Shown in pieces: positions 1-64,000 of a stretch of DNA of 64,000 nucleotides. Under the pieces are notes generated by a model, which was not told the origin of the DNA, made no database searches, and saw only the letters and a program-made list of their open reading frames with translations. Both the position numbers and the translations under genes were made by a program. Source of the DNA: Arthrobacter oryzae (lineage in GTDB: Bacteria; Actinomycetota; Actinomycetes; Actinomycetales; Micrococcaceae); contig NZ_RBIR01000001.1 in assembly GCF_003634095.1 (NCBI RefSeq), forward strand, positions 372,001 to 436,000, written 5' to 3'. The first letter of the stretch is position 1. The number at the start of each line of letters is the position of its first letter.

Positions 1-257
1 TCGGCCTTGTGGTGGGCGCGACCGTGGGGTCCGCACTCACGGCGCTGGATCTCGATCTGGCGGCGGTCCGCGGACCGATCCTGGCCCCCGGCCTGGGTGC
101 CCAGGGGGCCACGCCCGCGGACCTGCGGCGCACGTTCGGCGCGGCATATCCCCAGGTCCTGGGCACCTCCAGCCGGGAGATTCTCGGGGCCGGACCGGGG
201 CTGACCGGCCTTCGGGATGCCGCGCGGCGCACCCTCGACGAGCTCCTCGCCGCCTGA
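1..257 (+). CDS. pyrF: Orotidine 5'-phosphate decarboxylase, C-terminal end (5' part outside window)
   Basis: Only the last 85 or so codons are present; the reading frame is open back to base 3, so the gene starts upstream of the window. The visible part opens with G-L-V-V-G-A-T-V-G, the strand and loop near the end of the TIM barrel in the longer (type 2) actinobacterial PyrF, followed by the PGLGAQGA phosphate-binding loop. The enzyme makes UMP from OMP in pyrimidine synthesis. The neighbour mihF-gmk downstream is the usual actinobacterial order, which supports the call. Confidence 0.85.
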   Translation, partial: GLVVGATVGSALTALDLDLAAVRGPILAPGLGAQGATPADLRRTFGAAYPQVLGTSSREILGAGPGLTGLRDAARRTLDELLAA

Positions 258-324
258 CAGCCACGCCCGGGCCGGCTGCGTCCGGCCCGGGACGCCGGCC
301 TTCCGTTTGCGCCCGGTTCCGGAC

Positions 325-356
325 CGGTTGCAACCGATTCGAAGCAGGTTGCAGCC
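325..356. promoter_or_regulatory. Two palindromic GGTTGCARCC boxes 21 bp apart
   Basis: A perfect 12-bp palindrome CGGTTGCAACCG lies at 325-336 and a near copy GGTTGCAGCC at 347-356. The centres are 21 bp apart, two helical turns, which would suit a dimeric DNA-binding protein. They sit in the 225-bp gap between pyrF and mihF, 50-80 bp upstream of the probable mihF -35 box. The bound protein is unknown. Confidence 0.3.
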
Positions 357-404
357 GGCCCCGGGCGCAGGTCTTCCTGATCCGGCGACGGCCGCAGATT
401 CCCA

Positions 405-434
405 TTGATTTCTGCCGCCGCCAGAAGGTAGGTT
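405..434 (+). promoter_or_regulatory. Probable promoter of mihF
   Basis: A -35 box TTGATT at 405-410 and a -10 box TAGGTT at 429-434 are separated by 18 bp. This would give a transcript start near 441 and a leader of about 40 nt before the mihF GTG. Assigned by eye from spacing and box similarity only. Confidence 0.45.
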
Positions 435-482
435 CAGGTCAAGGGCATGGGTGCCCCGTCCCGCCATGCAGGGAGGACTTCA

Positions 483-800
483 GTGAGTTTGAGACCCCTC
501 ACGCCGCAGGAGCGTTCCGACGCCCTACGCAAGGCCGCTGCCGCAAGGGCCACCAGGGCCGACGCCAAGGAGCGCCTCAAGTCCGGTGAGTTGACCATCG
601 CCAAAGTCATCAGTTCCGCGGAAACCGACGACGCCATTGCCCGCATGCGGATTGTCGAGCTGCTCGAAGCCCTGCCGGGGATCGGCAGGGTCCGTGCGGC
701 GGCCATCATGGAACAACTCGGCATCGCACAATCCAGGCGGGTCCGCGGCCTGGGAATCCACCAGCGTCGGGCGCTGGTAGATTTTATTGACGACAAGTAG
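483..800 (+). CDS. mihF: Integration host factor, actinobacterial type
   Basis: A 105-residue basic protein matching the actinobacterial integration host factor (mIHF/sIHF), a nucleoid-associated protein unrelated to HU/IHF of proteobacteria. The helix-two-turn-helix segment LPGIGRVRAAAIMEQLGI lies at residues 64-81 and is followed by a basic RRVRGLGIHQRR stretch that contacts DNA in the family. The start is taken as GTG 483 because GGAGG lies about 8 bases before it; an ATG at 447 has no such site. It sits between pyrF and gmk, as in most actinobacteria. Confidence 0.92.
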   Translation: MSLRPLTPQERSDALRKAAAARATRADAKERLKSGELTIAKVISSAETDDAIARMRIVELLEALPGIGRVRAAAIMEQLGIAQSRRVRGLGIHQRRALVDFIDDK

Positions 801-839
801 TTCGCTCCGCCGAGCTGCCCCCACCGCCCAAAGGAATAT

Positions 840-1412
840 GTGAGCAAGAAACCGGGACTGACAGTCCTCGCCGGCCCGACGGCTGTTGGCAAAGGCACCG
901 TGTCCACCTACATCCGGGACAACTACCCCGGCGTCTGGCTGTCCGTATCCGCCACGACCCGCCCGCCGCGCCCGGGGGAGCAGGATGGCACCCACTATTT
1001 CTTCAAGTCAGCCGAGGAATTCGATTCCCTGGTCGAAAACGGCGAACTGCTCGAGTGGGCCGTGGTCCACGGCCAGAACCGCTACGGCACGCTGCGCAGC
1101 ACGGTGGACGCCGCCATCGCCGAGGGCCGCTCAGTGCTGTTGGAGATTGACCTGCAGGGCGCCCGGCAGGTCAAGGAGGCCGTACCGGACGCCCAGTTTG
1201 TGTTCCTGGCGCCCCCGAGCTGGGACGAAATGGTCCGCCGGCTGGTCGGCCGCGGCACGGAAAGCGCCGAAGAACAGCAGCAGCGGCTGGAAACCGCTAA
1301 ACTAGAACTTGCCGCTGAACCGGAGTTCGACCACACCGTCATCAATGATGACGTTCGACGGGCAGCGGACGAGCTTGTTTCACTCATGGGGCTGACCCCG
1401 AACCCGCGCTAG
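840..1412 (+). CDS. gmk: Guanylate kinase
   Basis: 190 residues, the normal length. It phosphorylates GMP to GDP with ATP. The P-loop GPTAVGKGT is at residues 12-20, the GMP-binding segment with TTRPPRPGE at 39-47 and HYFF at 52-55, and LEIDLQGA at 101-108. The start is GTG 840, about 40 bases after mihF, so the two are probably co-transcribed. Confidence 0.96.
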
Positions 1413-1451
1413 GCGCCGGGACGCACCGGCCCGTTAGAATTTGGAGAATTC

Positions 1452-1712
1452 GTGTCCACGAACCTTGAAGGCATCATCAACCCGCCGATCGACGAGCTCT
1501 TGAAGGCCGCCGACTCGAAGTACGGACTGGTGATTTTCGGTGCCAAGCGCGCACGCCAGATCAACGCGTACTACGCCCAGCTTCACGAGGGCCTGTTTGA
1601 GTACGTCGGCCCGCTGGTCGACACCAAGCTGAACGAGAAGTCCCTCTCGATCGCCCTGCGCGAGATCAACGAAGGCAAGCTCGTTTCCACGCCGATCGAA
1701 GCCGCAGAGTAA
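1452..1712 (+). CDS. rpoZ: DNA-directed RNA polymerase omega subunit
   Basis: 86 residues, typical for actinobacterial omega, which helps fold and assemble beta-prime into core RNA polymerase. The INPPIDELL start, the [18 protein letters not shown] core and the C-terminal [11 protein letters not shown] are all recognisable. GTG 1452 follows GGAGAA at about 1443. It is 39 bases after gmk, in the conserved gmk-rpoZ-coaBC order. Confidence 0.95.
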
Positions 1713-1764
1713 TTCCCTTCACGGGAAGAGCAAAGTAAACAGACTGCCTGTTGACGGAGATCAC

Positions 1765-3063
1765 GTGCGCATAGTCCTCGGAGTCGGGGGAGGGATTGCC
1801 GCCTACAAGGTGGCGTCGCTCCTCCGGCTTTTTACTGAAGCCGGCCATGACGTCACGGTCATCCCCACCGAGGCAGCCACCCGGTTCGTCGGCGTTGCCA
1901 CCTGGGAGGCCCTTTCCGGTCACCCGGTCAGCAACAGCGTTTTCGACGCCGTCCACACCGTCAACCATGTCCGCCTCGGCCACGAGGCCGAGCTGATCGT
2001 CGTGGCGCCGGCCACCGCCGACCTGTTGGCCCGCGCGGCCAGCGGCCAGGCCGATGACCTCCTCACGAACACCCTGCTGATGGCCGGCGACTGCCCGGTG
2101 CTCATGGCCCCGGCAATGCACACCGAAATGTGGCAGCACCCGGCCACCCAGGCCAACGTCGAAACCCTGCGCAGCCGGGGCGTCACCGTGCTGGAACCCG
2201 CCAGTGGACGGCTGACTGGCGCCGACTCCGGTCCCGGTCGCTTGCCCGAGCCGGAAGCCATCTTCACCGCCGCAATGGCCCTCGCCGGAGCGTCTGCCGT
2301 TCGGTCGGCCCCGGCCGGCGCGGACGTGGAGCCGGACACGGGCCAGGCCGAGGCCGGGCCCTCCGTGGTCCGCCCCCTCGCCGGGCTCACTGTCACTATC
2401 AGCGCCGGGGGCACCCGTGAGCCGCTGGACCCGGTCCGGTTCCTGGGGAACCGTTCCTCCGGCAAGCAGGGCGTCGCCCTCGCCGCCGCTGCCCGCGACG
2501 CCGGCGCCCGCGTCCGGCTGCTCGCAGCCCACATGGAAGTGCCGGCGCCCGACGGCGTCGAGCTCCTCCGGGTCGAAACCGCCCTGGAACTGCGCAAGGC
2601 AGCGCTGCACGCGGCAGCCGACTCCGACGTCGTCATCATGGCCGCCGCGGTTGCGGACTTCCGCCCGGCGGACGTCTCGGGCACCAAGATCAAGAAGCGC
2701 GACGACGTCGCGGACCCTGTAATCAACCTCGTGCGCAACCCGGACATCCTGCGTGAGCTTGTCGAGGTCCGGGACGCGGCCTCCAGGACCCAGCTGATCG
2801 TCGGCTTCGCGGCCGAGACCGGCGACGCCGGCGGCGACGTGCTGGACTATGCCCGGGACAAGCTGCACAGGAAGGCCTGTGACCTGCTGGTGGTCAACCA
2901 GGTGGGCCGGGACAAGGTCTTTGGTGAAGACACCAATTCCGTAGTCATCCTTTCCCGCACCGGCTCCGAACCCCAAGAGGCGTCGGGTTCCAAATCCGAC
3001 GTCGCGGCTGCGGTGATCGATCGGATCAGCGCCGAGCTGAGCCGGGTTGTCCCGCCGGCGTAG
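1765..3063 (+). CDS. coaBC: Bifunctional phosphopantothenoylcysteine decarboxylase/phosphopantothenate-cysteine ligase
   Basis: 432 residues with both halves of the coenzyme A enzyme. The CoaC flavoprotein half (about 1-175) has the GVGGGIAAYK start, the conserved His73 in NHVRLGHEAEL, APATAD at 81-86 and MAPAMHTEMW at 114-123. The CoaB half (about 205-432) begins with ISAGGTREPLDPVRFLGNRS around 212-231 and carries the lysine-rich TKIKK segment. An Ala/Gly/Pro-rich linker at about 172-204 separates them. GTG 1765 starts the flavodoxin fold directly. Confidence 0.95.
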   Translation: MRIVLGVGGGIAAYKVASLLRLFTEAGHDVTVIPTEAATRFVGVATWEALSGHPVSNSVFDAVHTVNHVRLGHEAELIVVAPATADLLARAASGQADDLLTNTLLMAGDCPVLMAPAMHTEMWQHPATQANVETLRSRGVTVLEPASGRLTGADSGPGRLPEPEAIFTAAMALAGASAVRSAPAGADVEPDTGQAEAGPSVVRPLAGLTVTISAGGTREPLDPVRFLGNRSSGKQGVALAAAARDAGARVRLLAAHMEVPAPDGVELLRVETALELRKAALHAAADSDVVIMAAAVADFRPADVSGTKIKKRDDVADPVINLVRNPDILRELVEVRDAASRTQLIVGFAAETGDAGGDVLDYARDKLHRKACDLLVVNQVGRDKVFGEDTNSVVILSRTGSEPQEASGSKSDVAAAVIDRISAELSRVVPPA

Positions 3064-3141
3064 GCCCGGCGTAACCAACGTCTCCTTAGCATGGGGACAC
3101 ACGCCGCCGGACGTCCGTTTTCCAACCAGTAAGGTAGTTGA

Positions 3142-4377
3142 GTGACTTTACCGCTGCACATCCCCGACTTTCACGGGTCTACGCCCGCCGCGCTCCGGCT
3201 CTTCACCTCCGAGTCGGTGACTGAAGGCCACCCCGACAAGATTTGCGACCAGATCAGCGATGCGATCCTCGACGCCCTGCTCGACAAGGACCCGGAGTCG
3301 CGGGTTGCCGTGGAGACGCTGGCCACCACCGGTCTGGTGCATGTCGCCGGCGAGGTCACCACGGACGCCTACGTCGAGATCCCGCAGATCGTCCGGGAGA
3401 CCATCCTGGGCATCGGATACGACTCGTCGGCCAACGGCTTTGACGGCGCCCGGTGCGGGGTATCAGTCTCCATCGGCCAGCAGTCCAACGACATCGCCGG
3501 CGGCGTGTTCAACTCGCTCGAAGCCCGCGAAGGGCGCCAGGAGGACGACTACGACCTCCAGGGCGCCGGCGACCAGGGCCTCATGTTCGGCTATGCCAGC
3601 GACGAGACCCCCTCCTACATGCCCGTGCCGATCTGGCTCGCGCACCGGCTCTCCGAACGCCTCACCGAGGTCCGCAAGAACGGCGAACTGTCCTACCTGC
3701 GCCCGGACGGCAAGACCCAGGTCACAGTGGGTTACGACGGCGACCGCCCGGTGTCGGTCGAGACCGTGGTCATCTCCAGCCAGCACGCCGAGGGCACAAG
3801 CCTGGACCGGCTCCGGGCCGATCTCGCCGCGCACGTGGTGGAACCGGTCATGGCGCTGTCCAACCTGGACATCTCGCGTACCCGCAACATCCTGAATCCG
3901 GCCGGTGCCTTCGTCATCGGCGGCCCGGTGGGGGATGCGGGACTGACTGGCCGCAAGATCATCGTCGACACCTACGGCGGCATGGCCCGCCACGGCGGCG
4001 GTGCGTTCTCCGGCAAGGATCCGTCCAAGGTTGACCGCTCGGCCGCATACGCCATGCGCTGGGTCGCCAAGAATGTGGTGGCCGCCGGCCTCGCCAAGCG
4101 CGCCGAAATCCAGATCGCCTACGCGATCGGACAGGCCCGCCCGGTCGGAACCTACGTTGAGACGTTCGGCACTGAAACGGTCGACCCGGCCCGCATCAGC
4201 GCGGCGATCGCCGAGATCTTCGACCTCCGCCCGCGCGCCATCATCGACGCCCTAGACCTCAAGCGGCCGATCTACGCGAAGACGGCCGCCCACGGTCACT
4301 TCGGCCGCGAGGATCCGGACTTCACCTGGGAACGCCTGGACCGGGTGGACGAGCTGAAGGCGTTCTTCAACGCCTAG
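3142..4377 (+). CDS. metK: S-adenosylmethionine synthetase
   Basis: 411 residues; makes SAM from methionine and ATP. GHPDK is at residues 29-33, the [12 protein letters not shown] loop near 142 and [16 protein letters not shown] at 285-300. GTG 3142 gives an N terminus some 10 residues longer than many homologues. A TAAGGT box at 3129-3134 lies 7 bases upstream, so a leaderless transcript beginning at the start codon is possible. No SAM riboswitch fits in the 78-bp gap before it. Confidence 0.96.
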
Positions 4378-4542
4378 GCCCGGGACCGAGCGGTGCTCCT
4401 GAGACTGTTTTGGCAGCGCTTCACGCCGGCACAGGCCCCTGACGGCCTAGGCTTTGCGGCTCAGGTTTCTGCCGGCAGAGTTTCGGCGTCGCGGGTCGTC
4501 CCAAGGCTGACGGCTAGTTTTGTCAGAGCCCTGTGATCTGCT

Positions 4543-4574
4543 GTAGCCAGGCCGCCTCCCGGCGGCCTGGCTAC
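4543..4574. terminator. 14-bp perfect hairpin after metK
   Basis: Arms 4543-4556 and 4561-4574 are perfect inverted repeats with a 4-base TCCC loop. There is no strong T run on the plus strand. It lies in the 312-bp gap between metK and priA and is the only notable structure there; the call as metK terminator is by position. Confidence 0.6.
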
Positions 4575-4689
4575 TTGCCGTTTGGCTCCCGTTCCCGGAC
4601 GGAGACTCCGGTGAGCCGTGGTCAGTGGCGCAGAGTGCGTGGTCTAGTGTGAACCGATGTCGAACCGATCCGGAGGGGAGGTGCCAGCC

Positions 4690-6909
4690 GTGAGTCCTCA
4701 GCGTTCCGGTAGCGTGCACGGGGAACCCCAGCAGCTTTCCCTGCTCCAGGGTTTTCCCGCTACCACCGCGCGGATGGCCGGACCGGCCCTTGCCGGGGAC
4801 CTGCCAGTGGCCCGGGTGCTGATCGAATCCTCGCTGCCGCACCTGGACCGCCCCTTCGACTACAGCGTGCCAGCCGCCCTTGACGCCGAGGCCCAGCCCG
4901 GCGTCAGGGTCAAGGTCAAGTTCAATGGGCAGGAACTGGCGGGCTACCTGCTGGAACGTGTGGCGAATTCGGACGCCGGTCACCCCCTGGTACCCCTACA
5001 CAAAGTGATATCGCCCGTCCCGGTCCTGACCCCTGCGGTGGCCGAACTTGCCGGCCGCATCGCCGCGCGCTACGCAGGAACCGTCAGCGATGTCCTGCGG
5101 GTCGCCGTGCCGCCGCGGATGGCAAAACTCGAAAAGGAGTTCGCTCCCGGCGGCCGCCTCGACCCTGAGCTGTTTGGTGCTGAGTTGCCGGGTGCCGAGG
5201 TCGGTTCTGAGGAGATTGGTTCTGCGACCCATGCGTCGATTCAGCCGGCCGCCGCGGGCAGCGCCTGGGCCTCGTACCGCAACGGGCCCGCCTTCCTCGC
5301 CCATCTCGGTGCGGGGGAGTCTCCCCGGGCCGTGCTGACGGCGCTGCAGGGGTACGGTCCTGGCGGCTGGCCGCGGCTGGTCGCCGAGGCTGTGGCGGCG
5401 GTACGCCTGTCCGGCCGCGGCGCCGTCGTGGTGGTGCCCGACTACCGTGACCTTGACCGGGTGGAGTCGGCCCTCCTGGATGTCCTTCCTGCCGGCGACG
5501 TCGCCCGGCTGACCGCGGACGACGGCCAGACGCCGCGCTACCGCAGTTTCCTGCGCCTGCTCAGCGGCGCCGCCGGGGTCGCAGTGGGCACCCGGTCCGC
5601 GGCGTACGCGCCGGTGCAAAATCTCGGGCTCGTGGTCTGCTGGGATGATGGCGACGACCTCCACATCGAACAACGCTCCCCGTACGCGCACTCCCGCGAG
5701 GTCCTGCTGCTCCGTGCCGGCCAGGAGGGGGCCGCGTGCCTGCTCGCCGCCCACTCGCGCAGCACCGAGTCCGAGCGGCTGGTGGCCTCCGGCTGGGCGC
5801 GGGCCGTCGACGCGGAGCGAACCGTCGTTCGCCGGACCGTCCCGCGGGTGCTGAACACAGCCGACAGCTTCGAACTCGAACACGACCCGCTTGCCCGCAT
5901 CGCCCGCCTCCCCGGCGCCGCGTGGCGGGCTGCCAAAGAAGGCCTGGAACGTGGCCCGGTCCTGGTCCAGGTGGCCCGCGCCGGCTACGCCCCCTCGCTG
6001 GTGTGTGAAAACTGCCGGGAACCGGCGCGTTGCACTGCCTGCAGCGGGCCGCTGGCGATCGCCGGTCCCAGTGGCGGCAGCGCTTCCGTGCCGCAGTGCC
6101 GCTGGTGCTCGGCGCCGGCCCCGGCATGGCGCTGCGGCACGTGCAACGGTGTGCGGTTGCGGCGCGGCGCCGCGGGAGCCCTGCGCACGGCGGAGGAGCT
6201 GGGCCGGGCGTTTCCGGGAAAGCCGGTCATCACGTCCTCGGGGGACCAGGTTAAGGCCACCGTTCCGGATGCGAAGGCCCTGGTGGTGGCTACCGTGGGG
6301 GCCGAGCCGGTGGCGGCCCGCGGGTACGCCGCGGCCCTGTTGCTGGACGGCGACTCGCTGCTGCGCCGGGAAAACCTGAGGGCCGGCGAGGACGCGGTCC
6401 GCCGCTGGTTCAACGCTGCCGCTCTGGTGCGGCCGGCACCCGACGGCGGCCTGGTGGTCATTACCGCCGACGACGCCGCGGGCGTCGGCGCCCTGCTGCG
6501 CTGGGATCCGGCCGGGTATGCCAGCCGGGAACTGGCCCTGCGTCAGGAGCTGGAGTTGCCGCCCGCCGTGCGCGTCGCGTCCGTCACCGGCGGCAGGACC
6601 GCCGTCGGACATTTCACTGAGGCCGTGCAACAGCGGCTGGCGGCGCAGGGAATCGTGCTGCGGGTGGCCGGGCCAGCGCCCGTCGTGCTGCCGGCGGCTG
6701 CGGGGCCGGGACGACCGGCGTCACGGGACCTGTCTTCACGTGATTCCTCGCCGCGGGATTCCGGCGAGGAGGTCCGGACACTGCTGTTCATCCCCTATGC
6801 CCGGGCCGCGGAGGTCACGGCCGTCCTGCGGGCCGTCAAATCGGCAGCGGCAGCCAAGCGCAGTGATGACCCGGTGCAGTTGCGCCTCGACGGCGTGGAC
6901 GTCCTCTAG
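4690..6909 (+). CDS. priA: Primosomal protein N' (PriA), helicase-inactive actinobacterial form
   Basis: 739 residues from GTG 4690, chosen because GGAGGGGAGG at 4671-4680 is correctly spaced; an in-frame ATG at 4657 lies upstream of that site. An N-terminal 3' DNA-binding domain (VARVLIESSLPHLDRPFDY) leads into a degraded helicase: where PriA normally has a Walker A GxTGSGKT there is only ESPRAVLTALQG, and DEEH is replaced by WDDGDD. Eight zinc-binding cysteines remain at 439, 442, 448, 451, 470, 473, 482 and 485. Actinobacterial PriA proteins are known to lack the ATP site, so it probably loads the primosome without unwinding. Confidence 0.9.
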   Translation: MSPQRSGSVHGEPQQLSLLQGFPATTARMAGPALAGDLPVARVLIESSLPHLDRPFDYSVPAALDAEAQPGVRVKVKFNGQELAGYLLERVANSDAGHPLVPLHKVISPVPVLTPAVAELAGRIAARYAGTVSDVLRVAVPPRMAKLEKEFAPGGRLDPELFGAELPGAEVGSEEIGSATHASIQPAAAGSAWASYRNGPAFLAHLGAGESPRAVLTALQGYGPGGWPRLVAEAVAAVRLSGRGAVVVVPDYRDLDRVESALLDVLPAGDVARLTADDGQTPRYRSFLRLLSGAAGVAVGTRSAAYAPVQNLGLVVCWDDGDDLHIEQRSPYAHSREVLLLRAGQEGAACLLAAHSRSTESERLVASGWARAVDAERTVVRRTVPRVLNTADSFELEHDPLARIARLPGAAWRAAKEGLERGPVLVQVARAGYAPSLVCENCREPARCTACSGPLAIAGPSGGSASVPQCRWCSAPAPAWRCGTCNGVRLRRGAAGALRTAEELGRAFPGKPVITSSGDQVKATVPDAKALVVATVGAEPVAARGYAAALLLDGDSLLRRENLRAGEDAVRRWFNAAALVRPAPDGGLVVITADDAAGVGALLRWDPAGYASRELALRQELELPPAVRVASVTGGRTAVGHFTEAVQQRLAAQGIVLRVAGPAPVVLPAAAGPGRPASRDLSSRDSSPRDSGEEVRTLLFIPYARAAEVTAVLRAVKSAAAAKRSDDPVQLRLDGVDVL

Positions 6910-6948
6910 GACATTCCCGGCGTGCCGGCGCGTCGGTGCGTCGGCGCA

Positions 6949-7020
6949 CCCGGCGTCCCCGGCGTGCCCGGCGTGCCCGGTGTGCCCGGTGTGCCCGGTG
7001 TCCCCGGTGTCCCCGTTGTG
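6949..7020. repeat. Tandem 9-bp repeat, 8 copies
   Basis: Eight consecutive 9-base units of the form CCCGGYGTS run from 6949 to 7020; only the last (CCCGTTGTG) departs from the pattern. The unit length is a multiple of three, so one frame reads as a G-V-P repeat, but there is no credible gene around it. It lies 40 bases after priA and directly before the hairpin array. Confidence 0.9.
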
Positions 7021-7065
7021 CTTCCCGACGCCGAGGCTACGAAACCTGGGTCCGCATACTGGCGG

Positions 7066-7122
7066 CCATTCGCCGCAGATGGCCGGTATGAGGCTCCTTT
7101 TCCGGCCATCTGTGGCAAATGG
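7066..7122. repeat. Hairpin module 1 of the array
   Basis: Arms 7066-7085 and 7103-7122 are 20-base inverted repeats matching at 18 positions. The loop is 17 bases and begins GTATGAGG, as in the other four modules. Confidence 0.85.
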
Positions 7123-7216
7123 GTGCTCGGCGACTCCTGAATCGCGGGCCTTCGTGGCGAATGGGTGCTCGTGGCTCGTGTCTTGCGGGCATTCGTGGCA
7201 GATGGGTGTCCGGCGT

Positions 7217-7273
7217 CCATTCGCCGAAGATGGCCGGTATGAGGCTCGTATTGCGGCCATCTGTGGCGAATGG
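7217..7273. repeat. Hairpin module 2 of the array
   Basis: Arms 7217-7236 and 7254-7273. This is the best preserved module: the arms pair throughout apart from the central GA/GT positions. The loop is 17 bases. Confidence 0.85.
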
Positions 7274-7409
7274 GTGCCGGGCGGGTTCTGTGCTGCGGCC
7301 CTCTGTGGTCAACGGGTGCTCGACGACGCCTGAATCGCGGCCCTAGGTGGCGGATGGGTGCTCGTGGCTCGTGTCCCGCGGGCCTTCGTGGCAGATGGGT
7401 GTCCGGCGG

Positions 7410-7466
7410 CCATTTGCCGAAGATGGCCGGTATGAGGCTTGTATTGCGGCCATCTGTGGCAAATGG
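7410..7466. repeat. Hairpin module 3 of the array
   Basis: Arms 7410-7429 and 7447-7466. Both outer arms carry a T/A change (CATTTG with CAAATG) relative to module 2, so pairing is kept by a compensating change. Confidence 0.85.
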
Positions 7467-7560
7467 GTGCTCGACGACGCCTGAATCGCGGGCCTTCGTG
7501 GCGGATGGGTGCTCGTGGCTCGTGTCCTGCGGGCCTTCGTGGCAGATGGGTGTCCGGCGG

Positions 7561-7629
7561 CCATTCGCCGAAGATTCGCCGAAGATGGCCGGTATGAGAT
7601 TTCGTATTGCGGCCATCTGTGGCAAATGG
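7561..7629. repeat. Hairpin module 4 of the array, with an internal duplication
   Basis: The left arm (7561-7591) contains an 11-12 base tandem duplication of ATTCGCCGAAG. The right arm is 7610-7629. The pairing core is intact and the extra copy lies in the outer part of the left arm. Confidence 0.8.
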
Positions 7630-7723
7630 CTGCTCGGCGACTCCTGAATCGCGGGCGTTCGTGGCGAATAGGTGCTCGACGCCTCCTGAACTGCGGCCCT
7701 ATGTGGCAGAAGTGTCCGGCCGG

Positions 7724-7780
7724 CCATTCGCCGAAGATGGCCGGAATGAGGCTCGTATTGCGGCCATCTGTGGCACATGG
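7724..7780. repeat. Hairpin module 5 of the array
   Basis: Arms 7724-7743 and 7761-7780 with a 17-base loop beginning GAATGAGG. This is the last module before the array decays near 7800 into a C8 run at about 7820. Confidence 0.85.
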
Positions 7781-7912
7781 GTGCCGGCCGGTCCGGTGTT
7801 GCGGCCCTCGGCGGCTCCTGGCCCCCCCCGGCATCCCGTTCCCGCTGCGTGGCCGGCGCGGAGTGGATCGCGCCGGCCACTGGAAGCCGTTCCGGCTATG
7901 AACGGCCGTGAA

Positions 7913-8998
7913 CTACTTCTTGTTCCTTGCACGGAGCGCGGCGGCTTCCTCGGCGACGGCCACGAGCCGACGCGCCGACTCGTCCCAGCTGAAGTCGGCG
8001 GCCCGCTCCACGGAACGGCGTGACCGGGCCTTCCACAGATCAGGATCCTCGAGTTTGCGTACTGCCTCGGCAAACTCCGACGGCGAGTCCGGATGCACGT
8101 AGCTGACGGCGTCATCGCCGACTTCCCTGAAGATCGGTATGTCGCTGGCGATCACGGGCGTGCCGTGCGACATCGCCTCGACCAGCGGCAGCCCGTAGCC
8201 CTCGGCCCGGGAGAGGCTGATCAGGGCGGTGGTGCGTGCCAGGAGCGTCTCGTATTCGGCGTCGGTCACGCCGTTGTGAAAGACGATGTTTGCGCCCAGC
8301 GGGGCCAGGGCCTCGAGTTCGGCCCTCCGCTCCGGGGTGATCCGGCTCAGCAGGTGGAGGGTCATGTCCGGCAGTTCCGCCATGCCGCGGATCATCGTCT
8401 CCACGTTCTTGTAGGGCATGAAGGACCCCATGTAGAGCAGCGTCTTGTCGGCCCCCGCCCCGGGGTCGCGCGGTGTGTGACCGTGCTGGGGGGCGTTGCC
8501 GACAATCCTGACGGGGCGTCGGGTCAGCCGGTACTTGGAGATCAGGGCCGCCGTGGTGGAACTGATGGTAGCCACGATGTCCGCCCGGTTCAGCAGGATC
8601 CGCTGGGGCCAGAAGGCCTTGTGGTAGAGGCGCCACAGGACCCGGACGGGTGCCGGCAGGAACCCGGGAGGCGCGGGGTGCTCGTAGTAGATCAGATCGT
8701 GCAGCGTCAGGACCAGAGCGTACTTCCGGCCCCAGCTGCCCATGGTCTGCATGGGGCATACCACCACGTCGGCGCCCAGCTTGTTGACCCTTGCGGCCAC
8801 GAAGAGCTCGGCAGGGGACAGCGGGCTGTTGATCACGGTGTACGGAACGTCCGGCAGGAGCGCGAGCTGGCGGGGGTCGCTGATCAGCATCGAGACATCG
8901 GCGATCTTGGCGGCCGCCGCGATCAGGCTGGCGCCGTAGCGGCTGATGCCGTCGTGGTGATCCAGCCGGGTGAAGCGGGCGTCGATGAGAATCTTCAT
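7913..8998 (-). CDS. Glycosyltransferase, family 4-type (GT-B fold)
   Basis: 361 residues with a GT-B fold of the GT1/GT4 kind. The C-terminal donor site has SLSRAEGYGLPLVEAMSHGT at 261-280, including the E-x7-E motif EGYGLPLVE at 266-274, followed by PVIASDIPIFREV. The middle has YMGSFMPYKN, the usual strand at the start of the donor-binding domain. It transfers a sugar from a nucleotide-sugar to an unknown acceptor, probably at the cytoplasmic face. Its start overlaps the end of the upstream hydrolase by four bases (ATGA), so they are translationally coupled. Confidence 0.88.
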   Translation of the reverse strand: MKILIDARFTRLDHHDGISRYGASLIAAAAKIADVSMLISDPRQLALLPDVPYTVINSPLSPAELFVAARVNKLGADVVVCPMQTMGSWGRKYALVLTLHDLIYYEHPAPPGFLPAPVRVLWRLYHKAFWPQRILLNRADIVATISSTTAALISKYRLTRRPVRIVGNAPQHGHTPRDPGAGADKTLLYMGSFMPYKNVETMIRGMAELPDMTLHLLSRITPERRAELEALAPLGANIVFHNGVTDAEYETLLARTTALISLSRAEGYGLPLVEAMSHGTPVIASDIPIFREVGDDAVSYVHPDSPSEFAEAVRKLEDPDLWKARSRRSVERAADFSWDESARRLVAVAEEAAALRARNKK

Positions 8999-9921
8999 GC
9001 GGCGTGGTCCTTGAGGAAGCGTCGGATGTAAAGGGCGGCGGGTTCGGGAGTTTCGTAGTGGATCAAGTGCCCGACGCCGGGAATGACTTCCAGCGTCCCG
9101 TCAGGAAGCCGCGCCACGAGTGTGTGCTGGTCCGCCAGCATGGCGATCTCGTCCTTTTCCCCGGCGATTAGCAGAACAGGCAGCGTCAGCTGGCCTGCCA
9201 CCTCCGAGACATTGTTGCCAACCGAGGCCTTGAAGGCTTGAAGCAGGCTGTCCCGGTCAGCGAAGGCGGAAAAATAGGAACTGTGCTGGGCATGCACAAA
9301 CCGACGGAGGTCTTTGTCCGGGGTCTTGGCCATGGTCACGCTCATGACCCGCACAATCGCCTGGCTGCGCAGCAGGCCCAGGCCCAGCCGCTGGGGCAGA
9401 CGCGCCGCGGCCTCGTAGTAGAACACCGCAAGCTTGGTCATCAGGCCCTTGGCTCCCTCGAGGGCGGGCGCGGCGATGGGATTGACCAGGATCAGTTCAG
9501 CCACGGCACCCGGGTTGGCCGCCACAAAATGACTGGCGATAATCGAACCGAACGAATGTCCCAGCAGGACGGTGTCCGCCCCCAGGCCCAGTGCTGCCAT
9601 GAACCCGCTGAGGAACCCGCCGTAGGCCGCGACGCTGTGTTCGGTGTCCGCGAAGGCGGCCGAACCGCCGAAGCCCGGCAGGTCCGGCATGATTAGACGC
9701 ATGTCCGTGAGCTGATCGGCGACCCGGAGCAGGCCGTGGTGGTCACCGCGGAACCCATGGACCACCAGGATGGTCCGGGTCTCCGGTGTGGTCTGGACCG
9801 GTTCGTAGACCCAATAGGCGATGCGGGTGCCGTCAACGTCCGCGTAGGCAGCCCGGGTACGGGCGGCGAGTGCGTTGCTGAACAGGGGCGTGCGTGAGGA
9901 TCCGGTGTCCACTTGTTCCAT
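8995..9921 (-). CDS. Alpha/beta hydrolase
   Basis: 308 residues. The nucleophile elbow GHSFG is at 121-125 (Ser123), the oxyanion segment HGFRGDHHG begins at 55, and the catalytic His is in GVGHLIHYE near the C terminus. The substrate cannot be told from sequence. It overlaps the glycosyltransferase start by four bases, which suggests a two-gene operon. Confidence 0.85.
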   Translation of the reverse strand: MEQVDTGSSRTPLFSNALAARTRAAYADVDGTRIAYWVYEPVQTTPETRTILVVHGFRGDHHGLLRVADQLTDMRLIMPDLPGFGGSAAFADTEHSVAAYGGFLSGFMAALGLGADTVLLGHSFGSIIASHFVAANPGAVAELILVNPIAAPALEGAKGLMTKLAVFYYEAAARLPQRLGLGLLRSQAIVRVMSVTMAKTPDKDLRRFVHAQHSSYFSAFADRDSLLQAFKASVGNNVSEVAGQLTLPVLLIAGEKDEIAMLADQHTLVARLPDGTLEVIPGVGHLIHYETPEPAALYIRRFLKDHAA

Positions 9922-9933
9922 TGGTTCGAAATC

Positions 9934-10803
9934 CTATGCGACGTTGTCGGGGTGGGAGCCGGTCCGGAAGCCGCGCTCAAGGCCTGCGATCTCCGTCATG
10001 TCCAGCGGGGTGAGCTCAAAGTCGAACACATCACGGTTTTCATGGATACGCGCGAACGAGCTGGCCTTCGGGATGGCGATGTTGCCGAGCTGCAGATGCC
10101 AGCGGAGGATGATCTGCGCTGGCGTGCGGTCGTGTTCGGCGGCGAGGGCCAGGATTACCGGGTCCTTCAGGACCTGGCCGCGGCCCAAGGGACTCCACGC
10201 CTCGGTGCGGATGCCAAGGAGCCCGTGCTTTTCCCGCAGCTCGTCCTGCTGCAGCCAGGGATGCAGTTCAATCTGATTGACGGCAGGCACAACCTCCGCC
10301 GTTTGCAGGAGCCGGTCAAGGTGTTCCGGCTGGAAGTTCGAGACGCCGATGGCGCGGACCTTGCCTTCGCGGTACAGCGTCTCCAGGGCGCGGTAGGTGT
10401 CGGGAAAGAGGCCGCGCCGGGCGCACGGCCAATGGATCAGGTAAAGATCGATGTACTCCAGGCCCAGGTTGGAGATCGAAGTGTCGAACGCCCGCATCGT
10501 GGCGTCGTAGCCGTGGTCGTCATTCCAGACCTTGGTGGTGATGAAGAGGTCCTGACGGGACACATAGGGTGCGGTTTCCCCCGGCCCGCCGCCCGTGCCC
10601 TCAAACCCGGACAGGGCGCCGATGCCCTTGCCGACGCCTGTTTCGTTGCCGTACATGGCGGCCGTGTCGAAGTGGCGGTAGCCGGCCTCGATGGCCGTGG
10701 TCACCAGATCGGCGGCGTCGGCCGGAGGGACCTTGTACAGTCCGAACCCCAGCCGGTCGATCAGTACGCCGTTGTTCAGGGTCAGCCGGGGGGAGATTCT
10801 CAT
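9934..10803 (-). CDS. Aldo/keto reductase
   Basis: 289 residues from ATG 10803, where the family's N-terminal LNNGVLIDRLGFGLYKV begins; the longer open frame upstream is Gly/Pro/Arg-rich and not family-like. The catalytic tetrad is visible: Asp46, Tyr51, Lys91 (ITTKVW) and His124 (YLIHWP). The C-terminal NADPH-binding IPKASSFARIHENRDVFDFEL is intact. It reduces carbonyls with NADPH; the substrate is unknown. It lies about 100 bases downstream of the regulator on the same strand. Confidence 0.9.
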   Translation of the reverse strand: MRISPRLTLNNGVLIDRLGFGLYKVPPADAADLVTTAIEAGYRHFDTAAMYGNETGVGKGIGALSGFEGTGGGPGETAPYVSRQDLFITTKVWNDDHGYDATMRAFDTSISNLGLEYIDLYLIHWPCARRGLFPDTYRALETLYREGKVRAIGVSNFQPEHLDRLLQTAEVVPAVNQIELHPWLQQDELREKHGLLGIRTEAWSPLGRGQVLKDPVILALAAEHDRTPAQIILRWHLQLGNIAIPKASSFARIHENRDVFDFELTPLDMTEIAGLERGFRTGSHPDNVA

Positions 10804-10901
10804 GACACTGACTTTACCCACTGGTGCTCCCTTGTGGCGGACGGCGACTGGCGTCCCCCGCCCGGGGCCGGCCCGCCCGGGGCCGCCCCGCCCCGCGGCC
10901 G

Positions 10902-11864
10902 TCACGCCAGCCCGTCGAACCGGACCAGCCTGCGTGCGCTGGCTTCGTCGAGGATCAGGTCCGTGGCCAGCCCTGCCGCCAGCGCGCCCCTGAGCCCATT
11001 GATCTTGGACGCGCCGGACACGACGCAGATGCGGCGCCGCACCTGACGAAGCTGGGCGAGGTCCGGCCCGGTGGACCGCTCGTTGAGCGTGATGCCTTCC
11101 GAGGAGCCGTCGGCACGGAAGAACACCGTGGCGACGTCACCCACCACATCGGAATTCGCGAGGACGGCCAGGTCGTCCTCATCGAGGTACCCGCCGGCGT
11201 AAACATGGCTGGGGTAGTCGGCGTCGACCGATCCGACACCAAAGATCGCGATGCTCATCCGGGCCTGCAGGTCCAGGATGCGCTGAACACTGCGCTCATT
11301 CCACATGGCCGTTTTGGTTTCGGCGTGATCAAAGAAGGCCGGCACGGGGAACTGTTCAACCCGGGCCCCGTAGGCGCTCCCGAACCGCCGCATGATGTCC
11401 GAGGCATAGGTGATGCCGGTGGTCTGCATGTTCCCGGCACCGTTGAGCTGGACGATCACGCTGTCGTGGGTGATCTTTCGGGTCAGGTGCCGGCTCACGG
11501 CGCTCAGGGTCGAGCCCCAGGCGACGCCGATGATGGCGTTCGAGTCCACCAGCGGGCCGATGGTCCGGGCAGCCTGCATGGCCACCCGGTCCAGTGTTTC
11601 CGCTTCATTGAGGGTGTCGACCACCGGAACGACGTGCACATCCACCTTGTATTCAGCCCGGATCATGCTCTCAAGTTCGGGCCCGGTGTCCAGGGGGCTG
11701 CGGATCTGGATCTGCACCAGACCCGAATCGCGCGCCGCAGAAAGCAGCCGCGACACCGTGGAGCGGGATGTCCGGAGCTCACGGGCGATGGCGTCCATGG
11801 TCAGGTCCTGGAGGTAATACAGTTGCGCAGCGCGGAGGGCATCGGACTGGCGTGGAGGTGTCAT
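10902..11864 (-). CDS. SorC/DeoR-type sugar-binding transcriptional regulator
   Basis: 320 residues from ATG 11864. An N-terminal helix-turn-helix (DLTMDAIARELRTSRSTVSR, about residues 19-38) is followed by a SorC-type effector domain of about 250 residues, recognisable by GVAWGSTLSAVSRHL and GVGSVDADYPSH. Such proteins bind phosphorylated sugars or polyols. It is divergent from glpD-glpF-glpK with only 123 bp between the starts, so glycerol 3-phosphate is a reasonable guess for its ligand. It is not a GlpR homologue of the classic DeoR type. Confidence 0.85.
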   Translation of the reverse strand: MTPPRQSDALRAAQLYYLQDLTMDAIARELRTSRSTVSRLLSAARDSGLVQIQIRSPLDTGPELESMIRAEYKVDVHVVPVVDTLNEAETLDRVAMQAARTIGPLVDSNAIIGVAWGSTLSAVSRHLTRKITHDSVIVQLNGAGNMQTTGITYASDIMRRFGSAYGARVEQFPVPAFFDHAETKTAMWNERSVQRILDLQARMSIAIFGVGSVDADYPSHVYAGGYLDEDDLAVLANSDVVGDVATVFFRADGSSEGITLNERSTGPDLAQLRQVRRRICVVSGASKINGLRGALAAGLATDLILDEASARRLVRFDGLA

Positions 11865-11877
11865 GAAATTTCCCGTC

Positions 11878-11891
11878 TGCACGTTTGTGCA
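11878..11891. promoter_or_regulatory. Candidate operator TGCAC-N4-GTGCA in the regulator/glpD gap
   Basis: A perfect inverted repeat with 5-base arms (11878-11882 and 11887-11891) and a GTTT spacer. It lies 14 bases upstream of the regulator start and just before the TTGACT box at 11898-11903 that probably drives glpD. A repressor bound here could affect both directions. Confidence 0.45.
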
Positions 11892-11987
11892 TAGTGCTTG
11901 ACTCCATTTTCCATTACTCCAAAGAATAGTCTTGAACGGCGCCGCGCCTTGGGCGTGCCGCACAGAACCAAACCCAAGGGAGCAGTT

Positions 11988-13772
11988 TTGGGACAGAAGG
12001 ACTCAGCCCGCACACCGGCCAACGATCGGGCCTCGGTGCAAAAGCTGCGGACCCGGCGGCACGCGCAGGTCTTGATCATCGGAGGCGGCATTAACGGGGT
12101 GGGCACCTTCCGTGATCTGGCCCTGCAGGGCGTCGACGTGGCGCTCGTGGAGCGCGGGGACTACTGCCAGGGCGCCAGCGGCGCATCGTCCCACATGATC
12201 CACGGCGGGATCCGGTACCTCGAAAACGGTGAGTTCCGGCTTGTCCAGGAGTCCGTGGTCGAACGGAACAGACTCCTGCGGATTGCACCGCACTATGTCA
12301 AGCCGCTGCAGACCACCATTCCCATCTTCAGCACGTTCTCCGGAGTCCTGGCGGCACCCATGCGCTTCCTGACGCACAAGCAGGGCAAGCACACCGAGCG
12401 CGGAGCTTTCCTTATCAAGCTCGGCCTCAGCATGTACGACTTCTTCTCCCGCGACGGCGGCACGGTCCCGCGCCACCAGTTCCGCGGACGCAAGCGGGCG
12501 CTTGCCGAACTGCCGCGCCTCCACCCGGGAATCAAATACGCGGCCACCTACTTCGACGCCTCGGTCCACAACCCCGAGCGGCTCACCCTCGATGTGCTCC
12601 AGGACGGCGAGAAGGCCGGCGGTGCGGACAGCCACCTGGCACGGGCCAGCAACTATGTCTCGCTCGTCTCGGTGGGCGCCGCGGACAGCGCGGGCGTCGC
12701 GGGGCCCCCGGCCGGCACCACCGTCCAGCTGCGCGACGAGCTGACGGGCGAGGTGTTTGATTTCACCGCCGACATCATCGTGAACACCACGGGCGCCTGG
12801 GTCGACCTGACCAACGAGGCCATGGGGGCGGCGTCGTCCTTCATGGGCGGGACCAAGGGATCGCACATTGTGCTGGACCATCCCGAGCTGCTCGCGGCGT
12901 GCAACGGCCGCGAAATCTTTTTCGAGCACACGGACGGCCGGATCGTGCTGATCTACCCGATGGGGGACCGCGTCCTGGTCGGCACCACCGACGTCGACGC
13001 CGACATGGCCCAGGATGCCGTCTGCACCGAGGCGGAAATCGACTACTTCTTCGACCTGATCGGCCACGTGTTCCCGGACATCGCCGTGGATCGCGGGCAG
13101 ATCGTCTACACGTTCTCCGGCGTGCGCCCGCTTCCGAAGCACGACGCCACCCAGCCCGGTTTCGTCAGCCGTGACTACAGGATCGAACGCCGCGCGGCGG
13201 CCGGCGGGGCGGTCCTGAGCCTCGTGGGCGGCAAATGGACCACGTTCCGTGCCCTCGCCGAGCACCTGAGCAACGACGTCCTGGCCGAACTCGGCATGGA
13301 ACGGAAGCTCTCGACGTCGAAGCTCGCCATCGGCGGAGGCGCCGGCTTCCCGGACAGCGAGGACGGCGTCCAGCGCTGGATCAAGGCTCACATGTCCGCA
13401 GGCCGCGACGCCGCCCGGGTTACGGGTCTGCTGACCCGCTACGGGACGCGGGCCGAGGAGGTCATCCGGTTCCTGGACCGTGCCAATGCCGCCAAGCCGG
13501 ACCGGCTGCTGCACTCCACGCGCGAGCTCAGCACACGGGAACTGGAGTTCATGGCGGCCAACGAGCAGATCGGGCACCTTGTGGACGTTCTGATCCGCCG
13601 CACCTCCCTTGCCTTCCGGGGGCTGGTCACCGGAGAGCTGCTGAACGAAGTCGCCGACATCCTTTCCGGCCCGCTCGGTTGGGACGCGGCCCGCCGCGCC
13701 ACGGAGATCAGCCACGCACAGGAGGTGCTTCAGAGGTTCCACGGCGTCCAGGTCCACAGCCTGGTCGCCTGA
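11988..13772 (+). CDS. glpD: Glycerol-3-phosphate dehydrogenase (FAD)
   Basis: 594 residues. It oxidises glycerol 3-phosphate to dihydroxyacetone phosphate and passes electrons to quinone at the membrane. The FAD-binding VLIIGGGINGVGTFRDLALQ lies at about 28-47 and the GASSHMIHGGIRYLE segment follows. The start is the TTG at 11988, which has AAGGGAG five bases before it; an in-frame ATG at 11898 lies inside the presumed promoter. It heads the glpD-glpF-glpK set. Confidence 0.93.
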   Translation: MGQKDSARTPANDRASVQKLRTRRHAQVLIIGGGINGVGTFRDLALQGVDVALVERGDYCQGASGASSHMIHGGIRYLENGEFRLVQESVVERNRLLRIAPHYVKPLQTTIPIFSTFSGVLAAPMRFLTHKQGKHTERGAFLIKLGLSMYDFFSRDGGTVPRHQFRGRKRALAELPRLHPGIKYAATYFDASVHNPERLTLDVLQDGEKAGGADSHLARASNYVSLVSVGAADSAGVAGPPAGTTVQLRDELTGEVFDFTADIIVNTTGAWVDLTNEAMGAASSFMGGTKGSHIVLDHPELLAACNGREIFFEHTDGRIVLIYPMGDRVLVGTTDVDADMAQDAVCTEAEIDYFFDLIGHVFPDIAVDRGQIVYTFSGVRPLPKHDATQPGFVSRDYRIERRAAAGGAVLSLVGGKWTTFRALAEHLSNDVLAELGMERKLSTSKLAIGGGAGFPDSEDGVQRWIKAHMSAGRDAARVTGLLTRYGTRAEEVIRFLDRANAAKPDRLLHSTRELSTRELEFMAANEQIGHLVDVLIRRTSLAFRGLVTGELLNEVADILSGPLGWDAARRATEISHAQEVLQRFHGVQVHSLVA

Positions 13773-13848
13773 TATGACTTGCGTGCCCGGGCAGGGAAGC
13801 CCGGGTGCAAGCACTGCGCGGCCCGCCCCGGCGGCTGGCGCAGTGGCT

Positions 13849-13876
13849 GGCCGGCAGCACCAACATGCTGCCGGCC
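13849..13876 (+). terminator. 11-bp hairpin between glpD and glpF
   Basis: Arms GGCCGGCAGCA (13849-13859) and TGCTGCCGGCC (13866-13876) with a 6-base loop. No T run follows, so it may be a partial terminator or a processing and stability element that gives glpF-glpK a different level from glpD. The 158-bp gap holds nothing else clear. Confidence 0.45.
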
Positions 13877-13930
13877 CCACGGCCACTCAAACTCGCGAAG
13901 GGCCGACAACAGAAAATAGAGGAGTCAAAG

Positions 13931-14683
13931 ATGTCTCTTGGAATAGTTTTCCTGTCCGAAGTATTCGGAACCGCAATGCTGACCCTGCTGGGTTGCGGCG
14001 TTGTGGCCAACGTTGCGCTCCGAAGCACCAAGGGCAACAACGGCGGGTTCCTCATGGTCACCTGGGGGTGGGGCATTGCCGTCTTCTGCGGTGTGTATGT
14101 TGCCGCCCGGTCAGGGGCTCACTTGAACCCCGCGGTCACTTTCGGTCTGCTGCTCAACGGCAAGAAGCTGTACGCTCCAGGCGTTCCGGTCGACTTCGCA
14201 TCCACCCTGACCTACTTCGGCGGTGAACTGCTCGGCGCCTTCCTGGGTGCCGTGGTGATGTGGCTGGCCTACCGGCAGCACTTTGACCTCGAGCAGGAAC
14301 CCGCCAGCCAGCTGGCCGTCTTCTCTACCGGCCCTGCCATCCGCTCCAGCGTTTGGAACCTGACCACCGAGATCATCGGCACCTTTGTCCTCGTGTTCGT
14401 CATCCTGACCTTCGGCGGGACACCTTCCGGACTTGGCCCGCTGGCTGTCGCACTGCTGGTTGTCGGCATCGGTGTTTCCCTCGGCGGCCCTACCGGCTAC
14501 GCCATCAACCCGGCCCGTGACCTCGGCCCCCGTGTCGCGCACGCCCTGCTCCCCATCAAGGGCAAGGGTTCCTCCGACTGGAGTTACTCCTGGATCCCGG
14601 TCGTCGGTCCGCTGATCGGTGGCGGCCTCGCCGGCATCGTCGCGGCTGTCGTGCCGATCATCGCCCCCGTACTCCCTCTCTAA
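13931..14683 (+). CDS. glpF: Glycerol uptake facilitator (aquaglyceroporin)
   Basis: 250 residues with six predicted membrane spans and the two MIP half-helix motifs: NPA at 66-68 (AHLNPAVTF) and NPARD at 193-197 (AINPARDLGPR). The Asp after the second NPA is the mark of glycerol channels rather than strict water channels. ATG 13931 is preceded by GAGGAG. It is followed after 42 bases by glpK, which traps glycerol by phosphorylation. Confidence 0.95.
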   Translation: MSLGIVFLSEVFGTAMLTLLGCGVVANVALRSTKGNNGGFLMVTWGWGIAVFCGVYVAARSGAHLNPAVTFGLLLNGKKLYAPGVPVDFASTLTYFGGELLGAFLGAVVMWLAYRQHFDLEQEPASQLAVFSTGPAIRSSVWNLTTEIIGTFVLVFVILTFGGTPSGLGPLAVALLVVGIGVSLGGPTGYAINPARDLGPRVAHALLPIKGKGSSDWSYSWIPVVGPLIGGGLAGIVAAVVPIIAPVLPL

Positions 14684-14725
14684 ACCCCAGTTCAACTGCC
14701 ACGCTAAACAGACAAGGACGTCAAT

Positions 14726-16240
14726 ATGAACCAGTACGTAGTCGCCATTGATCAGGGCACCACGAGCACCCGTGCCATCGTCTTCGACCACAGCGGCAGC
14801 ATCGTCTCCTCGGGCCAGATGGAGCATGAGCAGATCTTCCCCCAGGCCGGCTGGGTGGAGCACAATCCCGCAGAGATCTGGAACAACACCCGCGAAGTGA
14901 TCGGCTCGGCCCTGTCCAAGGCGAACCTGACCCGTCACGACATCGCCGCCGTCGGCATCACCAACCAGCGCGAAACGGCGGTGGTGTGGGACAAGAACAC
15001 CGGCGAGGCCGTGTACAACGCCATCGTGTGGCAAGACACCCGCACCCAGCCGATCGTGGACGAGTTGGCCAAGGACGGGGGACCGGAACGTTTCAAGCAG
15101 AAAGTGGGCCTGCCGCTGGCGACCTATTTCTCGGGCACCAAGATCAAGTGGATCCTGGACAATGTCGAGGGCGCCCGGGCCAAAGCGGAAGCCGGCGACC
15201 TGGTGTTCGGCAACACGGACTGCTGGGTGCTCTGGAACCTGACCGGCGGAACCGACGGTGGCGTTCACGTTACCGACGTGACCAACGCCTCGCGGACCAT
15301 GTTCATGGACCTCGAGACGCTGTCCTGGGACCAGGAAATCCTGGACGCTTTCGGCGTCCCGGCTTCCATGATGCCGGCCATCAAGTCCTCCTCCGAGGTC
15401 TATGGCACGGTGCACACCTCCCAGCTGCTGCGCGAGGTTCCCGTGGCCGGCATCCTGGGCGACCAGCAGGCCGCCACGTTCGGCCAGGCCGCGTTCGATG
15501 CCGGGGAAGCCAAGAACACCTACGGCACGGGCTGCTTCCTAATCTTCAACACGGGAGAGGAAATCGTCCACTCCAAGAACGGGCTCCTGACCACGGTTGG
15601 TTACAAGCTAGGCGACGCGGCGCCGCACTATGCGCTGGAGGGCTCCATTGCCGTGACGGGGTCGCTGATCCAGTGGCTGCGGGACAACCTCGGAATGATC
15701 GGCAGCGCTCCGGAGGTCGAGAGCCTGGCCGCCTCGGTGGAGGACAACGGCGGCGTGTACATTGTGCCGGCGTTCTCCGGCCTCTTCGCGCCGTACTGGC
15801 GTTCTGATGCCCGCGGCGCCATCGTGGGCCTCACTCGTTATGTGAACAGGGCGCATATTGCTCGCGCGGCACTGGAGGCCACGGCTTTCCAGACCCGTGA
15901 GGTCCTGGACGCGGTCAACGCCGACTCAGGCGTGCCGCTGACGGAGCTCAAGGTCGACGGCGGCATGGTCGCCAACGACGCCCTCATGCAGTTCCAGGCG
16001 GACATCCTCGGCGTGCCGGTTATCCGTCCGAAGGTGGTCGAGACCACGGCGCTGGGCGCAGCCTACGCCGCGGGCCTGGCCGTCGGGTTCTGGAAGGATC
16101 TGGGCGAGTGCTCGGCCAACTGGGCCGAGGACAAGCGCTGGGAGCCGCAAATGGACCAGGCCGAGCGGGAGCGGCAGATGCGGCTCTGGAAGAAGGCCGT
16201 CACCAAATCCATGGACTGGGTTGACGCGGACGTCAAGTAG
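14726..16240 (+). CDS. glpK: Glycerol kinase
   Basis: 504 residues, the standard length. FGGY-family kinase: [13 protein letters not shown] at 9-21, the [13 protein letters not shown] stretch near 80, and the ATP-site [20 protein letters not shown] near 412. It converts glycerol to glycerol 3-phosphate, the substrate of GlpD. AAGGACG at about 14715 is its ribosome binding site. It ends the glp operon, just before a strong hairpin. Confidence 0.97.
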
Positions 16241-16289
16241 GCGCCAACTACAACCCAAGCTGAGCCCGCCAGGCGGGCGAAGCCCAGAT

Positions 16290-16341
16290 GGGACAAGGAA
16301 GAGCTCCGGTCAGGTCACCGGCCGGAGCTCTTCCTTGTCCC
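16290..16341. terminator. 20-bp perfect hairpin after glpK
   Basis: Arms 16290-16309 and 16322-16341 pair perfectly over 20 bases with a 12-base loop. It is the probable terminator of the glp operon. The remaining 140 bases up to the leuS leader show no other clear feature. Confidence 0.8.
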
Positions 16342-16479
16342 CGGCCAGCGTTCCAGCGTCATGCTCACGCCGCTCCGGGCCTTGACCACGGCGTCCCGCA
16401 AAATCGGCTCCCGTTCGACGGCACCGCGAAACCCTGGCGCCCCCGGGCAGTCGGTTCAGCGCGAACCAGCCCAAGGGGC

Positions 16480-16485
16480 TAAAGT
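16480..16485 (+). promoter_or_regulatory. Probable -10 box of the leuS leader transcript
   Basis: TAAAGT ends 7 bases before the ATG of the leader peptide at 16492, so transcription would begin at or next to that ATG and the leader peptide would be translated leaderless. No good -35 box is visible. Confidence 0.4.
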
Positions 16486-16491
16486 GGTCCT

Positions 16492-16518
16492 ATGCGCGCT
16501 GTGCTCCTGCTTAGTTAG
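16492..16518 (+). CDS. leuS leader peptide with three consecutive Leu codons
   Basis: An 8-residue frame, ATG-CGC-GCT-GTG-CTC-CTG-CTT-AGT-TAG, reads M-R-A-V-L-L-L-S. It is too short for ordinary gene finding. It lies 270 bases before leuS, a few bases before a long imperfect stem and a terminator hairpin. This is the arrangement of ribosome-mediated attenuation: stalling at Leu codons when charged tRNA-Leu is scarce would alter folding and let transcription into leuS. Its start M-R-A and L-L-L-S core match the leuA leader peptide at 56787. Confidence 0.7.
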   Translation: MRAVLLLS

Positions 16519-16599
16519 CCGCCGGCATCCGGTCGAGACCTCAAGCCACAAGAGATCTCGAAATGCCGAGCGGCGGCCCCTCCATCTCGAGGGGCTTTT
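16519..16599 (+). promoter_or_regulatory. leuS attenuator: long stem followed by terminator
   Basis: GCCGCCGGCAT directly after the leader stop pairs with ATGCCGAGCGGC (near 16563-16574) with one bulged A. Inside it TCGAGA and TCTCGA form an inner stem. The terminator follows: GCCCCT (16576-16581), an 8-base loop, AGGGGC (16590-16595) and TTTT (16596-16599). Which pairing is the antiterminator needs folding; it was not computed here. Confidence 0.65.
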
Positions 16600-16670
16600 G
16601 TGTGTCCGGGGTCCGTTCCCGGCCGCAGGGCAGACAGCACAGCAGTCGAAAAGCGTAAGGACTGCGCGGA

Positions 16671-16696
16671 GTCAGGGCCGATCAACCGGCCCTGAC
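16671..16696 (+). other. Second hairpin in the leuS leader
   Basis: GTCAGGGCCG (16671-16680) and CGGCCCTGAC (16687-16696) pair perfectly with a 6-base loop. It lies 95 bases before leuS and is followed by two direct copies of GAAGGTAGACAGGC. Its role is unknown; no T run follows. Confidence 0.5.
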
Positions 16697-16791
16697 GGTG
16701 CAGACTTGAAGGTAGACAGGCCTGGCGGCAGGCAGGCCTGAAGGTAGACAGGCTTGACTTAACAGGCCGCATAGAACAGAAGAGGCCAGTA

Positions 16792-19323
16792 GTGAGCGTT
16801 CAGCCGGAAACACAGACCGGATCACCAGCAGCCGCGGCGGAGGGGCCCGAGGAAGGCGCCTACAGCTTCGCTGCCATGGAAGCCAAGTGGCCGCAGGTCT
16901 GGGACGACCTGAAGGTCTTCACGCCGCTCGACGACGGTTCCAAGGAACGCCGCTACGTGCTGGACATGTTCCCTTACCCCTCGGGCGACCTTCACATGGG
17001 CCACGCCGAGGCGTTCGCGATGGGCGACGTTGTGGCGCGGTACCTGCGCCAGCAGGGTTACGACGTGTTGCACCCGATCGGCTGGGACTCCTTTGGCCTT
17101 CCCGCGGAGAACGCCGCGATCAAGCGCAACGCGCACCCCAGCGAGTGGACGTACGCCAACATCGACACCCAGGCTGCGTCGTTCAAGCGCTATGCCATCT
17201 CGGCTGACTGGTCCCGCAGGCTGCACACCTCGGACCCCGAGTACTACCGCTGGACCCAGTGGCTGTTCAAGCGCTTCTATGAGCGTGGACTGGCCTACCG
17301 CAAGAATTCTCCGGTCAACTGGTGCCCCAAGGACCAGACCGTGCTGGCCAACGAGCAAGTGGTCAACGGTGCCTGCGAGCGGTGTGGCACGCCCGTCACC
17401 AAGAAGTCGCTGAACCAGTGGTACTTCAAGATCACCGACTACGCTGACCGGTTGCTCGATGACATGGACGAACTGCGCGGGCACTGGCCCGAGCGAGTCC
17501 TGGCCATGCAGAAGAACTGGATCGGCCGCTCCGAGGGCGCCCACGTCAACTTCGTGATTGAAGCCGACGCCGGCAAGCCCGCCAAGGAAGTCACGGTCTT
17601 CACCACGCGCCCGGACACCCTCTACGGTGCCACGTTCTTCGTCGTCGCCGCCGACGCGCCGCTCGCCGTCGAACTCGTCACCGACGAGCACGCCGCGGCC
17701 CTGGACGCCTACCGCGAACAGGTCAAGGCACTGTCGGAGATCGAGCGCCAGTCCACCGAGCGCGAGAAGACCGGCGTCTTCACCGGCCGTTACGCGACCA
17801 ACCCGCTCAATGGCGAGAAGCTGCCCGTCTGGGCCGCCGACTATGTCCTGGCCGACTACGGCACCGGCGCCATCATGGCTGTCCCGGCCCACGACCAGCG
17901 CGACCTCGACTTCGCCAAGACCTTCGACCTGCCCGTCCGGGCCGTTCTGGACACCGGCGAGGACGATCCGGCGGTGACCGGCACTGCCACCACCGGCGAG
18001 GGCACCCTCATCAACTCCGGCGCACTGGACGGGCTGCCGAAGGCCGAGGCCATCCCGGCCGCCATCGAGATCCTGCGTGAGCTCGGCACAGGTGAGAAGT
18101 TCGTGAACTTCCGCCTGCGCGACTGGCTGCTGAGCCGGCAGCGGTTCTGGGGCACCCCGATCCCCATCATCCACTGCCCGGCCTGCGGCGAGGTCCCGGT
18201 CCCGGACGAACAGCTGCCCGTAACCCTGCCCGCGGACCTGCGCGGCGAGGACCTGTCCCCGAAGGGCACGTCCCCGCTGGCTGCCGTCGGGGCGTGGGTC
18301 AACGTCGAATGCCCCGCCTGCCACGGCCCGGCCAAGCGCGACACGGACACCATGGACACGTTCGTAGACTCGTCCTGGTACTTCCTGCGCTTCGTCTCCC
18401 CGCAGTACACCGAGGGGCCGTTCGACCCGGCCAAGATCAACGACTGGATGCCTGTTGGGCAGTACGTCGGTGGCGTCGAGCACGCAATCTTGCACCTGCT
18501 CTACGCACGGTTCTTCACCAAGGTCATTCACGACCTCGGCCTGATCGACGCCGACGAGCCCTTCCGGGCACTGCTGAACCAGGGCCAGGTGCTCAACGGC
18601 GGCAAGGCCATGAGCAAGTCCTTGGGCAACGGCGTGGACCTCGGCGAGCAGCTGGACAAGTACGGCGTAGACGCCGTTCGCCTGACCATGATCTTTGCCT
18701 CCCCGCCGGAGGACGACGTCGACTGGGCGGACGTATCGCCGTCGGGCTCCGCGAAGTTCCTGGCCCGCGCCTGGCGGCTCGGCCAAGACGTCACGAGCCA
18801 ACCCGGCGTCGACTTCGCCACCGGTGACCGGGCCCTGCGCACCGTCACCCACCGCACCATCGCCGACGCCCAGACGCTGCTGGACCACAACAAGTTCAAC
18901 GTGGTTGTGGCGAAGCTGATGGAACTGGTCAACGCGACCCGCAAGAGCATTGACGCAGCCGGCGGGGCCGGCGGCGCCGATCCCGCGGTCCGCGAAGCTG
19001 TCGAAACCGTTGCCGTCATCCTGAGCCTCTTTGCGCCCTACACGGCCGAGGACCTGTGGAACGTCCTCGGGCACCCGGCGTCGGTGGCCAACGCCGGCTG
19101 GCCCACTCATGACGACGCGCTGCTGGTGCAGGACACCGTCACCGCCGTTGTCCAGGTGCAGGGCAAGGTGCGCGACCGCCTCGAGGTTTCGCCGGACATT
19201 TCCGAGGACGAACTGCGCGAACTGGCGCTGGCCTCGGAGAACGTCCAGCGGGCCCTGGACGGCCGCGCCCTGCGCACGGTAATCGTGCGGGCGCCTAAAC
19301 TGGTCAATATCGTCCCGGCCTAG
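16792..19323 (+). CDS. leuS: Leucyl-tRNA synthetase
   Basis: 843 residues; charges tRNA-Leu. The class I signature HMGH is at 68-71 in [16 protein letters not shown], and the KMSKS loop appears as KAMSKS at 605-610. The CP1 editing domain ([13 protein letters not shown] and the later [16 protein letters not shown]) is complete. GTG 16792 is the start. The first 20 residues are an Ala/Glu/Pro-rich extension. The leader upstream indicates control by leucine supply. Confidence 0.97.
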
Positions 19324-19341
19324 CCGGACGAACCAGCGTGG

Positions 19342-19373
19342 CACTGGCCGCCGGCATTTGCCGGCGGCCAGTG
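19342..19373. terminator. 14-bp hairpin after leuS
   Basis: Arms 19342-19355 and 19360-19373 pair perfectly with an ATTT loop, 20 bases after the leuS stop. The plus-strand flank has no T run. Probable leuS terminator. Confidence 0.7.
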
Positions 19374-19444
19374 TCACATCGTCACCTGCAGGGACTCTGC
19401 AGGCAGGCGATTTGTCCATGCGTCCCGACAGCAGGAGGTTCCCC

Positions 19445-20563
19445 GTGCCAGACCGCGAACCGCCAGGCTGGCCGTGGCTGCGCGAGCGGCTGGTCCGACT
19501 TCGGCAGGGCCCCCACGCGGAGGTTGTCCCGGAGCCCGTGCCCGCAGCCGTGCAGGTCGCGGTGGTCACGGACTCTGCGGCCGCGCTGCCCGCCGACTGG
19601 GTTAGGGAGTTCAGCGCCGACGGTGCGCTCACTGTGGTTCCAATGCCCGTGATGGCGGGTGGAGATATCTACGGTGAGGGGGATGACGACATCACCGAGA
19701 TGATCGCCCTCGCGCTTGCCAGCGGCAAGCCCGTCAAGACCTCGCGCCCCTCACCCGGGCAATTTGAACACGCGTACCGCACGGCCAGCGAGCGTGGCTT
19801 CCGGTCCGTGGTCTCGATTCATATCTCCGGCGCGCTGTCCGGAACAGCCGACGCCGCGCGCCTGGCAGCCGAACGCGTCGACATCCCGGTTGAGGTTCTC
19901 GACTCGAGGACCGTCGGCATGGCTCTGGGGATGGGCGTGCAGGGCGCGGTTGTCGCGGCCGCCGACGGGCGGACCGCGGCCGAGGTGAAGTCCTTCGCGC
20001 AGGACAGGTTGGCCCGCACCAAGGTGTACTTCTACGTTCCGAGCCTGGAGCAGCTGCGGCGGGGTGGCCGGATTGGGGCGGCTGCCTCATTGTGGGGAAC
20101 CATGTTCTCCATCAAACCCATCCTGGCCGTCGAGGACGGCCGGATCATCCCGCTGGAAAAGGTCCGGTCTGCGGCGAAGGCGATTGCAAGGCTGGAAGAA
20201 ATTGTCAGCGCCGACGCTTCGGCACGTCCCGCCGGCCGGGCGCGGCTTGCAGTGCATCACTTCGGCAACCAGTCCGAGGCCCAAGAGCTTGCGAGGCGCC
20301 TGGCGGCAGCGTTGCCGGCGTGCCCGCCGGCGCAGATTACTTCCCTCCCGGCGGTTCTGGCCGCCCATGCGGGGCTCGGCGTGCTGGCGGTGATCGTGGG
20401 GGAGGGCAGTACCCCCGGAGGCGCGGATGGCGCCACTACTTCCGGCCACGGCGGGGCGGACGGCGCCACTCCTGCCGGCGGCGCCACCACCACTGTCGGC
20501 GAGGACCGGGGCAGCAGGCGGAAGGGCGGGGCTGGCCGCGCAACGGCCCGGGCGGGAGACTAG
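19445..20563 (+). CDS. DegV family fatty-acid-binding protein
   Basis: 372 residues from GTG 19445, which has AGGAGG at 19433-19438. The fold starts VAVVTDSAAALPADWV (TDS at 42-44), followed by KTSRPSPGQFEHAY, HISGALSGTADAARLAA and VLDSRTVGMALGMGV, all typical of DegV. Such proteins bind a fatty acid and, with FakA-type kinases, supply acyl phosphate; no kinase gene is next to it here. The last 45 or so residues are a low-complexity Gly/Ala/Thr tail of unknown use. Confidence 0.9.
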   Translation: MPDREPPGWPWLRERLVRLRQGPHAEVVPEPVPAAVQVAVVTDSAAALPADWVREFSADGALTVVPMPVMAGGDIYGEGDDDITEMIALALASGKPVKTSRPSPGQFEHAYRTASERGFRSVVSIHISGALSGTADAARLAAERVDIPVEVLDSRTVGMALGMGVQGAVVAAADGRTAAEVKSFAQDRLARTKVYFYVPSLEQLRRGGRIGAAASLWGTMFSIKPILAVEDGRIIPLEKVRSAAKAIARLEEIVSADASARPAGRARLAVHHFGNQSEAQELARRLAAALPACPPAQITSLPAVLAAHAGLGVLAVIVGEGSTPGGADGATTSGHGGADGATPAGGATTTVGEDRGSRRKGGAGRATARAGD

Positions 20564-20656
20564 CCCGGGAGACCTCCCCGACGCGCGAAGGGCTGGCCGG
20601 GACAGGGCGCTGGCGGTACAGTCACTGGACCGAACCACACCGTACCGGAGGCCGCC

Positions 20657-20842
20657 ATGGCAATGCAGGTGCACCACGTAGCCCAGTTGGACCGCGACGT
20701 TGCGGAAGAGGTGACCAAATGGCTGAAGTACCTCAAAGGCCAGGTGACCAGCGTCCAGTTCCTGACCACCACCGTGCCGGATCCTAAGGTCCCCGACACA
20801 TGGCGGGTGCAGTACGAGGCCTACATCACGTACCAGCAGTAA
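20657..20842 (+). CDS. Small conserved-looking protein of unknown function
   Basis: 61 residues, start MAMQVHHVAQLDRDVAEEV, with GGAGG about 8 bases before the ATG. It is amphipathic and soluble, with no membrane span and no cysteine. Composition and codon use fit a real gene. I do not recognise a family. It lies between the DegV gene and a convergent secreted protein. Confidence 0.6.
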   Translation: MAMQVHHVAQLDRDVAEEVTKWLKYLKGQVTSVQFLTTTVPDPKVPDTWRVQYEAYITYQQ

Positions 20843-20863
20843 ATCCCCGCGTGTAGCTGCGCA

Positions 20864-21367
20864 TTAGGGCGTTGGGCCGGGCGTGGGCGAGAGCGTCGGC
20901 TGAGGGGCCGGCTGGGAGATGGGCGGGGATGTCGGCGGTGTCGCCGCCTGCCCCGGCTTGATGGTGTAGCTGGGCTGGGGGGCAGAACCGTTGACCCAAA
21001 GCGCCGCACTCACCCTTCGGGCATTCCCAGGCTCCACCCACCAGAACACCTGGACGTTGCAGTGGTACACAACCGTCACGTTTGCGACCGCGCCCGCCGA
21101 CGGAACGGAGCGAATCGATGTGGCGGCCGTCTTCGTGGTCCAAATGAAATTCTGATCGGCTGTCATCCCCGCCGTGCCGTCAACCGTCACGTGCGCTATG
21201 CCGTAAAGGCCGTACTGGGGGCAGAAGCTGCCGTCGACGGAAAAATTGACGACTTGGGTTGAAGTCGCTTGCATCGGCTCCGATAGCGGGTCTGCCATCG
21301 CGGCCGGGGGGAACATCATGGCGCCGCAAAGGGCCACGGCTGCCGCAGGCCCAATCAAGCTCTTCAT
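20864..21367 (-). CDS. Small secreted protein of unknown function
   Basis: 167 residues with a clear signal peptide: MKSLIGPAAAVALCGAMMFP then PAAMADPLSE, cleavage likely after AMA. The mature part (about 26-130) is Val/Thr-rich and looks like a beta-sandwich, with two cysteines (SFCPQYG and VYHCNVQ) that could form a disulfide. The last 35 residues are Pro/Thr-rich (SPPISQPAPQPTLSPTPGP), as in surface or cell-wall linkers. No family recognised. It converges on the small protein upstream with 21 bases between the stops. Confidence 0.65.
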   Translation of the reverse strand: MKSLIGPAAAVALCGAMMFPPAAMADPLSEPMQATSTQVVNFSVDGSFCPQYGLYGIAHVTVDGTAGMTADQNFIWTTKTAATSIRSVPSAGAVANVTVVYHCNVQVFWWVEPGNARRVSAALWVNGSAPQPSYTIKPGQAATPPTSPPISQPAPQPTLSPTPGPTP

Positions 21368-21592
21368 TGCACACCAGCTTTCGACGCCTGATGGTTAAAT
21401 CCAGGCGATCAGGGTTGCCCCCAGCCGGCAAAGTCTTCTCGATTGCTTGCTGACGTTATCACCGGTCCCGTGAGGCCACCAGCGTAGGGAGTACTTGCCC
21501 GGTGGCATGAAATTACGCGAATTACGCAGGTATATCCACATACCCGAATCCCGGCATTTCTGCGTGGTCGAGGCCTGCCTAGAGTAGATCCC

Positions 21593-22678
21593 ATGTCACG
21601 CCGGAAGCCGGGAGCCCTATCCGCATTGGGGATCTTGGGTGCCCGGGAACGCCTGGAGTCGACTCTTGGAGGTGCCGTGGACGCCGCGGGTGCCGCAGCG
21701 GTCGCGAAAGCCGCAGCTGCGGGGGACGGCGGGGGCGGCGCGGACGTTGCAGACGCCGGGGACGCAGGCCGTTCTGAGGTGCGCCCCCGTGACCTGCTCG
21801 AATCTCACGCCGCGGCGCCGGGGTTCTCCCTGGCAGGGCCGTTCCCCCTCGCAGGGCCGTACGCCGTCCCGGGGCCGCCGGCGGAGGACGGCGGCGGCTA
21901 CGACTGGCGCCTATCCGGGGACGCCTTACCCCCGCACTCCGGACCCGCGGGTCCACTGCCCGGGCGTCGGAGCGCCGGACGGGCGCCGGTCTCCGCGCGT
22001 CTGCGGTACCGGACCGGGGTGCGGGCGGCAGCGTTGTTGGGGATCCTCGCACTGGTGCTGGGCGGCTGCTTCTGGTGGCAGGTCGCCACCGGGGGTGCTC
22101 AGGTGGTGGCGCTCAGCAAGTCGGCGCCGGCTGCTGACGAGGCAGCTGGCCAGGAGGCCGTGGCCACCAGCACCCCGCCGGAACAAGTCCCCAGCGACGG
22201 GCCGGGGAGCATCACGGTGCATGTTGCCGGCGCTGTGGCCAGACCCGGGGTGGTTCAGCTGCCCGCTGGCAGCCGGGTTCACGATGCGATCACAGCGGCC
22301 GGGGGAGCCACGAATCTTGCGGAGCCGGACAGGCTCAATCTTGCAGCCGTGCTGGAGGACGGCCAGAAGATCCTGGTGCCGGCCCGCGGCGACCCCGATA
22401 CAGCCGACCCGGTTGGCGGCGGCACTGCTTCGCCGGGTCCGGGTGCGGGTGCGGGTGCCGGTGGCACCGGTCCGGGCGGTGGTGGTGGAAGGATCAACCT
22501 CAACACCGCCGGCATCGAGGAACTAGGGACGCTTCCGCGCGTCGGCCCGGTCCTGGCTCAGCGCATCGTGGACTGGCGCCGGCAGCACGGGCGGTTCAAA
22601 ACCGTGCAGGAGCTCGACGCCGTTGACGGCATCGGTCCGAAGTTGCTCGAGGCGCTGCTTCCGCTGGTGGGTGTCTAA
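21593..22678 (+). CDS. comEA: ComEA family DNA-binding competence protein
   Basis: 361 residues, long for ComEA. A 140-residue variable Gly/Ala-rich cytoplasmic N terminus precedes one membrane span (about 142-165). An SLBB domain follows at about 206-245 (ITVHVAGAVARPGVVQLPAG), then a Gly-rich linker and a C-terminal helix-hairpin-helix pair at about 300-361 (INLNTAGIEELGTLPRVGPV). The HhH part binds double-stranded DNA outside the membrane and passes it to ComEC. The stop is adjacent to the comEC start, so the two are an operon. Confidence 0.93.
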   Translation: MSRRKPGALSALGILGARERLESTLGGAVDAAGAAAVAKAAAAGDGGGGADVADAGDAGRSEVRPRDLLESHAAAPGFSLAGPFPLAGPYAVPGPPAEDGGGYDWRLSGDALPPHSGPAGPLPGRRSAGRAPVSARLRYRTGVRAAALLGILALVLGGCFWWQVATGGAQVVALSKSAPAADEAAGQEAVATSTPPEQVPSDGPGSITVHVAGAVARPGVVQLPAGSRVHDAITAAGGATNLAEPDRLNLAAVLEDGQKILVPARGDPDTADPVGGGTASPGPGAGAGAGGTGPGGGGGRINLNTAGIEELGTLPRVGPVLAQRIVDWRRQHGRFKTVQELDAVDGIGPKLLEALLPLVGV

Positions 22679-22679
22679 C

Positions 22680-24989
22680 ATGGCCCGGCGTGGCATCGAG
22701 AGCGCACGACGCACGGACGTGGCAGGGCCAAACGGGAGCGGGTCCGGCGACCCCGACGTTGCGGAAGGTCGGCGGAGCCGCTGGCAGCGCTATGTCGATT
22801 CTGCGGTCCTTTTCCCGGCGCAGGCTGAATGCTCTGGCTATGGCGGGACATCGAAGCAGGAACAAAAGCAGAGGCAGGAACAGGAGCAGGAACAGGAGGC
22901 TGCCAACCGGGTTCTCGGAGCCGGCCGGGCCGGGCCCGGAGTGCGGAGGCCGCGACCGGGCGATGCCATGCCGGGTCAGCACCGCGAGCAGCACTATTCC
23001 TCGCATGCAACCGTGCCTCTTGGGGAATCTTTCACAAGTCGTCTCGCCGGACGGCTCGTCTGGCATTTGGGGTTCCAGCCCGCGCGCGACCCGGGATCGC
23101 GTCGGGGCATCACGGACCAAACGCAGCGGACCGATCTTCGCCTGGTGCTGCCCGCGCTTCTGGTCTGGGGGACGGCAGTCGCCGGAAACTGGTGGACCCC
23201 AGGAGAATTGGCCGCTCTTTGCACCAGCATGGCGGTGGCCGCCGGAATCGTGCTCTGCCTGGCTGCCCGGAAAAATGCAACGTCGGCCAAAACAGAGCGG
23301 ACAGGAACAACGCTGGCAAGGTTTAGATTGTCGGCCAAGCCCGGGCGGGCGAGTGCCGGGCGGCCAACCACCGGCGGGGGAGCAGCCCCGCGTGGCGGCC
23401 CTCCAAAGCCGGCCACCCGGCGGGCCTTTCGCGCCACGATGGCACTTGCCCTGATGTTGTCTGTGGCGGCGGGAGCGCACGCCGCCGTGGATGCGTCCCG
23501 GCGGCACGACGGGGCGATCGCCGCGGCGGTTGCCGCCCGCGCCGCCGTAGTCGCGGAACTGGAGATTGCCGGCGCCCCGCGCCGTCTCAAGACACCGGGA
23601 GCCGGCGGCCTGGCCGACCGCTGGGCAACTCCGGCGACGCTGAAGGAGATGACTTTCGACGGCCGAATCGTCACCGGGGAAGCCCGGCTCGTCGTCATGG
23701 GCGGAGCGGCCTGGGAACACGCCGTCGCGGGCCAACGCCTCCGCGCGACGGGCAGGCTCCGGCCGGCAATGCCGGGCGCGCCGGAAGCGGGAATCCTTTC
23801 AGCCTCGTCCAATCCAACGGTGCTGCGGGGCCCGGGGCCGTGGCAGCAGGGCCCCAGTGAGCTGCGCAGTGCCTTCACCGTCGCCGCGGCACAGTTCGGG
23901 GGCGACGTCGGCGGTCTCCTGCCCGGAATGGTCACGGGTGACACCAGCGCCCTGGACACGGATTTGGAGGGCGTAATGAAACTGGTCGGGATGACGCACC
24001 TGACCGCCGTCAGCGGCGCGAACTGCAGCCTGATCCTGGGGGCGCTCCTGCTGGCTGCCCGCACCCTGCGGGTTCCGCGCACCGCAGCCGCCGCTGGCAG
24101 CGTAGCGGGACTTGGGCTGTTCGTCCTTATGGTGGGGCCGGACCCCAGCGTGCTGCGGTCGGCACTCATGGGGGGCATCGGCCTGACTTCCGTCGCCCTT
24201 GGCCGGGCAGGGCGCGGGCTCAGCCTGCTGTGCGTTGCGGTCGTTGGACTGTTGCTGGCGCAGCCCGCCCTGGCCGTTAGTTTCGGTTTCCTGCTCTCGG
24301 TCCTGGCCACACTGGGAATTGTGGTCACCGGACGCCGCATTATCGACTGGCTGCCGCCGGGTGTGCCGCCCTGGGCGGCGGCAGGGCTTGCCGTGCCCCT
24401 CTCAGCGCAGCTTTTCTGCGCGCCGGCCATCGTCCTGCTGCAACCCCAGTTCAGCCTGTATGCATTGCCCGCCAACGTGGCCGTTGCGGCACTCGTGGCC
24501 CCCGTGACTCTCCTCGGGACGGCGGCGGCCGCACTCCTGCCCGCGGTCCCGGGTGCCGCGGAGCTGTTGATGGCCGCGGCAGCCGTCTTCACCGGTGGCG
24601 TGGCGGGGACCGCCCGCTTTTTCGCGGCCCTCCCGGGCGCAGCCCTGCCGTGGCCGGAGGGGCCCTTCGGCGTCGCAACTATGGGAGCGTTTTCCGGGAC
24701 CGTGCTGGCAGCCCTCTGGCTTGCACTGCACCCGGCCGTAGTGGCCCGGTGGGCCCTGGCGGCACACGCAAGGACCGTCGCCGTTCTCGACTTCGGGTCC
24801 CACGCGACTGCGCACCACGAAGTGCGCGCGGCGGCCCAGCAGGCGGCCCGGCGCAGCTTGGAACACCGGTCCGGGCGTGGGACGCTTAGAGTCCACAAAC
24901 CAATTCCCGGGAGGAAACACGAGTGGCTGCTGCCCAGACCCAACGGCCCAGGACCTCAGCGTCGAAGATCGCCACCTGGCGCGACGTGA
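22680..24989 (+). CDS. comEC: ComEC/Rec2 family DNA-uptake membrane channel, without metallo-beta-lactamase domain
   Basis: 769 residues from ATG 22680. Many hydrophobic spans run from about 155 to 690. The ComEC competence core is clear at about 437-456 (GMTHLTAVSGANCSLILGAL), and GMVTGDTSALD precedes it. The C-terminal metallo-beta-lactamase domain of full-length ComEC is absent: only about 70 residues follow the last span. The N terminus is unusual, with a Gln/Glu run (KQEQKQRQEQEQEQE) near 59-73. The end overlaps holA by 67 bases. Confidence 0.88.
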   Translation: MARRGIESARRTDVAGPNGSGSGDPDVAEGRRSRWQRYVDSAVLFPAQAECSGYGGTSKQEQKQRQEQEQEQEAANRVLGAGRAGPGVRRPRPGDAMPGQHREQHYSSHATVPLGESFTSRLAGRLVWHLGFQPARDPGSRRGITDQTQRTDLRLVLPALLVWGTAVAGNWWTPGELAALCTSMAVAAGIVLCLAARKNATSAKTERTGTTLARFRLSAKPGRASAGRPTTGGGAAPRGGPPKPATRRAFRATMALALMLSVAAGAHAAVDASRRHDGAIAAAVAARAAVVAELEIAGAPRRLKTPGAGGLADRWATPATLKEMTFDGRIVTGEARLVVMGGAAWEHAVAGQRLRATGRLRPAMPGAPEAGILSASSNPTVLRGPGPWQQGPSELRSAFTVAAAQFGGDVGGLLPGMVTGDTSALDTDLEGVMKLVGMTHLTAVSGANCSLILGALLLAARTLRVPRTAAAAGSVAGLGLFVLMVGPDPSVLRSALMGGIGLTSVALGRAGRGLSLLCVAVVGLLLAQPALAVSFGFLLSVLATLGIVVTGRRIIDWLPPGVPPWAAAGLAVPLSAQLFCAPAIVLLQPQFSLYALPANVAVAALVAPVTLLGTAAAALLPAVPGAAELLMAAAAVFTGGVAGTARFFAALPGAALPWPEGPFGVATMGAFSGTVLAALWLALHPAVVARWALAAHARTVAVLDFGSHATAHHEVRAAAQQAARRSLEHRSGRGTLRVHKPIPGRKHEWLLPRPNGPGPQRRRSPPGAT

Positions 24990-25939
24990 GCCCCGCTGCC
25001 GTCGTGCTGGTGGGCGGCCCGGAGGACTACCTGGGCTCGCGTGCCATGGACCGCATCCGTGCGCAGGTCCGCGAGGCGGCGCCAGACGTCGAAGTTACCC
25101 GGCTCAACGCCGGCAGCTACACGGCCGGGTCCCTGGCCATGAACGTCAGCCCGTCGCTGTTTGGCGAACAGAAGCTCATTGAGGTTGAGGGAGCCGAGGC
25201 GATGAACGATGCGTTCCTCGCCGATGCGCTGAAATATGTGGCGCAGCCGGAACCCGATGCTGTGCTGGTGCTCCGCCACGGCGGGGGAGTCCGCGGCAAG
25301 AAACTGCTGGATGCCATCAAGGCTGGCGGCTGGCCCGTTGTTGACTGCCAACCGCTGAAGAAAGACGCCGAAAAGATCGCGTTCGTCACTTCAGAATTCA
25401 AGACGGCCTCCCGGCGTATCGATCCCGACGCCGTCCATGCCCTGGTCAACGCGGTCGGTGCCCACTTGGCTGAACTGGCTGCCGCCTGCAGCCAGCTGAT
25501 CGCGGACGCCACCACGGGCGTGGATGCCGCCATGGTGGACAGGTATTACGGAGGCCGGGTCGAGGCCACTGCCTTCAAGGTCGCCGACGCCGCCATGGCC
25601 GGCAACGGGCCCCTCGCCCTCTCCACCCTCCGCCACGCTCTTGCCACCGGGGCGGACCCGGTACCGATCGTGGCGGCACTGGCTTCCAAACTCCGTGCGC
25701 TGGCTAAGGTGGCCGGCGCGCAAGGGTCGTCCTCGCAGATTGCCAAACAACTGGGGATGCAGCCCTGGCTCGTGGAACAGGCCCAGCGGGAGGTGCGGCG
25801 GTGGACGCCCGACGGTCTGGTCCGCTCCATCCAGGTCACGGCCGAGGCAGACGCCCAGGTCAAGGGCCTGTCCCGGGATCCCGTCTATGCCGTTGAGCAC
25901 GCGGTAACCGTGATTGCCACCTCGGTCCGCGGTTCCTGA
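24923..25939 (+). CDS. holA: DNA polymerase III subunit delta
   Basis: 338 residues. Delta opens the sliding clamp in the clamp loader. The family pattern is seen in VLVGGPEDYLGSRAMDRIR, the NVSPSLFGEQKLIEVEGAE segment, and the C-terminal IAKQLGMQPWLVEQAQREVR. GTG 24923 has GGGAGG about 9 bases upstream. The comEA-comEC-holA order is common in actinobacteria, with rpsT next, as here. Confidence 0.93.
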   Translation: MAAAQTQRPRTSASKIATWRDVSPAAVVLVGGPEDYLGSRAMDRIRAQVREAAPDVEVTRLNAGSYTAGSLAMNVSPSLFGEQKLIEVEGAEAMNDAFLADALKYVAQPEPDAVLVLRHGGGVRGKKLLDAIKAGGWPVVDCQPLKKDAEKIAFVTSEFKTASRRIDPDAVHALVNAVGAHLAELAAACSQLIADATTGVDAAMVDRYYGGRVEATAFKVADAAMAGNGPLALSTLRHALATGADPVPIVAALASKLRALAKVAGAQGSSSQIAKQLGMQPWLVEQAQREVRRWTPDGLVRSIQVTAEADAQVKGLSRDPVYAVEHAVTVIATSVRGS

Positions 25940-26008
25940 GCTCCCGTCTGACCCGGGGGTTCCCGGCTGCCCGGGGCTCCCGACGCAGTGGTTCCGGTTT
26001 AACTGGAT

Positions 26009-26037
26009 GTGGCCGGCACCCATCGGGTGCCGGCCAC
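26009..26037. terminator. Bidirectional hairpin between holA and rpsT
   Basis: Arms 26009-26021 and 26025-26037 pair perfectly over 13 bases with a 3-base ATC loop. It lies between convergent genes and is likely shared by both. Confidence 0.75.
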
Positions 26038-26066
26038 AATCATCAGTTCAGATGAACTGGAAAACC

Positions 26067-26327
26067 TTAGAGTGCGTTGACCTTCTTGGAGATCGCCGAC
26101 TTGCGGTTTGCAGCGTTGTTCTTGTGAAGAACGCCCTTGCTGACAGCCTTGTCCAGCTTACGGCTGGCAGCAAGCAGAGCAGCAGATGCAGCATCCTTGT
26201 CGGTGGACTCAACGGCGGTGTTGACGGCGCGGATGGCAGTCTTCAGCTCGGACTTGACTGCGTTGTTGCGCAGGCGAGCCTTTTCGTTGGTCAGGATGCG
26301 CTTCTTCTGGGACTTGATATTAGCCAC
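26067..26327 (-). CDS. rpsT: 30S ribosomal protein S20
   Basis: 86 residues, Lys/Ala-rich. It begins [19 protein letters not shown], the typical S20 start, and ends [13 protein letters not shown]. It binds 16S rRNA early in small-subunit assembly. GAGAG lies upstream of the ATG. Codon use is strongly biased, as for highly expressed genes. Confidence 0.97.
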
Positions 26328-26525
26328 GTGTGAACTCTCTTTTTCAATGCGGAAAATGGTCTAGAGGGCTTTCAGATTGGCCATTGACTGAGCGGCGTGG
26401 GGATACCTATGGCGGCCAACCATCTGTGGCCGTCGACCTGCACGGACACACAGCTGTCAATAATAGCAGAGATGGCGCCGCGGGGACGCGTCCGGCGAGT
26501 CGCGGCCGCGCCGGCCACGCGGCGG

Positions 26526-27131
26526 TCAGCTCCAGCCGTGGCGCTGGCGCAGGGCCGAAGCGACGACGCTGAAGCGGCCCGAGTCCAGGATGGCGCCTTC
26601 GCGCCGAATGTCCTTCGCGTTGATCTGAAGGACGCGGTCCAGCTTCGCCTCACTGGGCCGCCACTGACGGTCCCAGGGGCCCGTGCCAATGTCGACGTAG
26701 TCGTCGGCGCGGCGGGCGTCGCCGTCGTGGTCCTTGCTGGTCAGCATCAGGCCGAGGAGGTACCGGCCGCTGGCGCCCACCAGGAGTACCGGGCGGTCCT
26801 TGCCCTGGGAGTAGTCCTCTTCATAGGGCACCCAGGTCCAGACAATCTCGCCGGGCTCGGGCAGGCCGTTCGGCGCGGGGGCATAGTGCACGGTCGCCCG
26901 TCCGCGGAAGTCGCCAGGGTACCGCCCTGTCAGCCCGGCGGCAGGCGCCCCGCCCGCAGCGCGCGCCGGAGACCCCGGCCGGGACTGGGCCGGCCGCCGC
27001 TTACCGGCCGGCTTAGCTGCCGGCTTCCCTGCCGGTCTGCGGGTAGTGCCCGGGGCGGAGCCGCCGAGTTTATCCAGGAAATGCAGCGCGTCGCGGACGG
27101 CGCTGCCGATCGAGCGTAAGTTCCAAGCCAT
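26526..27131 (-). CDS. PemK/MazF-like protein without adjacent antitoxin
   Basis: 201 residues from ATG 27131. Residues 1-70 are a basic Ala/Pro/Lys/Arg-rich extension. The rest looks like a PemK/MazF barrel: EPGEIVWTWVPYEEDYSQGK, DRPVLLVGASGRYLLGLMLTS and the C-terminal VLQINAKDIRREGAIL. MazF proteins cut RNA, but they are usually about 110 residues and paired with an upstream antitoxin; no antitoxin frame is seen on either side. A housekeeping role in actinobacteria is possible. Confidence 0.7.
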   Translation of the reverse strand: MAWNLRSIGSAVRDALHFLDKLGGSAPGTTRRPAGKPAAKPAGKRRPAQSRPGSPARAAGGAPAAGLTGRYPGDFRGRATVHYAPAPNGLPEPGEIVWTWVPYEEDYSQGKDRPVLLVGASGRYLLGLMLTSKDHDGDARRADDYVDIGTGPWDRQWRPSEAKLDRVLQINAKDIRREGAILDSGRFSVVASALRQRHGWS

Positions 27132-27452
27132 GGGGAAACCATACCGGCAACCCCTTGGCGGAGAGGCCGCCAGGACTGGGCCCGGACGCGGCAAAGCCCC
27201 GGCGGGGCGGCGGCAGCACGGTGGCAGGCGGCCGGGCCGTGACGGCCGTGGCGGCCGGGCTGCGCGCCGAATATCGATCGAAGAATCCACGGGACCAAAC
27301 GGAGTCCGCACCGCGAACCGGGAATGCAGGCCCACACTCCCGGACGTGGGAGACTATAGGGACCACAAGAGCGCCACGTCGCAGGATGGGAAACCAGCAT
27401 CCGCCCCGATCCGTGGAAGAGCCAACAGTAATGCCAACAGTTAGGACCCTGC
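27132..27452. other. 321-bp divergent gap before lepA
   Basis: The gap separates the divergent PemK-like gene and lepA. It is GC-rich with several CGGCCG-type runs. A TATAGG box near 27354-27359 could be a -10 box for lepA, but there is no convincing -35 box. No RNA gene or repeat was seen. Confidence 0.4.
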
Positions 27453-29306
27453 GTGTCTCCCATGGCCCGCACCGCCCCGGTGCCCGCCGCAACAGATCCG
27501 GCCATCATCCGGAACTTCTGCATCATTGCGCACATTGACCACGGCAAATCCACATTGGCCGACCGGATGCTCCAGTACACCGGAGTGGTCCAGTCCCGTG
27601 ACATGAAGGCCCAGTACCTGGACCGCATGGACATTGAGCGCGAACGCGGCATCACCATTAAGTCCCAGGCCGTCCGGATGCCGTGGGAGCTCGACGGCAC
27701 CAGCTACGCGCTGAACATGATCGACACCCCCGGCCACGTTGACTTCACCTACGAGGTCTCCCGCTCGCTCGCCGCCTGCGAAGGCGCGATCCTGCTGGTG
27801 GACGCGGCCCAGGGCATCGAGGCCCAGACCCTCGCCAACCTCTACCTGGCGATGGAAAACAACCTCACGATCATCCCGGTCCTGAACAAGATCGACCTCC
27901 CGGCAGCCCAGCCCGAGAAGTACGCGGCGGAACTCGCCAACCTGATCGGCGGCGACCCCGACGACGTGCTCCGCGTCTCCGGCAAGACGGGCATGGGCGT
28001 CGAGGCCCTGCTGGACAAGATCGTCCGCGACCTGCCGGCACCCGTGGGCGACCCGAACGCCCCCGCCCGCGCCATGATCTTCGACTCGGTCTACGACACG
28101 TACCGCGGTGTGGTCACCTACGTCCGTGTGGTTGACGGCATGTTGCACCCCCGCGAACGCATCCAGATGATGTCCACGCGCGCCACCCACGAACTCCTCG
28201 AGATCGGCGTGAGCTCCCCGGAACCCACCCCCTCCAAGGGCCTCGGCGTCGGCGAAGTGGGCTACCTCATCACCGGCGTGAAAGACGTCCGCCTGTCCAA
28301 GGTGGGCGATACCGTCACCAACCTGGCCAAGCCGGCCACCGAATCCCTCCCCGGCTATGCGGATGCCAAGCCGATGGTCTTCTCCGGACTGTATCCGCTG
28401 GACGGCACGGACTATCCGGTGCTCCGCGACGCGCTGGAGAAACTGATGCTCAACGACGCCGCGCTGGTGTACGAACCCGAGACCTCAGCGGCGCTGGGCT
28501 TCGGCTTCCGGGTGGGCTTCCTAGGCCTGTTGCACCTGGAGATCACCCGCGAGAGGCTCGAACGCGAGTACAAACTGGACCTGATTTCCACCGCCCCCAA
28601 CGTGGAATACGAGGTCACGCTGGAGGACAAGAAGGTCGTCCACGTCACCAACCCCAGCGAATACCCCACCGGCAAGGTCGCGGAAGTCCGCGAGCCAATG
28701 GTGTCCGCCACCATCCTGGCCCCGAACGAGTTTGTCGGAGCCATCATGGAGCTGTGCCAGAGCAGGCGCGGCGTCATGGGCGGCATGGACTACCTCTCCG
28801 AGGACCGGGTGGAAATCCGGTACCGCCTGCCGCTGGCCGAGATCGTCTTCGACTTCTTCGACATCCTCAAGTCCAAGACCCGCGGCTACGGGTCCCTGGA
28901 CTGGAAGGCCGACGGCGATCAGGTGGCCGATCTGGTCAAGGTGGACATCATGCTCCAGGGCGAGCAGGTGGACGCGTTCTCCGCGATCACCCACCGCGAC
29001 AAGGCCTATGCCTACGGCGTGATGATGACCGGCAAGCTGCGCGAGCTCATCCCGCGCCAGCAGTTCGAGGTTCCCATCCAGGCTGCGATCGGCTCCAGGA
29101 TCATCGCCCGCGAAAGCATCCGCGCCATCCGCAAGGACGTGCTGGCCAAGTGCTACGGCGGTGACATCACCCGAAAGCGGAAGCTGCTGGAAAAGCAGAA
29201 GGAAGGCAAGAAGCGCATGAAGATGGTGGGCCGCGTCGAGGTCCCGCAGGAAGCCTTCATCGCCGCCCTCACCACGGACGAGTCCAAGGACAAGGCCAAG
29301 AAGTAG
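27453..29306 (+). CDS. lepA: Elongation factor 4 (LepA)
   Basis: 617 residues. This translational GTPase acts on stalled or mistranslocated ribosomes and in ribosome biogenesis. G1 motif AHIDHGKST is at 26-34, followed by [19 protein letters not shown] and NKIDLP. The C-terminal LepA-specific domain ends in [16 protein letters not shown], typical of the family. GTG 27453 has AGGA six bases upstream; the ATG nine bases later is the alternative. Confidence 0.97.
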
Positions 29307-29351
29307 CAGTGCTGAACATGATTGTTGCGGCAGCGTCGGCAGGCCGGGCCC

Positions 29352-30590
29352 GTGCCTAGCGTTCTCCCGCTCGGCGACCCGGCGCCGCCGGACGGACTCC
29401 TGCCCGCCCAGGCGGCCGAGGGAGCGGACCAGCGCGCCTTCGGACTCTACGTGCATATCCCGTTCTGCGCGGTCCGCTGCGGATACTGCGACTTCAACAC
29501 CTACACCGCCACCGAGCTCGGCGGCGGGGCATCCCAGGACGCCTACGCCGCCACTGCGATCGCGGAAGTAAACTTCGCCGCCGCCGTGCTGAAGGAGACA
29601 GGCCTGCCGGAGCGCCCGCTCAGCACGGTCTTCTTCGGCGGCGGCACGCCCACGCTGCTCCCGGCGGAGGATCTGGCGCGCATTCTCACCGCCGCCATCG
29701 CGGCTTGGGGCTTGCAGCCCGGCGCCGAGGTGACCACGGAAGCCAACCCGGATTCCGTCACCCCCGAGTCCCTCCAACTGCTGGCCGACGCGGGGTTCAC
29801 ACGGGTCTCGTTCGGCATGCAGTCGGCGGTGCCGCACGTCCTGAAGGTCCTGGACCGGACCCACACGCCCAGCCGGGTGCCGGAAGCGGTGCGGTGGGCC
29901 CGCAATGCAGGCCTGGCCGTCAGCCTGGACCTCATCTACGGGACGCCGGGGGAGTCACTGGAGGATTGGCGCTACTCCCTCGAGACCGCCCTGTCCTACG
30001 CCCCCGACCACATCAGCGCATACGCGCTGATTGTCGAGGACGGCACCAAGCTTGCCGCGCAGATCCGCCGCGGCGAAGTGCCCGGAATCGACGACGACGA
30101 CCACGCCGCCAAATACGAGCTCGCCGACGAGCTGATTTCCGCGGCCGGCCTGGCCTGGTACGAGGTCAGCAACTGGTCTCGCACCCCGGACCAGGCGTGC
30201 CGGCACAACCTCGCCTACTGGCGCGGGGATGACTGGTGGGGCATCGGACCCGGGGCTCACTCGCACGTCGGGGGCGTGCGCTGGTGGAACGTCAAGCACC
30301 CCACCGCCTACGCCAACCGCCTCGGCGCCGGCGTTTCGCCCGCCGCTGGACGGGAAACGCTGGACACCGAAACCCGCAACGTCGAACGCATCATGCTCGA
30401 GGCCCGCCTGAACTCCGGACTCGATATCCCGAGCCTCGGAGGCCTGGGGGACACGGGCCGGCACGCCGTCGCTGGCCTGATCGCAGACGGCCTGGTGGAC
30501 CCCGCCGCCGCTTTCCACGGCCGGCTGGTCCTCACGCTCAAGGGCCGGCTGCTGGCCGACGCCGTGGTCCGCAGGATCCTGCCCGACTAA
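29352..30590 (+). CDS. hemW: Radical SAM heme chaperone HemW
   Basis: 412 residues from GTG 29352. The [4Fe-4S] site CxxxCxxC is formed by Cys39, Cys43 and Cys46 in HIPFCAVRCGYCDFN, followed by FFGGGTPTLL. HemW-type sequences (SFGMQSAVPHVLKVLDRTH, YGTPGESLEDW, YEVSNW) fit better than oxygen-independent coproporphyrinogen oxidase HemN, whose extra N-terminal part is missing. It probably inserts heme into respiratory proteins. It follows lepA by 45 bases, a very common pair. A TTG at 29322 is an alternative start. Confidence 0.92.
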   Translation: MPSVLPLGDPAPPDGLLPAQAAEGADQRAFGLYVHIPFCAVRCGYCDFNTYTATELGGGASQDAYAATAIAEVNFAAAVLKETGLPERPLSTVFFGGGTPTLLPAEDLARILTAAIAAWGLQPGAEVTTEANPDSVTPESLQLLADAGFTRVSFGMQSAVPHVLKVLDRTHTPSRVPEAVRWARNAGLAVSLDLIYGTPGESLEDWRYSLETALSYAPDHISAYALIVEDGTKLAAQIRRGEVPGIDDDDHAAKYELADELISAAGLAWYEVSNWSRTPDQACRHNLAYWRGDDWWGIGPGAHSHVGGVRWWNVKHPTAYANRLGAGVSPAAGRETLDTETRNVERIMLEARLNSGLDIPSLGGLGDTGRHAVAGLIADGLVDPAAAFHGRLVLTLKGRLLADAVVRRILPD

Positions 30591-30607
30591 GCCTGGAAGA
30601 CGCACAA

Positions 30608-30647
30608 AGAGCCGGCCGCTGGACCCTGACGGGCAGCGGCCGGCTCT
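30608..30647. terminator. 14-bp hairpin after hemW
   Basis: Arms 30608-30621 and 30634-30647 pair perfectly with a 12-base loop, about 20 bases after the hemW stop and 28 bases before the stop of the convergent DUF4870 gene. It can serve both. Confidence 0.75.
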
Positions 30648-30675
30648 GTCGTTGAGAACCGGCGTTAGGGCCGGG

Positions 30676-31095
30676 TTATTTGATCCAGCGGAGGTTGAAC
30701 TCGTAACGGTGCGGCTGGCCCCGGTTGACGTGGATGCCGGCCGCCACGGAGAAGCACGTCACCGCGATCCAGATCACGGTGGCCAGGACGGCAAAGAGGT
30801 TTCCCACCACGGGAATGAAGACCAACAGATTGGCGAGTACTGCGGCGATGGTCGGCGGCAGCGTGAAATTCAGGGCTTCCTTGGATTCCTGCGCCGTGAA
30901 CGGCCCACGGTCCTTGAAGATCAAGTAGATCAGCAGCGAGGGCACGCAGCCCAGGATGCCGCCGAAGTGTGCCAGCGTGGCCCACTGCCGGTCTTCGCTG
31001 GCCGTGAGGGGCAGCGCATTTGCCGGAACGCCATGGTACGGGGGCTGGCCATGGCCGGCCTGGTTGTCCGTGTGTTCGCGTGCGTTATCTGCCAC
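30676..31095 (-). CDS. DUF4870 domain membrane protein
   Basis: 139 residues. After a 35-residue polar start comes the DUF4870 core: WATLAHFGGILGCVPSLLIY, FTAQESKEALNFTLPPTIAA and two further hydrophobic segments ending FSVAAGIHVNRGQPHRYEF. Three membrane spans are likely. The biochemical role of the family is not known. Confidence 0.88.
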   Translation of the reverse strand: MADNAREHTDNQAGHGQPPYHGVPANALPLTASEDRQWATLAHFGGILGCVPSLLIYLIFKDRGPFTAQESKEALNFTLPPTIAAVLANLLVFIPVVGNLFAVLATVIWIAVTCFSVAAGIHVNRGQPHRYEFNLRWIK

Positions 31096-31237
31096 GGTGT
31101 AGTCCTTCGGATTGCGGTGATGCGTTGCTGCCGGGGTGGTGCTTTGAATAGCCGGAATCGCGCTGGAAGCGCGACCGACCTCTCAAGAATACTTGCTCGG
31201 GCGCGATAACGGAGATCGTCGGGCCGGCCGCGGCGGT

Positions 31238-32089
31238 CTACGGCACGGTGAGAAAGTCGATAACCTCTTCCACCCGCCCCAGGAGGGACGCCTCCAGATC
31301 CGCATAGCTGCGCACGGCCCCCAGGAGTTTTTGCCAACCGAGGCCGATGTCCTCCTTCGTGGAGTGGGGCCAGCCGAAAGCCGTCAGAATACCGGTCTTC
31401 CAGTCCACACCGCGGGGGATCACAGGCCAGCGCTCGATCCCCAGGACCGCGGGCCGGATGGCCTGCCACACGTCCACGTAGGGGTGGCCCACAATCAGAA
31501 CGTTGCCGGCGGCGCCGGGCGAGGCCATCACGGCCTGCGCGATCCTCGACTCCTTGGAATCGGGGACGAGGTGGTCAACGAGGACACCAAGACGGCGCCC
31601 CGGGCCCGGACCGAACTCCGCCACGGCGGCCCGGAGGTCATCAATGCCATGGAGGGGTTCGACGACGATGCCCTCCACCCGGAGGTCGTCGCCCCAGACT
31701 TTCTCCACGAGCTCGGCGTCGTGCTTGCCTTCCACCCAGATACGGCTTGCCTTGGCAATCTGCGCGCGCTGCCCTGCCACCCGCACCGAGCCCGACGCCG
31801 TCCGGCCGGATCCGGCGGCAGGCGCAGCCTTTTTCGGAACCGGAGGCATCAGCCGGATCGGCTGCCCCTCCAAAAGGAAACCGAATCCGAGCCGGAACGA
31901 CCGGGACTTGCCCCGCCGGTCCTCCAGCGCCACCACGTGCATGCCACCGGACTTCTCGACCCGGGTAACGGCGCCCACCCAGCCGGACTGGACCTCCTCG
32001 AGGACCATTCCGCGTTCCACCGGGACTTCCGGCAGCTGCGTCTTGGCGGGGGCGGACAGGTCCTGGGGTCCCCAGTTCTGGTACGACAT
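31238..32089 (-). CDS. DUF3097 family protein, possible Toprim-like fold
   Basis: 283 residues from ATG 32089; an in-frame GTG at 32110 is possible. It matches the actinobacterial DUF3097 family (MSYQNWGPQDLSAPA, GMVLEEVQSGWVGAV). Residues 118-176 look Toprim-like: IWVEGKHDAELVEKVWGDDL, with Glu120, then a hydrophobic strand ending LVDHLVPDSKE near Asp172. Toprim proteins such as RNase M5 have a similar EGK-DA...DxD layout. That reading is inference. It is divergent from hrcA. Confidence 0.8.
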   Translation of the reverse strand: MSYQNWGPQDLSAPAKTQLPEVPVERGMVLEEVQSGWVGAVTRVEKSGGMHVVALEDRRGKSRSFRLGFGFLLEGQPIRLMPPVPKKAAPAAGSGRTASGSVRVAGQRAQIAKASRIWVEGKHDAELVEKVWGDDLRVEGIVVEPLHGIDDLRAAVAEFGPGPGRRLGVLVDHLVPDSKESRIAQAVMASPGAAGNVLIVGHPYVDVWQAIRPAVLGIERWPVIPRGVDWKTGILTAFGWPHSTKEDIGLGWQKLLGAVRSYADLEASLLGRVEEVIDFLTVP

Positions 32090-32292
32090 CTCTACACGCT
32101 TACTTTGCACTCGGATTTTTACGGCGGTCAGCTTGTACTGCGGTCAGTGGAACTCTCCGGGGGCCGGAACCGGGCCGCTTGGGGGCGGCAACGGAAGCAG
32201 CTGCCCCGGTCTCAGCACCGACGTGACGGGAAACTCGACCCCGCTGGCCACGCCTGGAGCGAATCCAATGCTAACAACGCGGCGACTCATAT

Positions 32293-32327
32293 TAGACTGG
32301 TTAGCACTTAGGCATGTCGAGTGCTAA
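32293..32327 (+). promoter_or_regulatory. CIRCE operator with -10 box upstream of hrcA
   Basis: TTAGCACTT (32301-32309), nine bases, GAGTGCTAA (32319-32327) is the CIRCE inverted repeat with one mismatch to the TTAGCACTC-N9-GAGTGCTAA consensus. A TAGACT -10 box at 32293-32298 ends two bases before it, so the operator covers the transcript start. HrcA binds CIRCE, so hrcA-dnaJ here should be autoregulated and heat-inducible. Confidence 0.93.
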
Positions 32328-32423
32328 CCCCTGACCAGTCGCGGACCGCCCTTGCAACTTGTGGACGCGACTTCGGATACTGCGGGCGGCACCGGCTGCG
32401 GGACAGTCGATTGGAGGTGGAGC

Positions 32424-33437
32424 GTGAGCGAACCGCGCAAACTCGAAGTGCTGCGGGCGATCGTGGAGGACTATGTCCATTCCCGCGAGCCCGTCGGTTC
32501 CAAAGCGCTCGTCGAACGGCACCATCTCGGAGTCTCCAGTGCCACGATCCGCAACGACATGGCGGCGCTGGAAGACGAAGGCCTCATCACCGCGCCGCAC
32601 ACGAGCGCCGGCAGAATCCCCACGGACAAGGGCTACCGGCTCTTCGTTGACCAGATCTCGGCGGTCAAGCCCCTTTCCCCGGCCGAACGCCGGGCCATCC
32701 AGGCGCTCCTGGAAGGATCCCAGGACCTCGACGACGTCCTTGACCGGACCGTGCGGCTCCTCTCCCAGCTGACCAACCAGGTCGCCGTCGTGCAGTACCC
32801 GCTGCTCAGCCGCGCCAGGGTGCGGCACATCGAGTTCGTGCTGCTGGCGCCCCGGAAGGTGCTGGTGGTGCTGATAGCGGACACCGGCAAGGTGGAGCAA
32901 CGCGTGATCGACGTCGGGCAGGACCTTCCCGACGACGCCGTGGCGGAACTGCGCAACCGTTTCCTGGCAAGCCTCTCCGGTACACCGCTGAGCCTCCTGC
33001 CGCAACTGCTGCCCGCCGTCGTTGCCAGCGGGCCGCCGGCGCGCCGCGGAGCAGCCCAAGCCCTGGCCCGCGGCCTGGAGGCCCTGGCCACGAGCAGCCG
33101 CGAAGAGCGCATGGTCATGGCCGGCACCGCCAACCTGGCCCGCTCGAATGTGGACTTCCCGCTCAGCATCGGCCCGGTCCTGGAGGCCCTCGAGGAGCAG
33201 GTGGTTATGTTGCGCCTGCTCAGCGAAATGGCGGAGGACCCGCGGGGCGTCACCGTCAGCATCGGCCGCGAAAACCCGTACGACGGGCTCGCCGAGGCCT
33301 CGGTGGTGGCTACCGCCTACGGGCCGGACGCCACGGCCAAGGTGGGCGTGCTTGGGCCCACCCGGATGGATTACCCCACAACCATGGCCGCCGTCCGCGC
33401 GGTGGCCCGCTACCTTTCGAGGATTCTGGGGCCCTGA
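32424..33437 (+). CDS. hrcA: Heat-inducible transcription repressor HrcA
   Basis: 337 residues from GTG 32424, with GGAGGTGG at 32413-32420. The winged helix is at the N terminus (LEVLRAIVEDYVHSREPVGS, then VSSATIRNDMAALEDEGLI), followed by the HTSAGRIPTDKGYRLFVD stretch and the HrcA effector domain. It represses heat-shock genes by binding CIRCE; one such site is 97 bases upstream. dnaJ follows. Confidence 0.97.
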   Translation: MSEPRKLEVLRAIVEDYVHSREPVGSKALVERHHLGVSSATIRNDMAALEDEGLITAPHTSAGRIPTDKGYRLFVDQISAVKPLSPAERRAIQALLEGSQDLDDVLDRTVRLLSQLTNQVAVVQYPLLSRARVRHIEFVLLAPRKVLVVLIADTGKVEQRVIDVGQDLPDDAVAELRNRFLASLSGTPLSLLPQLLPAVVASGPPARRGAAQALARGLEALATSSREERMVMAGTANLARSNVDFPLSIGPVLEALEEQVVMLRLLSEMAEDPRGVTVSIGRENPYDGLAEASVVATAYGPDATAKVGVLGPTRMDYPTTMAAVRAVARYLSRILGP

Positions 33438-33500
33438 CCGGCGCCGGACCTGACGCTACTTTTGCCCCAAAGGCAGTACAACAAGGAAGAGAAACAAACT

Positions 33501-34631
33501 TTGACCAGCCACTATGACGTTCTTGGAGTCTCCCGCGATGCAACGGGGGAGGAGATCAAGAAGGCCTACCGGAAACTGGCCCGGACCCTGCACCCGGACG
33601 TGAACCCGGGGGAGGACGCCTCGGACCGGTTCAAGGCCGTCACGCACGCCTACGAGGTCCTCTCCGATCCGCAAAAGCGCCGGGTCTACGACACTACCGG
33701 GAACGAAAACGGCACCGACAACGGCTTCGGCGGCGGCAGCTACGCGGGCCAGGGGTTCGCCTTCCAGGACATCTTCGAGACCTTCTTCGGTGCAGGCGGC
33801 GGCCAGGGCGGCCCGGCATCCCGGGTCCGCCGCGGCCAGGACGCGCTGATCAGCGTCCGGATCGACCTCCGCGACGCCGTGTTCGGCGTCAACAAAAAGC
33901 TTGAGGTGGACACCGCCGTCGTCTGCCCGACCTGCGAGGGCTCCTGCTGCCGCGAGGGCAGCCACCCCGTCCGCTGCGACATCTGCGGCGGCAGCGGGCA
34001 GGTCCAGCGCGCCGTGCGCTCCATCCTGGGCCAGGTCATGACCTCCGCCCCCTGCGGATCCTGTGAGGGGTTCGGCACGGTCATCAAGGACCCCTGCAAC
34101 GAGTGCAGCGGCCAGGGCCGGATCCGCAGCCGCCGCTCCCTGACTGTCAAGGTACCGGCCGGCGTTGCCACCGGCACCCGCATCCAGCTCTCCGGCCAGG
34201 GCGAGGCCGGGCCCGCCGGCGGTCCCGCTGGTGATCTGTATGTGGAGATCAGGGTGAACAATGACCCCACCTACGTCCGCGACGGCGACGACCTCCACGC
34301 CAGCCTCAACATCCCGATGACGGCCGCCGCGCTCGGTACCGAGATTTCGCTGGAGACCTTCGACGGCGAGCAGGAGATCGATGTCAAGGCCGGCACCCAG
34401 TCGGGCGAGGTCATCACCCTGCGCGGCCTCGGTGTCACGCACCTGCGCGGCCACGGCCGCGGCGACCTGAAGGTGCACCTCCAGGTCGAAACGCCGGTCA
34501 AGCTCGATCACGTCCAGGAAGACCTTCTCCGTCAACTGGCCAAGCACCGCGGCGAACACTTCACGCCGGGAAAACTCGCTGCCAGCGGCGGCGTCTTCGC
34601 CAAACTGCGGGATCGGCTCGGTAACCTGTAG
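33501..34631 (+). CDS. dnaJ: Chaperone DnaJ
   Basis: 376 residues from TTG 33501. The J domain has HPD at 31-33 ([12 protein letters not shown]). A Gly/Phe-rich stretch follows ([15 protein letters not shown]), then the zinc region from Cys142: [24 protein letters not shown] and CNECSGQG. The C-terminal client-binding domains are complete. This is the hrcA-linked DnaJ2 type of actinobacteria; a dnaK-linked DnaJ1 is expected elsewhere. A purine-rich AAGGAAGAG lies 10-18 bases upstream. Confidence 0.95.
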
Positions 34632-34633
34632 CG

Positions 34634-35407
34634 GTGAGTAACCCGGTCTTCTTCACCGCCCCCGGCACCCTGGACCAGCAGGTCCCCGGCTCCGTTTTTG
34701 TCCTCCAGGGCGCCGAGGCCCGCCACGCCGTCACGGTCAAGCGGCTCGCCGTCGGGGAGGCTGTGGACATCGCCGACGGCGCCGGAAAGCGCCTGACCGG
34801 CACGGTGACCGCCGCCGCGCCGGGCGAGCTGAGCGTCGAGTGTCAGGACGTGGCAGACGAGCCGCGGCCCGGCATCCGGCTGGTCTTGGTCCAGGCACTC
34901 GCCAAGGGCGACCGCGACGAGCTCGCGGCCGAAACGGCGACCGAACTGGGCATCGACGCCGTCATTCCCTGGCAGGCGGAGCGGTCCATTGTCCGGTGGA
35001 AGGCCGAACGGGCCGCCAAGGCCCACGCCAAGTGGCAATCGGTGGTCACAGCGGCCGCCAAGCAGGCACGGCGGGCATGGATCCCGGAGGTCCGGGCCGC
35101 GGTGGACGGCCCGGGGCTGCAGGCGGCCGTCGCGGCCGCCGACCTCGCGATCATTCTGCACGAAGATGCCGTCCGCCCGCTGCGGCAAGTGCTCGAGTCG
35201 TGGCTGGAAGCTTCCGCGTCCGGTGAGGCCGGACCCCGCGAAGTGCTGCTGATCGTGGGCCCGGAGGGCGGCATCAGCCCCCGGGAGGTGACCCGTCTGT
35301 GCGACGCAGGGGCGGTCACGGCTCTCTTGGGGCACCATGTGCTGCGCTCGTCCACCGCGGGGCCCGCCGCTACCGTTCTGGCCAGCGACATCCTCGGCCG
35401 CTGGTAG
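34634..35407 (+). CDS. rsmE: 16S rRNA (uracil-1498-N3)-methyltransferase
   Basis: 257 residues from GTG 34634, two bases after the dnaJ stop. A PUA-like N terminus (VFFTAPGTLDQQVPGSVFVL, AEARHAVTVKRLAVGE) leads to a SPOUT methyltransferase. The knot is visible in LLIVGPEGGISPREVTRLCD and LGHHVLRSSTAGPAATVLA. It methylates U1498 of 16S rRNA. hrcA-dnaJ-rsmE is a common order. Confidence 0.95.
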   Translation: MSNPVFFTAPGTLDQQVPGSVFVLQGAEARHAVTVKRLAVGEAVDIADGAGKRLTGTVTAAAPGELSVECQDVADEPRPGIRLVLVQALAKGDRDELAAETATELGIDAVIPWQAERSIVRWKAERAAKAHAKWQSVVTAAAKQARRAWIPEVRAAVDGPGLQAAVAAADLAIILHEDAVRPLRQVLESWLEASASGEAGPREVLLIVGPEGGISPREVTRLCDAGAVTALLGHHVLRSSTAGPAATVLASDILGRW

Positions 35408-35467
35408 CAGGCTGCAGGCGCTTCGACCGGCCGGCTGAACGAGGCTGCCGCTACTGTTTGGCCGAGG

Positions 35468-36388
35468 TTATTTAACCGTGAAGCCCCGGGTGTCCTGGAA
35501 CAATTCCTTGGCGCTGTCTGACGCGTCCACCTGGGACACCCGGACTTCGTACCGGCCGGGGCCGAGATTCGCGGACAGCGTGAACAGCCCGGGCTGCACG
35601 GCGTTGGTCGAGGCAGTGGTGGTGCCGTTGAGATAGGCGGTCTTGGCGTTATCGGCGTCGACCTTCAGGATCTCCCAGTGAAGTTTTCCGCCCTGGGCGG
35701 TGCTGCGGCCGCTGATTTTGACCGACCCGTCACCCACCGAATCGCCCTCCTGCGGGTCGATGATCCACACGGGGGCCACCAGCCCGGCGCTGCGGGAGGT
35801 CGGCGCGCCCAGCCGGACGTGGTTGAAGGCCACGTAGTCCGTGTGGCCGTCGACCAGAATCACCACCTGGACCTGCTGTCCGGAATCGATCAGGCCCGCG
35901 CTGGCCGCCGCGGCCGTTGCCGTGTACACAAGCTGCTGGATGGCGCGCTCTGCCATGGCCGCGTCCACGTTGCTGTTGAAGGCATCGGCGGAAACGTCAA
36001 CGGTGATGACGTTCTCGCCGGAGATCGACGTCGCCAGCTTCTTCGGGTTCTGCCAGGGGGTAAAGAAATCCGGGTCAAGCGGCGTCTGGGACATCATGAC
36101 CCGGAGGGCGCGGGTGACCGGGTTGTCCTGATCGGGAACGTCCCGGAACTCGCGGTAAAGGAACGCGTTGTCATTGCTCCGGCCGATCCAATACACCGGA
36201 GCCTTGTTCGACGTCTGGGCTGTCTCGAGCGGAGCGCTGGTGGTCGGGGCGCCCGACGCCGGGGCAGGAATCAGTTCCGACGGGCTGCTGGAGTTGGTGA
36301 TGCCCTCCTGCGGCGTCGCCACGCAGCCGGACAGGAGAAGGGCCGCGGGCAGCACGAGCACCAGCGCGGCGCGGCGAAGGCCCCCCAC
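35468..36388 (-). CDS. GerMN-domain lipoprotein with C-terminal immunoglobulin-like (Gmad2) domain
   Basis: 306 residues. A lipoprotein signal peptide ends LLLSGC, lipidated Cys22. After a Ser/Thr/Pro linker, residues about 65-195 look like a GerMN domain (VYWIGRSNDNAFLYREFRDV, then ERAIQQLVYTATAAAA). Residues about 205-306 look like the Gmad2 Ig-like domain (VWIIDPQEGDSVGDGSVKIS, ending EVRVSQVD). Both domains were first named from spore germination and sporulation proteins. Actinobacteria of this type do not form endospores, so the role is likely cell-envelope related and is unknown. Confidence 0.82.
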   Translation of the reverse strand: MGGLRRAALVLVLPAALLLSGCVATPQEGITNSSSPSELIPAPASGAPTTSAPLETAQTSNKAPVYWIGRSNDNAFLYREFRDVPDQDNPVTRALRVMMSQTPLDPDFFTPWQNPKKLATSISGENVITVDVSADAFNSNVDAAMAERAIQQLVYTATAAAASAGLIDSGQQVQVVILVDGHTDYVAFNHVRLGAPTSRSAGLVAPVWIIDPQEGDSVGDGSVKISGRSTAQGGKLHWEILKVDADNAKTAYLNGTTTASTNAVQPGLFTLSANLGPGRYEVRVSQVDASDSAKELFQDTRGFTVK

Positions 36389-36710
36389 TGGTGACTGCTG
36401 TCCTGCACGCTGCCTGATGATCCCGCTGTCCCTTCATGTACCGTCTCCGCGGTCCGCGGAGCCGTTCCGTTTATGGGCGGCATGGGCCGCCGGTTGCCGC
36501 CCGTGCCGCACCCTCCGGGCAGACCGGACAGGCGACCGCGGACAGCCGATTTCCAGCATGGCACACGGGTGCAGCGCGACAGCCGGGTTTGGGCCCCGTC
36601 GCCGGAACTGCAACGGGAACGATATGAGGCCGATACAAAGTTGATACCAAATCGGGGTGTGGGCCGCTGTGCCGGCACGCGGAGAGTGTGCTGGCACAGC
36701 GGGGAACGCG
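36389..36710. other. 322-bp gap between the GerMN lipoprotein and the PheS-like gene
   Basis: Apart from the hairpin at 36664-36702, a TTGGTA-N17-TCATAT pair on the minus strand (near 36618-36645) could be a lipoprotein promoter, leaving a long leader of over 200 nt. No gene was seen. Confidence 0.35.
36664..36702 (-). terminator. 15-bp hairpin after the PheS-like gene
   Basis: CCGCTGTGCC (36664-36673) pairs with GGCACAGCGG (36693-36702); the stem continues five more pairs inward with one G-T wobble, leaving a 9-base loop. It starts 9 bases beyond the stop of the minus-strand PheS-like gene. No T run. Confidence 0.7.
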
Positions 36711-37829
36711 CTACCCTGCGATGAGTTCCTGGACCTGGCCTTCATGCAGGGCGATGTAAACATCGTCCCGGATCTGATTCGCCTCCGGATCTGTCATGGT
36801 CCGGGCGAGCGGGCGCAGCACCAGGCGGATCAACGCATTGGCCTGCCCATCGCGGCTACGGAGCCGCTCCTGCGCTGCCGCGGGAAGGTCCCTGTGCGAA
36901 GTGAGGGCCAAGAGTTCGACGCTTTCCAGGTCCTCGGCTTTCCGGCCCAACGCGGTCCGCACCCGGTCCCCGAGGACTTCGCCATCCAGGTCCCCGGGAA
37001 CGAGGATCGAAATGTCCCGGCGGATGGAAGGCATTTGGGAGACGCGTTTCCACGGCGACAGGTCCAGCATCTGCCGTTTGATGCGAGGGTCCGTAGACCG
37101 AAGCAACCTGATGTCAGGGATGCCTTTGCGGAGCATTAGGGCCCGGTCCAAACCCATCCCCAGCGCCAGTCCCGACCACTTCGCGGGATCCAGCCCGGCT
37201 TCGGAGAAGAGATGCGGCGCCATCAAACCGCATTCCGCGAGTTCGAGCCATTCCCCGGCCATGAGGACATCGACCTGCACGCCGTCCCGGGTATAGGGGT
37301 GAACCGCCGGAACTGCACGCCATTGCGCTCCCGGAAGCACCGCCTGCACCACTAAGGCGATCATGTCCTGCAGGGTGCCAGAGCCGAGTTGTGCCCGCGA
37401 GCTGACCCGCCAGAGGTCCACCTGATGGGGCGTCCCCACGTGCGTGCGGTCGATGGAATCGCGCCGATAGACCAGGCCGGGGATGGCCCAGAGCTCGTCC
37501 ATGGATTCGTCGGCATCCAGGGCCCGCAGCAGCGACGGGACGGACGCCGAGGTGTGGCTGCGGAGCATGACCGTCGGGCTGACGTAGCGGGAGTATTTCT
37601 GATCCCGCGTGACAGCCGAGGTGCTGAACCCCAAGCGGTCGTAGTTGTCGGCCACACTCACCAGGGGGCTGTGGCGAAGGATCCGTTCCCGCACGCTCCA
37701 TTGCCCGCGGAGCGTATCGATGACCCCTTGCAGCAGTGCCTGCATGGCATGCGGCTGGCTTTCCGGATCGGAGAGATCACGGATGGTTAGGGCGTCCTGG
37801 AGTTCGGAGGGACTGAGATAAGTGAGCAT
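36711..37829 (-). CDS. PheS-like single-chain ligase with C-terminal FDX-ACB domain (SrmL-type, function unknown)
   Basis: 372 residues. The core resembles the catalytic subunit of phenylalanyl-tRNA synthetase: a motif 2 region at about 119-138 (LVYRRDSIDRTHVGTPHQVD) and a motif 3 region at about 220-241 (GLALGMGLDRALMLRKGIPD). Residues 262-372 resemble the FDX-ACB anticodon-binding domain normally at the end of PheT (PSIRRDISILVPGD, then LRPLARTMTDPEANQIRDDV). So it is laid out like mitochondrial PheRS. The N terminus is short, without the PheS coiled-coil arm. It fits the family annotated as PheS-related mystery ligase SrmL; substrate unknown. Confidence 0.78.
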   Translation of the reverse strand: MLTYLSPSELQDALTIRDLSDPESQPHAMQALLQGVIDTLRGQWSVRERILRHSPLVSVADNYDRLGFSTSAVTRDQKYSRYVSPTVMLRSHTSASVPSLLRALDADESMDELWAIPGLVYRRDSIDRTHVGTPHQVDLWRVSSRAQLGSGTLQDMIALVVQAVLPGAQWRAVPAVHPYTRDGVQVDVLMAGEWLELAECGLMAPHLFSEAGLDPAKWSGLALGMGLDRALMLRKGIPDIRLLRSTDPRIKRQMLDLSPWKRVSQMPSIRRDISILVPGDLDGEVLGDRVRTALGRKAEDLESVELLALTSHRDLPAAAQERLRSRDGQANALIRLVLRPLARTMTDPEANQIRDDVYIALHEGQVQELIAG

Positions 37830-37833
37830 TGAG

Positions 37834-37896
37834 GGTCCTTGTGTTCGGATTCAAGTGGTGGCTAAATCCCCCCGACTCAAATCCGGCGCCAGGACC
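37834..37896 (-). promoter_or_regulatory. Folded 5' leader pairing the ribosome binding site of the PheS-like gene
   Basis: Read on the minus strand, GGTCCT (37896-37891) pairs with AGGACC (37839-37834), and inside it GGATTTGAGT (37884-37875) pairs with ACTTGAATCC (37856-37847) over ten pairs with two G-T wobbles around an 18-base loop. The AAGGA ribosome binding site, six bases before the ATG at 37829, is in the outer stem, so the fold would block translation. This suggests a cis-acting control element, possibly a riboswitch or a protein-binding leader. Confidence 0.6.
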
Positions 37897-38052
37897 TAGG
37901 CGCGCGCCTCAGTGCCCTCGCGACCGGAGACCGGCCGGGGGCACGTAAATCGACGCGTGGAGAGCATGGAGCGACTCTACTCCCAAAAGTGCGTGCATGG
38001 AGCGGTGGACCGGATCCGAACGGTCCGCCGGACCTCCGAATTCGGGGAAGCG

Positions 38053-38916
38053 TTAATCTCCAAGACTCAACTGCCGGGCGTGGAAGTCGAAGTGCAGCGT
38101 GGGGTAGGCGTAGACGTCCCGGACGGTCATGACGGGCTTGAAGAAGGGGTCCCACTTGTCCGGGAACGGCATGGACCGGGCCAGGGACTCCGGGGTCTCG
38201 CGTTCCAGCCTTCGTGACAAGGCCAGGATCGTCTTATCCAGTTTCCGGCCCATCCGGTGCCTGTTGTAGACGAGGGCGGCGGTGCGGGAACCCCAGTAGT
38301 TCACGGCGTCGAACGGGCGGGTGCCCGCGTTCAGTCCGGCGGCGAACGCAATGCCCACGCCCCCGGGGAGCCTGCTGACCGCCCGGACCAGGGGAAGCAG
38401 AGCGCGGACGACCATGTATCCGAAGACCATGTGGAAGAGCAGCTCTTCATTGGTCCACCGCGTGCCGTGGCTTTTGCGGCGCAGTGCCTCCGGCGTTGCG
38501 CTTCCCAGCCAGGCGTCGAGGCGGTGGACGGCGCGGCGGTACCCGGCCGCGATCTCCTCGCCTGTCGGCTCGTGGGCCTGCGCTCCCACCCTCAGGTCAG
38601 CCGGCGGCTGTGGCCTGACGCCGCGGATCGCCTGGCGGAGGGATTGCAGGTCCGGCTGTCCCGACAGGCCATGCCCGCTCGGGTACAGCCGGCAGGTGAC
38701 GGCCGGCAAGGCGTTGGACGGGTAGAGATCCGTCCCGTCAATGATGAAGGTCGGTGATCCGCGGAACGAGGCGGCGGCCGCGTCAGCGTCCGTGGTGATT
38801 TCGGTGACCGTCAGCAGCGCCGGATCGATGCCCTCCAGTTCCAAGGCGCTGGCGAACAGCTCCCGGGCCGAGGCGCCGTGGGGGCAACCGGGAATCGTCA
38901 GCAGTTCGATGCGCAT
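38053..38916 (-). CDS. Thioredoxin-like domain fused to a DinB-like domain
   Basis: 287 residues. Residues 1-95 look like a thioredoxin/alkylmercury-lyase-type domain: MRIELLTIPGCPHGASAREL, with Cys11 but no second Cys of a CxxC, then FRGSPTFIIDGTDLYPS. From about 125 to 287 it resembles the DinB/YfiT four-helix family, with RRAVHRLDAWLGS, RWTNEELLFHMVFGYMVVRA and a C-terminal His-rich LHFDFHARQLSLGD that could bind metal. Many DinB-fold proteins are thiol-dependent (mycothiol or bacillithiol) transferases, so a thiol link is plausible but not shown. Confidence 0.7.
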   Translation of the reverse strand: MRIELLTIPGCPHGASARELFASALELEGIDPALLTVTEITTDADAAAASFRGSPTFIIDGTDLYPSNALPAVTCRLYPSGHGLSGQPDLQSLRQAIRGVRPQPPADLRVGAQAHEPTGEEIAAGYRRAVHRLDAWLGSATPEALRRKSHGTRWTNEELLFHMVFGYMVVRALLPLVRAVSRLPGGVGIAFAAGLNAGTRPFDAVNYWGSRTAALVYNRHRMGRKLDKTILALSRRLERETPESLARSMPFPDKWDPFFKPVMTVRDVYAYPTLHFDFHARQLSLGD

Positions 38917-38963
38917 GGCCTCATTATGGCCCCGGACGCCAACGCGGCGGCCGGGGCATCAGC

Positions 38964-40334
38964 TCAGGTGCCTGCGCCGGATCGTCCGTGAGTCAATCCG
39001 GTGGGGAAGCCGACCAGCACCGGCTCCGGGGCCGCGCAGCAAGTGGACTCTGATGCGGCGGCTGCCGGAGCGTCGCAGCTGGTGCCGGCGTCGGAGGAGC
39101 ACACGCCGGTTTCGGGCAGTTCGAGCTGCACTTTGTCTGCCGCTTCGCGGTCACCGGCCAGGGCTGCGGCGACGGAGCGGACCTGTTCGTAGCCGGTGGC
39201 TAGCAGGAAGGTCGGCGCGCGGCCGTAGGACTTCATGCCGACGATGTAGAAGTCCTTCTCCGGGTGGGCCAGCAGTGCCGCACCGTGCGGGGGGACGGTG
39301 CCGCAGGAGTGGAATTCCGGGTCGATGAGCGGCCCGAGTTCGGTGGGCGCCTCGACGGCGGGGTCCAGGTTCAGCCGGAGCTCGCGCAGGATGGCCAGGT
39401 CGGGGCGGAAGCCGGTGCAGGGCACCACGACGTCGGCCTCCAGAGTCCGGCCGTCAACGGCCTCGACGGAGACGTGCGAGGCGAGGGATTTCAGCGAGGC
39501 TATGCCGAAGCCGGTGTGCAGTTCGATGGTTCCTGCCTCGACGAGGCGGCGCAGGCGGGCACCCAGCTGGCCGCGGGCAGGCAGGCCGTCGGCGTCCCCG
39601 CCGCCATAAACCTTCTCGGCGGACGCCCCGCGGAGCGCCCAGAGGATCCGGGTGTCCGGTTCTTCCTTGGCCAGGGCGGCGAGGCTGATCAGGGTGTTGG
39701 CGGCGGAGTGTCCGGCGCCGACGACCAGGACGCGGCGGCCGGCAAACACTCCACGGTCGCGGCCGGTGACGTCGGGCAAGGGCGAGGAGATCCGGTCCGC
39801 GGCGGTGTCTTCGCCCATGGCGGGAAGCCCGGAGGTCCCGAGCGGGTTCCGGGTGGACCAGGTGCCGGAGGCGTCGATGACCCCGGCCACGGTGTGGTCG
39901 CGGCTTCCGCCGTCCTCGTGCTCGACGCGGACGATGAACGGTGTGCTGTCGCGGTTGCGGGTGTGGGTCTTGTCGAGGCCGGCGCGGGTCACCGCGATGA
40001 CCCGGGCGCCGGTCTGCAGCTTTGAGCTGATGGCCGGGTGCGCGGCCAGCGGGGCGAGGTAGCTGTCGATGAGTTCCCCGCCGTAGGGGAGGGCGGTGGG
40101 CCGGGGAGACTCCCAGCCGGAGGCCTCGAGCAGGCGGACGGCGGCTGCATCGATGTTGTACCGCCAGGGGGAAAACAGCCGGATGTGGCGCCACTGCTCG
40201 ATTGCGGCGCCCGCGGACGGGCCGGCCTCGAAGATCAGCGGTTCGAGGCCGCGTTCGATCAGGTGGGCCGCGGCCGCCAGGCCCACGGGCCCGGCACCGA
40301 TGACAGCAATGGGAAATGAAGTGTTTACAGCCAT
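38964..40334 (-). CDS. arsO: Flavin-dependent oxidoreductase of the arsenic cluster (ArsO-like)
   Basis: 456 residues from ATG 40334, with GAGGA upstream. Two Rossmann motifs are present: GAGPVG at 13-18 and VLVVGAGHSAANT in the middle, as in flavin-binding monooxygenases. The C terminus has an unusual cysteine cluster (GVCSSDAGTSCDAP, then STCCAAPEPV) that could bind arsenite. The gene set acr3-arsC-trxB-arsO on one strand with arsR opposite matches the arsRBOCT order of Streptomyces plasmids, where ArsO is a putative flavin monooxygenase. Its substrate is not established. Confidence 0.78.
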   Translation of the reverse strand: MAVNTSFPIAVIGAGPVGLAAAAHLIERGLEPLIFEAGPSAGAAIEQWRHIRLFSPWRYNIDAAAVRLLEASGWESPRPTALPYGGELIDSYLAPLAAHPAISSKLQTGARVIAVTRAGLDKTHTRNRDSTPFIVRVEHEDGGSRDHTVAGVIDASGTWSTRNPLGTSGLPAMGEDTAADRISSPLPDVTGRDRGVFAGRRVLVVGAGHSAANTLISLAALAKEEPDTRILWALRGASAEKVYGGGDADGLPARGQLGARLRRLVEAGTIELHTGFGIASLKSLASHVSVEAVDGRTLEADVVVPCTGFRPDLAILRELRLNLDPAVEAPTELGPLIDPEFHSCGTVPPHGAALLAHPEKDFYIVGMKSYGRAPTFLLATGYEQVRSVAAALAGDREAADKVQLELPETGVCSSDAGTSCDAPAAAASESTCCAAPEPVLVGFPTGLTHGRSGAGT

Positions 40335-40371
40335 GGTGTCCTCTGGTTCGTCCTTAGGGTTGGCCTGATGC

Positions 40372-41346
40372 TCAGGAGTGCGTCGGTTCCTCGACGAGTG
40401 CCGTGGCGATACTGTCCGCGTCCTCCAGCGCGGCAAGGTAGCGTTCGGCGTCCAGTGCCGCGGCGCAGCCGGTGCCGGCGGCGGTAATGGCCTGGCGGTA
40501 GCGGTGGTCCACGGCGTCCCCGCACGCGAAGACACCGGTCAGGTTGGTGACCGTGGTGGGCGAGTCCACCTTGATGTAGCCCTCGGCGTCGAGCTCCACC
40601 TGGCCGTGCAGCAGCTCGGTGCGCGGGACGTGGCCGATCGCGACGAAAATCCCCGTGGCCGCCAGCTCCCGGGTGTCACCGGTGCGGGTGTCGGTCAGGG
40701 TCACGCCGGTGACCTTGGACTCGCCGTGGATCTTGGTGATGGCGGAGTTCCAGGCGAAGCGGATCTTGGGGTTGTCCTTGGCGCGCTGGGCCATGATCCG
40801 TGAGGCGCGCAGTTCGTTCTTGCGCACGACGACGGTCACGGACTTTCCGAAGCGGGTCAGGAAGGTTGCTTCCTCCATGGCGGAGTCGCCGCCGCCGACG
40901 ACGATGATGTCCTGGTCACGGAAGAAGAATCCGTCGCAGGTGGCGCACCAGGACACGCCGTGGCCGCTGAACCTCTTCTCTTCGGGCAGGCCGAGTTCCT
41001 TGTAGGCGGAGCCGGTGGCGAGGATGACGGCAGGTGCTTCGTGGGTCTCGCCGCCGCCGGTGACGACGCGCTTGAGGTGGCCGGCGAGCGTCACGTCGGT
41101 GACGTCGTCGAATACCACCCGGGCGCCGAATTTCTCGGCCTGCTGCTGGAGCCCGTCCATCAGCTCCGGACCCTGGATGCCGGCGGGGAAGCCCGGGAAG
41201 TTCTCCACCTCGGTGGTGTTCATCAGGGCACCGCCCGCGGTGACGGCCCCGGCGATGACCAGCGGCGCCAGCCCGGCGCGGGCGGCATAGATCGCCGCGG
41301 TGTAGCCGGCGGGGCCGGATCCGATGATGATCAGCTGTTCAGTCAT
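40372..41346 (-). CDS. arsT: Thioredoxin reductase of the arsenic cluster (ArsT)
   Basis: 324 residues. FAD site GSGPAG at 9-14, redox pair Cys134 and Cys137 in [14 protein letters not shown] site [15 protein letters not shown], and the C-terminal [14 protein letters not shown]. It is a full-length, normal TrxB. Its position between arsC and arsO indicates that it supplies reducing power, through a thioredoxin encoded elsewhere, to ArsC. The symbol trxB is equally valid. Confidence 0.88.
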
Positions 41347-41356
41347 GACTGGGCTC

Positions 41357-41779
41357 CTACCTGGCGGCCGGGGTGAGGGAGGCGATGAGGTCCTCGATGC
41401 GGGCCTTGATGTCGTCGCGGATCGGCCGGACGGCGTCGATGCCCTGGCCGGCGGGGTCTTCGAGTTCCCAGTCCTCGTAGCGCTTGCCCGGGAAGATCGG
41501 GCAGGTGTCGCCGCAGCCCATGGTGATGACGACGTCGGATTCCTTCACGGCCTCGGTGGTGAGGACCTTGGGGATTTCGGCGGACATGTCGATGCCGAGT
41601 TCGGCCATGGCCTCGACGGCGGCCGGGTTGACCTTGTCCGCGGGCTGCGAGCCGGCGGAGCGGACCTCGATGGCGCCCTGGGACAGGGTGGTGAGGAAGG
41701 CGGCGGCCATCTGGGAGCGGCCGGCGTTGTGGACGCAGACAAACAGGACGGACGGCTTCTTGGCGGTTTCGGTGCTCAT
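41357..41779 (-). CDS. arsC: Arsenate reductase, low-molecular-weight phosphatase type
   Basis: 140 residues. The P-loop CVHNAGR runs from Cys15 to Arg21, with the phosphatase DP loop at EDPAGQG near 107-113. Two more cysteines, Cys89 and Cys93 (GCGDTCPIF), fit the thioredoxin-coupled three-cysteine enzymes. It reduces arsenate to arsenite, which Acr3 exports. A thioredoxin reductase gene follows directly, which supports thioredoxin coupling. Confidence 0.93.
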
Positions 41780-41802
41780 CGGAGGTCTCCTGGGGTGTGG
41801 GG

Positions 41803-42900
41803 CTAGACGAAAATCGGGCTGGGAGCGAAGTAGCGTTTGCGGGCCTGCAACGCCACGTAAACCAGTGCAACAAGGACTGGGACTTCAATCAAGGGGCCGA
41901 CGACGCCGGCGAGGGCCTGCCCGGAGGTAACGCCGAACGTGCCGATCGCCACCGCGATGGCAAGTTCGAAGTTGTTGCCGGCGGCGGTGAACGCGAGGGT
42001 CGTGGTTTTGGCGTAGCCGAGGTCCAGCCAGCGGCCGATCAGCATGCCGGCGCCGAAGACCACCAGAAAGTAGACGAACAGGGGCACCGCGATGCGGGCG
42101 ACATCCAGAGGGCGTGAGGTAATGGTGCCGCCCTGGAGGGCGAACAGCAGGGTGATCGTGAAGAGCAGGCCGTAGAGCGCCCAGGGGCCAAGCCGCGGCA
42201 GGAACGTCCCTTCATACCAGTCCCGGCCCTTGGTCTTTTCGCCGATGGTGCGGGTGAGGAATCCGGCAAGGAGCGGCAAGCCAAGGAATATGAGTACCGA
42301 GGCCGTGATCGCCCAGAAGGAGAAGTCGGCACTGGTGGCCGGCAGTCCCAGCCAGACGGGCAGCACCTGAAGGTAGAACCAGCCCAGCGCGCCGAACGCG
42401 ACGACCTGGAATACGGAGTTGATGGCCACCAGGACGGCGGCGGCCTCCCGGTCACCGCAGGCGAGGTCGTTCCACACCATCACCATCGCGATGCAGCGCG
42501 CAAGGCCGACGATGATCAGTCCGGTCCGGTACTCCGGCAGATCCGGGATAAAGATCCAGGCCATGGCGAACATGAACGCCGGCGCCAGAACCCAATTGAG
42601 CACCAGCGAGGTGATCATCAGTTTGCGGTCGGCGAGGACGCGGTGAGTTTGGTCGTAGCGGACCTTGGCCAGCACCGGATACATCATCACCAGGAGTCCG
42701 ATAGCGATAGGCAGGGACACCTCGCCGATCTTCACCGCTCCCAGTGCAGTGTTGAGTCCGGGAACAAAACTGCCGAGCAGAAGTCCCAGGAGCATCGCCG
42801 CCACGATCCAGACCGGGAGAAAGCGGTCCACGGTGGAGAGCCTGCCGGCGGTGTCGGCCTCTCCGGGCGCGGGCGGCGGTGTTCGAGTCTGGATGCTCAC
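41803..42900 (-). CDS. acr3: Arsenite efflux permease Acr3
   Basis: 365 residues from GTG 42900, with AGGAG at 42905-42909. About ten membrane spans of the BART/ACR3 fold. The essential Cys of span 4 is Cys136 in LARCIAMVMVWNDLACGD, and the conserved Glu is in GNNFELAIAVAIGTFG. The protein exports arsenite using the proton motive force. It is divergent from arsR and first in the acr3-arsC-arsT-arsO run. Confidence 0.95.
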   Translation of the reverse strand: MSIQTRTPPPAPGEADTAGRLSTVDRFLPVWIVAAMLLGLLLGSFVPGLNTALGAVKIGEVSLPIAIGLLVMMYPVLAKVRYDQTHRVLADRKLMITSLVLNWVLAPAFMFAMAWIFIPDLPEYRTGLIIVGLARCIAMVMVWNDLACGDREAAAVLVAINSVFQVVAFGALGWFYLQVLPVWLGLPATSADFSFWAITASVLIFLGLPLLAGFLTRTIGEKTKGRDWYEGTFLPRLGPWALYGLLFTITLLFALQGGTITSRPLDVARIAVPLFVYFLVVFGAGMLIGRWLDLGYAKTTTLAFTAAGNNFELAIAVAIGTFGVTSGQALAGVVGPLIEVPVLVALVYVALQARKRYFAPSPIFV

Positions 42901-42928
42901 GGGGCTCCTGTGCTGCTGTGCTGCTCGG

Positions 42929-42989
42929 CAAGATTGATGAATGTCGATATCTGAAGTATCACTGCCTATATCGATCAATGTCAATCTTG
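42929..42989. promoter_or_regulatory. Divergent ars promoter with 22-bp imperfect inverted repeat
   Basis: Left arm 42929-42950 and right arm 42968-42989 are inverted repeats identical at 16 of 22 positions, with ATATCGA and AATCTTG at the ends. On the minus strand TTGACA (42984-42979), 17 bp and TGATAC (42961-42956) form a good promoter for acr3, within the repeat. ArsR bound to either arm would block it, and would also cover the arsR promoter. Confidence 0.65.
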
Positions 42990-42991
42990 TG

Positions 42992-42997
42992 CATAAT
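42992..42997 (+). promoter_or_regulatory. Probable -10 box of arsR
   Basis: CATAAT ends seven bases before the arsR ATG at 43004, so the transcript would start at the ATG and be leaderless. There is no purine-rich ribosome binding site between. The -35 region overlaps the right operator arm. Confidence 0.45.
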
Positions 42998-43003
42998 GGG
43001 TTT

Positions 43004-43354
43004 ATGAGCTCTCCGCAAACACTCGAGCCCGCGGTCGACGCGGACTGCTGCGCGCCGACGCAGAAACCGGCGATCAGTGCCGGCGAGGCGCATCACAGGG
43101 CGCTGGTCTTCAAGGCCCTGGCGGACCCGAACCGCCTGCGCTTGCTCTCCATCGTCAAGAGGGCCGACGGCGGCGAGGCCTGCGTCTGTGACCTTACCGA
43201 ACCGCTGGACCTGGGACAGCCCACCGTGTCACACCACTTGAAGATCCTGGTGGAGGCAGGACTGCTCAGCCGGGAAAAGCGCGGCACCTGGGCGTATTAC
43301 TCACTCGTGCCCGGTGCTGTTGAGCGCACCGCCGGGCTTTTGGCCTCCCTGTGA
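43004..43354 (+). CDS. arsR: ArsR-family arsenical repressor
   Basis: 116 residues. Winged helix: HHRALVFKALADPNRLRLLS, then LGQPTVSHHLKILVEAGLLS. The N-terminal Cys15-Cys16 (DADCCAP) and Cys60/Cys62 (ACVCDLT) resemble the arsenite site of Corynebacterium glutamicum ArsR, which uses a Cys-Cys pair near residues 15-16 plus a distal Cys, rather than the E. coli ELCVCDL type alone. It should repress acr3 and itself. The end overlaps the next gene by GTGA. Confidence 0.93.
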   Translation: MSSPQTLEPAVDADCCAPTQKPAISAGEAHHRALVFKALADPNRLRLLSIVKRADGGEACVCDLTEPLDLGQPTVSHHLKILVEAGLLSREKRGTWAYYSLVPGAVERTAGLLASL

Positions 43355-43875
43355 TCGGACAGAACTCGCCGGCCGCCGCGATTCGTCCCATGCGCGACGA
43401 CGACTGGCCGGCCGTTCGCCGGATCTACCGCGAAGGCATCGACACGGGTCATGCCACTTTTGAAACCGAGCCGCCGGAGTGGGAGTACTTCGACGGTTCG
43501 CGGCTTCCGGACCATCGTCTGGTGGCCGAAACGGAAACGGGCTTAGTGGTGGGCTGGGCCGCGGTGTCCGCGGTCTCTTCCCGCCCCGCCTACGCCGGCG
43601 TGGTGGAGCACTCGATCTACGTTTCCGGTCAGGCGCGCGGACTCGGCGTGGGCACGGCACTGCTGAAGACCTTGACCGTATCGACGGAGCTGGCCGGGAT
43701 CTGGACCATCCAGGCCAGCGTTTTCCCTGAAAACCAGGCGAGTCTGAAGCTCCACCTTGCCCAGGGGTTCAGAATCGTGGGCCGCCGGGAACGCATCTCT
43801 CGATCCACGCACGGTCCGCGGCCCGGTCAATGGCGGGACACCCTTCTCATAGAGCGCCGCTCGGCTGCGATCTGA
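43351..43875 (+). CDS. GNAT N-acetyltransferase, ArsN/PAT-like
   Basis: 174 residues from GTG 43351, overlapping arsR by four bases. It is close to phosphinothricin acetyltransferase: IRPMRDDDWPAVRRIYREGI, then ATFETEPPEW, VVEHSIYVSGQARGLGVGTA (acetyl-CoA loop) and ASVFPENQASLKLHLAQGF. ArsN1, a PAT relative in ars operons, acetylates the arsenic antibiotic arsinothricin. Co-translation with arsR points to that role, but a plain PAT activity is not excluded. Confidence 0.8.
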   Translation: MIGQNSPAAAIRPMRDDDWPAVRRIYREGIDTGHATFETEPPEWEYFDGSRLPDHRLVAETETGLVVGWAAVSAVSSRPAYAGVVEHSIYVSGQARGLGVGTALLKTLTVSTELAGIWTIQASVFPENQASLKLHLAQGFRIVGRRERISRSTHGPRPGQWRDTLLIERRSAAI

Positions 43876-43902
43876 CTCCTGGAGTCGGCGGCTCTGGCTC
43901 GT

Positions 43903-44961
43903 TCACTCCGCCGGGACAGCCCCTGCGCCTTTCGCCGGCAAGTCCCGGGTGCCGGTGAACGCGTCCTCGCGTGAGTAGTCGAGGTAATGCTCGAGGAAAG
44001 GATCGCCCGTTCCCGGCACCCTTCCGGCGGCGGCCTCCTTCACAAGCCAGTCCACCTGCCCCGGAATCGTCTGAGCGAACGTTCCGACAGGCTCATAACC
44101 CAGGTCGAGGGAGGCCTTCGTGCTGAGGACAAGCGGGGGCCGGTAATCCCAGGGATGGTCGCCGAGGCCGGCGGGGGCTGCGTCATCGAGCAGCACCTCG
44201 TTCCATTCGTGGCCGAGGTACCGGGCGATCACGCCGGCAATCTGCCGGGCGTTGGGCGCGTCCGGATCGGCGCTGTTGAGGATCCGTGCCCCGGGTGCTG
44301 CGGCAACCGTTTCCACGAGGGCGGCCGTGTTGACGGCCGCCGTCGTGTGGTCCCCGCCCTGCCCCTCGTGGGCCAGGAACACCGCCGGTCGCCGGTCGAG
44401 AATCCGTTTGACGAACATCCATTCCCGGGGGCGGGCGGCGCCTTCCCCATGCACCTTCGACGCCCGGATCACCGTCACCGGATAGCCGCTGTCCAGCAGC
44501 GCATGCTCCGCGGCCACTTTGTTGGCACCGTAGCCCAGCGGGGAGTCGTACACACGTGCGCCGGGATTCATGGTCGGGTTACTCTCCACAACGGGGGCGT
44601 CGAAGCGCGGCGGCACCACGGAGTTGACGTGGTTGCCGGCCGGATCAACATATACGGCCTTGCTCGACAGCATGACGGCGGACGTAACGGCACTGAGGTG
44701 TGGCAGCAGTTGCCGGGCGTCGGCCTCGGTGTAGCACGCGGCGTCAACAAGGAGATCCGCACCCCCGCCCAGAACCCCTGCCAGGGCGGGCCCGTCACGT
44801 CGGTCGGCAACCAGGAAACGCGCTCCGGCGGCAGCGAGGTCCGCCGGCATCTTTTGCTGCGTCCGGCCTGTCATGTCCACCTCCCAGCCTGCACTTATTA
44901 GGCGCCAGGCAATGGCACGTCCCAGAACACCCGTTCCTCCAAGGATTACAGCCCGATTCAT
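43903..44961 (-). CDS. NAD-dependent epimerase/dehydratase family protein
   Basis: 352 residues. The extended-SDR Rossmann start VILGGTGVLGRAIAWRLISA is at about 5-24. The catalytic Tyr is probably in GYGANKVAAEHALLDSGYPV (YxxxK). After it comes VTVIRASKVHGEGAARPREW. The substrate is unknown. It is last in a minus-strand run with NUDIX, methyltransferase and kinase-like genes upstream. Confidence 0.82.
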   Translation of the reverse strand: MNRAVILGGTGVLGRAIAWRLISAGWEVDMTGRTQQKMPADLAAAGARFLVADRRDGPALAGVLGGGADLLVDAACYTEADARQLLPHLSAVTSAVMLSSKAVYVDPAGNHVNSVVPPRFDAPVVESNPTMNPGARVYDSPLGYGANKVAAEHALLDSGYPVTVIRASKVHGEGAARPREWMFVKRILDRRPAVFLAHEGQGGDHTTAAVNTAALVETVAAAPGARILNSADPDAPNARQIAGVIARYLGHEWNEVLLDDAAPAGLGDHPWDYRPPLVLSTKASLDLGYEPVGTFAQTIPGQVDWLVKEAAAGRVPGTGDPFLEHYLDYSREDAFTGTRDLPAKGAGAVPAE

Positions 44962-45005
44962 CGTCCGACTCTAACGGACGGTACGAAGCGCGCCAGGAGC
45001 GGCGG

Positions 45006-45425
45006 TCACTTTCGTGGGTCGGTCCGAAGGATATGTCGCAGCACTTCAGCGTAGGGGCGGTGTGCGAGGTTCAGCCCAAGGGCATCTTCGGGGCAAAGCC
45101 AGCGCGTTTCCGAGTGCTCGCCCGTGGCAAGGTTGGCGGGAACGCCCGACCGCGTGTCCAGGACCCAGCCTGAGAGATGCAGCCCGTCGGGGGAGGCCAC
45201 GTTGTCCCGGACCGTAAAAGCGGGGGCAGAAGCCGGCGCCCTGACCGTGACGCCGATTTCTTCAAGAAGCTCCCTGGCCAGCGCTTCACCGGCGCCTTCG
45301 CCATCCTCGATGTGCCCGCCGGGGAAGTCCCACGTATCCGGGTACCATCTCGCGGACGGAAGACGGTGGCACATCAGCACGCCGAGTGGCCCGACGAGTA
45401 CGCCGACGGCAATGCGGTGGGTCAT
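45006..45425 (-). CDS. NUDIX hydrolase
   Basis: 139 residues. A complete Nudix box GX5EX7REUXEEXGU spans Gly37 to Val59 (GHIEDGEGAGEALARELLEE then IGV). MutT-like in size; it would cleave a nucleoside diphosphate derivative. ATG 45425 overlaps the methyltransferase stop by four bases. Confidence 0.88.
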   Translation of the reverse strand: MTHRIAVGVLVGPLGVLMCHRLPSARWYPDTWDFPGGHIEDGEGAGEALARELLEEIGVTVRAPASAPAFTVRDNVASPDGLHLSGWVLDTRSGVPANLATGEHSETRWLCPEDALGLNLAHRPYAEVLRHILRTDPRK

Positions 45426-46012
45426 GGGAGCGGTCGATTCGGCCTGGCATCCGATGCGCGAGGGTCACGGCCGCGGGGCGGTTGGCCGGTACGTCTCGCG
45501 AGGATGAATGCTTGCGCGTGGGTTTCATTTGACCGCGGCTGCCGGGTCAGCTGGGCGGCGATGGTGAAACCGTTGCGGGTGAGGAGCCGGGCGGTATCGG
45601 CGGGGTCGTGTAGACAGACGGTGAGAGCCACATCGTGTCCATAGGCGCGGTCAACCGCCCGTTGGCCAGTGCCAGCGTGGCAGCCCAGGAGCACATGAGC
45701 TCCCGGGCCGGTTACGCGTGCCAGTTCCGTGACGATATCCGGCACATGTTCTGGCGGAGTGTGAATCACGGAGTACCAGGCCAGGACACCCCGGAAGCGG
45801 GCGTCGGGATAGGGGAGCGCGGCAAGGTCGCCGGTCTTGAAGCGACGACGGGGATGGGAGATCCGGGCCTGGGCGATCATGGCCTCCGACAAGTCCACCC
45901 CTTCGACATCCAGCAATCCCTCGAAGGACGTGTCGGGAAGAACCCGCGCGTACGACGCCGCCACGGCGTTGTAGGCCGCGCGGACGGAACCGTTAGTGCT
46001 CTCAGGGATCAT
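45422..46012 (-). CDS. SAM-dependent methyltransferase missing motif I (probably degraded)
   Basis: 196 residues. Start VRAAYNAVAASYARVLPDTS and the later EGVDLSEAMIAQARISHPRR, DLAALPYPDARFRGVLAWYS and VTGPGAHVLLG are class I methyltransferase features. Between YARVLPDTSFEGLLDV and EGVDLS the usual 55-60 residues with motif I (the DxGxGxG loop) are missing: the frame is intact across the joint. This looks like an in-frame deletion, so the protein probably cannot bind SAM normally. It overlaps NUDIX by four bases. Confidence 0.7.
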   Translation of the reverse strand: MIPESTNGSVRAAYNAVAASYARVLPDTSFEGLLDVEGVDLSEAMIAQARISHPRRRFKTGDLAALPYPDARFRGVLAWYSVIHTPPEHVPDIVTELARVTGPGAHVLLGCHAGTGQRAVDRAYGHDVALTVCLHDPADTARLLTRNGFTIAAQLTRQPRSNETHAQAFILARRTGQPPRGRDPRASDARPNRPLP

Positions 46013-46204
46013 ATGTAGAGCGGCACCTCTCCAGGGTCAGGCGTTCGTTATGGCGGCAAGCAGACCTTGGCCGGCGTGGTGGAGGCGTGCCATGACCGCA
46101 AGCCTAAGCGCGCCCGCACCTCGACGGACTGCGCCACGCGCCGGGCCGGAGGCGCGCCGTCGAGATTGTGTGCGGACCCCCGCCGGTGACGGCAGGGAGA
46201 GCGG

Positions 46205-47116
46205 TCAAGAACACCGGGAGATGTCGGCGATGACCTGCTCGATCTGATACTTGGACACTCGCGCGAGTGCTGGGTTGGTGTCCACATAGTAGGGATAGGC
46301 GACGAGTCCAATCGAGAGTGCCCAGGCGCGGCCACGCCGCCACATGGGTTCGTCGACGTCCAGCGCGTCCCGAAATATCGCGCGCCCGGCGTGGTCGAGC
46401 AGGTTCCAGGCGACGATGAGGTCGACTGCCGGGTCGCCGATGGCGAGGCCACCCCAGTCGAGGACAGCTGCCAGCCGGGACCCGGAGACCAGGATGTTTC
46501 CGGGTTGCAGGTCTGTATGAATCCAGGGCCGCCCACCGTCCCCCTCGGAGACTTGTCGGGCCTCCTCCCAGGCCGCCGTCAAGAGCGGGACGTCCAACAG
46601 GCCCTCACAGCTGGCGATTGCGGATCGGGTGGGCGCGTCCCGGGCAGCCAGCGGACCACCCCGGTAGGACCGCAGGGGACCGACGGCCATGTTCTTCCCG
46701 ACGTCAATGCCATGAAGCGCACGGACGAAGCGGCCGAGATCGGCGGCCAGGGCCGGTCCGGACGCCTGGCCCGGGGACGGGTTCTGCCCGCTCAGCCAGC
46801 CGGACACTGTCCACGGCCATGGGTAGCCGCGCCCTGGTGTGCCTTGTGCGAGCGGAACCGGCACCGCGACAGGCAATTGCCGGCTGAGCAGGGGCGCAAT
46901 ATCCAGTTCCTTCGTCAGCGAGGGAACCGCGGAGGCAATGCGGGGAAGCCGGACGACCAGCCGGTCACCCAGCCTGAGCATGACATTGTCCGTCCCGGTT
47001 GCCGCCACCGGCGCCAGCGGCAGTCCGGTCCATGCCGGGAACTGGTCCGCAATTATAAGGCCGACTTGATCGATGCTGATGTCGGGCTCCGTGTCATGCA
47101 GTTTGGCGATCAACAT
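46205..47116 (-). CDS. Aminoglycoside phosphotransferase (APH) family kinase
   Basis: 303 residues. The catalytic loop is HTDLQPGNIL with His200, Asp202 and Asn207 (HGDLxxxN in most relatives), and LDWGGLAIGDPAVDL carries the second metal-binding Asp220. The N-terminal lobe has GTDNVMLRLGDRLVVRLPR. Real aminoglycoside resistance is not implied; the family includes many small-molecule kinases. A 192-bp gap separates it from the methyltransferase. Confidence 0.85.
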   Translation of the reverse strand: MLIAKLHDTEPDISIDQVGLIIADQFPAWTGLPLAPVAATGTDNVMLRLGDRLVVRLPRIASAVPSLTKELDIAPLLSRQLPVAVPVPLAQGTPGRGYPWPWTVSGWLSGQNPSPGQASGPALAADLGRFVRALHGIDVGKNMAVGPLRSYRGGPLAARDAPTRSAIASCEGLLDVPLLTAAWEEARQVSEGDGGRPWIHTDLQPGNILVSGSRLAAVLDWGGLAIGDPAVDLIVAWNLLDHAGRAIFRDALDVDEPMWRRGRAWALSIGLVAYPYYVDTNPALARVSKYQIEQVIADISRCS

Positions 47117-47252
47117 GACTGCAACCTATCCCGTTGCTCCGGATGCGCCGCTGACCGTCTGCTCGGCGTCGTCCGTTGCCGCACCGGCCGGCAACGATAA
47201 CAACTCCGCCGGGTCTCCAACCGGCCGACGGCGGTCATGCCAGAATCGGTAG

Positions 47253-47480
47253 ATGCCACTCATACAGGTCCTCAATGCGTCCCCGTCCTCGACCGCAAGG
47301 AAGCGCGAGCTCCTGGCCGCGCTGACGGCGACCTACGCCGATGTCATGGGAATCCGGCCGGACACCATCCGGGTGGTTCTGCACGAAGTGCCTCGGGAGA
47401 ATTGGTCGGTCGCCGGAGTCACCCTGGCTGACTCGGGCCAGGATGAATCAATTGGAGTGCCGGCGCCGGGCTCGGAATAG
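47253..47480 (+). CDS. Tautomerase-family protein (4-oxalocrotonate tautomerase-like)
   Basis: 75 residues with the catalytic Pro2 exposed after Met removal (MPLIQVLNASP). The pattern RKRELLAALTATYADVMGIR then TIRVVLHEVPRENWSVAG is typical of the 4-OT subunit. It is slightly longer than the usual 62 residues. Substrate unknown. Confidence 0.85.
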   Translation: MPLIQVLNASPSSTARKRELLAALTATYADVMGIRPDTIRVVLHEVPRENWSVAGVTLADSGQDESIGVPAPGSE

Positions 47481-47532
47481 CTGCGGCCGCTGACGTCCAA
47501 GGCTGAGACCGAGCCTTTGGATCAAAGCCGGA

Positions 47533-47976
47533 TCAAAGCCGGAGCAGGTTCAATTCCCCGGCGGACCGGAAACCCAGCCGGGCGTAAAAATCCCGTGATT
47601 CGGCAGAGGGCGAAAGCACAATCCGTACGGCCTTGATGCTCTGCGAGAACCCAATCGACGCCTCCACGAGCCGGCCGCCGATGCCGCCGTTCCGGAAATC
47701 CGGCAGCACGTAGGCGTTTCCCAGATAGACCCAACAGGACGTTTCCGTCCCGGGCTTGGGCATCCTCTCGAAAATCATCAGGTTGAGCATCCCCACGAGC
47801 TCGCCGTCGTGATCAGCCACAAAGAATTTTCTGGGATTGGCCTCCATCCAGTCCCTAAAGGCCGCCTCAAAGGCCGGGTCTCCCTGGAGCGCAGACTCCT
47901 GCTCTGCCGCCCATGCGGCCCTCAGCGCTGCCAGTCCGGGCATATCGCTCGGACGGCTTTCACGAATTGTGGTCAT
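47533..47976 (-). CDS. GNAT family N-acetyltransferase
   Basis: 147 residues. The acetyl-CoA loop is VLPDFRNGGIGGRLVEASIG, preceded by the WVYLGNAYV strand, and the C-terminal SAESRDFYARLGFRSAGEL is a typical GNAT ending. The substrate is unknown. It converges on the tautomerase gene. Confidence 0.85.
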   Translation of the reverse strand: MTTIRESRPSDMPGLAALRAAWAAEQESALQGDPAFEAAFRDWMEANPRKFFVADHDGELVGMLNLMIFERMPKPGTETSCWVYLGNAYVLPDFRNGGIGGRLVEASIGFSQSIKAVRIVLSPSAESRDFYARLGFRSAGELNLLRL

Positions 47977-48132
47977 GGGATCAGCCTATGCCGGCACTCG
48001 AGCCTCGTTTCTTACGTCATGCAACGGGTGCGTGACGCACAGTGTCGCCGCGCGACGACGCGTTTCGGCCGCGGTTGGGAAGCCGCGGCCGGGGTGGTTG
48101 ATTGGGGGCTACCAGCGTCGAAAGGACCCGCA

Positions 48133-48648
48133 ATGACCAAACAATCTGATCTGAACCCGACGAGACTCCGCCACGTCCTCGGACACTTCGCCACCGGGCT
48201 GACGGTGATCACCGGAGCAACCACGAACGGCCCCGCCGGGTTCACCTGCCAGTCCTTTTCGTCCCTGTCGCTGGAGCCGGCGCTGATCACCTTCAGCCCG
48301 GCGCGGACCTCCAGCACCTGGCCGCTGCTGCGGGAGGCCGGGCGGTTCACCGTGAACATCCTGCCGGCCGAGCACCAGCACCTGGCGGCGCAGTTCGCCC
48401 GATCCGGGGCGGAGAAGTTTGCCGGCGTGAACCACTGGCCGTCACCGCTCGGAAACCCCGTACTGGAGAAGTCGCTGGCCTGGGTGGACTGCGAACTGCA
48501 CCAGGAGTACGACGGCGGGGACCACACCATCGTGGTGGGCGCCGTCCGGGCCCTGAGCGCCCGCGCCGACGCCGAGCCCCTGCTCTTCTACAAGGGCAGT
48601 TACCTGGGCGTCCGGTCCCGGGCCGGCGCGCTGGAGAGCGTGGCATGA
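48133..48648 (+). CDS. Flavin reductase family protein
   Basis: 171 residues from ATG 48133, preceded by AAAGGA. Flavin-reductase-like fold: LRHVLGHFATGLTVITGATT, then GPAGFTCQSFSSLSLEPALI, FTVNILPAEHQHLAAQFARS and the C-terminal LLFYKGSYLG. It would supply reduced FMN or FAD to a partner oxygenase; none is adjacent. Confidence 0.9.
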   Translation: MTKQSDLNPTRLRHVLGHFATGLTVITGATTNGPAGFTCQSFSSLSLEPALITFSPARTSSTWPLLREAGRFTVNILPAEHQHLAAQFARSGAEKFAGVNHWPSPLGNPVLEKSLAWVDCELHQEYDGGDHTIVVGAVRALSARADAEPLLFYKGSYLGVRSRAGALESVA

Positions 48649-48893
48649 CCAGGCTGAAGTCATTGTCATGGCGTGGAGGGCGCCGCGGCTCCATGCCGGC
48701 GGACAACGTCATCGCCGGCGGCGGCGGGCCGGCTGAAGGGGTGCGGCCCGCGTGGCCCGTCAAGAAGGTGGCACGGCCCGTTCCGCCGGCCGACGGGGAC
48801 GTTCCGGAGCCCCAGATCCCTGAACCGCCGTTTCCGATGACCGGCGCCCACTGGCTGGATGGGTTCGTCATTTTCGGAGACACCTACCCGTAA
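48645..48893 (+). CDS. Short Pro-rich hypothetical protein
   Basis: 82 residues, starting four bases inside the flavin reductase end (ATGA), which supports coupling. It is rich in Pro, Gly and Arg (PVPPADGDVPEPQIPEPPFP) with a hydrophobic HWLDGFVIFGDTYP end. No family recognised; low complexity leaves some doubt that it is a real gene. Confidence 0.45.
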   Translation: MTRLKSLSWRGGRRGSMPADNVIAGGGGPAEGVRPAWPVKKVARPVPPADGDVPEPQIPEPPFPMTGAHWLDGFVIFGDTYP

Positions 48894-49054
48894 CAGCAAC
48901 GCCGCGGCCCGGCCGGCTTCGCGCGTGCCGCGCTGGCGTAAGATGGAAGGACCCGTTGACCCCGGCCACGGATGGTGCGAACCGCCGTCGGCTTGGATCA
49001 CGGGGACCGACCATATTCATACTGGAGGGGACCAGAGGCCCGCGGGCCAACACC

Positions 49055-50143
49055 ATGACTGAAGCAGCGAACGGCAAGGCCCGGTTCAGCGCCGGAGAGC
49101 GCACCGCAGGGGAATTCCCCCACTCCCTACCAGGGTTGCGGACGGAGGTGGTCTTGTTCGACGACTCAGAACAGATGGTCCAGTCGCTGGGCAGCCATGA
49201 CGAAGCTTTAAGGTTCATCGAAAACCAGTTCCCCGCCGTTGATTTCCATGTCCGGGGAAACGAGCTCGCGATCAGCGGCCCAGCGGCCGACGTTCCGCGC
49301 ATCATGCGCCTGCTCAACGAAGTCCGCGGCCTGGTGGCCAGGGGAACCGTCATTACCCCGGCCGTCCTGCAGCAGCTGATCTCCCTGCTGCGCAGCCAGT
49401 CTCTGCAGAACCCGGTGGAAGTGCTGACCACCAATATTCTTTCCACCCGGGGCAAGACCATCCGCGCCAAAACGCTGAACCAGAAGAACTATGTGGACGC
49501 GATCGACGCCAACACGGTGATCTTCGGGATCGGGCCGGCCGGCACCGGCAAGACGTACTTGGCCATGGCCAAGGCTGTCCAGGCCCTGCAGCAGAAGGAG
49601 GTCAGCCGCATCATCCTGACCCGCCCTGCAGTCGAGGCGGGGGAGCGGCTGGGCTTCCTGCCGGGAACCCTCAGCGACAAGATCGACCCCTACCTGCGGC
49701 CCCTCTATGACGCCCTGCACGACATGATGGACCCCGAGTCCATTCCGCGGCTCATGGCCGCCGGCACCATCGAGGTTGCCCCGCTGGCGTACATGCGCGG
49801 CCGTACCCTCAACGACGCGTTCATCATCCTCGATGAGGCCCAGAACACCACGCCGGAACAAATGAAGATGTTCCTGACCCGTCTGGGGTTCGGCTCCAAG
49901 ATGGTTGTCACCGGTGACATCACCCAGGTGGATCTTCCCTTCGGCACCCGTTCGGGACTGCGGATTGTCGAGGAGATCCTGCAGGGGATCGAAGACGTCA
50001 ACTTCTCGGTGCTGGACGCCTCCGACGTCGTCCGGCACCGCCTGGTGGGCGACATCGTCAACGCCTACAGCATCTGGGACGAAGTACAGAGGAACCGGGT
50101 CAAGCACTCCGTAGCCCGGGAAACGCGGGGAGAACGCGCATGA
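49055..50143 (+). CDS. phoH: PhoH-like ATPase
   Basis: 362 residues from ATG 49055. The P-loop GPAGTGKT is at 160-167 and DEAQN at 260-264. An N-terminal PhoH-specific part precedes it (FDDSEQMVQSLGSHDEALRF). An in-frame TTG at 48956 has AAGGA before it and a TAAGAT box just upstream, so a longer protein of 395 residues is possible. phoH-ybeY-corC-era is a common block linked to ribosome and RNA maturation. Confidence 0.9.
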   Translation: MTEAANGKARFSAGERTAGEFPHSLPGLRTEVVLFDDSEQMVQSLGSHDEALRFIENQFPAVDFHVRGNELAISGPAADVPRIMRLLNEVRGLVARGTVITPAVLQQLISLLRSQSLQNPVEVLTTNILSTRGKTIRAKTLNQKNYVDAIDANTVIFGIGPAGTGKTYLAMAKAVQALQQKEVSRIILTRPAVEAGERLGFLPGTLSDKIDPYLRPLYDALHDMMDPESIPRLMAAGTIEVAPLAYMRGRTLNDAFIILDEAQNTTPEQMKMFLTRLGFGSKMVVTGDITQVDLPFGTRSGLRIVEEILQGIEDVNFSVLDASDVVRHRLVGDIVNAYSIWDEVQRNRVKHSVARETRGERA

Positions 50144-50613
50144 GCATTGAGGTCAACAACGAATCCGGCGTGACGGTCGACGAAGCCGAGATGGTGGCCC
50201 TCGCGCGATTCATCTTCGAACGTCTCTACATCCACCCGCAGGCGGAACTGTCCATCCTGCTGGTGGACGAACCGGCCATGGAAAAGCTGCACATCGAACT
50301 CATGGACGAGCCCGGCTCCACCGACGTCCTGTCCGTGCCCATGGACGAACTGACCCCGGGCACCCCGGACAAGCCGACGCCGCAGGGCATGCTCGGCGAT
50401 ATCGCCATCTGCCCCCAGGTGGCCGAAATCCAGGCCAAGAACGCCGGCCACTCCACCCAGGACGAGATGCTGCTGCTCACCACGCATGGCATCTTGCACC
50501 TGCTCGGCTATGACCACGCCGAGCCGGAGGAGAAGGAAGAGATGTTCGGCCTGCAGCGCGAACTCCTGACCGCTTTCACCGGCAAAGCGGCCCCCTCAGA
50601 GACGATTCAGTGA
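50140..50613 (+). CDS. ybeY: Endoribonuclease/rRNA maturation factor YbeY
   Basis: 157 residues; zinc ligands His116, His120 and His126 in HGILHLLGYDH. The family is needed for 16S rRNA 3' end processing and ribosome quality control. ATG 50140 overlaps the phoH stop by four bases. Confidence 0.95.
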   Translation: MSIEVNNESGVTVDEAEMVALARFIFERLYIHPQAELSILLVDEPAMEKLHIELMDEPGSTDVLSVPMDELTPGTPDKPTPQGMLGDIAICPQVAEIQAKNAGHSTQDEMLLLTTHGILHLLGYDHAEPEEKEEMFGLQRELLTAFTGKAAPSETIQ

Positions 50614-51941
50614 CCCCACTGATCCTTGCCGGCATGGCGCTGGTGTTTCTCAGCTTTGCCGCGGTGCTGACCGCAGCCGAGTCCGCTTTCAACTTCCTGC
50701 CCCGGCACGACGCCGAACAGGCGGTCCTGCACAGCCGGGGCACGTCGCTCAAACGCATCCTCGCCCACCCCGTGGGGCATATGCGCGCCCTCCGGTTCTG
50801 GCGGGTCTGGTTTGAGATGGCCTCCGCCGTCGCCGTGACCGTGCTGCTGCACAGCATGCTGGCCAACGTCTGGCTGGCCGGACTGGCGGCCACCGGCATC
50901 ATGGCCGTGGTGGGTTTCGTGATCGTCGGAGTGTCCCCGCGACAGTTCGGCCGAGTCCACTCCGCCGCCCTCGTGCGGTTCAGCGCCCCGATCGTGCGGT
51001 CCCTCTACGCTGTCCTGGGCCCGATCCCGGGCTGGCTCGTCCGGCTCGGCAGCGCCGTCGCCCCCGGCGCCCCGGCCGACAACGAGGCATTCTTCAGCGA
51101 AGAGGAATTCCGCGAACTCGTGGACCGTGCCACCGAGTCCGACGTGATCGAGGACAACGAGGCGGAGCTGATCCAGTCGGTCTTCGACTTCGGTGACACC
51201 CTGGTCCGTTCGGTCATGGTTCCGCGGACGGACATCCTCACCATCGACTCCGGATCCAGCCTGCGGCGCGCGATGGAGCTGTTCCTGCGCTCCGGGTACT
51301 CGCGGATCCCGATCATCGGCGAAAACACGGACCAGATCCTGGGCATCGTGTACCTCAAGGACGTTGCCGCCGTGCTCCACAACCTCGGCCCGGACGACGA
51401 GCCGCCCGTGGTGGACAAACTCGCCCGCGAGGTCCGTTACGTGCCGGATTCGAAGCCGGTCAGCGATCTGCTGCGCGAACTGCAGAAAGAATCCACGCAC
51501 GTTGCCATCGTGATCGACGAATACGGCGGAACGGCGGGGCTGGTGACCCTCGAGGACCTCATTGAGGAGATCGTCGGGGAGATCGTGGATGAGTACGACA
51601 CCGAAAGCGCCGAGGCCGTGGCTCTCGGCGACGGGAGCTACCGGGTCAGTGCCCGCATGAGCATCGATGACCTCGGCGAGCTCTTCGACCTGGAGCTCGA
51701 CGACGACGAAGTGGACACCGTCGGCGGCCTGCTCGCCAAGGCCCTCGGGCGGGTGCCGATCGTCGGCAGTACCGTCGAGGTCCACGGGCTGTCCCTTCGC
51801 GCCGACCGGCTCGAGGGCCGCCGGAACCGCGTCAGCCACATCATTGCGGCCGCCGTACCAAAAGAACAAACTGACCTTGAAGACCTTCTCGACGAGGCCG
51901 CACCAATCCAACAGGGAGTCCTACGTGAGCAAGCAGAATAA
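50610..51941 (+). CDS. CorC/HlyC-type transporter-associated protein (DUF21, CBS pair)
   Basis: 443 residues from GTG 50610, overlapping ybeY by four bases. N-terminal DUF21 has four hydrophobic segments. A CBS pair lies at about 200-320 ([20 protein letters not shown], then [14 protein letters not shown]), followed by the CorC_HlyC domain ([20 protein letters not shown]). The family is linked to Mg/Co and heavy-metal efflux; the haemolysin name is historical. Confidence 0.9.
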
Positions 51942-52884
51942 GTCCGACGGCGAAGCAGCCCACGGCGGCTACCGCGCCGGGTTCTCCGTACTGGTCGGGC
52001 GCCCGAACGCCGGCAAGTCGACCCTCACCAACGCCCTGGTCGGCCAAAAGGTCGCTATCACCTCGGCCAAGCCGCAGACCACCCGCCACACCATCCGCGG
52101 CATCGTGCACCGGGACGACGCCCAGCTGATCCTCGTGGATACCCCGGGCCTGCACCGCCCCCGCACCCTGCTGGGCAAGCGGCTCAACGAACTCGTCGCG
52201 GACACCCTCGCCGAGGTCGACGCAATCGGCTTCTGCCTGCCGGCCAACGAGAAGATCGGCCCGGGAGACAAATACATCGCCGCCCAGCTCGCCGCCATCG
52301 GCAACAAGCCGATTATCGCGATCGTGACCAAGGCCGACACCGTGGACCGCCAGGGCCTCACGGAGCAGCTGCTCGCCGTCGCCGCCCTGGGCCGCGAAGT
52401 CCTGGGCGAGGACGGCTGGAAGGATATTGTCCCGGTTTCCGCCACGGACGGTTTCCAGGTCGAAACCCTGGCCGACGTGCTGATCAGCCACATGCCGGCC
52501 TCGCCGCCGCTGTACCCGGACGGGCACCTGACGGACGAACCGGAAGCGGTGATGATCGCCGAACTCATCCGCGAAGCCGCCCTCGAAGGCGTCCGCGACG
52601 AGCTGCCGCACTCCCTGGCCGTCGTCGTCGATGAAATCGTTCCGCGCGAAGGCCGGCCCGAAGACCGGCCGTTCCTGGACGTCCGCGTCAACCTGTACGT
52701 CGAACGCCCCTCGCAGAAAGCCATCATCATCGGCAAGGGCGGCGCCCGCCTCCGCGAGGTGGGGACCAATGCGCGCAAGGCGATTGAGGCGCTGCTCGGC
52801 GCCCGAATCTACCTCGACCTGCACGTGAAGGTCGCCAAGGACTGGCAGCGGGACCCGAAGCAGCTCGTTAAACTCGGCTTCTGA
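51925..52884 (+). CDS. era: GTPase Era
   Basis: 319 residues from GTG 51925, overlapping the CorC gene by 17 bases, with AGGGAG upstream. G1 GRPNAGKS at 25-32, then SAKPQTTRHTIRGI, DTPGLHRP and the VTKADT motif. The C-terminal KH domain (IIIGKGGARLREVGTNARKA) binds the 16S rRNA 3' end. It assists 30S assembly, consistent with ybeY nearby. Confidence 0.96.
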   Translation: MSKQNKSDGEAAHGGYRAGFSVLVGRPNAGKSTLTNALVGQKVAITSAKPQTTRHTIRGIVHRDDAQLILVDTPGLHRPRTLLGKRLNELVADTLAEVDAIGFCLPANEKIGPGDKYIAAQLAAIGNKPIIAIVTKADTVDRQGLTEQLLAVAALGREVLGEDGWKDIVPVSATDGFQVETLADVLISHMPASPPLYPDGHLTDEPEAVMIAELIREAALEGVRDELPHSLAVVVDEIVPREGRPEDRPFLDVRVNLYVERPSQKAIIIGKGGARLREVGTNARKAIEALLGARIYLDLHVKVAKDWQRDPKQLVKLGF

Positions 52885-52988
52885 GCCGGGTCATCAACCG
52901 AGGCTCCAAGCCGGGGCTGAAAGTGGGCCGCCGGCCCGTCGCGCCGCTCCCAAACGCGGACCATCGGCATTTTCTCAGATTCGGACAC

Positions 52989-52994
52989 TAAAAT
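52989..52994 (+). promoter_or_regulatory. Probable -10 box of the LCP gene
   Basis: TAAAAT lies 35 bases before GTG 53030, with AAGGAAGG between. The -35 region is weak. Confidence 0.35.
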
Positions 52995-53029
52995 GGGCAA
53001 ACTCCCGTTCGTGAAGGAAGGCTCAACAA

Positions 53030-54598
53030 GTGGTTCGACCCCCTGACAACCGTGCCGACGGAACCGCCCCGCCGGTCCGGTCGGCAGCCGCTGCCCGCCA
53101 CACGGCCGATGCCGCCGTCGGTCCGGCCCGGCATCTCGGTGCCGCCCGGCGGACGCCCAAGTGGCTGAAAATCACCACGGGCGTCATCGCGGTCCTCCTG
53201 GTGGGCGTGATCGCCTTCGGCGCCTACTGGGCCATCCGGCTTCAGGGCAACATCACCACGGCCCCGCTGAGCGCCGGCAGCATGAAATCCGAGAACGCAG
53301 TGAATGACTCGACGGACCGGATGCAGATCCTGATCCTCGGCTCGGACACCCGCGACGGGAAGAACTCCGAGTACGGCAACAGCAACGACTCGACCGGCTA
53401 CGGGCACTCGGACGTGATGATGCTCATGGACATCTCCGCCGACAACAAGCGCGTCAATGTCATCAGCTTCCCGCGCGACCTCCTGGTCGACATCCCCCAG
53501 TGCACTGATCCCAAGACGCACAAGGTCTACCCGGCCCAGAGCGGCGTCATGATCAACTCCGCAATGTCCGAGGCCGGCATCGGCTGCGCCGTGGACACCG
53601 TCAACAAGCTCACCGGCCTCCAGATCGACCACTTCATGATGGCCGACTTCAACGCCGTCAAGGAACTCTCCAACGCCGTCGGCGGCGTGCAGGTGTGCGT
53701 CAGCGACGCCGTCTATGACCCTGACTCGAAGCTTCGGCTTCCCAAAGGCACGTCCACTGTCCAGGGCGAGCAGGCGCTGTCGTTCGTACGCACCCGGCAC
53801 GCCTTCGGCGACGGCGGCGACCTCGGTCGCATCAAGGCGCAGCAGGGATTCCTGTCGTCTTTGACCCGAAAAATCAAGGATGACGGCACCCTTACCAACC
53901 CTTCCCGGATGCTCGGCATCGCTGACGCGATCACCAAGAACCTGACCATCGACGAAGGACTGGCCTCGGTGCCGACGCTGCTTACCGTGGCCAACCGGCT
54001 CAAGAACATCGACGTCGGCAAGGTGGCCTTCGTGGCGACGCCGACCGTGCCGGCCGAATCTGACCCGAACCGGCTGCAGCTGGCCGAGCCGGCAGCGTCC
54101 CAATTGTTCACGGCAATGCGCAACGATGTAGACCTGACGGACCCGACCGCGAAGCCGAGCGCGACCGCGACTGCCCGGGCCACCGCCAAGCCGACGCCGA
54201 GCGCCGCCGCGCCGGCCTACGACAAGACGCTGCAGCCCGTCACAGTGGCCAACGGTTCAGGAGTGCCCGCCCGGACCCAGGCGATCATGCAGACCCTCCA
54301 GGGCGCCGGCTTCACGCAGGTGGGCCAACTAACAGCACAGCCTGTCGCGAAAACGGCTGTCTATTATGGCGCGAACTTCGCCGACGTGGCCGCCGACGTT
54401 GCGGCTCTGCTCGGGGTGGCTCCGGGCCAGGTGCTCCCGGCCGCCGGAGTCGCCGGAGTCCAGGTCTACTTGGGTGCCGACTTTGCCAACGGCGCTCCGA
54501 CCGCCAACGCGGCTCCTGCGCTGCCCAAGGACATCGTCAACCAGACCGCGGGCGACACTGTTTGCCAGAAGGCGAATCCGGAGTTGATCACCCGTTAG
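53030..54598 (+). CDS. LytR-CpsA-Psr (LCP) family protein with LytR_C domain
   Basis: 522 residues. A short cytoplasmic N terminus, one membrane span at about 45-70 (ITTGVIAVLLVGVIAFGAYW), then the extracellular LCP domain: ILILGSDTRDGKN, VMMLMDISADNKRVNVISFP followed by the RDLLVDIP region, and QALSFVRTRH. A Thr/Ala/Pro-rich linker leads to a C-terminal LytR_C domain (VTVANGSGVPARTQAIMQTL). LCP enzymes attach glycopolymers such as arabinogalactan or teichoic-type polymers to peptidoglycan. Confidence 0.93.
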   Translation: MVRPPDNRADGTAPPVRSAAAARHTADAAVGPARHLGAARRTPKWLKITTGVIAVLLVGVIAFGAYWAIRLQGNITTAPLSAGSMKSENAVNDSTDRMQILILGSDTRDGKNSEYGNSNDSTGYGHSDVMMLMDISADNKRVNVISFPRDLLVDIPQCTDPKTHKVYPAQSGVMINSAMSEAGIGCAVDTVNKLTGLQIDHFMMADFNAVKELSNAVGGVQVCVSDAVYDPDSKLRLPKGTSTVQGEQALSFVRTRHAFGDGGDLGRIKAQQGFLSSLTRKIKDDGTLTNPSRMLGIADAITKNLTIDEGLASVPTLLTVANRLKNIDVGKVAFVATPTVPAESDPNRLQLAEPAASQLFTAMRNDVDLTDPTAKPSATATARATAKPTPSAAAPAYDKTLQPVTVANGSGVPARTQAIMQTLQGAGFTQVGQLTAQPVAKTAVYYGANFADVAADVAALLGVAPGQVLPAAGVAGVQVYLGADFANGAPTANAAPALPKDIVNQTAGDTVCQKANPELITR

Positions 54599-54603
54599 GC
54601 AAC

Positions 54604-54660
54604 GGCATTAAGGCCAAGGCCCCGTCCAGATTCTTCTGGACGGGGCCTTGGCCTTATGCC
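54604..54660. terminator. Very strong bidirectional hairpin between LCP and M13 peptidase genes
   Basis: Arms 54604-54630 and 54635-54660 pair over 26 bases with one bulged T and a TTCT loop. It serves as terminator for both convergent genes. Confidence 0.88.
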
Positions 54661-54720
54661 GGGTGTCGCACTTCGGGTCCGCGGGCCATCGGCGGCCCCG
54701 GAACCGCCGATGGCTGATGG

Positions 54721-56673
54721 TCACCAGATGCTGACGCGCTCCTGCGGTGGCATCCACATGCCGTCCAGCTCGGTGACACCGAAAGCTGCATGGAAGGCGT
54801 CGAGGTTCTTGGCGATCGCGTTGGTGCGGAACTCGTTGGGGGAGTGCGGGTCCGTGGCGAGCCGGCGGATGGCCTCCTCGTTCCGCATGACCTGCCGCCA
54901 CCCCGCGGCCCAGGACGCGAAGAACCGCTGGACGCCCGTCAACCCGTCGAGCACCGGGGGTTCCTGCCCGTCGAGGCTGATCAGATAGGCCTTGTAGGCA
55001 ATGGTGAGGCCGCCGAGGTCGCCGATGTTCTCACCGAGGGTGAGCTTGCCGTTGACGTTGTGGCCGGGCGCAGCGGTGGGGGAAAGGGCATCGAACTGCG
55101 CCACCAACCGGGAGGTGAGGGCCTCGAAGGCCGTCCGGTCCTCCTCGGTCCACCAGTTCCGGAGCAGCCCGTTGCCGTCGTACTGCGATCCCTGGTCATC
55201 GAAGCCGTGGCCGATTTCATGCCCGATTATGGCGCCGATGCCCCCATAGTTGACGGCGTCGTCGGCGTCGGCGGTGAAGAACGGGGGCTGCAGGATGGCG
55301 GCCGGGAACACGATCTCGTTCAGGAGCGGGTGGTAGTAGGCGTTGACCGTTTGCGGGGTCATGAGCCATTTCTCGCGGTCCACGGGCTTGCCGACCTCGT
55401 CGAGGTGCCGGTCGACGTCGGCGCTGTGGCCGCGCTCGACATTCCCGAGCAGGTCGGCGGGATCGATCTCCACGGCGGAGTAATCGATCCACTTGTCCGG
55501 GTAGCCGATCTTGCCGCGGAAGGAGTCTAGTTTCTTCAGGGCCTCCAGCTTCGTTGCCTCGCCCATCCACTCCAGCCCCGTGATGGAGTCCCGGTAGGCG
55601 GCGATCAGGTTGGCGACGAGGGACTGCATGCGTGCCTTGTTGCCCTCGGGAAAATGTTCGGCGACGTAGATCTGGCCGACGGCCTCCCCGAGGGCCGCCT
55701 CGACCACCGCGACGCCGCGCTTCCAACGGTCCTTGATCCGTGGCGTGCCGCTCAAGGTAGTGCCGTAGAACGCGAAGTTCGCGTCCACGAAGGCGGCGGA
55801 CAGGTACGGCGCGGCAGAGCTGACCACCCGCATGGCGAGCCATTCCTGCCAGGTTGCCAGCGGTTCGGTATCTAGCAGCGAGGCCGCGCCGGAGAAGAAA
55901 TCGGGGGTGCTCATGACCAGTTCGGCACGCTTCTCCGGCACGATGCCGGCGGCGTCGAACCAGTCGGCCAGCAGCGGGAACAGTTCGGCAGCCTCGCCGG
56001 CGGACTTCAGGTTGTAGGTCTTCTGCGGGTTCCGCAGTGTCACGTTGTCCCAGTGATGCGAGGCCAGTGCCGTTTCCAGCGCCACTACCCGTGCGGCCGC
56101 CCCCGCGGGGTCGGCCAGCTCCGCCAAGCCCAGCATGGCCTGGACGTGCTCCCGGTAAGCCTGGACCATCGGTGCGAACTTCTCTTCACGGTAATACGAC
56201 TCGTCCGGCAGTCCGAGGCCGCCCTGGCCGGTGTAGAGCAGGATCCGGTCCGGGTTTCCGGCATCCGGGGCGGGATAGATGTAGAAGAGTCCCGCGACGT
56301 CGGCGCGGAACAGCCGTCCGGCCAGGGCCACGAGGTCGGCCACCGACGTCGTGGCGAACACCTCGGCCAGCCGTGCCCGGAGCGGGTCCAGGCCTTTCGC
56401 TTCCGCCGCGGCCTCGTCCATGAAGCTGTTGTAAAGGTCGCCGATCTTCCGTTCGACGCCGGCAGCCTCGACGCCGCGGGCGGCCGCCCGCTCGATGATC
56501 TCCTTCACGGCGAGTTCCGAAGCATCGCGCAGCGCCGTAAAGGTGCCCTCCAGCGGCCGGTCGTCCGGAATTACCGTGGTCTTGAGCCAGCCGCCGTTCA
56601 CGTGCTGGTACAGGTCATCCTGCGGGCGGACGCTGGCGTCAAAGGTGGACTTGTCGATCCCCGAAAGTGGCAC
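54721..56673 (-). CDS. M13 family metallopeptidase
   Basis: 650 residues. The zinc site HEIGH is at about 485-489 in IGHEIGHGFDDQGSQYDG, with the downstream Glu in LGENIGDLGGLTIAYKAY and NAYYHPLLNEIVFPAAIL before it. The N terminus, MPLSGIDKSTFDASVRPQDD then LYQHVNGGWL, has no signal peptide, so it is probably cytoplasmic. The family is neprilysin/PepO-like and cuts short peptides. Confidence 0.93.
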   Translation of the reverse strand: MPLSGIDKSTFDASVRPQDDLYQHVNGGWLKTTVIPDDRPLEGTFTALRDASELAVKEIIERAAARGVEAAGVERKIGDLYNSFMDEAAAEAKGLDPLRARLAEVFATTSVADLVALAGRLFRADVAGLFYIYPAPDAGNPDRILLYTGQGGLGLPDESYYREEKFAPMVQAYREHVQAMLGLAELADPAGAAARVVALETALASHHWDNVTLRNPQKTYNLKSAGEAAELFPLLADWFDAAGIVPEKRAELVMSTPDFFSGAASLLDTEPLATWQEWLAMRVVSSAAPYLSAAFVDANFAFYGTTLSGTPRIKDRWKRGVAVVEAALGEAVGQIYVAEHFPEGNKARMQSLVANLIAAYRDSITGLEWMGEATKLEALKKLDSFRGKIGYPDKWIDYSAVEIDPADLLGNVERGHSADVDRHLDEVGKPVDREKWLMTPQTVNAYYHPLLNEIVFPAAILQPPFFTADADDAVNYGGIGAIIGHEIGHGFDDQGSQYDGNGLLRNWWTEEDRTAFEALTSRLVAQFDALSPTAAPGHNVNGKLTLGENIGDLGGLTIAYKAYLISLDGQEPPVLDGLTGVQRFFASWAAGWRQVMRNEEAIRRLATDPHSPNEFRTNAIAKNLDAFHAAFGVTELDGMWMPPQERVSIW

Positions 56674-56777
56674 GGATGCTCCTTTGAGTGGCAGCCCGGC
56701 ACCGGAGCGTGAGCCGGTGCCCGGTCTGCATGGTGGACGTTGCGGTGGTATGGCTCCTTCATCTTACGCACCCGTGT

Positions 56778-56783
56778 TACTGT
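56778..56783 (+). promoter_or_regulatory. Probable -10 box of the leuA leader transcript
   Basis: TACTGT ends three bases before the leader ATG at 56787 and six before its second codon GTG 56790, so the leader peptide would be translated leaderless. No good -35 box is visible. Confidence 0.4.
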
Positions 56784-56786
56784 GAA

Positions 56787-58666
<1,880 letters not shown>

Positions 58667-58675
58667 GTTGTCAGC

Positions 58676-58708
58676 CACTGCGCCGCCGGTTCATCCGGCG
58701 GCGCAGTG
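58676..58708. terminator. 14-bp hairpin after leuA
   Basis: Arms 58676-58689 and 58695-58708 pair perfectly with a TTCAT loop, 10 bases after the leuA stop. Probable leuA terminator. Confidence 0.75.
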
Positions 58709-58759
58709 CTGCTTTCCGCAATGGCAGCGTTTTCCCGAAAGACAGTGCGAAGATTAACC

Positions 58760-59515
58760 GTGGCCCAACCTTCCTCCTATGCCTCCCGCGCGTACCGCGA
58801 TGACGCCGTCGTGCTGCGCACGCATAAACTAGGCGAGGCCGACCGCATCATCACCCTGCTGACCAAGCACCATGGCCAGGTCCGGGCGGTGGCGAAGGGC
58901 GTCCGCCGCACGTCCAGCCGGTTCGGAGCCAGGCTGGAACCGTTCATGGTTGCCGACCTCCAACTGATTTCCGGGCGTACCCTGGACGTTGTCACGCAGG
59001 CCGTGGCCAAGGGGGCCTACGGCAGCAACATCGCGGCGGACTATGGCCGGTACACCGTGGCGGCCGCCATGACTGAAACGGCGGAGAAGCTCACCGACGT
59101 CGACGGCGAGGCCGGCACCGCCCAGTACAACCTGCTGGTCGGGGCGCTGGCGTCGCTAAGCCGGGGCGACCACGCAGCCGAACTCATCTTGGACTCCTAC
59201 CTGCTCCGCGCCCTCGCGACCGGTGGCTGGGCGCCCAGTTTCACCGATTGCGCCCGGTGCGGCGCAGCGGGCCCGCATGCTGCCTTCTCCGCACCGCTGG
59301 GCGGCATGGTCTGCCACAACTGCCGGCCGCCAGGTTCCCCGGCGCCGGCTGCGGAAACGGTGCTCCTGCTGGGCGCCCTGCTCACCGGGAACTGGACGAC
59401 GGCGGATGCCTCGGCGTCCGTGCACCGCCGGGAAGCGGCCGGCCTCGTGGCCAGCTACCTGCAGTGGCATTTGGAACGAGTCCTGAAATCCCTCAAACAT
59501 GTGGAGCGAACGTAG
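58760..59515 (+). CDS. recO: DNA repair protein RecO
   Basis: 251 residues from GTG 58760. The N-terminal OB fold has [21 protein letters not shown] four-Cys zinc site is in [13 protein letters not shown] and [10 protein letters not shown]. It loads RecA with RecR in RecF-pathway repair. An upstream ATG at 58706 would add 18 residues unlike the family. It is followed by uppS, a common pair. Confidence 0.93.
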
Positions 59516-59517
59516 AA

Positions 59518-60387
59518 GTGGCACTGGGAAGAAGCTTGGGAAGGAACCTGGAGAAGAACCAGGCGAAGCAGGCCAACGCAAGGCGGCGCACAGCGCCGGT
59601 GGTGGCCCCGTACCCGCATCCGTCAGGCGCTGTTCCGCCCGCCATTCCCGCCGAATTCATCCCCCGGCACGTGGCGATTGTCATGGACGGCAACGGTCGC
59701 TGGGCGAACCAGCGCGGGCTGCCCCGGATCGAGGGACACAAGGCGGGGGAGCCTGCCCTCCTTGACGTCATGGCCGGCGCGATCGAGCTCGGGATCGAGC
59801 ACGTCAGCGTGTATGCCTTCTCCACCGAGAACTGGCGCCGCTCCCCGGAAGAGGTGCGGTTCCTCATGGGATTCAACAAGGACGTGCTCCGCCGGCAGCG
59901 GAACCAGCTCGATGACTGGGGTGTCCGCATCCGCTGGTCCGGGCGGCGCCCGAAACTGTGGGGCTCGGTGATCCGCGAACTCGAGGAAGCCGAGGACTAC
60001 ACCAGGGGCAACAGCACCTGCACATTGAACATGTGCGTCAACTACGGCGGACGCGCCGAGATCGCCGACGCCGTCGCCGCGATCGCGGAGGAAGTCGCCC
60101 ATGGCCGGCTCAAACCGGGCGCCATCACCGAACGCACCATCCAGAAGTTCCTCGACGAGCCCGACCTGCCGGACGTGGACCTGTTCCTGCGCAGCTCCGG
60201 CGAGCAGCGGCTGTCCAACTTCATGCTGTGGCAATCGGCCTACGCCGAGTTCGTCTTCATGGACACGCTGTGGCCGGACGTGGACCGGCGGACGCTGTGG
60301 GACGCGGTGGAGATCTACGCCCAGCGGGACCGGCGCTACGGGGGAGCGGTTGATGCCGCTCCGGCCGCCGGGGCCGAGGGCACCTAG
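59518..60387 (+). CDS. uppS: Isoprenyl transferase (undecaprenyl/decaprenyl diphosphate synthase)
   Basis: 289 residues from GTG 59518. The cis-prenyltransferase site is [20 protein letters not shown] with catalytic Asp57, then [21 protein letters not shown] and the C-terminal [21 protein letters not shown] basic N-terminal extension of about 45 residues is usual in actinobacteria. It makes the lipid carrier for cell-wall synthesis. Two bases separate it from recO. Confidence 0.95.
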
Positions 60388-60477
60388 GCAGCCTCTCACG
60401 GGGATTGCCGACGGGGATTGACGGGAAACCGCCGGAGGCCGGCGCGGGTGAACGGTCACGGGCCGTCGTGGGCCGCG

Positions 60478-61488
60478 TCAGTCGAACACGTAGGCCCTGA
60501 TCCATCGGGACAGCCGCGCGTACGCGTCCGCACGGACCCGGGGTGCGGAAAGGAAGACGTCGTGCAGGGCGCCGTCAATCCGTTCCAGCGTGACGGTGCG
60601 GCCCAGGCTGAGGGCGCGCAGGGCGATCGTGTTCACGTCCAGGACCGCGTCTGTGCTGCGCATCGATTCCTTCCAGAACATCCCGTTGGCGCTCGCTCCC
60701 GAAATCAGGACAAGGATGGGCACCTCGATGTTCAGCCCGCGGGCCACCCTGGCCTGGCCGGCGAGTACGGCGCTGAGCCAGCCGGCGCGGACCGGAAAGG
60801 CGTGCGGCGGGCGGTAGGCGTCGTCCAAGGCCCATTCCCCTTCCGCGGAGCTGCTGATGCTGCGCCAGTAGAAGGCTCTTTCCGGGAGCCGGATCACCGA
60901 CTCGGGCCAGAACCGGGCGAAGGGCTCCACCATGGTCCTTGCGGCCCGGCGCAGGGCCGGGCTGCCATGAACCTCCAGCCACGGGCTGTCGAGGACCAGC
61001 TGCGCGGCCACCCCGGGGTGCCTGTCGGCCCACAGCGCAGCGATCAGGCCGCCGGTCGAATGGCCCATGAGGGTCAGCAGCGGTGCCGCGCCGCCCGGCC
61101 GGAGCGAGCCGATGATGCCGATCGCCGCCGTGATTTCGGCGTCGTAGTTGTCCAGGTCCGAAACGTAGCCGCCGTGGGTGCCCGGCCGCAGGCTGCGGCC
61201 GTGGTTGTGCATGTCCAGCGCGAAGAACTCGAATCCCTTGCCGGTCCAGAATTCCGCGAGCTCCTCGTTGAAGAAGTAGTCACTCCAACCATGCAGGAAG
61301 AGCACCGCCCGGTCCGGCGGCGCGGCCGGGGCCCCGGGGCCACGTTCCCCTGAGAGTTCCGCGGCCTCAGCCGGTCCGTGGGGCGTATGGCGGACCAAGG
61401 TGGCGGTGCGCAGCACGCCATCGGCGCCGGCGGCCTCGAAGGCGCACGCCTGGAAGTCATCCCCCAGTATGTCGGTCCGCCACTGCAT
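60478..61488 (-). CDS. Alpha/beta hydrolase (monoacylglycerol lipase-like)
   Basis: 336 residues. Oxyanion segment LFLHGWSDYFF (HGW at 66-68), nucleophile Ser144 in GHSTGGL, and catalytic His in GALHDVFLSAPRVR near the C terminus. The LDMHNHGRSLRPGTHGG part is like lysophospholipase and monoacylglycerol lipase. Substrate not known. Confidence 0.85.
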   Translation of the reverse strand: MQWRTDILGDDFQACAFEAAGADGVLRTATLVRHTPHGPAEAAELSGERGPGAPAAPPDRAVLFLHGWSDYFFNEELAEFWTGKGFEFFALDMHNHGRSLRPGTHGGYVSDLDNYDAEITAAIGIIGSLRPGGAAPLLTLMGHSTGGLIAALWADRHPGVAAQLVLDSPWLEVHGSPALRRAARTMVEPFARFWPESVIRLPERAFYWRSISSSAEGEWALDDAYRPPHAFPVRAGWLSAVLAGQARVARGLNIEVPILVLISGASANGMFWKESMRSTDAVLDVNTIALRALSLGRTVTLERIDGALHDVFLSAPRVRADAYARLSRWIRAYVFD

Positions 61489-61533
61489 CGATTTCCTCCT
61501 GCCCGCTGACTCTGCCGCTGGTTGCGTCCCTTG

Positions 61534-63228
61534 CTACACTGCCGCCGCTGCGGCGCGGCCCGCCGACCGGCCGGAGAAGAGGCACCCGCCCAGGAACGTT
61601 CCCTCGAGTGCCCGGTAGCCGTGGATGCCGCCGCCGCCAAACCCGGCGGCTTCACCGGCGGCGAACAGTCCCGGCACGGGTTGCCCGGCGGAGTCGAGGA
61701 CCCGTGACTGCAGGTCCGTCCGGAGGCCGCCGAGGCTCTTGCGTGTGAGAACGGAGAGCCTGACGGCCAGCAGGGGGCCGTGGCGCGGATCCAGCAGCCG
61801 GTGCGGTGGTGCCACCCGCATGATCTTGTCCGTGGCGAAGCGGCGGGCGGCCCGGATGGCAGCCAGCTGCGGATCCTTGCCTAGTCCGCTGGAAAACTGC
61901 CGGTCCCGGGCGCGGACCAGCGTGTCTAGGGCCGCGGGGTCGATGAGGTTTCCGCCCGCCAGATCGTTCATTTTCCCGGCAAGCTGCGTCGGAGACCCGG
62001 CCTGGAGGAAGTCGACGCCGCGGTCCAGGAACCGTTGCAGGGGCGTGTCGCCGCCAGGCCTTCGCCTCGCCGCCAGCAGCCGGACATCCTTGCCGGTGAG
62101 GTCCGGGTTCTGCTCCGAGCCGGACAGGGCGAACTCCTTCAGGGCGATTGTCCTGTTCAGGACAAACCAGGAATGGTCATGCCCCGTCGCCAGGATGTGG
62201 CGCAGGGCGCCGAGGGAATCGAAGCCGGGAAACAGGGGAGGGGGGAGCGGGCGACCCGTGGCGTCCAGCCACAGGGCGGACGGTCCCGGCAGGATCCGGA
62301 TGCCGTGCCGGGGCCAGACCGGGGCATGGTTGTGGATTCCCTCCGGGTAGTGCCACATCCGGTCGCCGTTGATGAGGCTGCCGCCGGCACGGCTGACGGC
62401 CGGCAGGAAGTCCCCGTCCACGGAGGCGGGCACGCCGCTCAACATAGTTTCGGGCGCCGCGGCTTCCGGCCACTGGTCGCGGACCATGGTGTGGTTGCCG
62501 CCGATCCCGCCGGTCGTCACCACCACGGCCGCCGCGGCGGCCTCGAAACCGCCGGCCGTGCGCCGGTTGGACGCTTCACCCCGCCCCGCGGTGCTGGCCT
62601 CGAGCAGCTCGCCGCGCACCCCGCTCACCCGTCCGGCCGTCTTGATGAGCTCGGTGGCGCGGTGCCGGAAGTGAAAGCTCACGCGACCGGCGGCGACGCC
62701 ATCGCGGAGTTTGGCAAGGAAGGGCGCTACCAGTGCAGGTCCCGTGCCCCACGCGACATGGAAGCGCGGGACCGTGTTGCCGTGGCCGTCCGGGCCGTAG
62801 CCGCCGCGCTCGGCCCACTGCACCAGGGGGAACAGCCCCACGCCCAGGGAGGTGAGCCAGGCCCGTTTCTCGCCGGAGGCGAAGTTCACGTACGCAGCCG
62901 CCCACTCCTTCGCCTGTGCGTCCTCCGGCCGGTCGAATCCGGCGGACGCATGCCAGTCGGCGAAGGCCAACTCCTCGCTGTCCCGCACCCCCAGCCGCCG
63001 CTGTTCGGGGGAGTTGACCAGGAAGAGGCCACCGAAGGACCAGTGGGCCTGGCCGCCGACGGACGCCTCCGGCTCCTGATCCAGCACCGCCACCCGCCGG
63101 CCCGCGGCATAGGCCTGGGCCGCCGCCACGAGGCCGGCCAGTCCCGCGCCGATCACCACGACGTCGGCCTCGATCCGGGGATCCCGGGCCCCGCGTCCGC
63201 CCGTCCCGACACCGTCATTGCTGGTCAT
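61534..63228 (-). CDS. FAD-binding dehydrogenase (fumarate reductase/KstD-type flavoprotein)
   Basis: 564 residues. N-terminal FAD motif [20 protein letters not shown] (GAGLAG at 28-33) and the C-terminal [20 protein letters not shown]. The insert with [20 protein letters not shown] is like the family of KstD-related dehydrogenases often annotated only as FAD-binding dehydrogenase. It may dehydrogenate a cyclic ketone; substrate unknown. It is 45 bases upstream of the hydrolase, so they are probably one operon. Confidence 0.87.
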
Positions 63229-63402
63229 GGCTTCATGCTAACTCGCCCCGGTTCACTTCCGGCGCCGCGCCTGTGGCGCGCGGCGCCGCAGGCACAGCCG
63301 CGGCCGCTGGCGCAGGCACGATTGGCGCCACGCCGGCAGTCACACCACGGCACGCCGAGGGTCCGGTTTGGTCTGGGCGGTTCCAACCGGAAAACTAGAG
63401 CC

Positions 63403-64000
63403 ATGCGCGTATATCCCACAATCTTCCGGCTGGCCTTCTCATGGATGGACGCCGAACGCGCCCACAAGATCGGGTTCCGGGCGATCCGCCTGGCCCACAG
63501 TTGCGGCGCAGGCCGGGTGCTGCAGAAGTTCACCGCCCCGGCGGCCTCGCTGCAGACCCAGGCGTTCGGACTGACCTTCCCCTCGCCGTTCGGCCTCGCG
63601 GCGGGCTTCGACAAGGAAGGCCACGGCATCGAGGCGCTGGCCGAGCTCGGCTTCGGCCACGTGGAAGTCGGTACCATCACCGGTCAGGCCCAGCCCGGCA
63701 ACCCGGCGCCCCGGCTGTTCCGCCTCGTGGAAGACAGGGCGGTCATCAACCGGATGGGCTTCAATAACGATGGCGCCGCGGCGGTGGCCCCGCGCCTGAA
63801 GTCCGCCCGCGCCGCCCTGCAGCGCCAGCACCCCGGCGTGCGGCCCGTGATCGGGGTGAACATCGGCAAGAGCAAAGTGGTGGGACTCGACGATGCGGTC
63901 TCGGATTACCTGATCAGCGCGCGCAGCCTCGCTCCGGCCGCGGACTATCTTGTGGTCAACGTCAGCTCGCCCAACACGCCCGGCCTGCGGCTGCTGCAGG
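63403..64000 (+). CDS. pyrD: Dihydroorotate dehydrogenase (quinone), N-terminal part
   Basis: The first 199 codons are in the window; the gene runs off the end. [20 protein letters not shown] is the membrane-associating helix of class 2 enzymes, followed by [40 protein letters not shown] and [13 protein letters not shown]. It oxidises dihydroorotate to orotate with quinone as acceptor. Its start follows a TAGAG box by a few bases; leaderless translation is possible. Confidence 0.95.

Follow-up and report, generated by a model that had tools for sequence, protein, structure and literature searches.

A candidate leader-peptide attenuator with a conserved phenylalanine codon upstream of the PheS-like gene srmL

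The PheS-like gene srmL lies on the minus strand of the window (the whole stretch of 64,000 nucleotides analyzed here), and the RNA ahead of its start codon is predicted to fold over the Shine-Dalgarno (SD) sequence. What signal would such a leader sense, and how would the signal reach the ribosome binding site? An earlier note on this DNA had described a folded element of 63 nt, and had considered autoregulation by the protein or a new riboswitch.

Fold over the srmL ribosome binding site

As srmL (36711–37829) is on the minus strand, the element has to be read on that strand. The structure claimed in the earlier note, a 6-bp outer stem over the SD enclosing a 10-bp stem with an 18-base loop, is present there. 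In the outer stem GGUCCU (37896–37891) pairs with AGGACC (37839–37834), which holds the AGGA of the SD, 4 nt ahead of the ATG at 37829; we call these strands segment 3, or anti-SD (37891–37896, minus strand), and segment 4 (37834–37839, minus strand). The inner stem is formed by GGAUUUGAGU (37884–37875) and ACUUGAAUCC (37856–37847) and has ten pairs, two of them G-U, so that the inner hairpin with its loop of 18 nt covers 37847–37884 of the minus strand. Both stems are found in the minimum free energy structure and in the centroid structure predicted for the 91 nt at 37820–37910 (minus strand, –34.5 kcal/mol).

Taken alone, these 91 nt are modestly more stable than shuffled sequences (z –2.0, 9 of 200 shuffles equally good), and the 133-nt leader is in clear excess on the minus strand (z –3.9, none of 200). 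The 63 nt of the described element give z –4.8 (none of 200) on the plus strand, which is not the transcribed one. In 105 leaders the mean unpaired probability of the SD is 0.19, vs. 0.33 when the upstream sequence is shuffled; the value is below the mean of the leader's own shuffles in 89 of the 105, with the SD equally buried in 24% of shuffles on average. The pairs that bury the SD vary by group (GGUCC/GGACC, GGUCUCC/GGAGACC, UAGUUCCU/AGGAAUUA). As far as sequence and modelled folds can tell, the srmL leader looks built for translational switching, and in this respect the earlier proposal of a structured leader hiding the SD of a PheS-like gene is supported, the more so as the SD stem covaries (see below).

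The element had also been called tRNA-sized. It is not a separate RNA: its first base also completes the stop codon of an upstream open reading frame (uORF), and the conserved unit is approximately 140 nt long. A separate tRNA-like RNA, suggested by the name SrmL and by the size, was rejected, as ARAGORN finds no tRNA in the 64-kb window; beside 38 actinobacterial srmL loci it finds only one tRNA-Leu (approximately 2 kb away) and one tmRNA (approximately 5 kb away). No Rfam 15 family reaches its curated (gathering) threshold in the window. Two weak hits are obtained at 37700–38060 with E-values up to 10, one to a tRNA-like pseudoknot (on the opposite strand) and one to a Xanthomonas sRNA; neither is a T-box or a riboswitch.

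Upstream reading frame and alternative helices

The folded stretch is the 3' half of the leader. The 5' half, absent from the first description, is occupied by the uORF (37896–37967, minus strand), which would encode the leader peptide MLSTRRFTCPRPVSGREGTEARA in 23 codons followed by a stop. A predicted –10 box, TAGAGT (37974–37979, minus strand), ends 6 nt before the uORF start, and the predicted transcript start is 71 nt upstream of the folded element rather than inside it. Codon 7 of the leader peptide is TTT (37947–37949, minus strand), the proposed control codon.

We collected 148 srmL loci from genome searches that sampled part of each group, with some genomes counted twice. Of these loci, 140 have a short ORF encoding F-xx-P at an almost constant position, usually as M-x5-F-xx-P-R-P; 137 were identified by a motif rule (TTT or TTC, plus CCC or CCT nine bases on) and three (L003, L033, L148) by inspection. 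Among the other eight loci, three are cut by contig ends, two are 5'-truncated, two represent one leaderless genome, and one is rearranged. Exclusion of leaders more than 95% alike from the 137 left 107 non-redundant ones. In 93 of these an ATG or GTG start is located exactly 18 nt ahead of the Phe codon, and 104 have TTT as that codon. As the motif rule demanded TTT or TTC, finding Phe at all is in part a product of the rule, whereas the choice of TTT is not. The srmL genes themselves have 80 TTC and 3 TTT codons, and the 12 window ORFs taken as genes have 91 and 8, respectively. In a leucine leader, attenuation is said to become sharper when the control codons are rare ones. The actinobacterial uORF has a single Phe codon and no run, and this codon sits outside the stems; the near-invariant TTT might also be a nucleotide motif instead of a codon. 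Five leader peptides compared with NCBIfam matched no family.

A –10-like TAnnnT box ends 6 nt before the uORF start also in other leaders, with T at –12 in 56, A at –11 in 67, and T at –7 in 74 of the 107. This spacing suggests that the uORF is probably leaderless. In a mod-3 test of hairpin loop lengths, the loop is 5 nt long in 87 of 107 leaders and 91 of 106 strong hairpins fall in one class, with 46, 35, and 24 of 105 in the non-coding control, the test being only suggestive.

The Phe codon is preceded by CGA (leader codons 6–7) in 85 of 107 leaders and by a Trp or Leu codon in 15 others, in contrast to the srmL genes, where CGA accounts for 310 of 4062 Arg codons.

Three further segments take part in alternative pairing on the minus strand. 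Segment 1 (CCCCCGGCC, 37933–37941) has two alternative partners, segment 2 and segment 3'. Segment 2 (CGGUCGCGAGGGC, 37914–37926) uses its 5' part for pairing with segment 1, and its 3' part (37914–37918) can pair with the anti-SD. Segment 3' (AGUCGGGGG, 37869–37877) is the long-range partner of segment 1 and, in the SD-hidden form, lies within the inner stem and loop described above. Two mutually exclusive sets of helices can be drawn, 1:2 with 3:4, where the SD is hidden, and 2:3 with 1:3', where it is free; the 63-nt element is the 3' part of the former.

Comparative support for these helices was assessed in an alignment of 64 leaders (A2), obtained by exclusion of L117, L130, L137, L138, L139, L147, and L149 and then of sequences more than 88% alike; from another leader alignment L117, L130, and L149 were left out. 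For helix 1:3' (columns 27–35 and 123–131) 97.6% of cells are paired and 31 cells are changed on both sides, by C-G to U-A (16), G-C to A-U (13), and C-G to G-C (2). Helix 1:2 has 92.7% of cells paired in its core, 70.1% in its outer part, and 16 doubly changed cells. None of 500 shuffles reaches the paired share or the number of doubly changed cells of either helix, and the covariation score is reached by none for 1:3' and by two for 1:2, these pair-count shuffles leaving the relatedness among leaders in place. The number of doubly changed pairs is reached by 90 and 180 shuffles, and that of further pair types by 86 and 478, for 1:3' and 1:2, respectively.

We also applied an alignment-free swap test, in which the complementarity of each leader's own segments was compared with that obtained with partners from leaders less than 65% identical. 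Own complementarity exceeds the swap mean in 60 of 64 leaders for 3:4, in 59 for 1:3', in 40 for 1:2, and in 36 for 2:3, and the observed total is reached by 0, 0, 3, and 0 of 500 permutations, respectively. Thus the covariation between anti-SD and SD, which the earlier note had named as the check to be made on orthologous leaders, is observed. Swapped partners do equally well in 22% of cases on average for 3:4, 31% for 1:3', 52% for 1:2, and 40% for 2:3. By these sequence comparisons helices 3:4 and 1:3' are well supported, and helices 1:2 and 2:3 less well.

When either set is forced, the hidden set, with 1:2, is favored in 50 of 64 leaders and the free set, with 1:3', in 14. Between the uORF and srmL, 106 actinobacterial leaders contain no T5 run and one T4 run, which argues against an intrinsic terminator there, and the SD is the likely output in Actinobacteria.

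SrmL, its spread, and leaders outside Actinobacteria

SrmL has 372 amino acids and, judging from profiles and a structural model, is a class II synthetase-like protein with a PheRS catalytic domain and an FDX-ACB-like C-terminal domain. It scores 527 bits with the NCBIfam family NF051887, "PheS-related mystery ligase SrmL" (curated cut-off 300), and 111 bits with the Pfam class II core tRNA-synt_2d; the FDX-ACB score of 24 bits is below the cut-off of 31. A model built from 24 homologues (mean pLDDT 91.7) matches human mitochondrial PheRS (5mgu) with Z 34.5 and rmsd 2.4 over 340 residues at 27% identity. As this match spans SrmL residues 1–369, SrmL is by this model of the one-chain PheRS type; human mitochondrial PheRS (PDB 5mgu, 3cmq) is likewise monomeric and has the same domain order.

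The two enzymes differ in the motifs FPFT and HQxE of the mitochondrial protein, replaced by HxYT and HQxD in SrmL. The source genome also encodes a canonical PheS with motifs FPFT and HQFE, which we take to line the Phe pocket, and SrmL has neither of the canonical motifs FxFT and HQxE. Its residues Q136, D138, H177, and Y179 are invariant in 24 of 24 sequences and in 8 of 8 that include the phage and Azotobacter proteins. The invariant stretches are HQxDxW (136–140) and HxYT (177–180). This suggests that the amino acid pocket of SrmL is perhaps distinct, and, as FxFT and HQxE are missing, the amino acid that it uses may not be Phe.

In the genus, srmL, including remnants, is present in 53 of 150 genomes; it was found in 11 of 396 sampled genomes of the order, 26 of 394 of the class, and 3 of 396 of the phylum, this genome being counted in each. 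Allowing at most one mismatch, we find the leader pattern in 48 of the 150 genus genomes; these all have srmL, and not one of the 97 srmL-negative genomes has the pattern, so that by this comparison leader and gene go together. Five further genus genomes, four of them srmL-negative, have only matches with two mismatches, taken as chance. The pattern is missing from five srmL-positive genomes, namely G019 and G025 (5'-truncated) and three in which only remnants of the gene are left. Split genes or remnants of srmL were noted in G022, G115, G110, G145, G081, G085, and G148, and in G148 the leader pattern is kept 66 nt before a C-terminal remnant. The gene seems to have been often gained and lost.

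In a scan of named genomes 352 relatives were found and 80 kept. The neighborhoods of 80 srmL loci contain no gene shared widely enough to indicate a pathway among the 25 clusters listed; of these, the widest comprises 7 loci less than 70% identical, and one cluster, of a transporter, has a total of 9 loci. In the window, ArsC-like, Acr3-like, and ArsR-like ORFs, presumably an arsenic-type set, are located at 41357–43354, approximately 3.4 kb from the srmL leader. Moreover, srmL occurs on Glutamicibacter and Azotobacter plasmids and in huge phages, and a partial copy was found on a Corynebacterium diphtheriae plasmid. On the Glutamicibacter plasmid pGnB68 (L159, 3323–6104) the chloramphenicol efflux gene cmx/cmrA is followed, as the next annotated gene, by srmL with its complete leader. 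A nucleotide search of plasmids with the leader gave no match, though two plasmids carry the leader by eye.

Outside Actinobacteria, the srmL gene on an Azotobacter chroococcum plasmid (52% identical) is preceded by the uORF MNNRSHRFSRPWVRSDQDRAARA, which might be longer by one Met and again contains CGA TTT. Its leader could form helices 1:2 (7 bp), 2:3 (9 bp), and 1:4 (10 bp), and a terminator stem of 13 bp with a T-rich tail. The predicted equilibrium fold combines 1:4 with 2:3 and does not include the terminator, and the consensus terminator scan found two vs. a shuffle mean of 0.5, which is not above the shuffles.

The second case is the srmL gene of a 635-kb uncultured phage (41% identical), whose leader peptide MNTNTTFNFFFSHKMV has four Phe codons and begins 4 nt after TATAAT, although a promoter match there is no better than chance (one found, mean 3.4 in shuffles). 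Helix 1:2 (10 bp) lies over the Phe codons, 2:3 has 8 bp, and the terminator is 11 bp followed by a U tract (mean 0.0 in shuffles); the predicted fold contains 1:2 and the terminator (z –4.6, none of 200 shuffles). By its sequence, this is the architecture of a classical Phe attenuator. Comparison thus points to a terminator as the output in these two relatives. Three of four huge-phage srmL loci have no such leader in the 350 nt inspected by eye. Two phage srmL loci have tRNA-Phe(GAA) genes nearby: in L161 (2214–3814) these are the nearest tRNAs on both sides, and in L163 (2306–3562) one is located upstream with a single tRNA-Val between. This proximity is only suggestive, as both regions are dense in tRNAs (11 in 6 kb each).

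Proposed mechanism, alternatives, and known systems

Taken together, these data lead us to regard the srmL leader as probably a ribosome-mediated attenuator that senses Phe-tRNA, with burial of the SD as the output in Actinobacteria. The uORF, probably leaderless, would be translated first, and its Phe codon UUU lies just ahead of segment 1. With ample Phe-tRNA, the ribosome would pass UUU, helices 1:2 and 3:4 would form, and the SD of srmL would stay hidden. When Phe-tRNA is short, the ribosome would wait at UUU, covering the start of segment 1. The ribosome footprint extends approximately 15 nt ahead of the P site, and a ribosome with UUU in the A site would cover the leader to about nt 31 and with it the first half of segment 1. 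Helix 1:2 would then open in its outer part, segment 2 would take the anti-SD by forming 2:3, and the freed SD would allow translation of srmL. Helix 1:3' may provide a second way of drawing the anti-SD off the SD, as 1:3' and 3:4 can coexist only as a pseudoknot. SrmL would then be an inducible, spare, monomeric enzyme of the PheRS type, called upon when either the normal PheRS or the Phe supply fails. A regulated, drug-resistant spare TrpRS exists in Streptomyces and shares the spare-synthetase trait with srmL.

In attenuators of the pheA, pheST, and trp type in gamma-proteobacteria, a short ORF contains codons of the regulated amino acid, and the leader forms 1:2, 2:3, and 3:4 from its segments. 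The uORF codons and segments of the srmL leader are of the same kind, as is the terminator in Azotobacter and in one phage, and the trp-type logic fits the actinobacterial, Azotobacter, and phage leaders. The actinobacterial srmL leader departs from this type: its only Phe codon is a rare one, its uORF is probably leaderless, it has the extra helix 1:3', and it would hide the SD rather than end transcription. A 2005 survey (PMC1262725) describes a leader-peptide attenuator of the pheST operon in gamma-proteobacteria and attenuators of trpS and leuS in Streptomyces, and reports no conserved RNA regulatory structure upstream of the phenylalanine operons in the Actinobacteria examined. The statement in the earlier note that no RNA of this kind had been described was therefore too strong, leader-peptide attenuators of synthetase genes being on record (PMC1262725). 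The trpS and leuS cases are likewise leader-peptide attenuation of a synthetase gene in Actinobacteria; the amino acid and the output differ.

The alternative that survives best retains the leader-peptide switch with a signal other than Phe-tRNA: a ribosome halted close to the stop codon, or else by a ribosome-targeting drug or the nascent chain, would cover the anti-SD and free the SD, in the manner of drug-induced resistance genes. We consider this unlikely. The uORF stop codon lies shortly before the anti-SD in the leaders and abuts it in the window, which would suit such an arrest. Equilibrium folding with a masked ribosome, a crude model, gives small effects only and does not reproduce a sharp switch: the unpaired probability of the SD is 0.19 in the ribosome-free leader, 0.22 when UUU occupies the A site, 0.22–0.25 with codons 6–10 in the P site, and 0.30, the highest value, at the last sense codon. 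By this model a ribosome at the uORF end frees the SD at least as well as one at UUU (0.30 vs. 0.22), and because the effects at UUU are small, we keep an arrest near the stop codon as a rival. It would also agree with the patchy occurrence of srmL, its presence on plasmids, the lack of common neighbors among the clusters listed, and the single case of adjacency to a chloramphenicol efflux gene. In translational attenuation of the erm type, a uORF, exclusive hairpins, a hidden SD, and drug-dependent arrest are combined, and such genes resemble srmL in the first three of these features, as well as in being patchy and found on plasmids. Their arrest depends on a drug, whereas the conserved signal of the srmL leader is a Phe codon. 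Outside the stems it is this codon, a rare synonym, that is invariant; moreover, four Phe codons are present in the phage leader and the gene is a PheRS relative, all of which argue against a signal other than Phe-tRNA.

Autoregulation in the manner of threonyl-tRNA synthetase, with SrmL binding its leader as a tRNA mimic and repressing itself, had been the suggestion of the earlier note. An enzyme of a tRNA-binding type behind a structured, conserved leader that, in the genus sample, is present only with the gene would be consistent with it. We nevertheless find it very unlikely: the start codon, the stop codon, and the rare Phe codon are conserved, and the uORF motif stays constant while the stems change in sequence; the most conserved part is a short ORF with a near-invariant rare Phe codon. 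The absence of a tRNA-like fold in the ARAGORN search and the terminator versions outside Actinobacteria point in the same direction.

Highly unlikely, too, are a small-molecule riboswitch, the other earlier suggestion, and a T-box-like sensor that binds tRNA directly. The leader is conserved and its mutually exclusive helices involve the SD, which would fit either. Translational T-boxes of ileS in Actinobacteria (PMC1262725) do offer a parallel, as there, too, the SD of a synthetase gene is masked by a hairpin, the sequestor, with an anti-sequestor as its alternative. The ileS T-box, however, binds tRNA directly, whereas the srmL leader has no T-box match, no Rfam family matches at curated thresholds in the window, and the conserved unpaired core is a part of the uORF. 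Finally, a leader that merely keeps srmL translation constitutively weak, conserved by uORF–srmL coupling, would account for an SD buried in most modelled states, but is hardly plausible, as a constant rate needs no mutually exclusive helices with compensatory changes.

As far as seen, the principle of the proposed Phe-tRNA attenuator is known, and the combination of sensor and output, the gene that it would control, and its spread are new. A literature search by title, with most subscription journals outside its scope, gave nothing on SrmL or its leader among the matches listed, where "SrmL" and "mystery ligase" occur in unrelated uses only; in the main text of PMC7162821 "tRNA synthetase" occurs 15 times and "phenylalan" not at all.

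The proposed attenuator would give the NCBI "mystery ligase" family a testable role: SrmL proteins would be spare enzymes of the PheRS type, controlled by a Phe sensor. Should SrmL stand in for a PheRS that is blocked, the presence of the family would point to resistance against inhibitors of a drug-target enzyme. A more speculative version, which we hold to be improbable, is that what SrmL, with its altered but invariant pocket, charges onto tRNA-Phe is not Phe, or not Phe alone, and that the leader induces SrmL on Phe-tRNA shortage, so that Phe codons stay readable or are re-read; if true, this would be a mobile, inducible way through Phe shortage or an attack on PheRS.

The leader is found in many actinobacterial genera, and it seems to keep its sensor while the output is a hidden SD or, in others, a terminator. 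Two loci from another class of the phylum (L138 and L139) have a divergent srmL and a shorter leader, the hairpin of which is a near-perfect CCCCCCGG palindrome over Pro codons.
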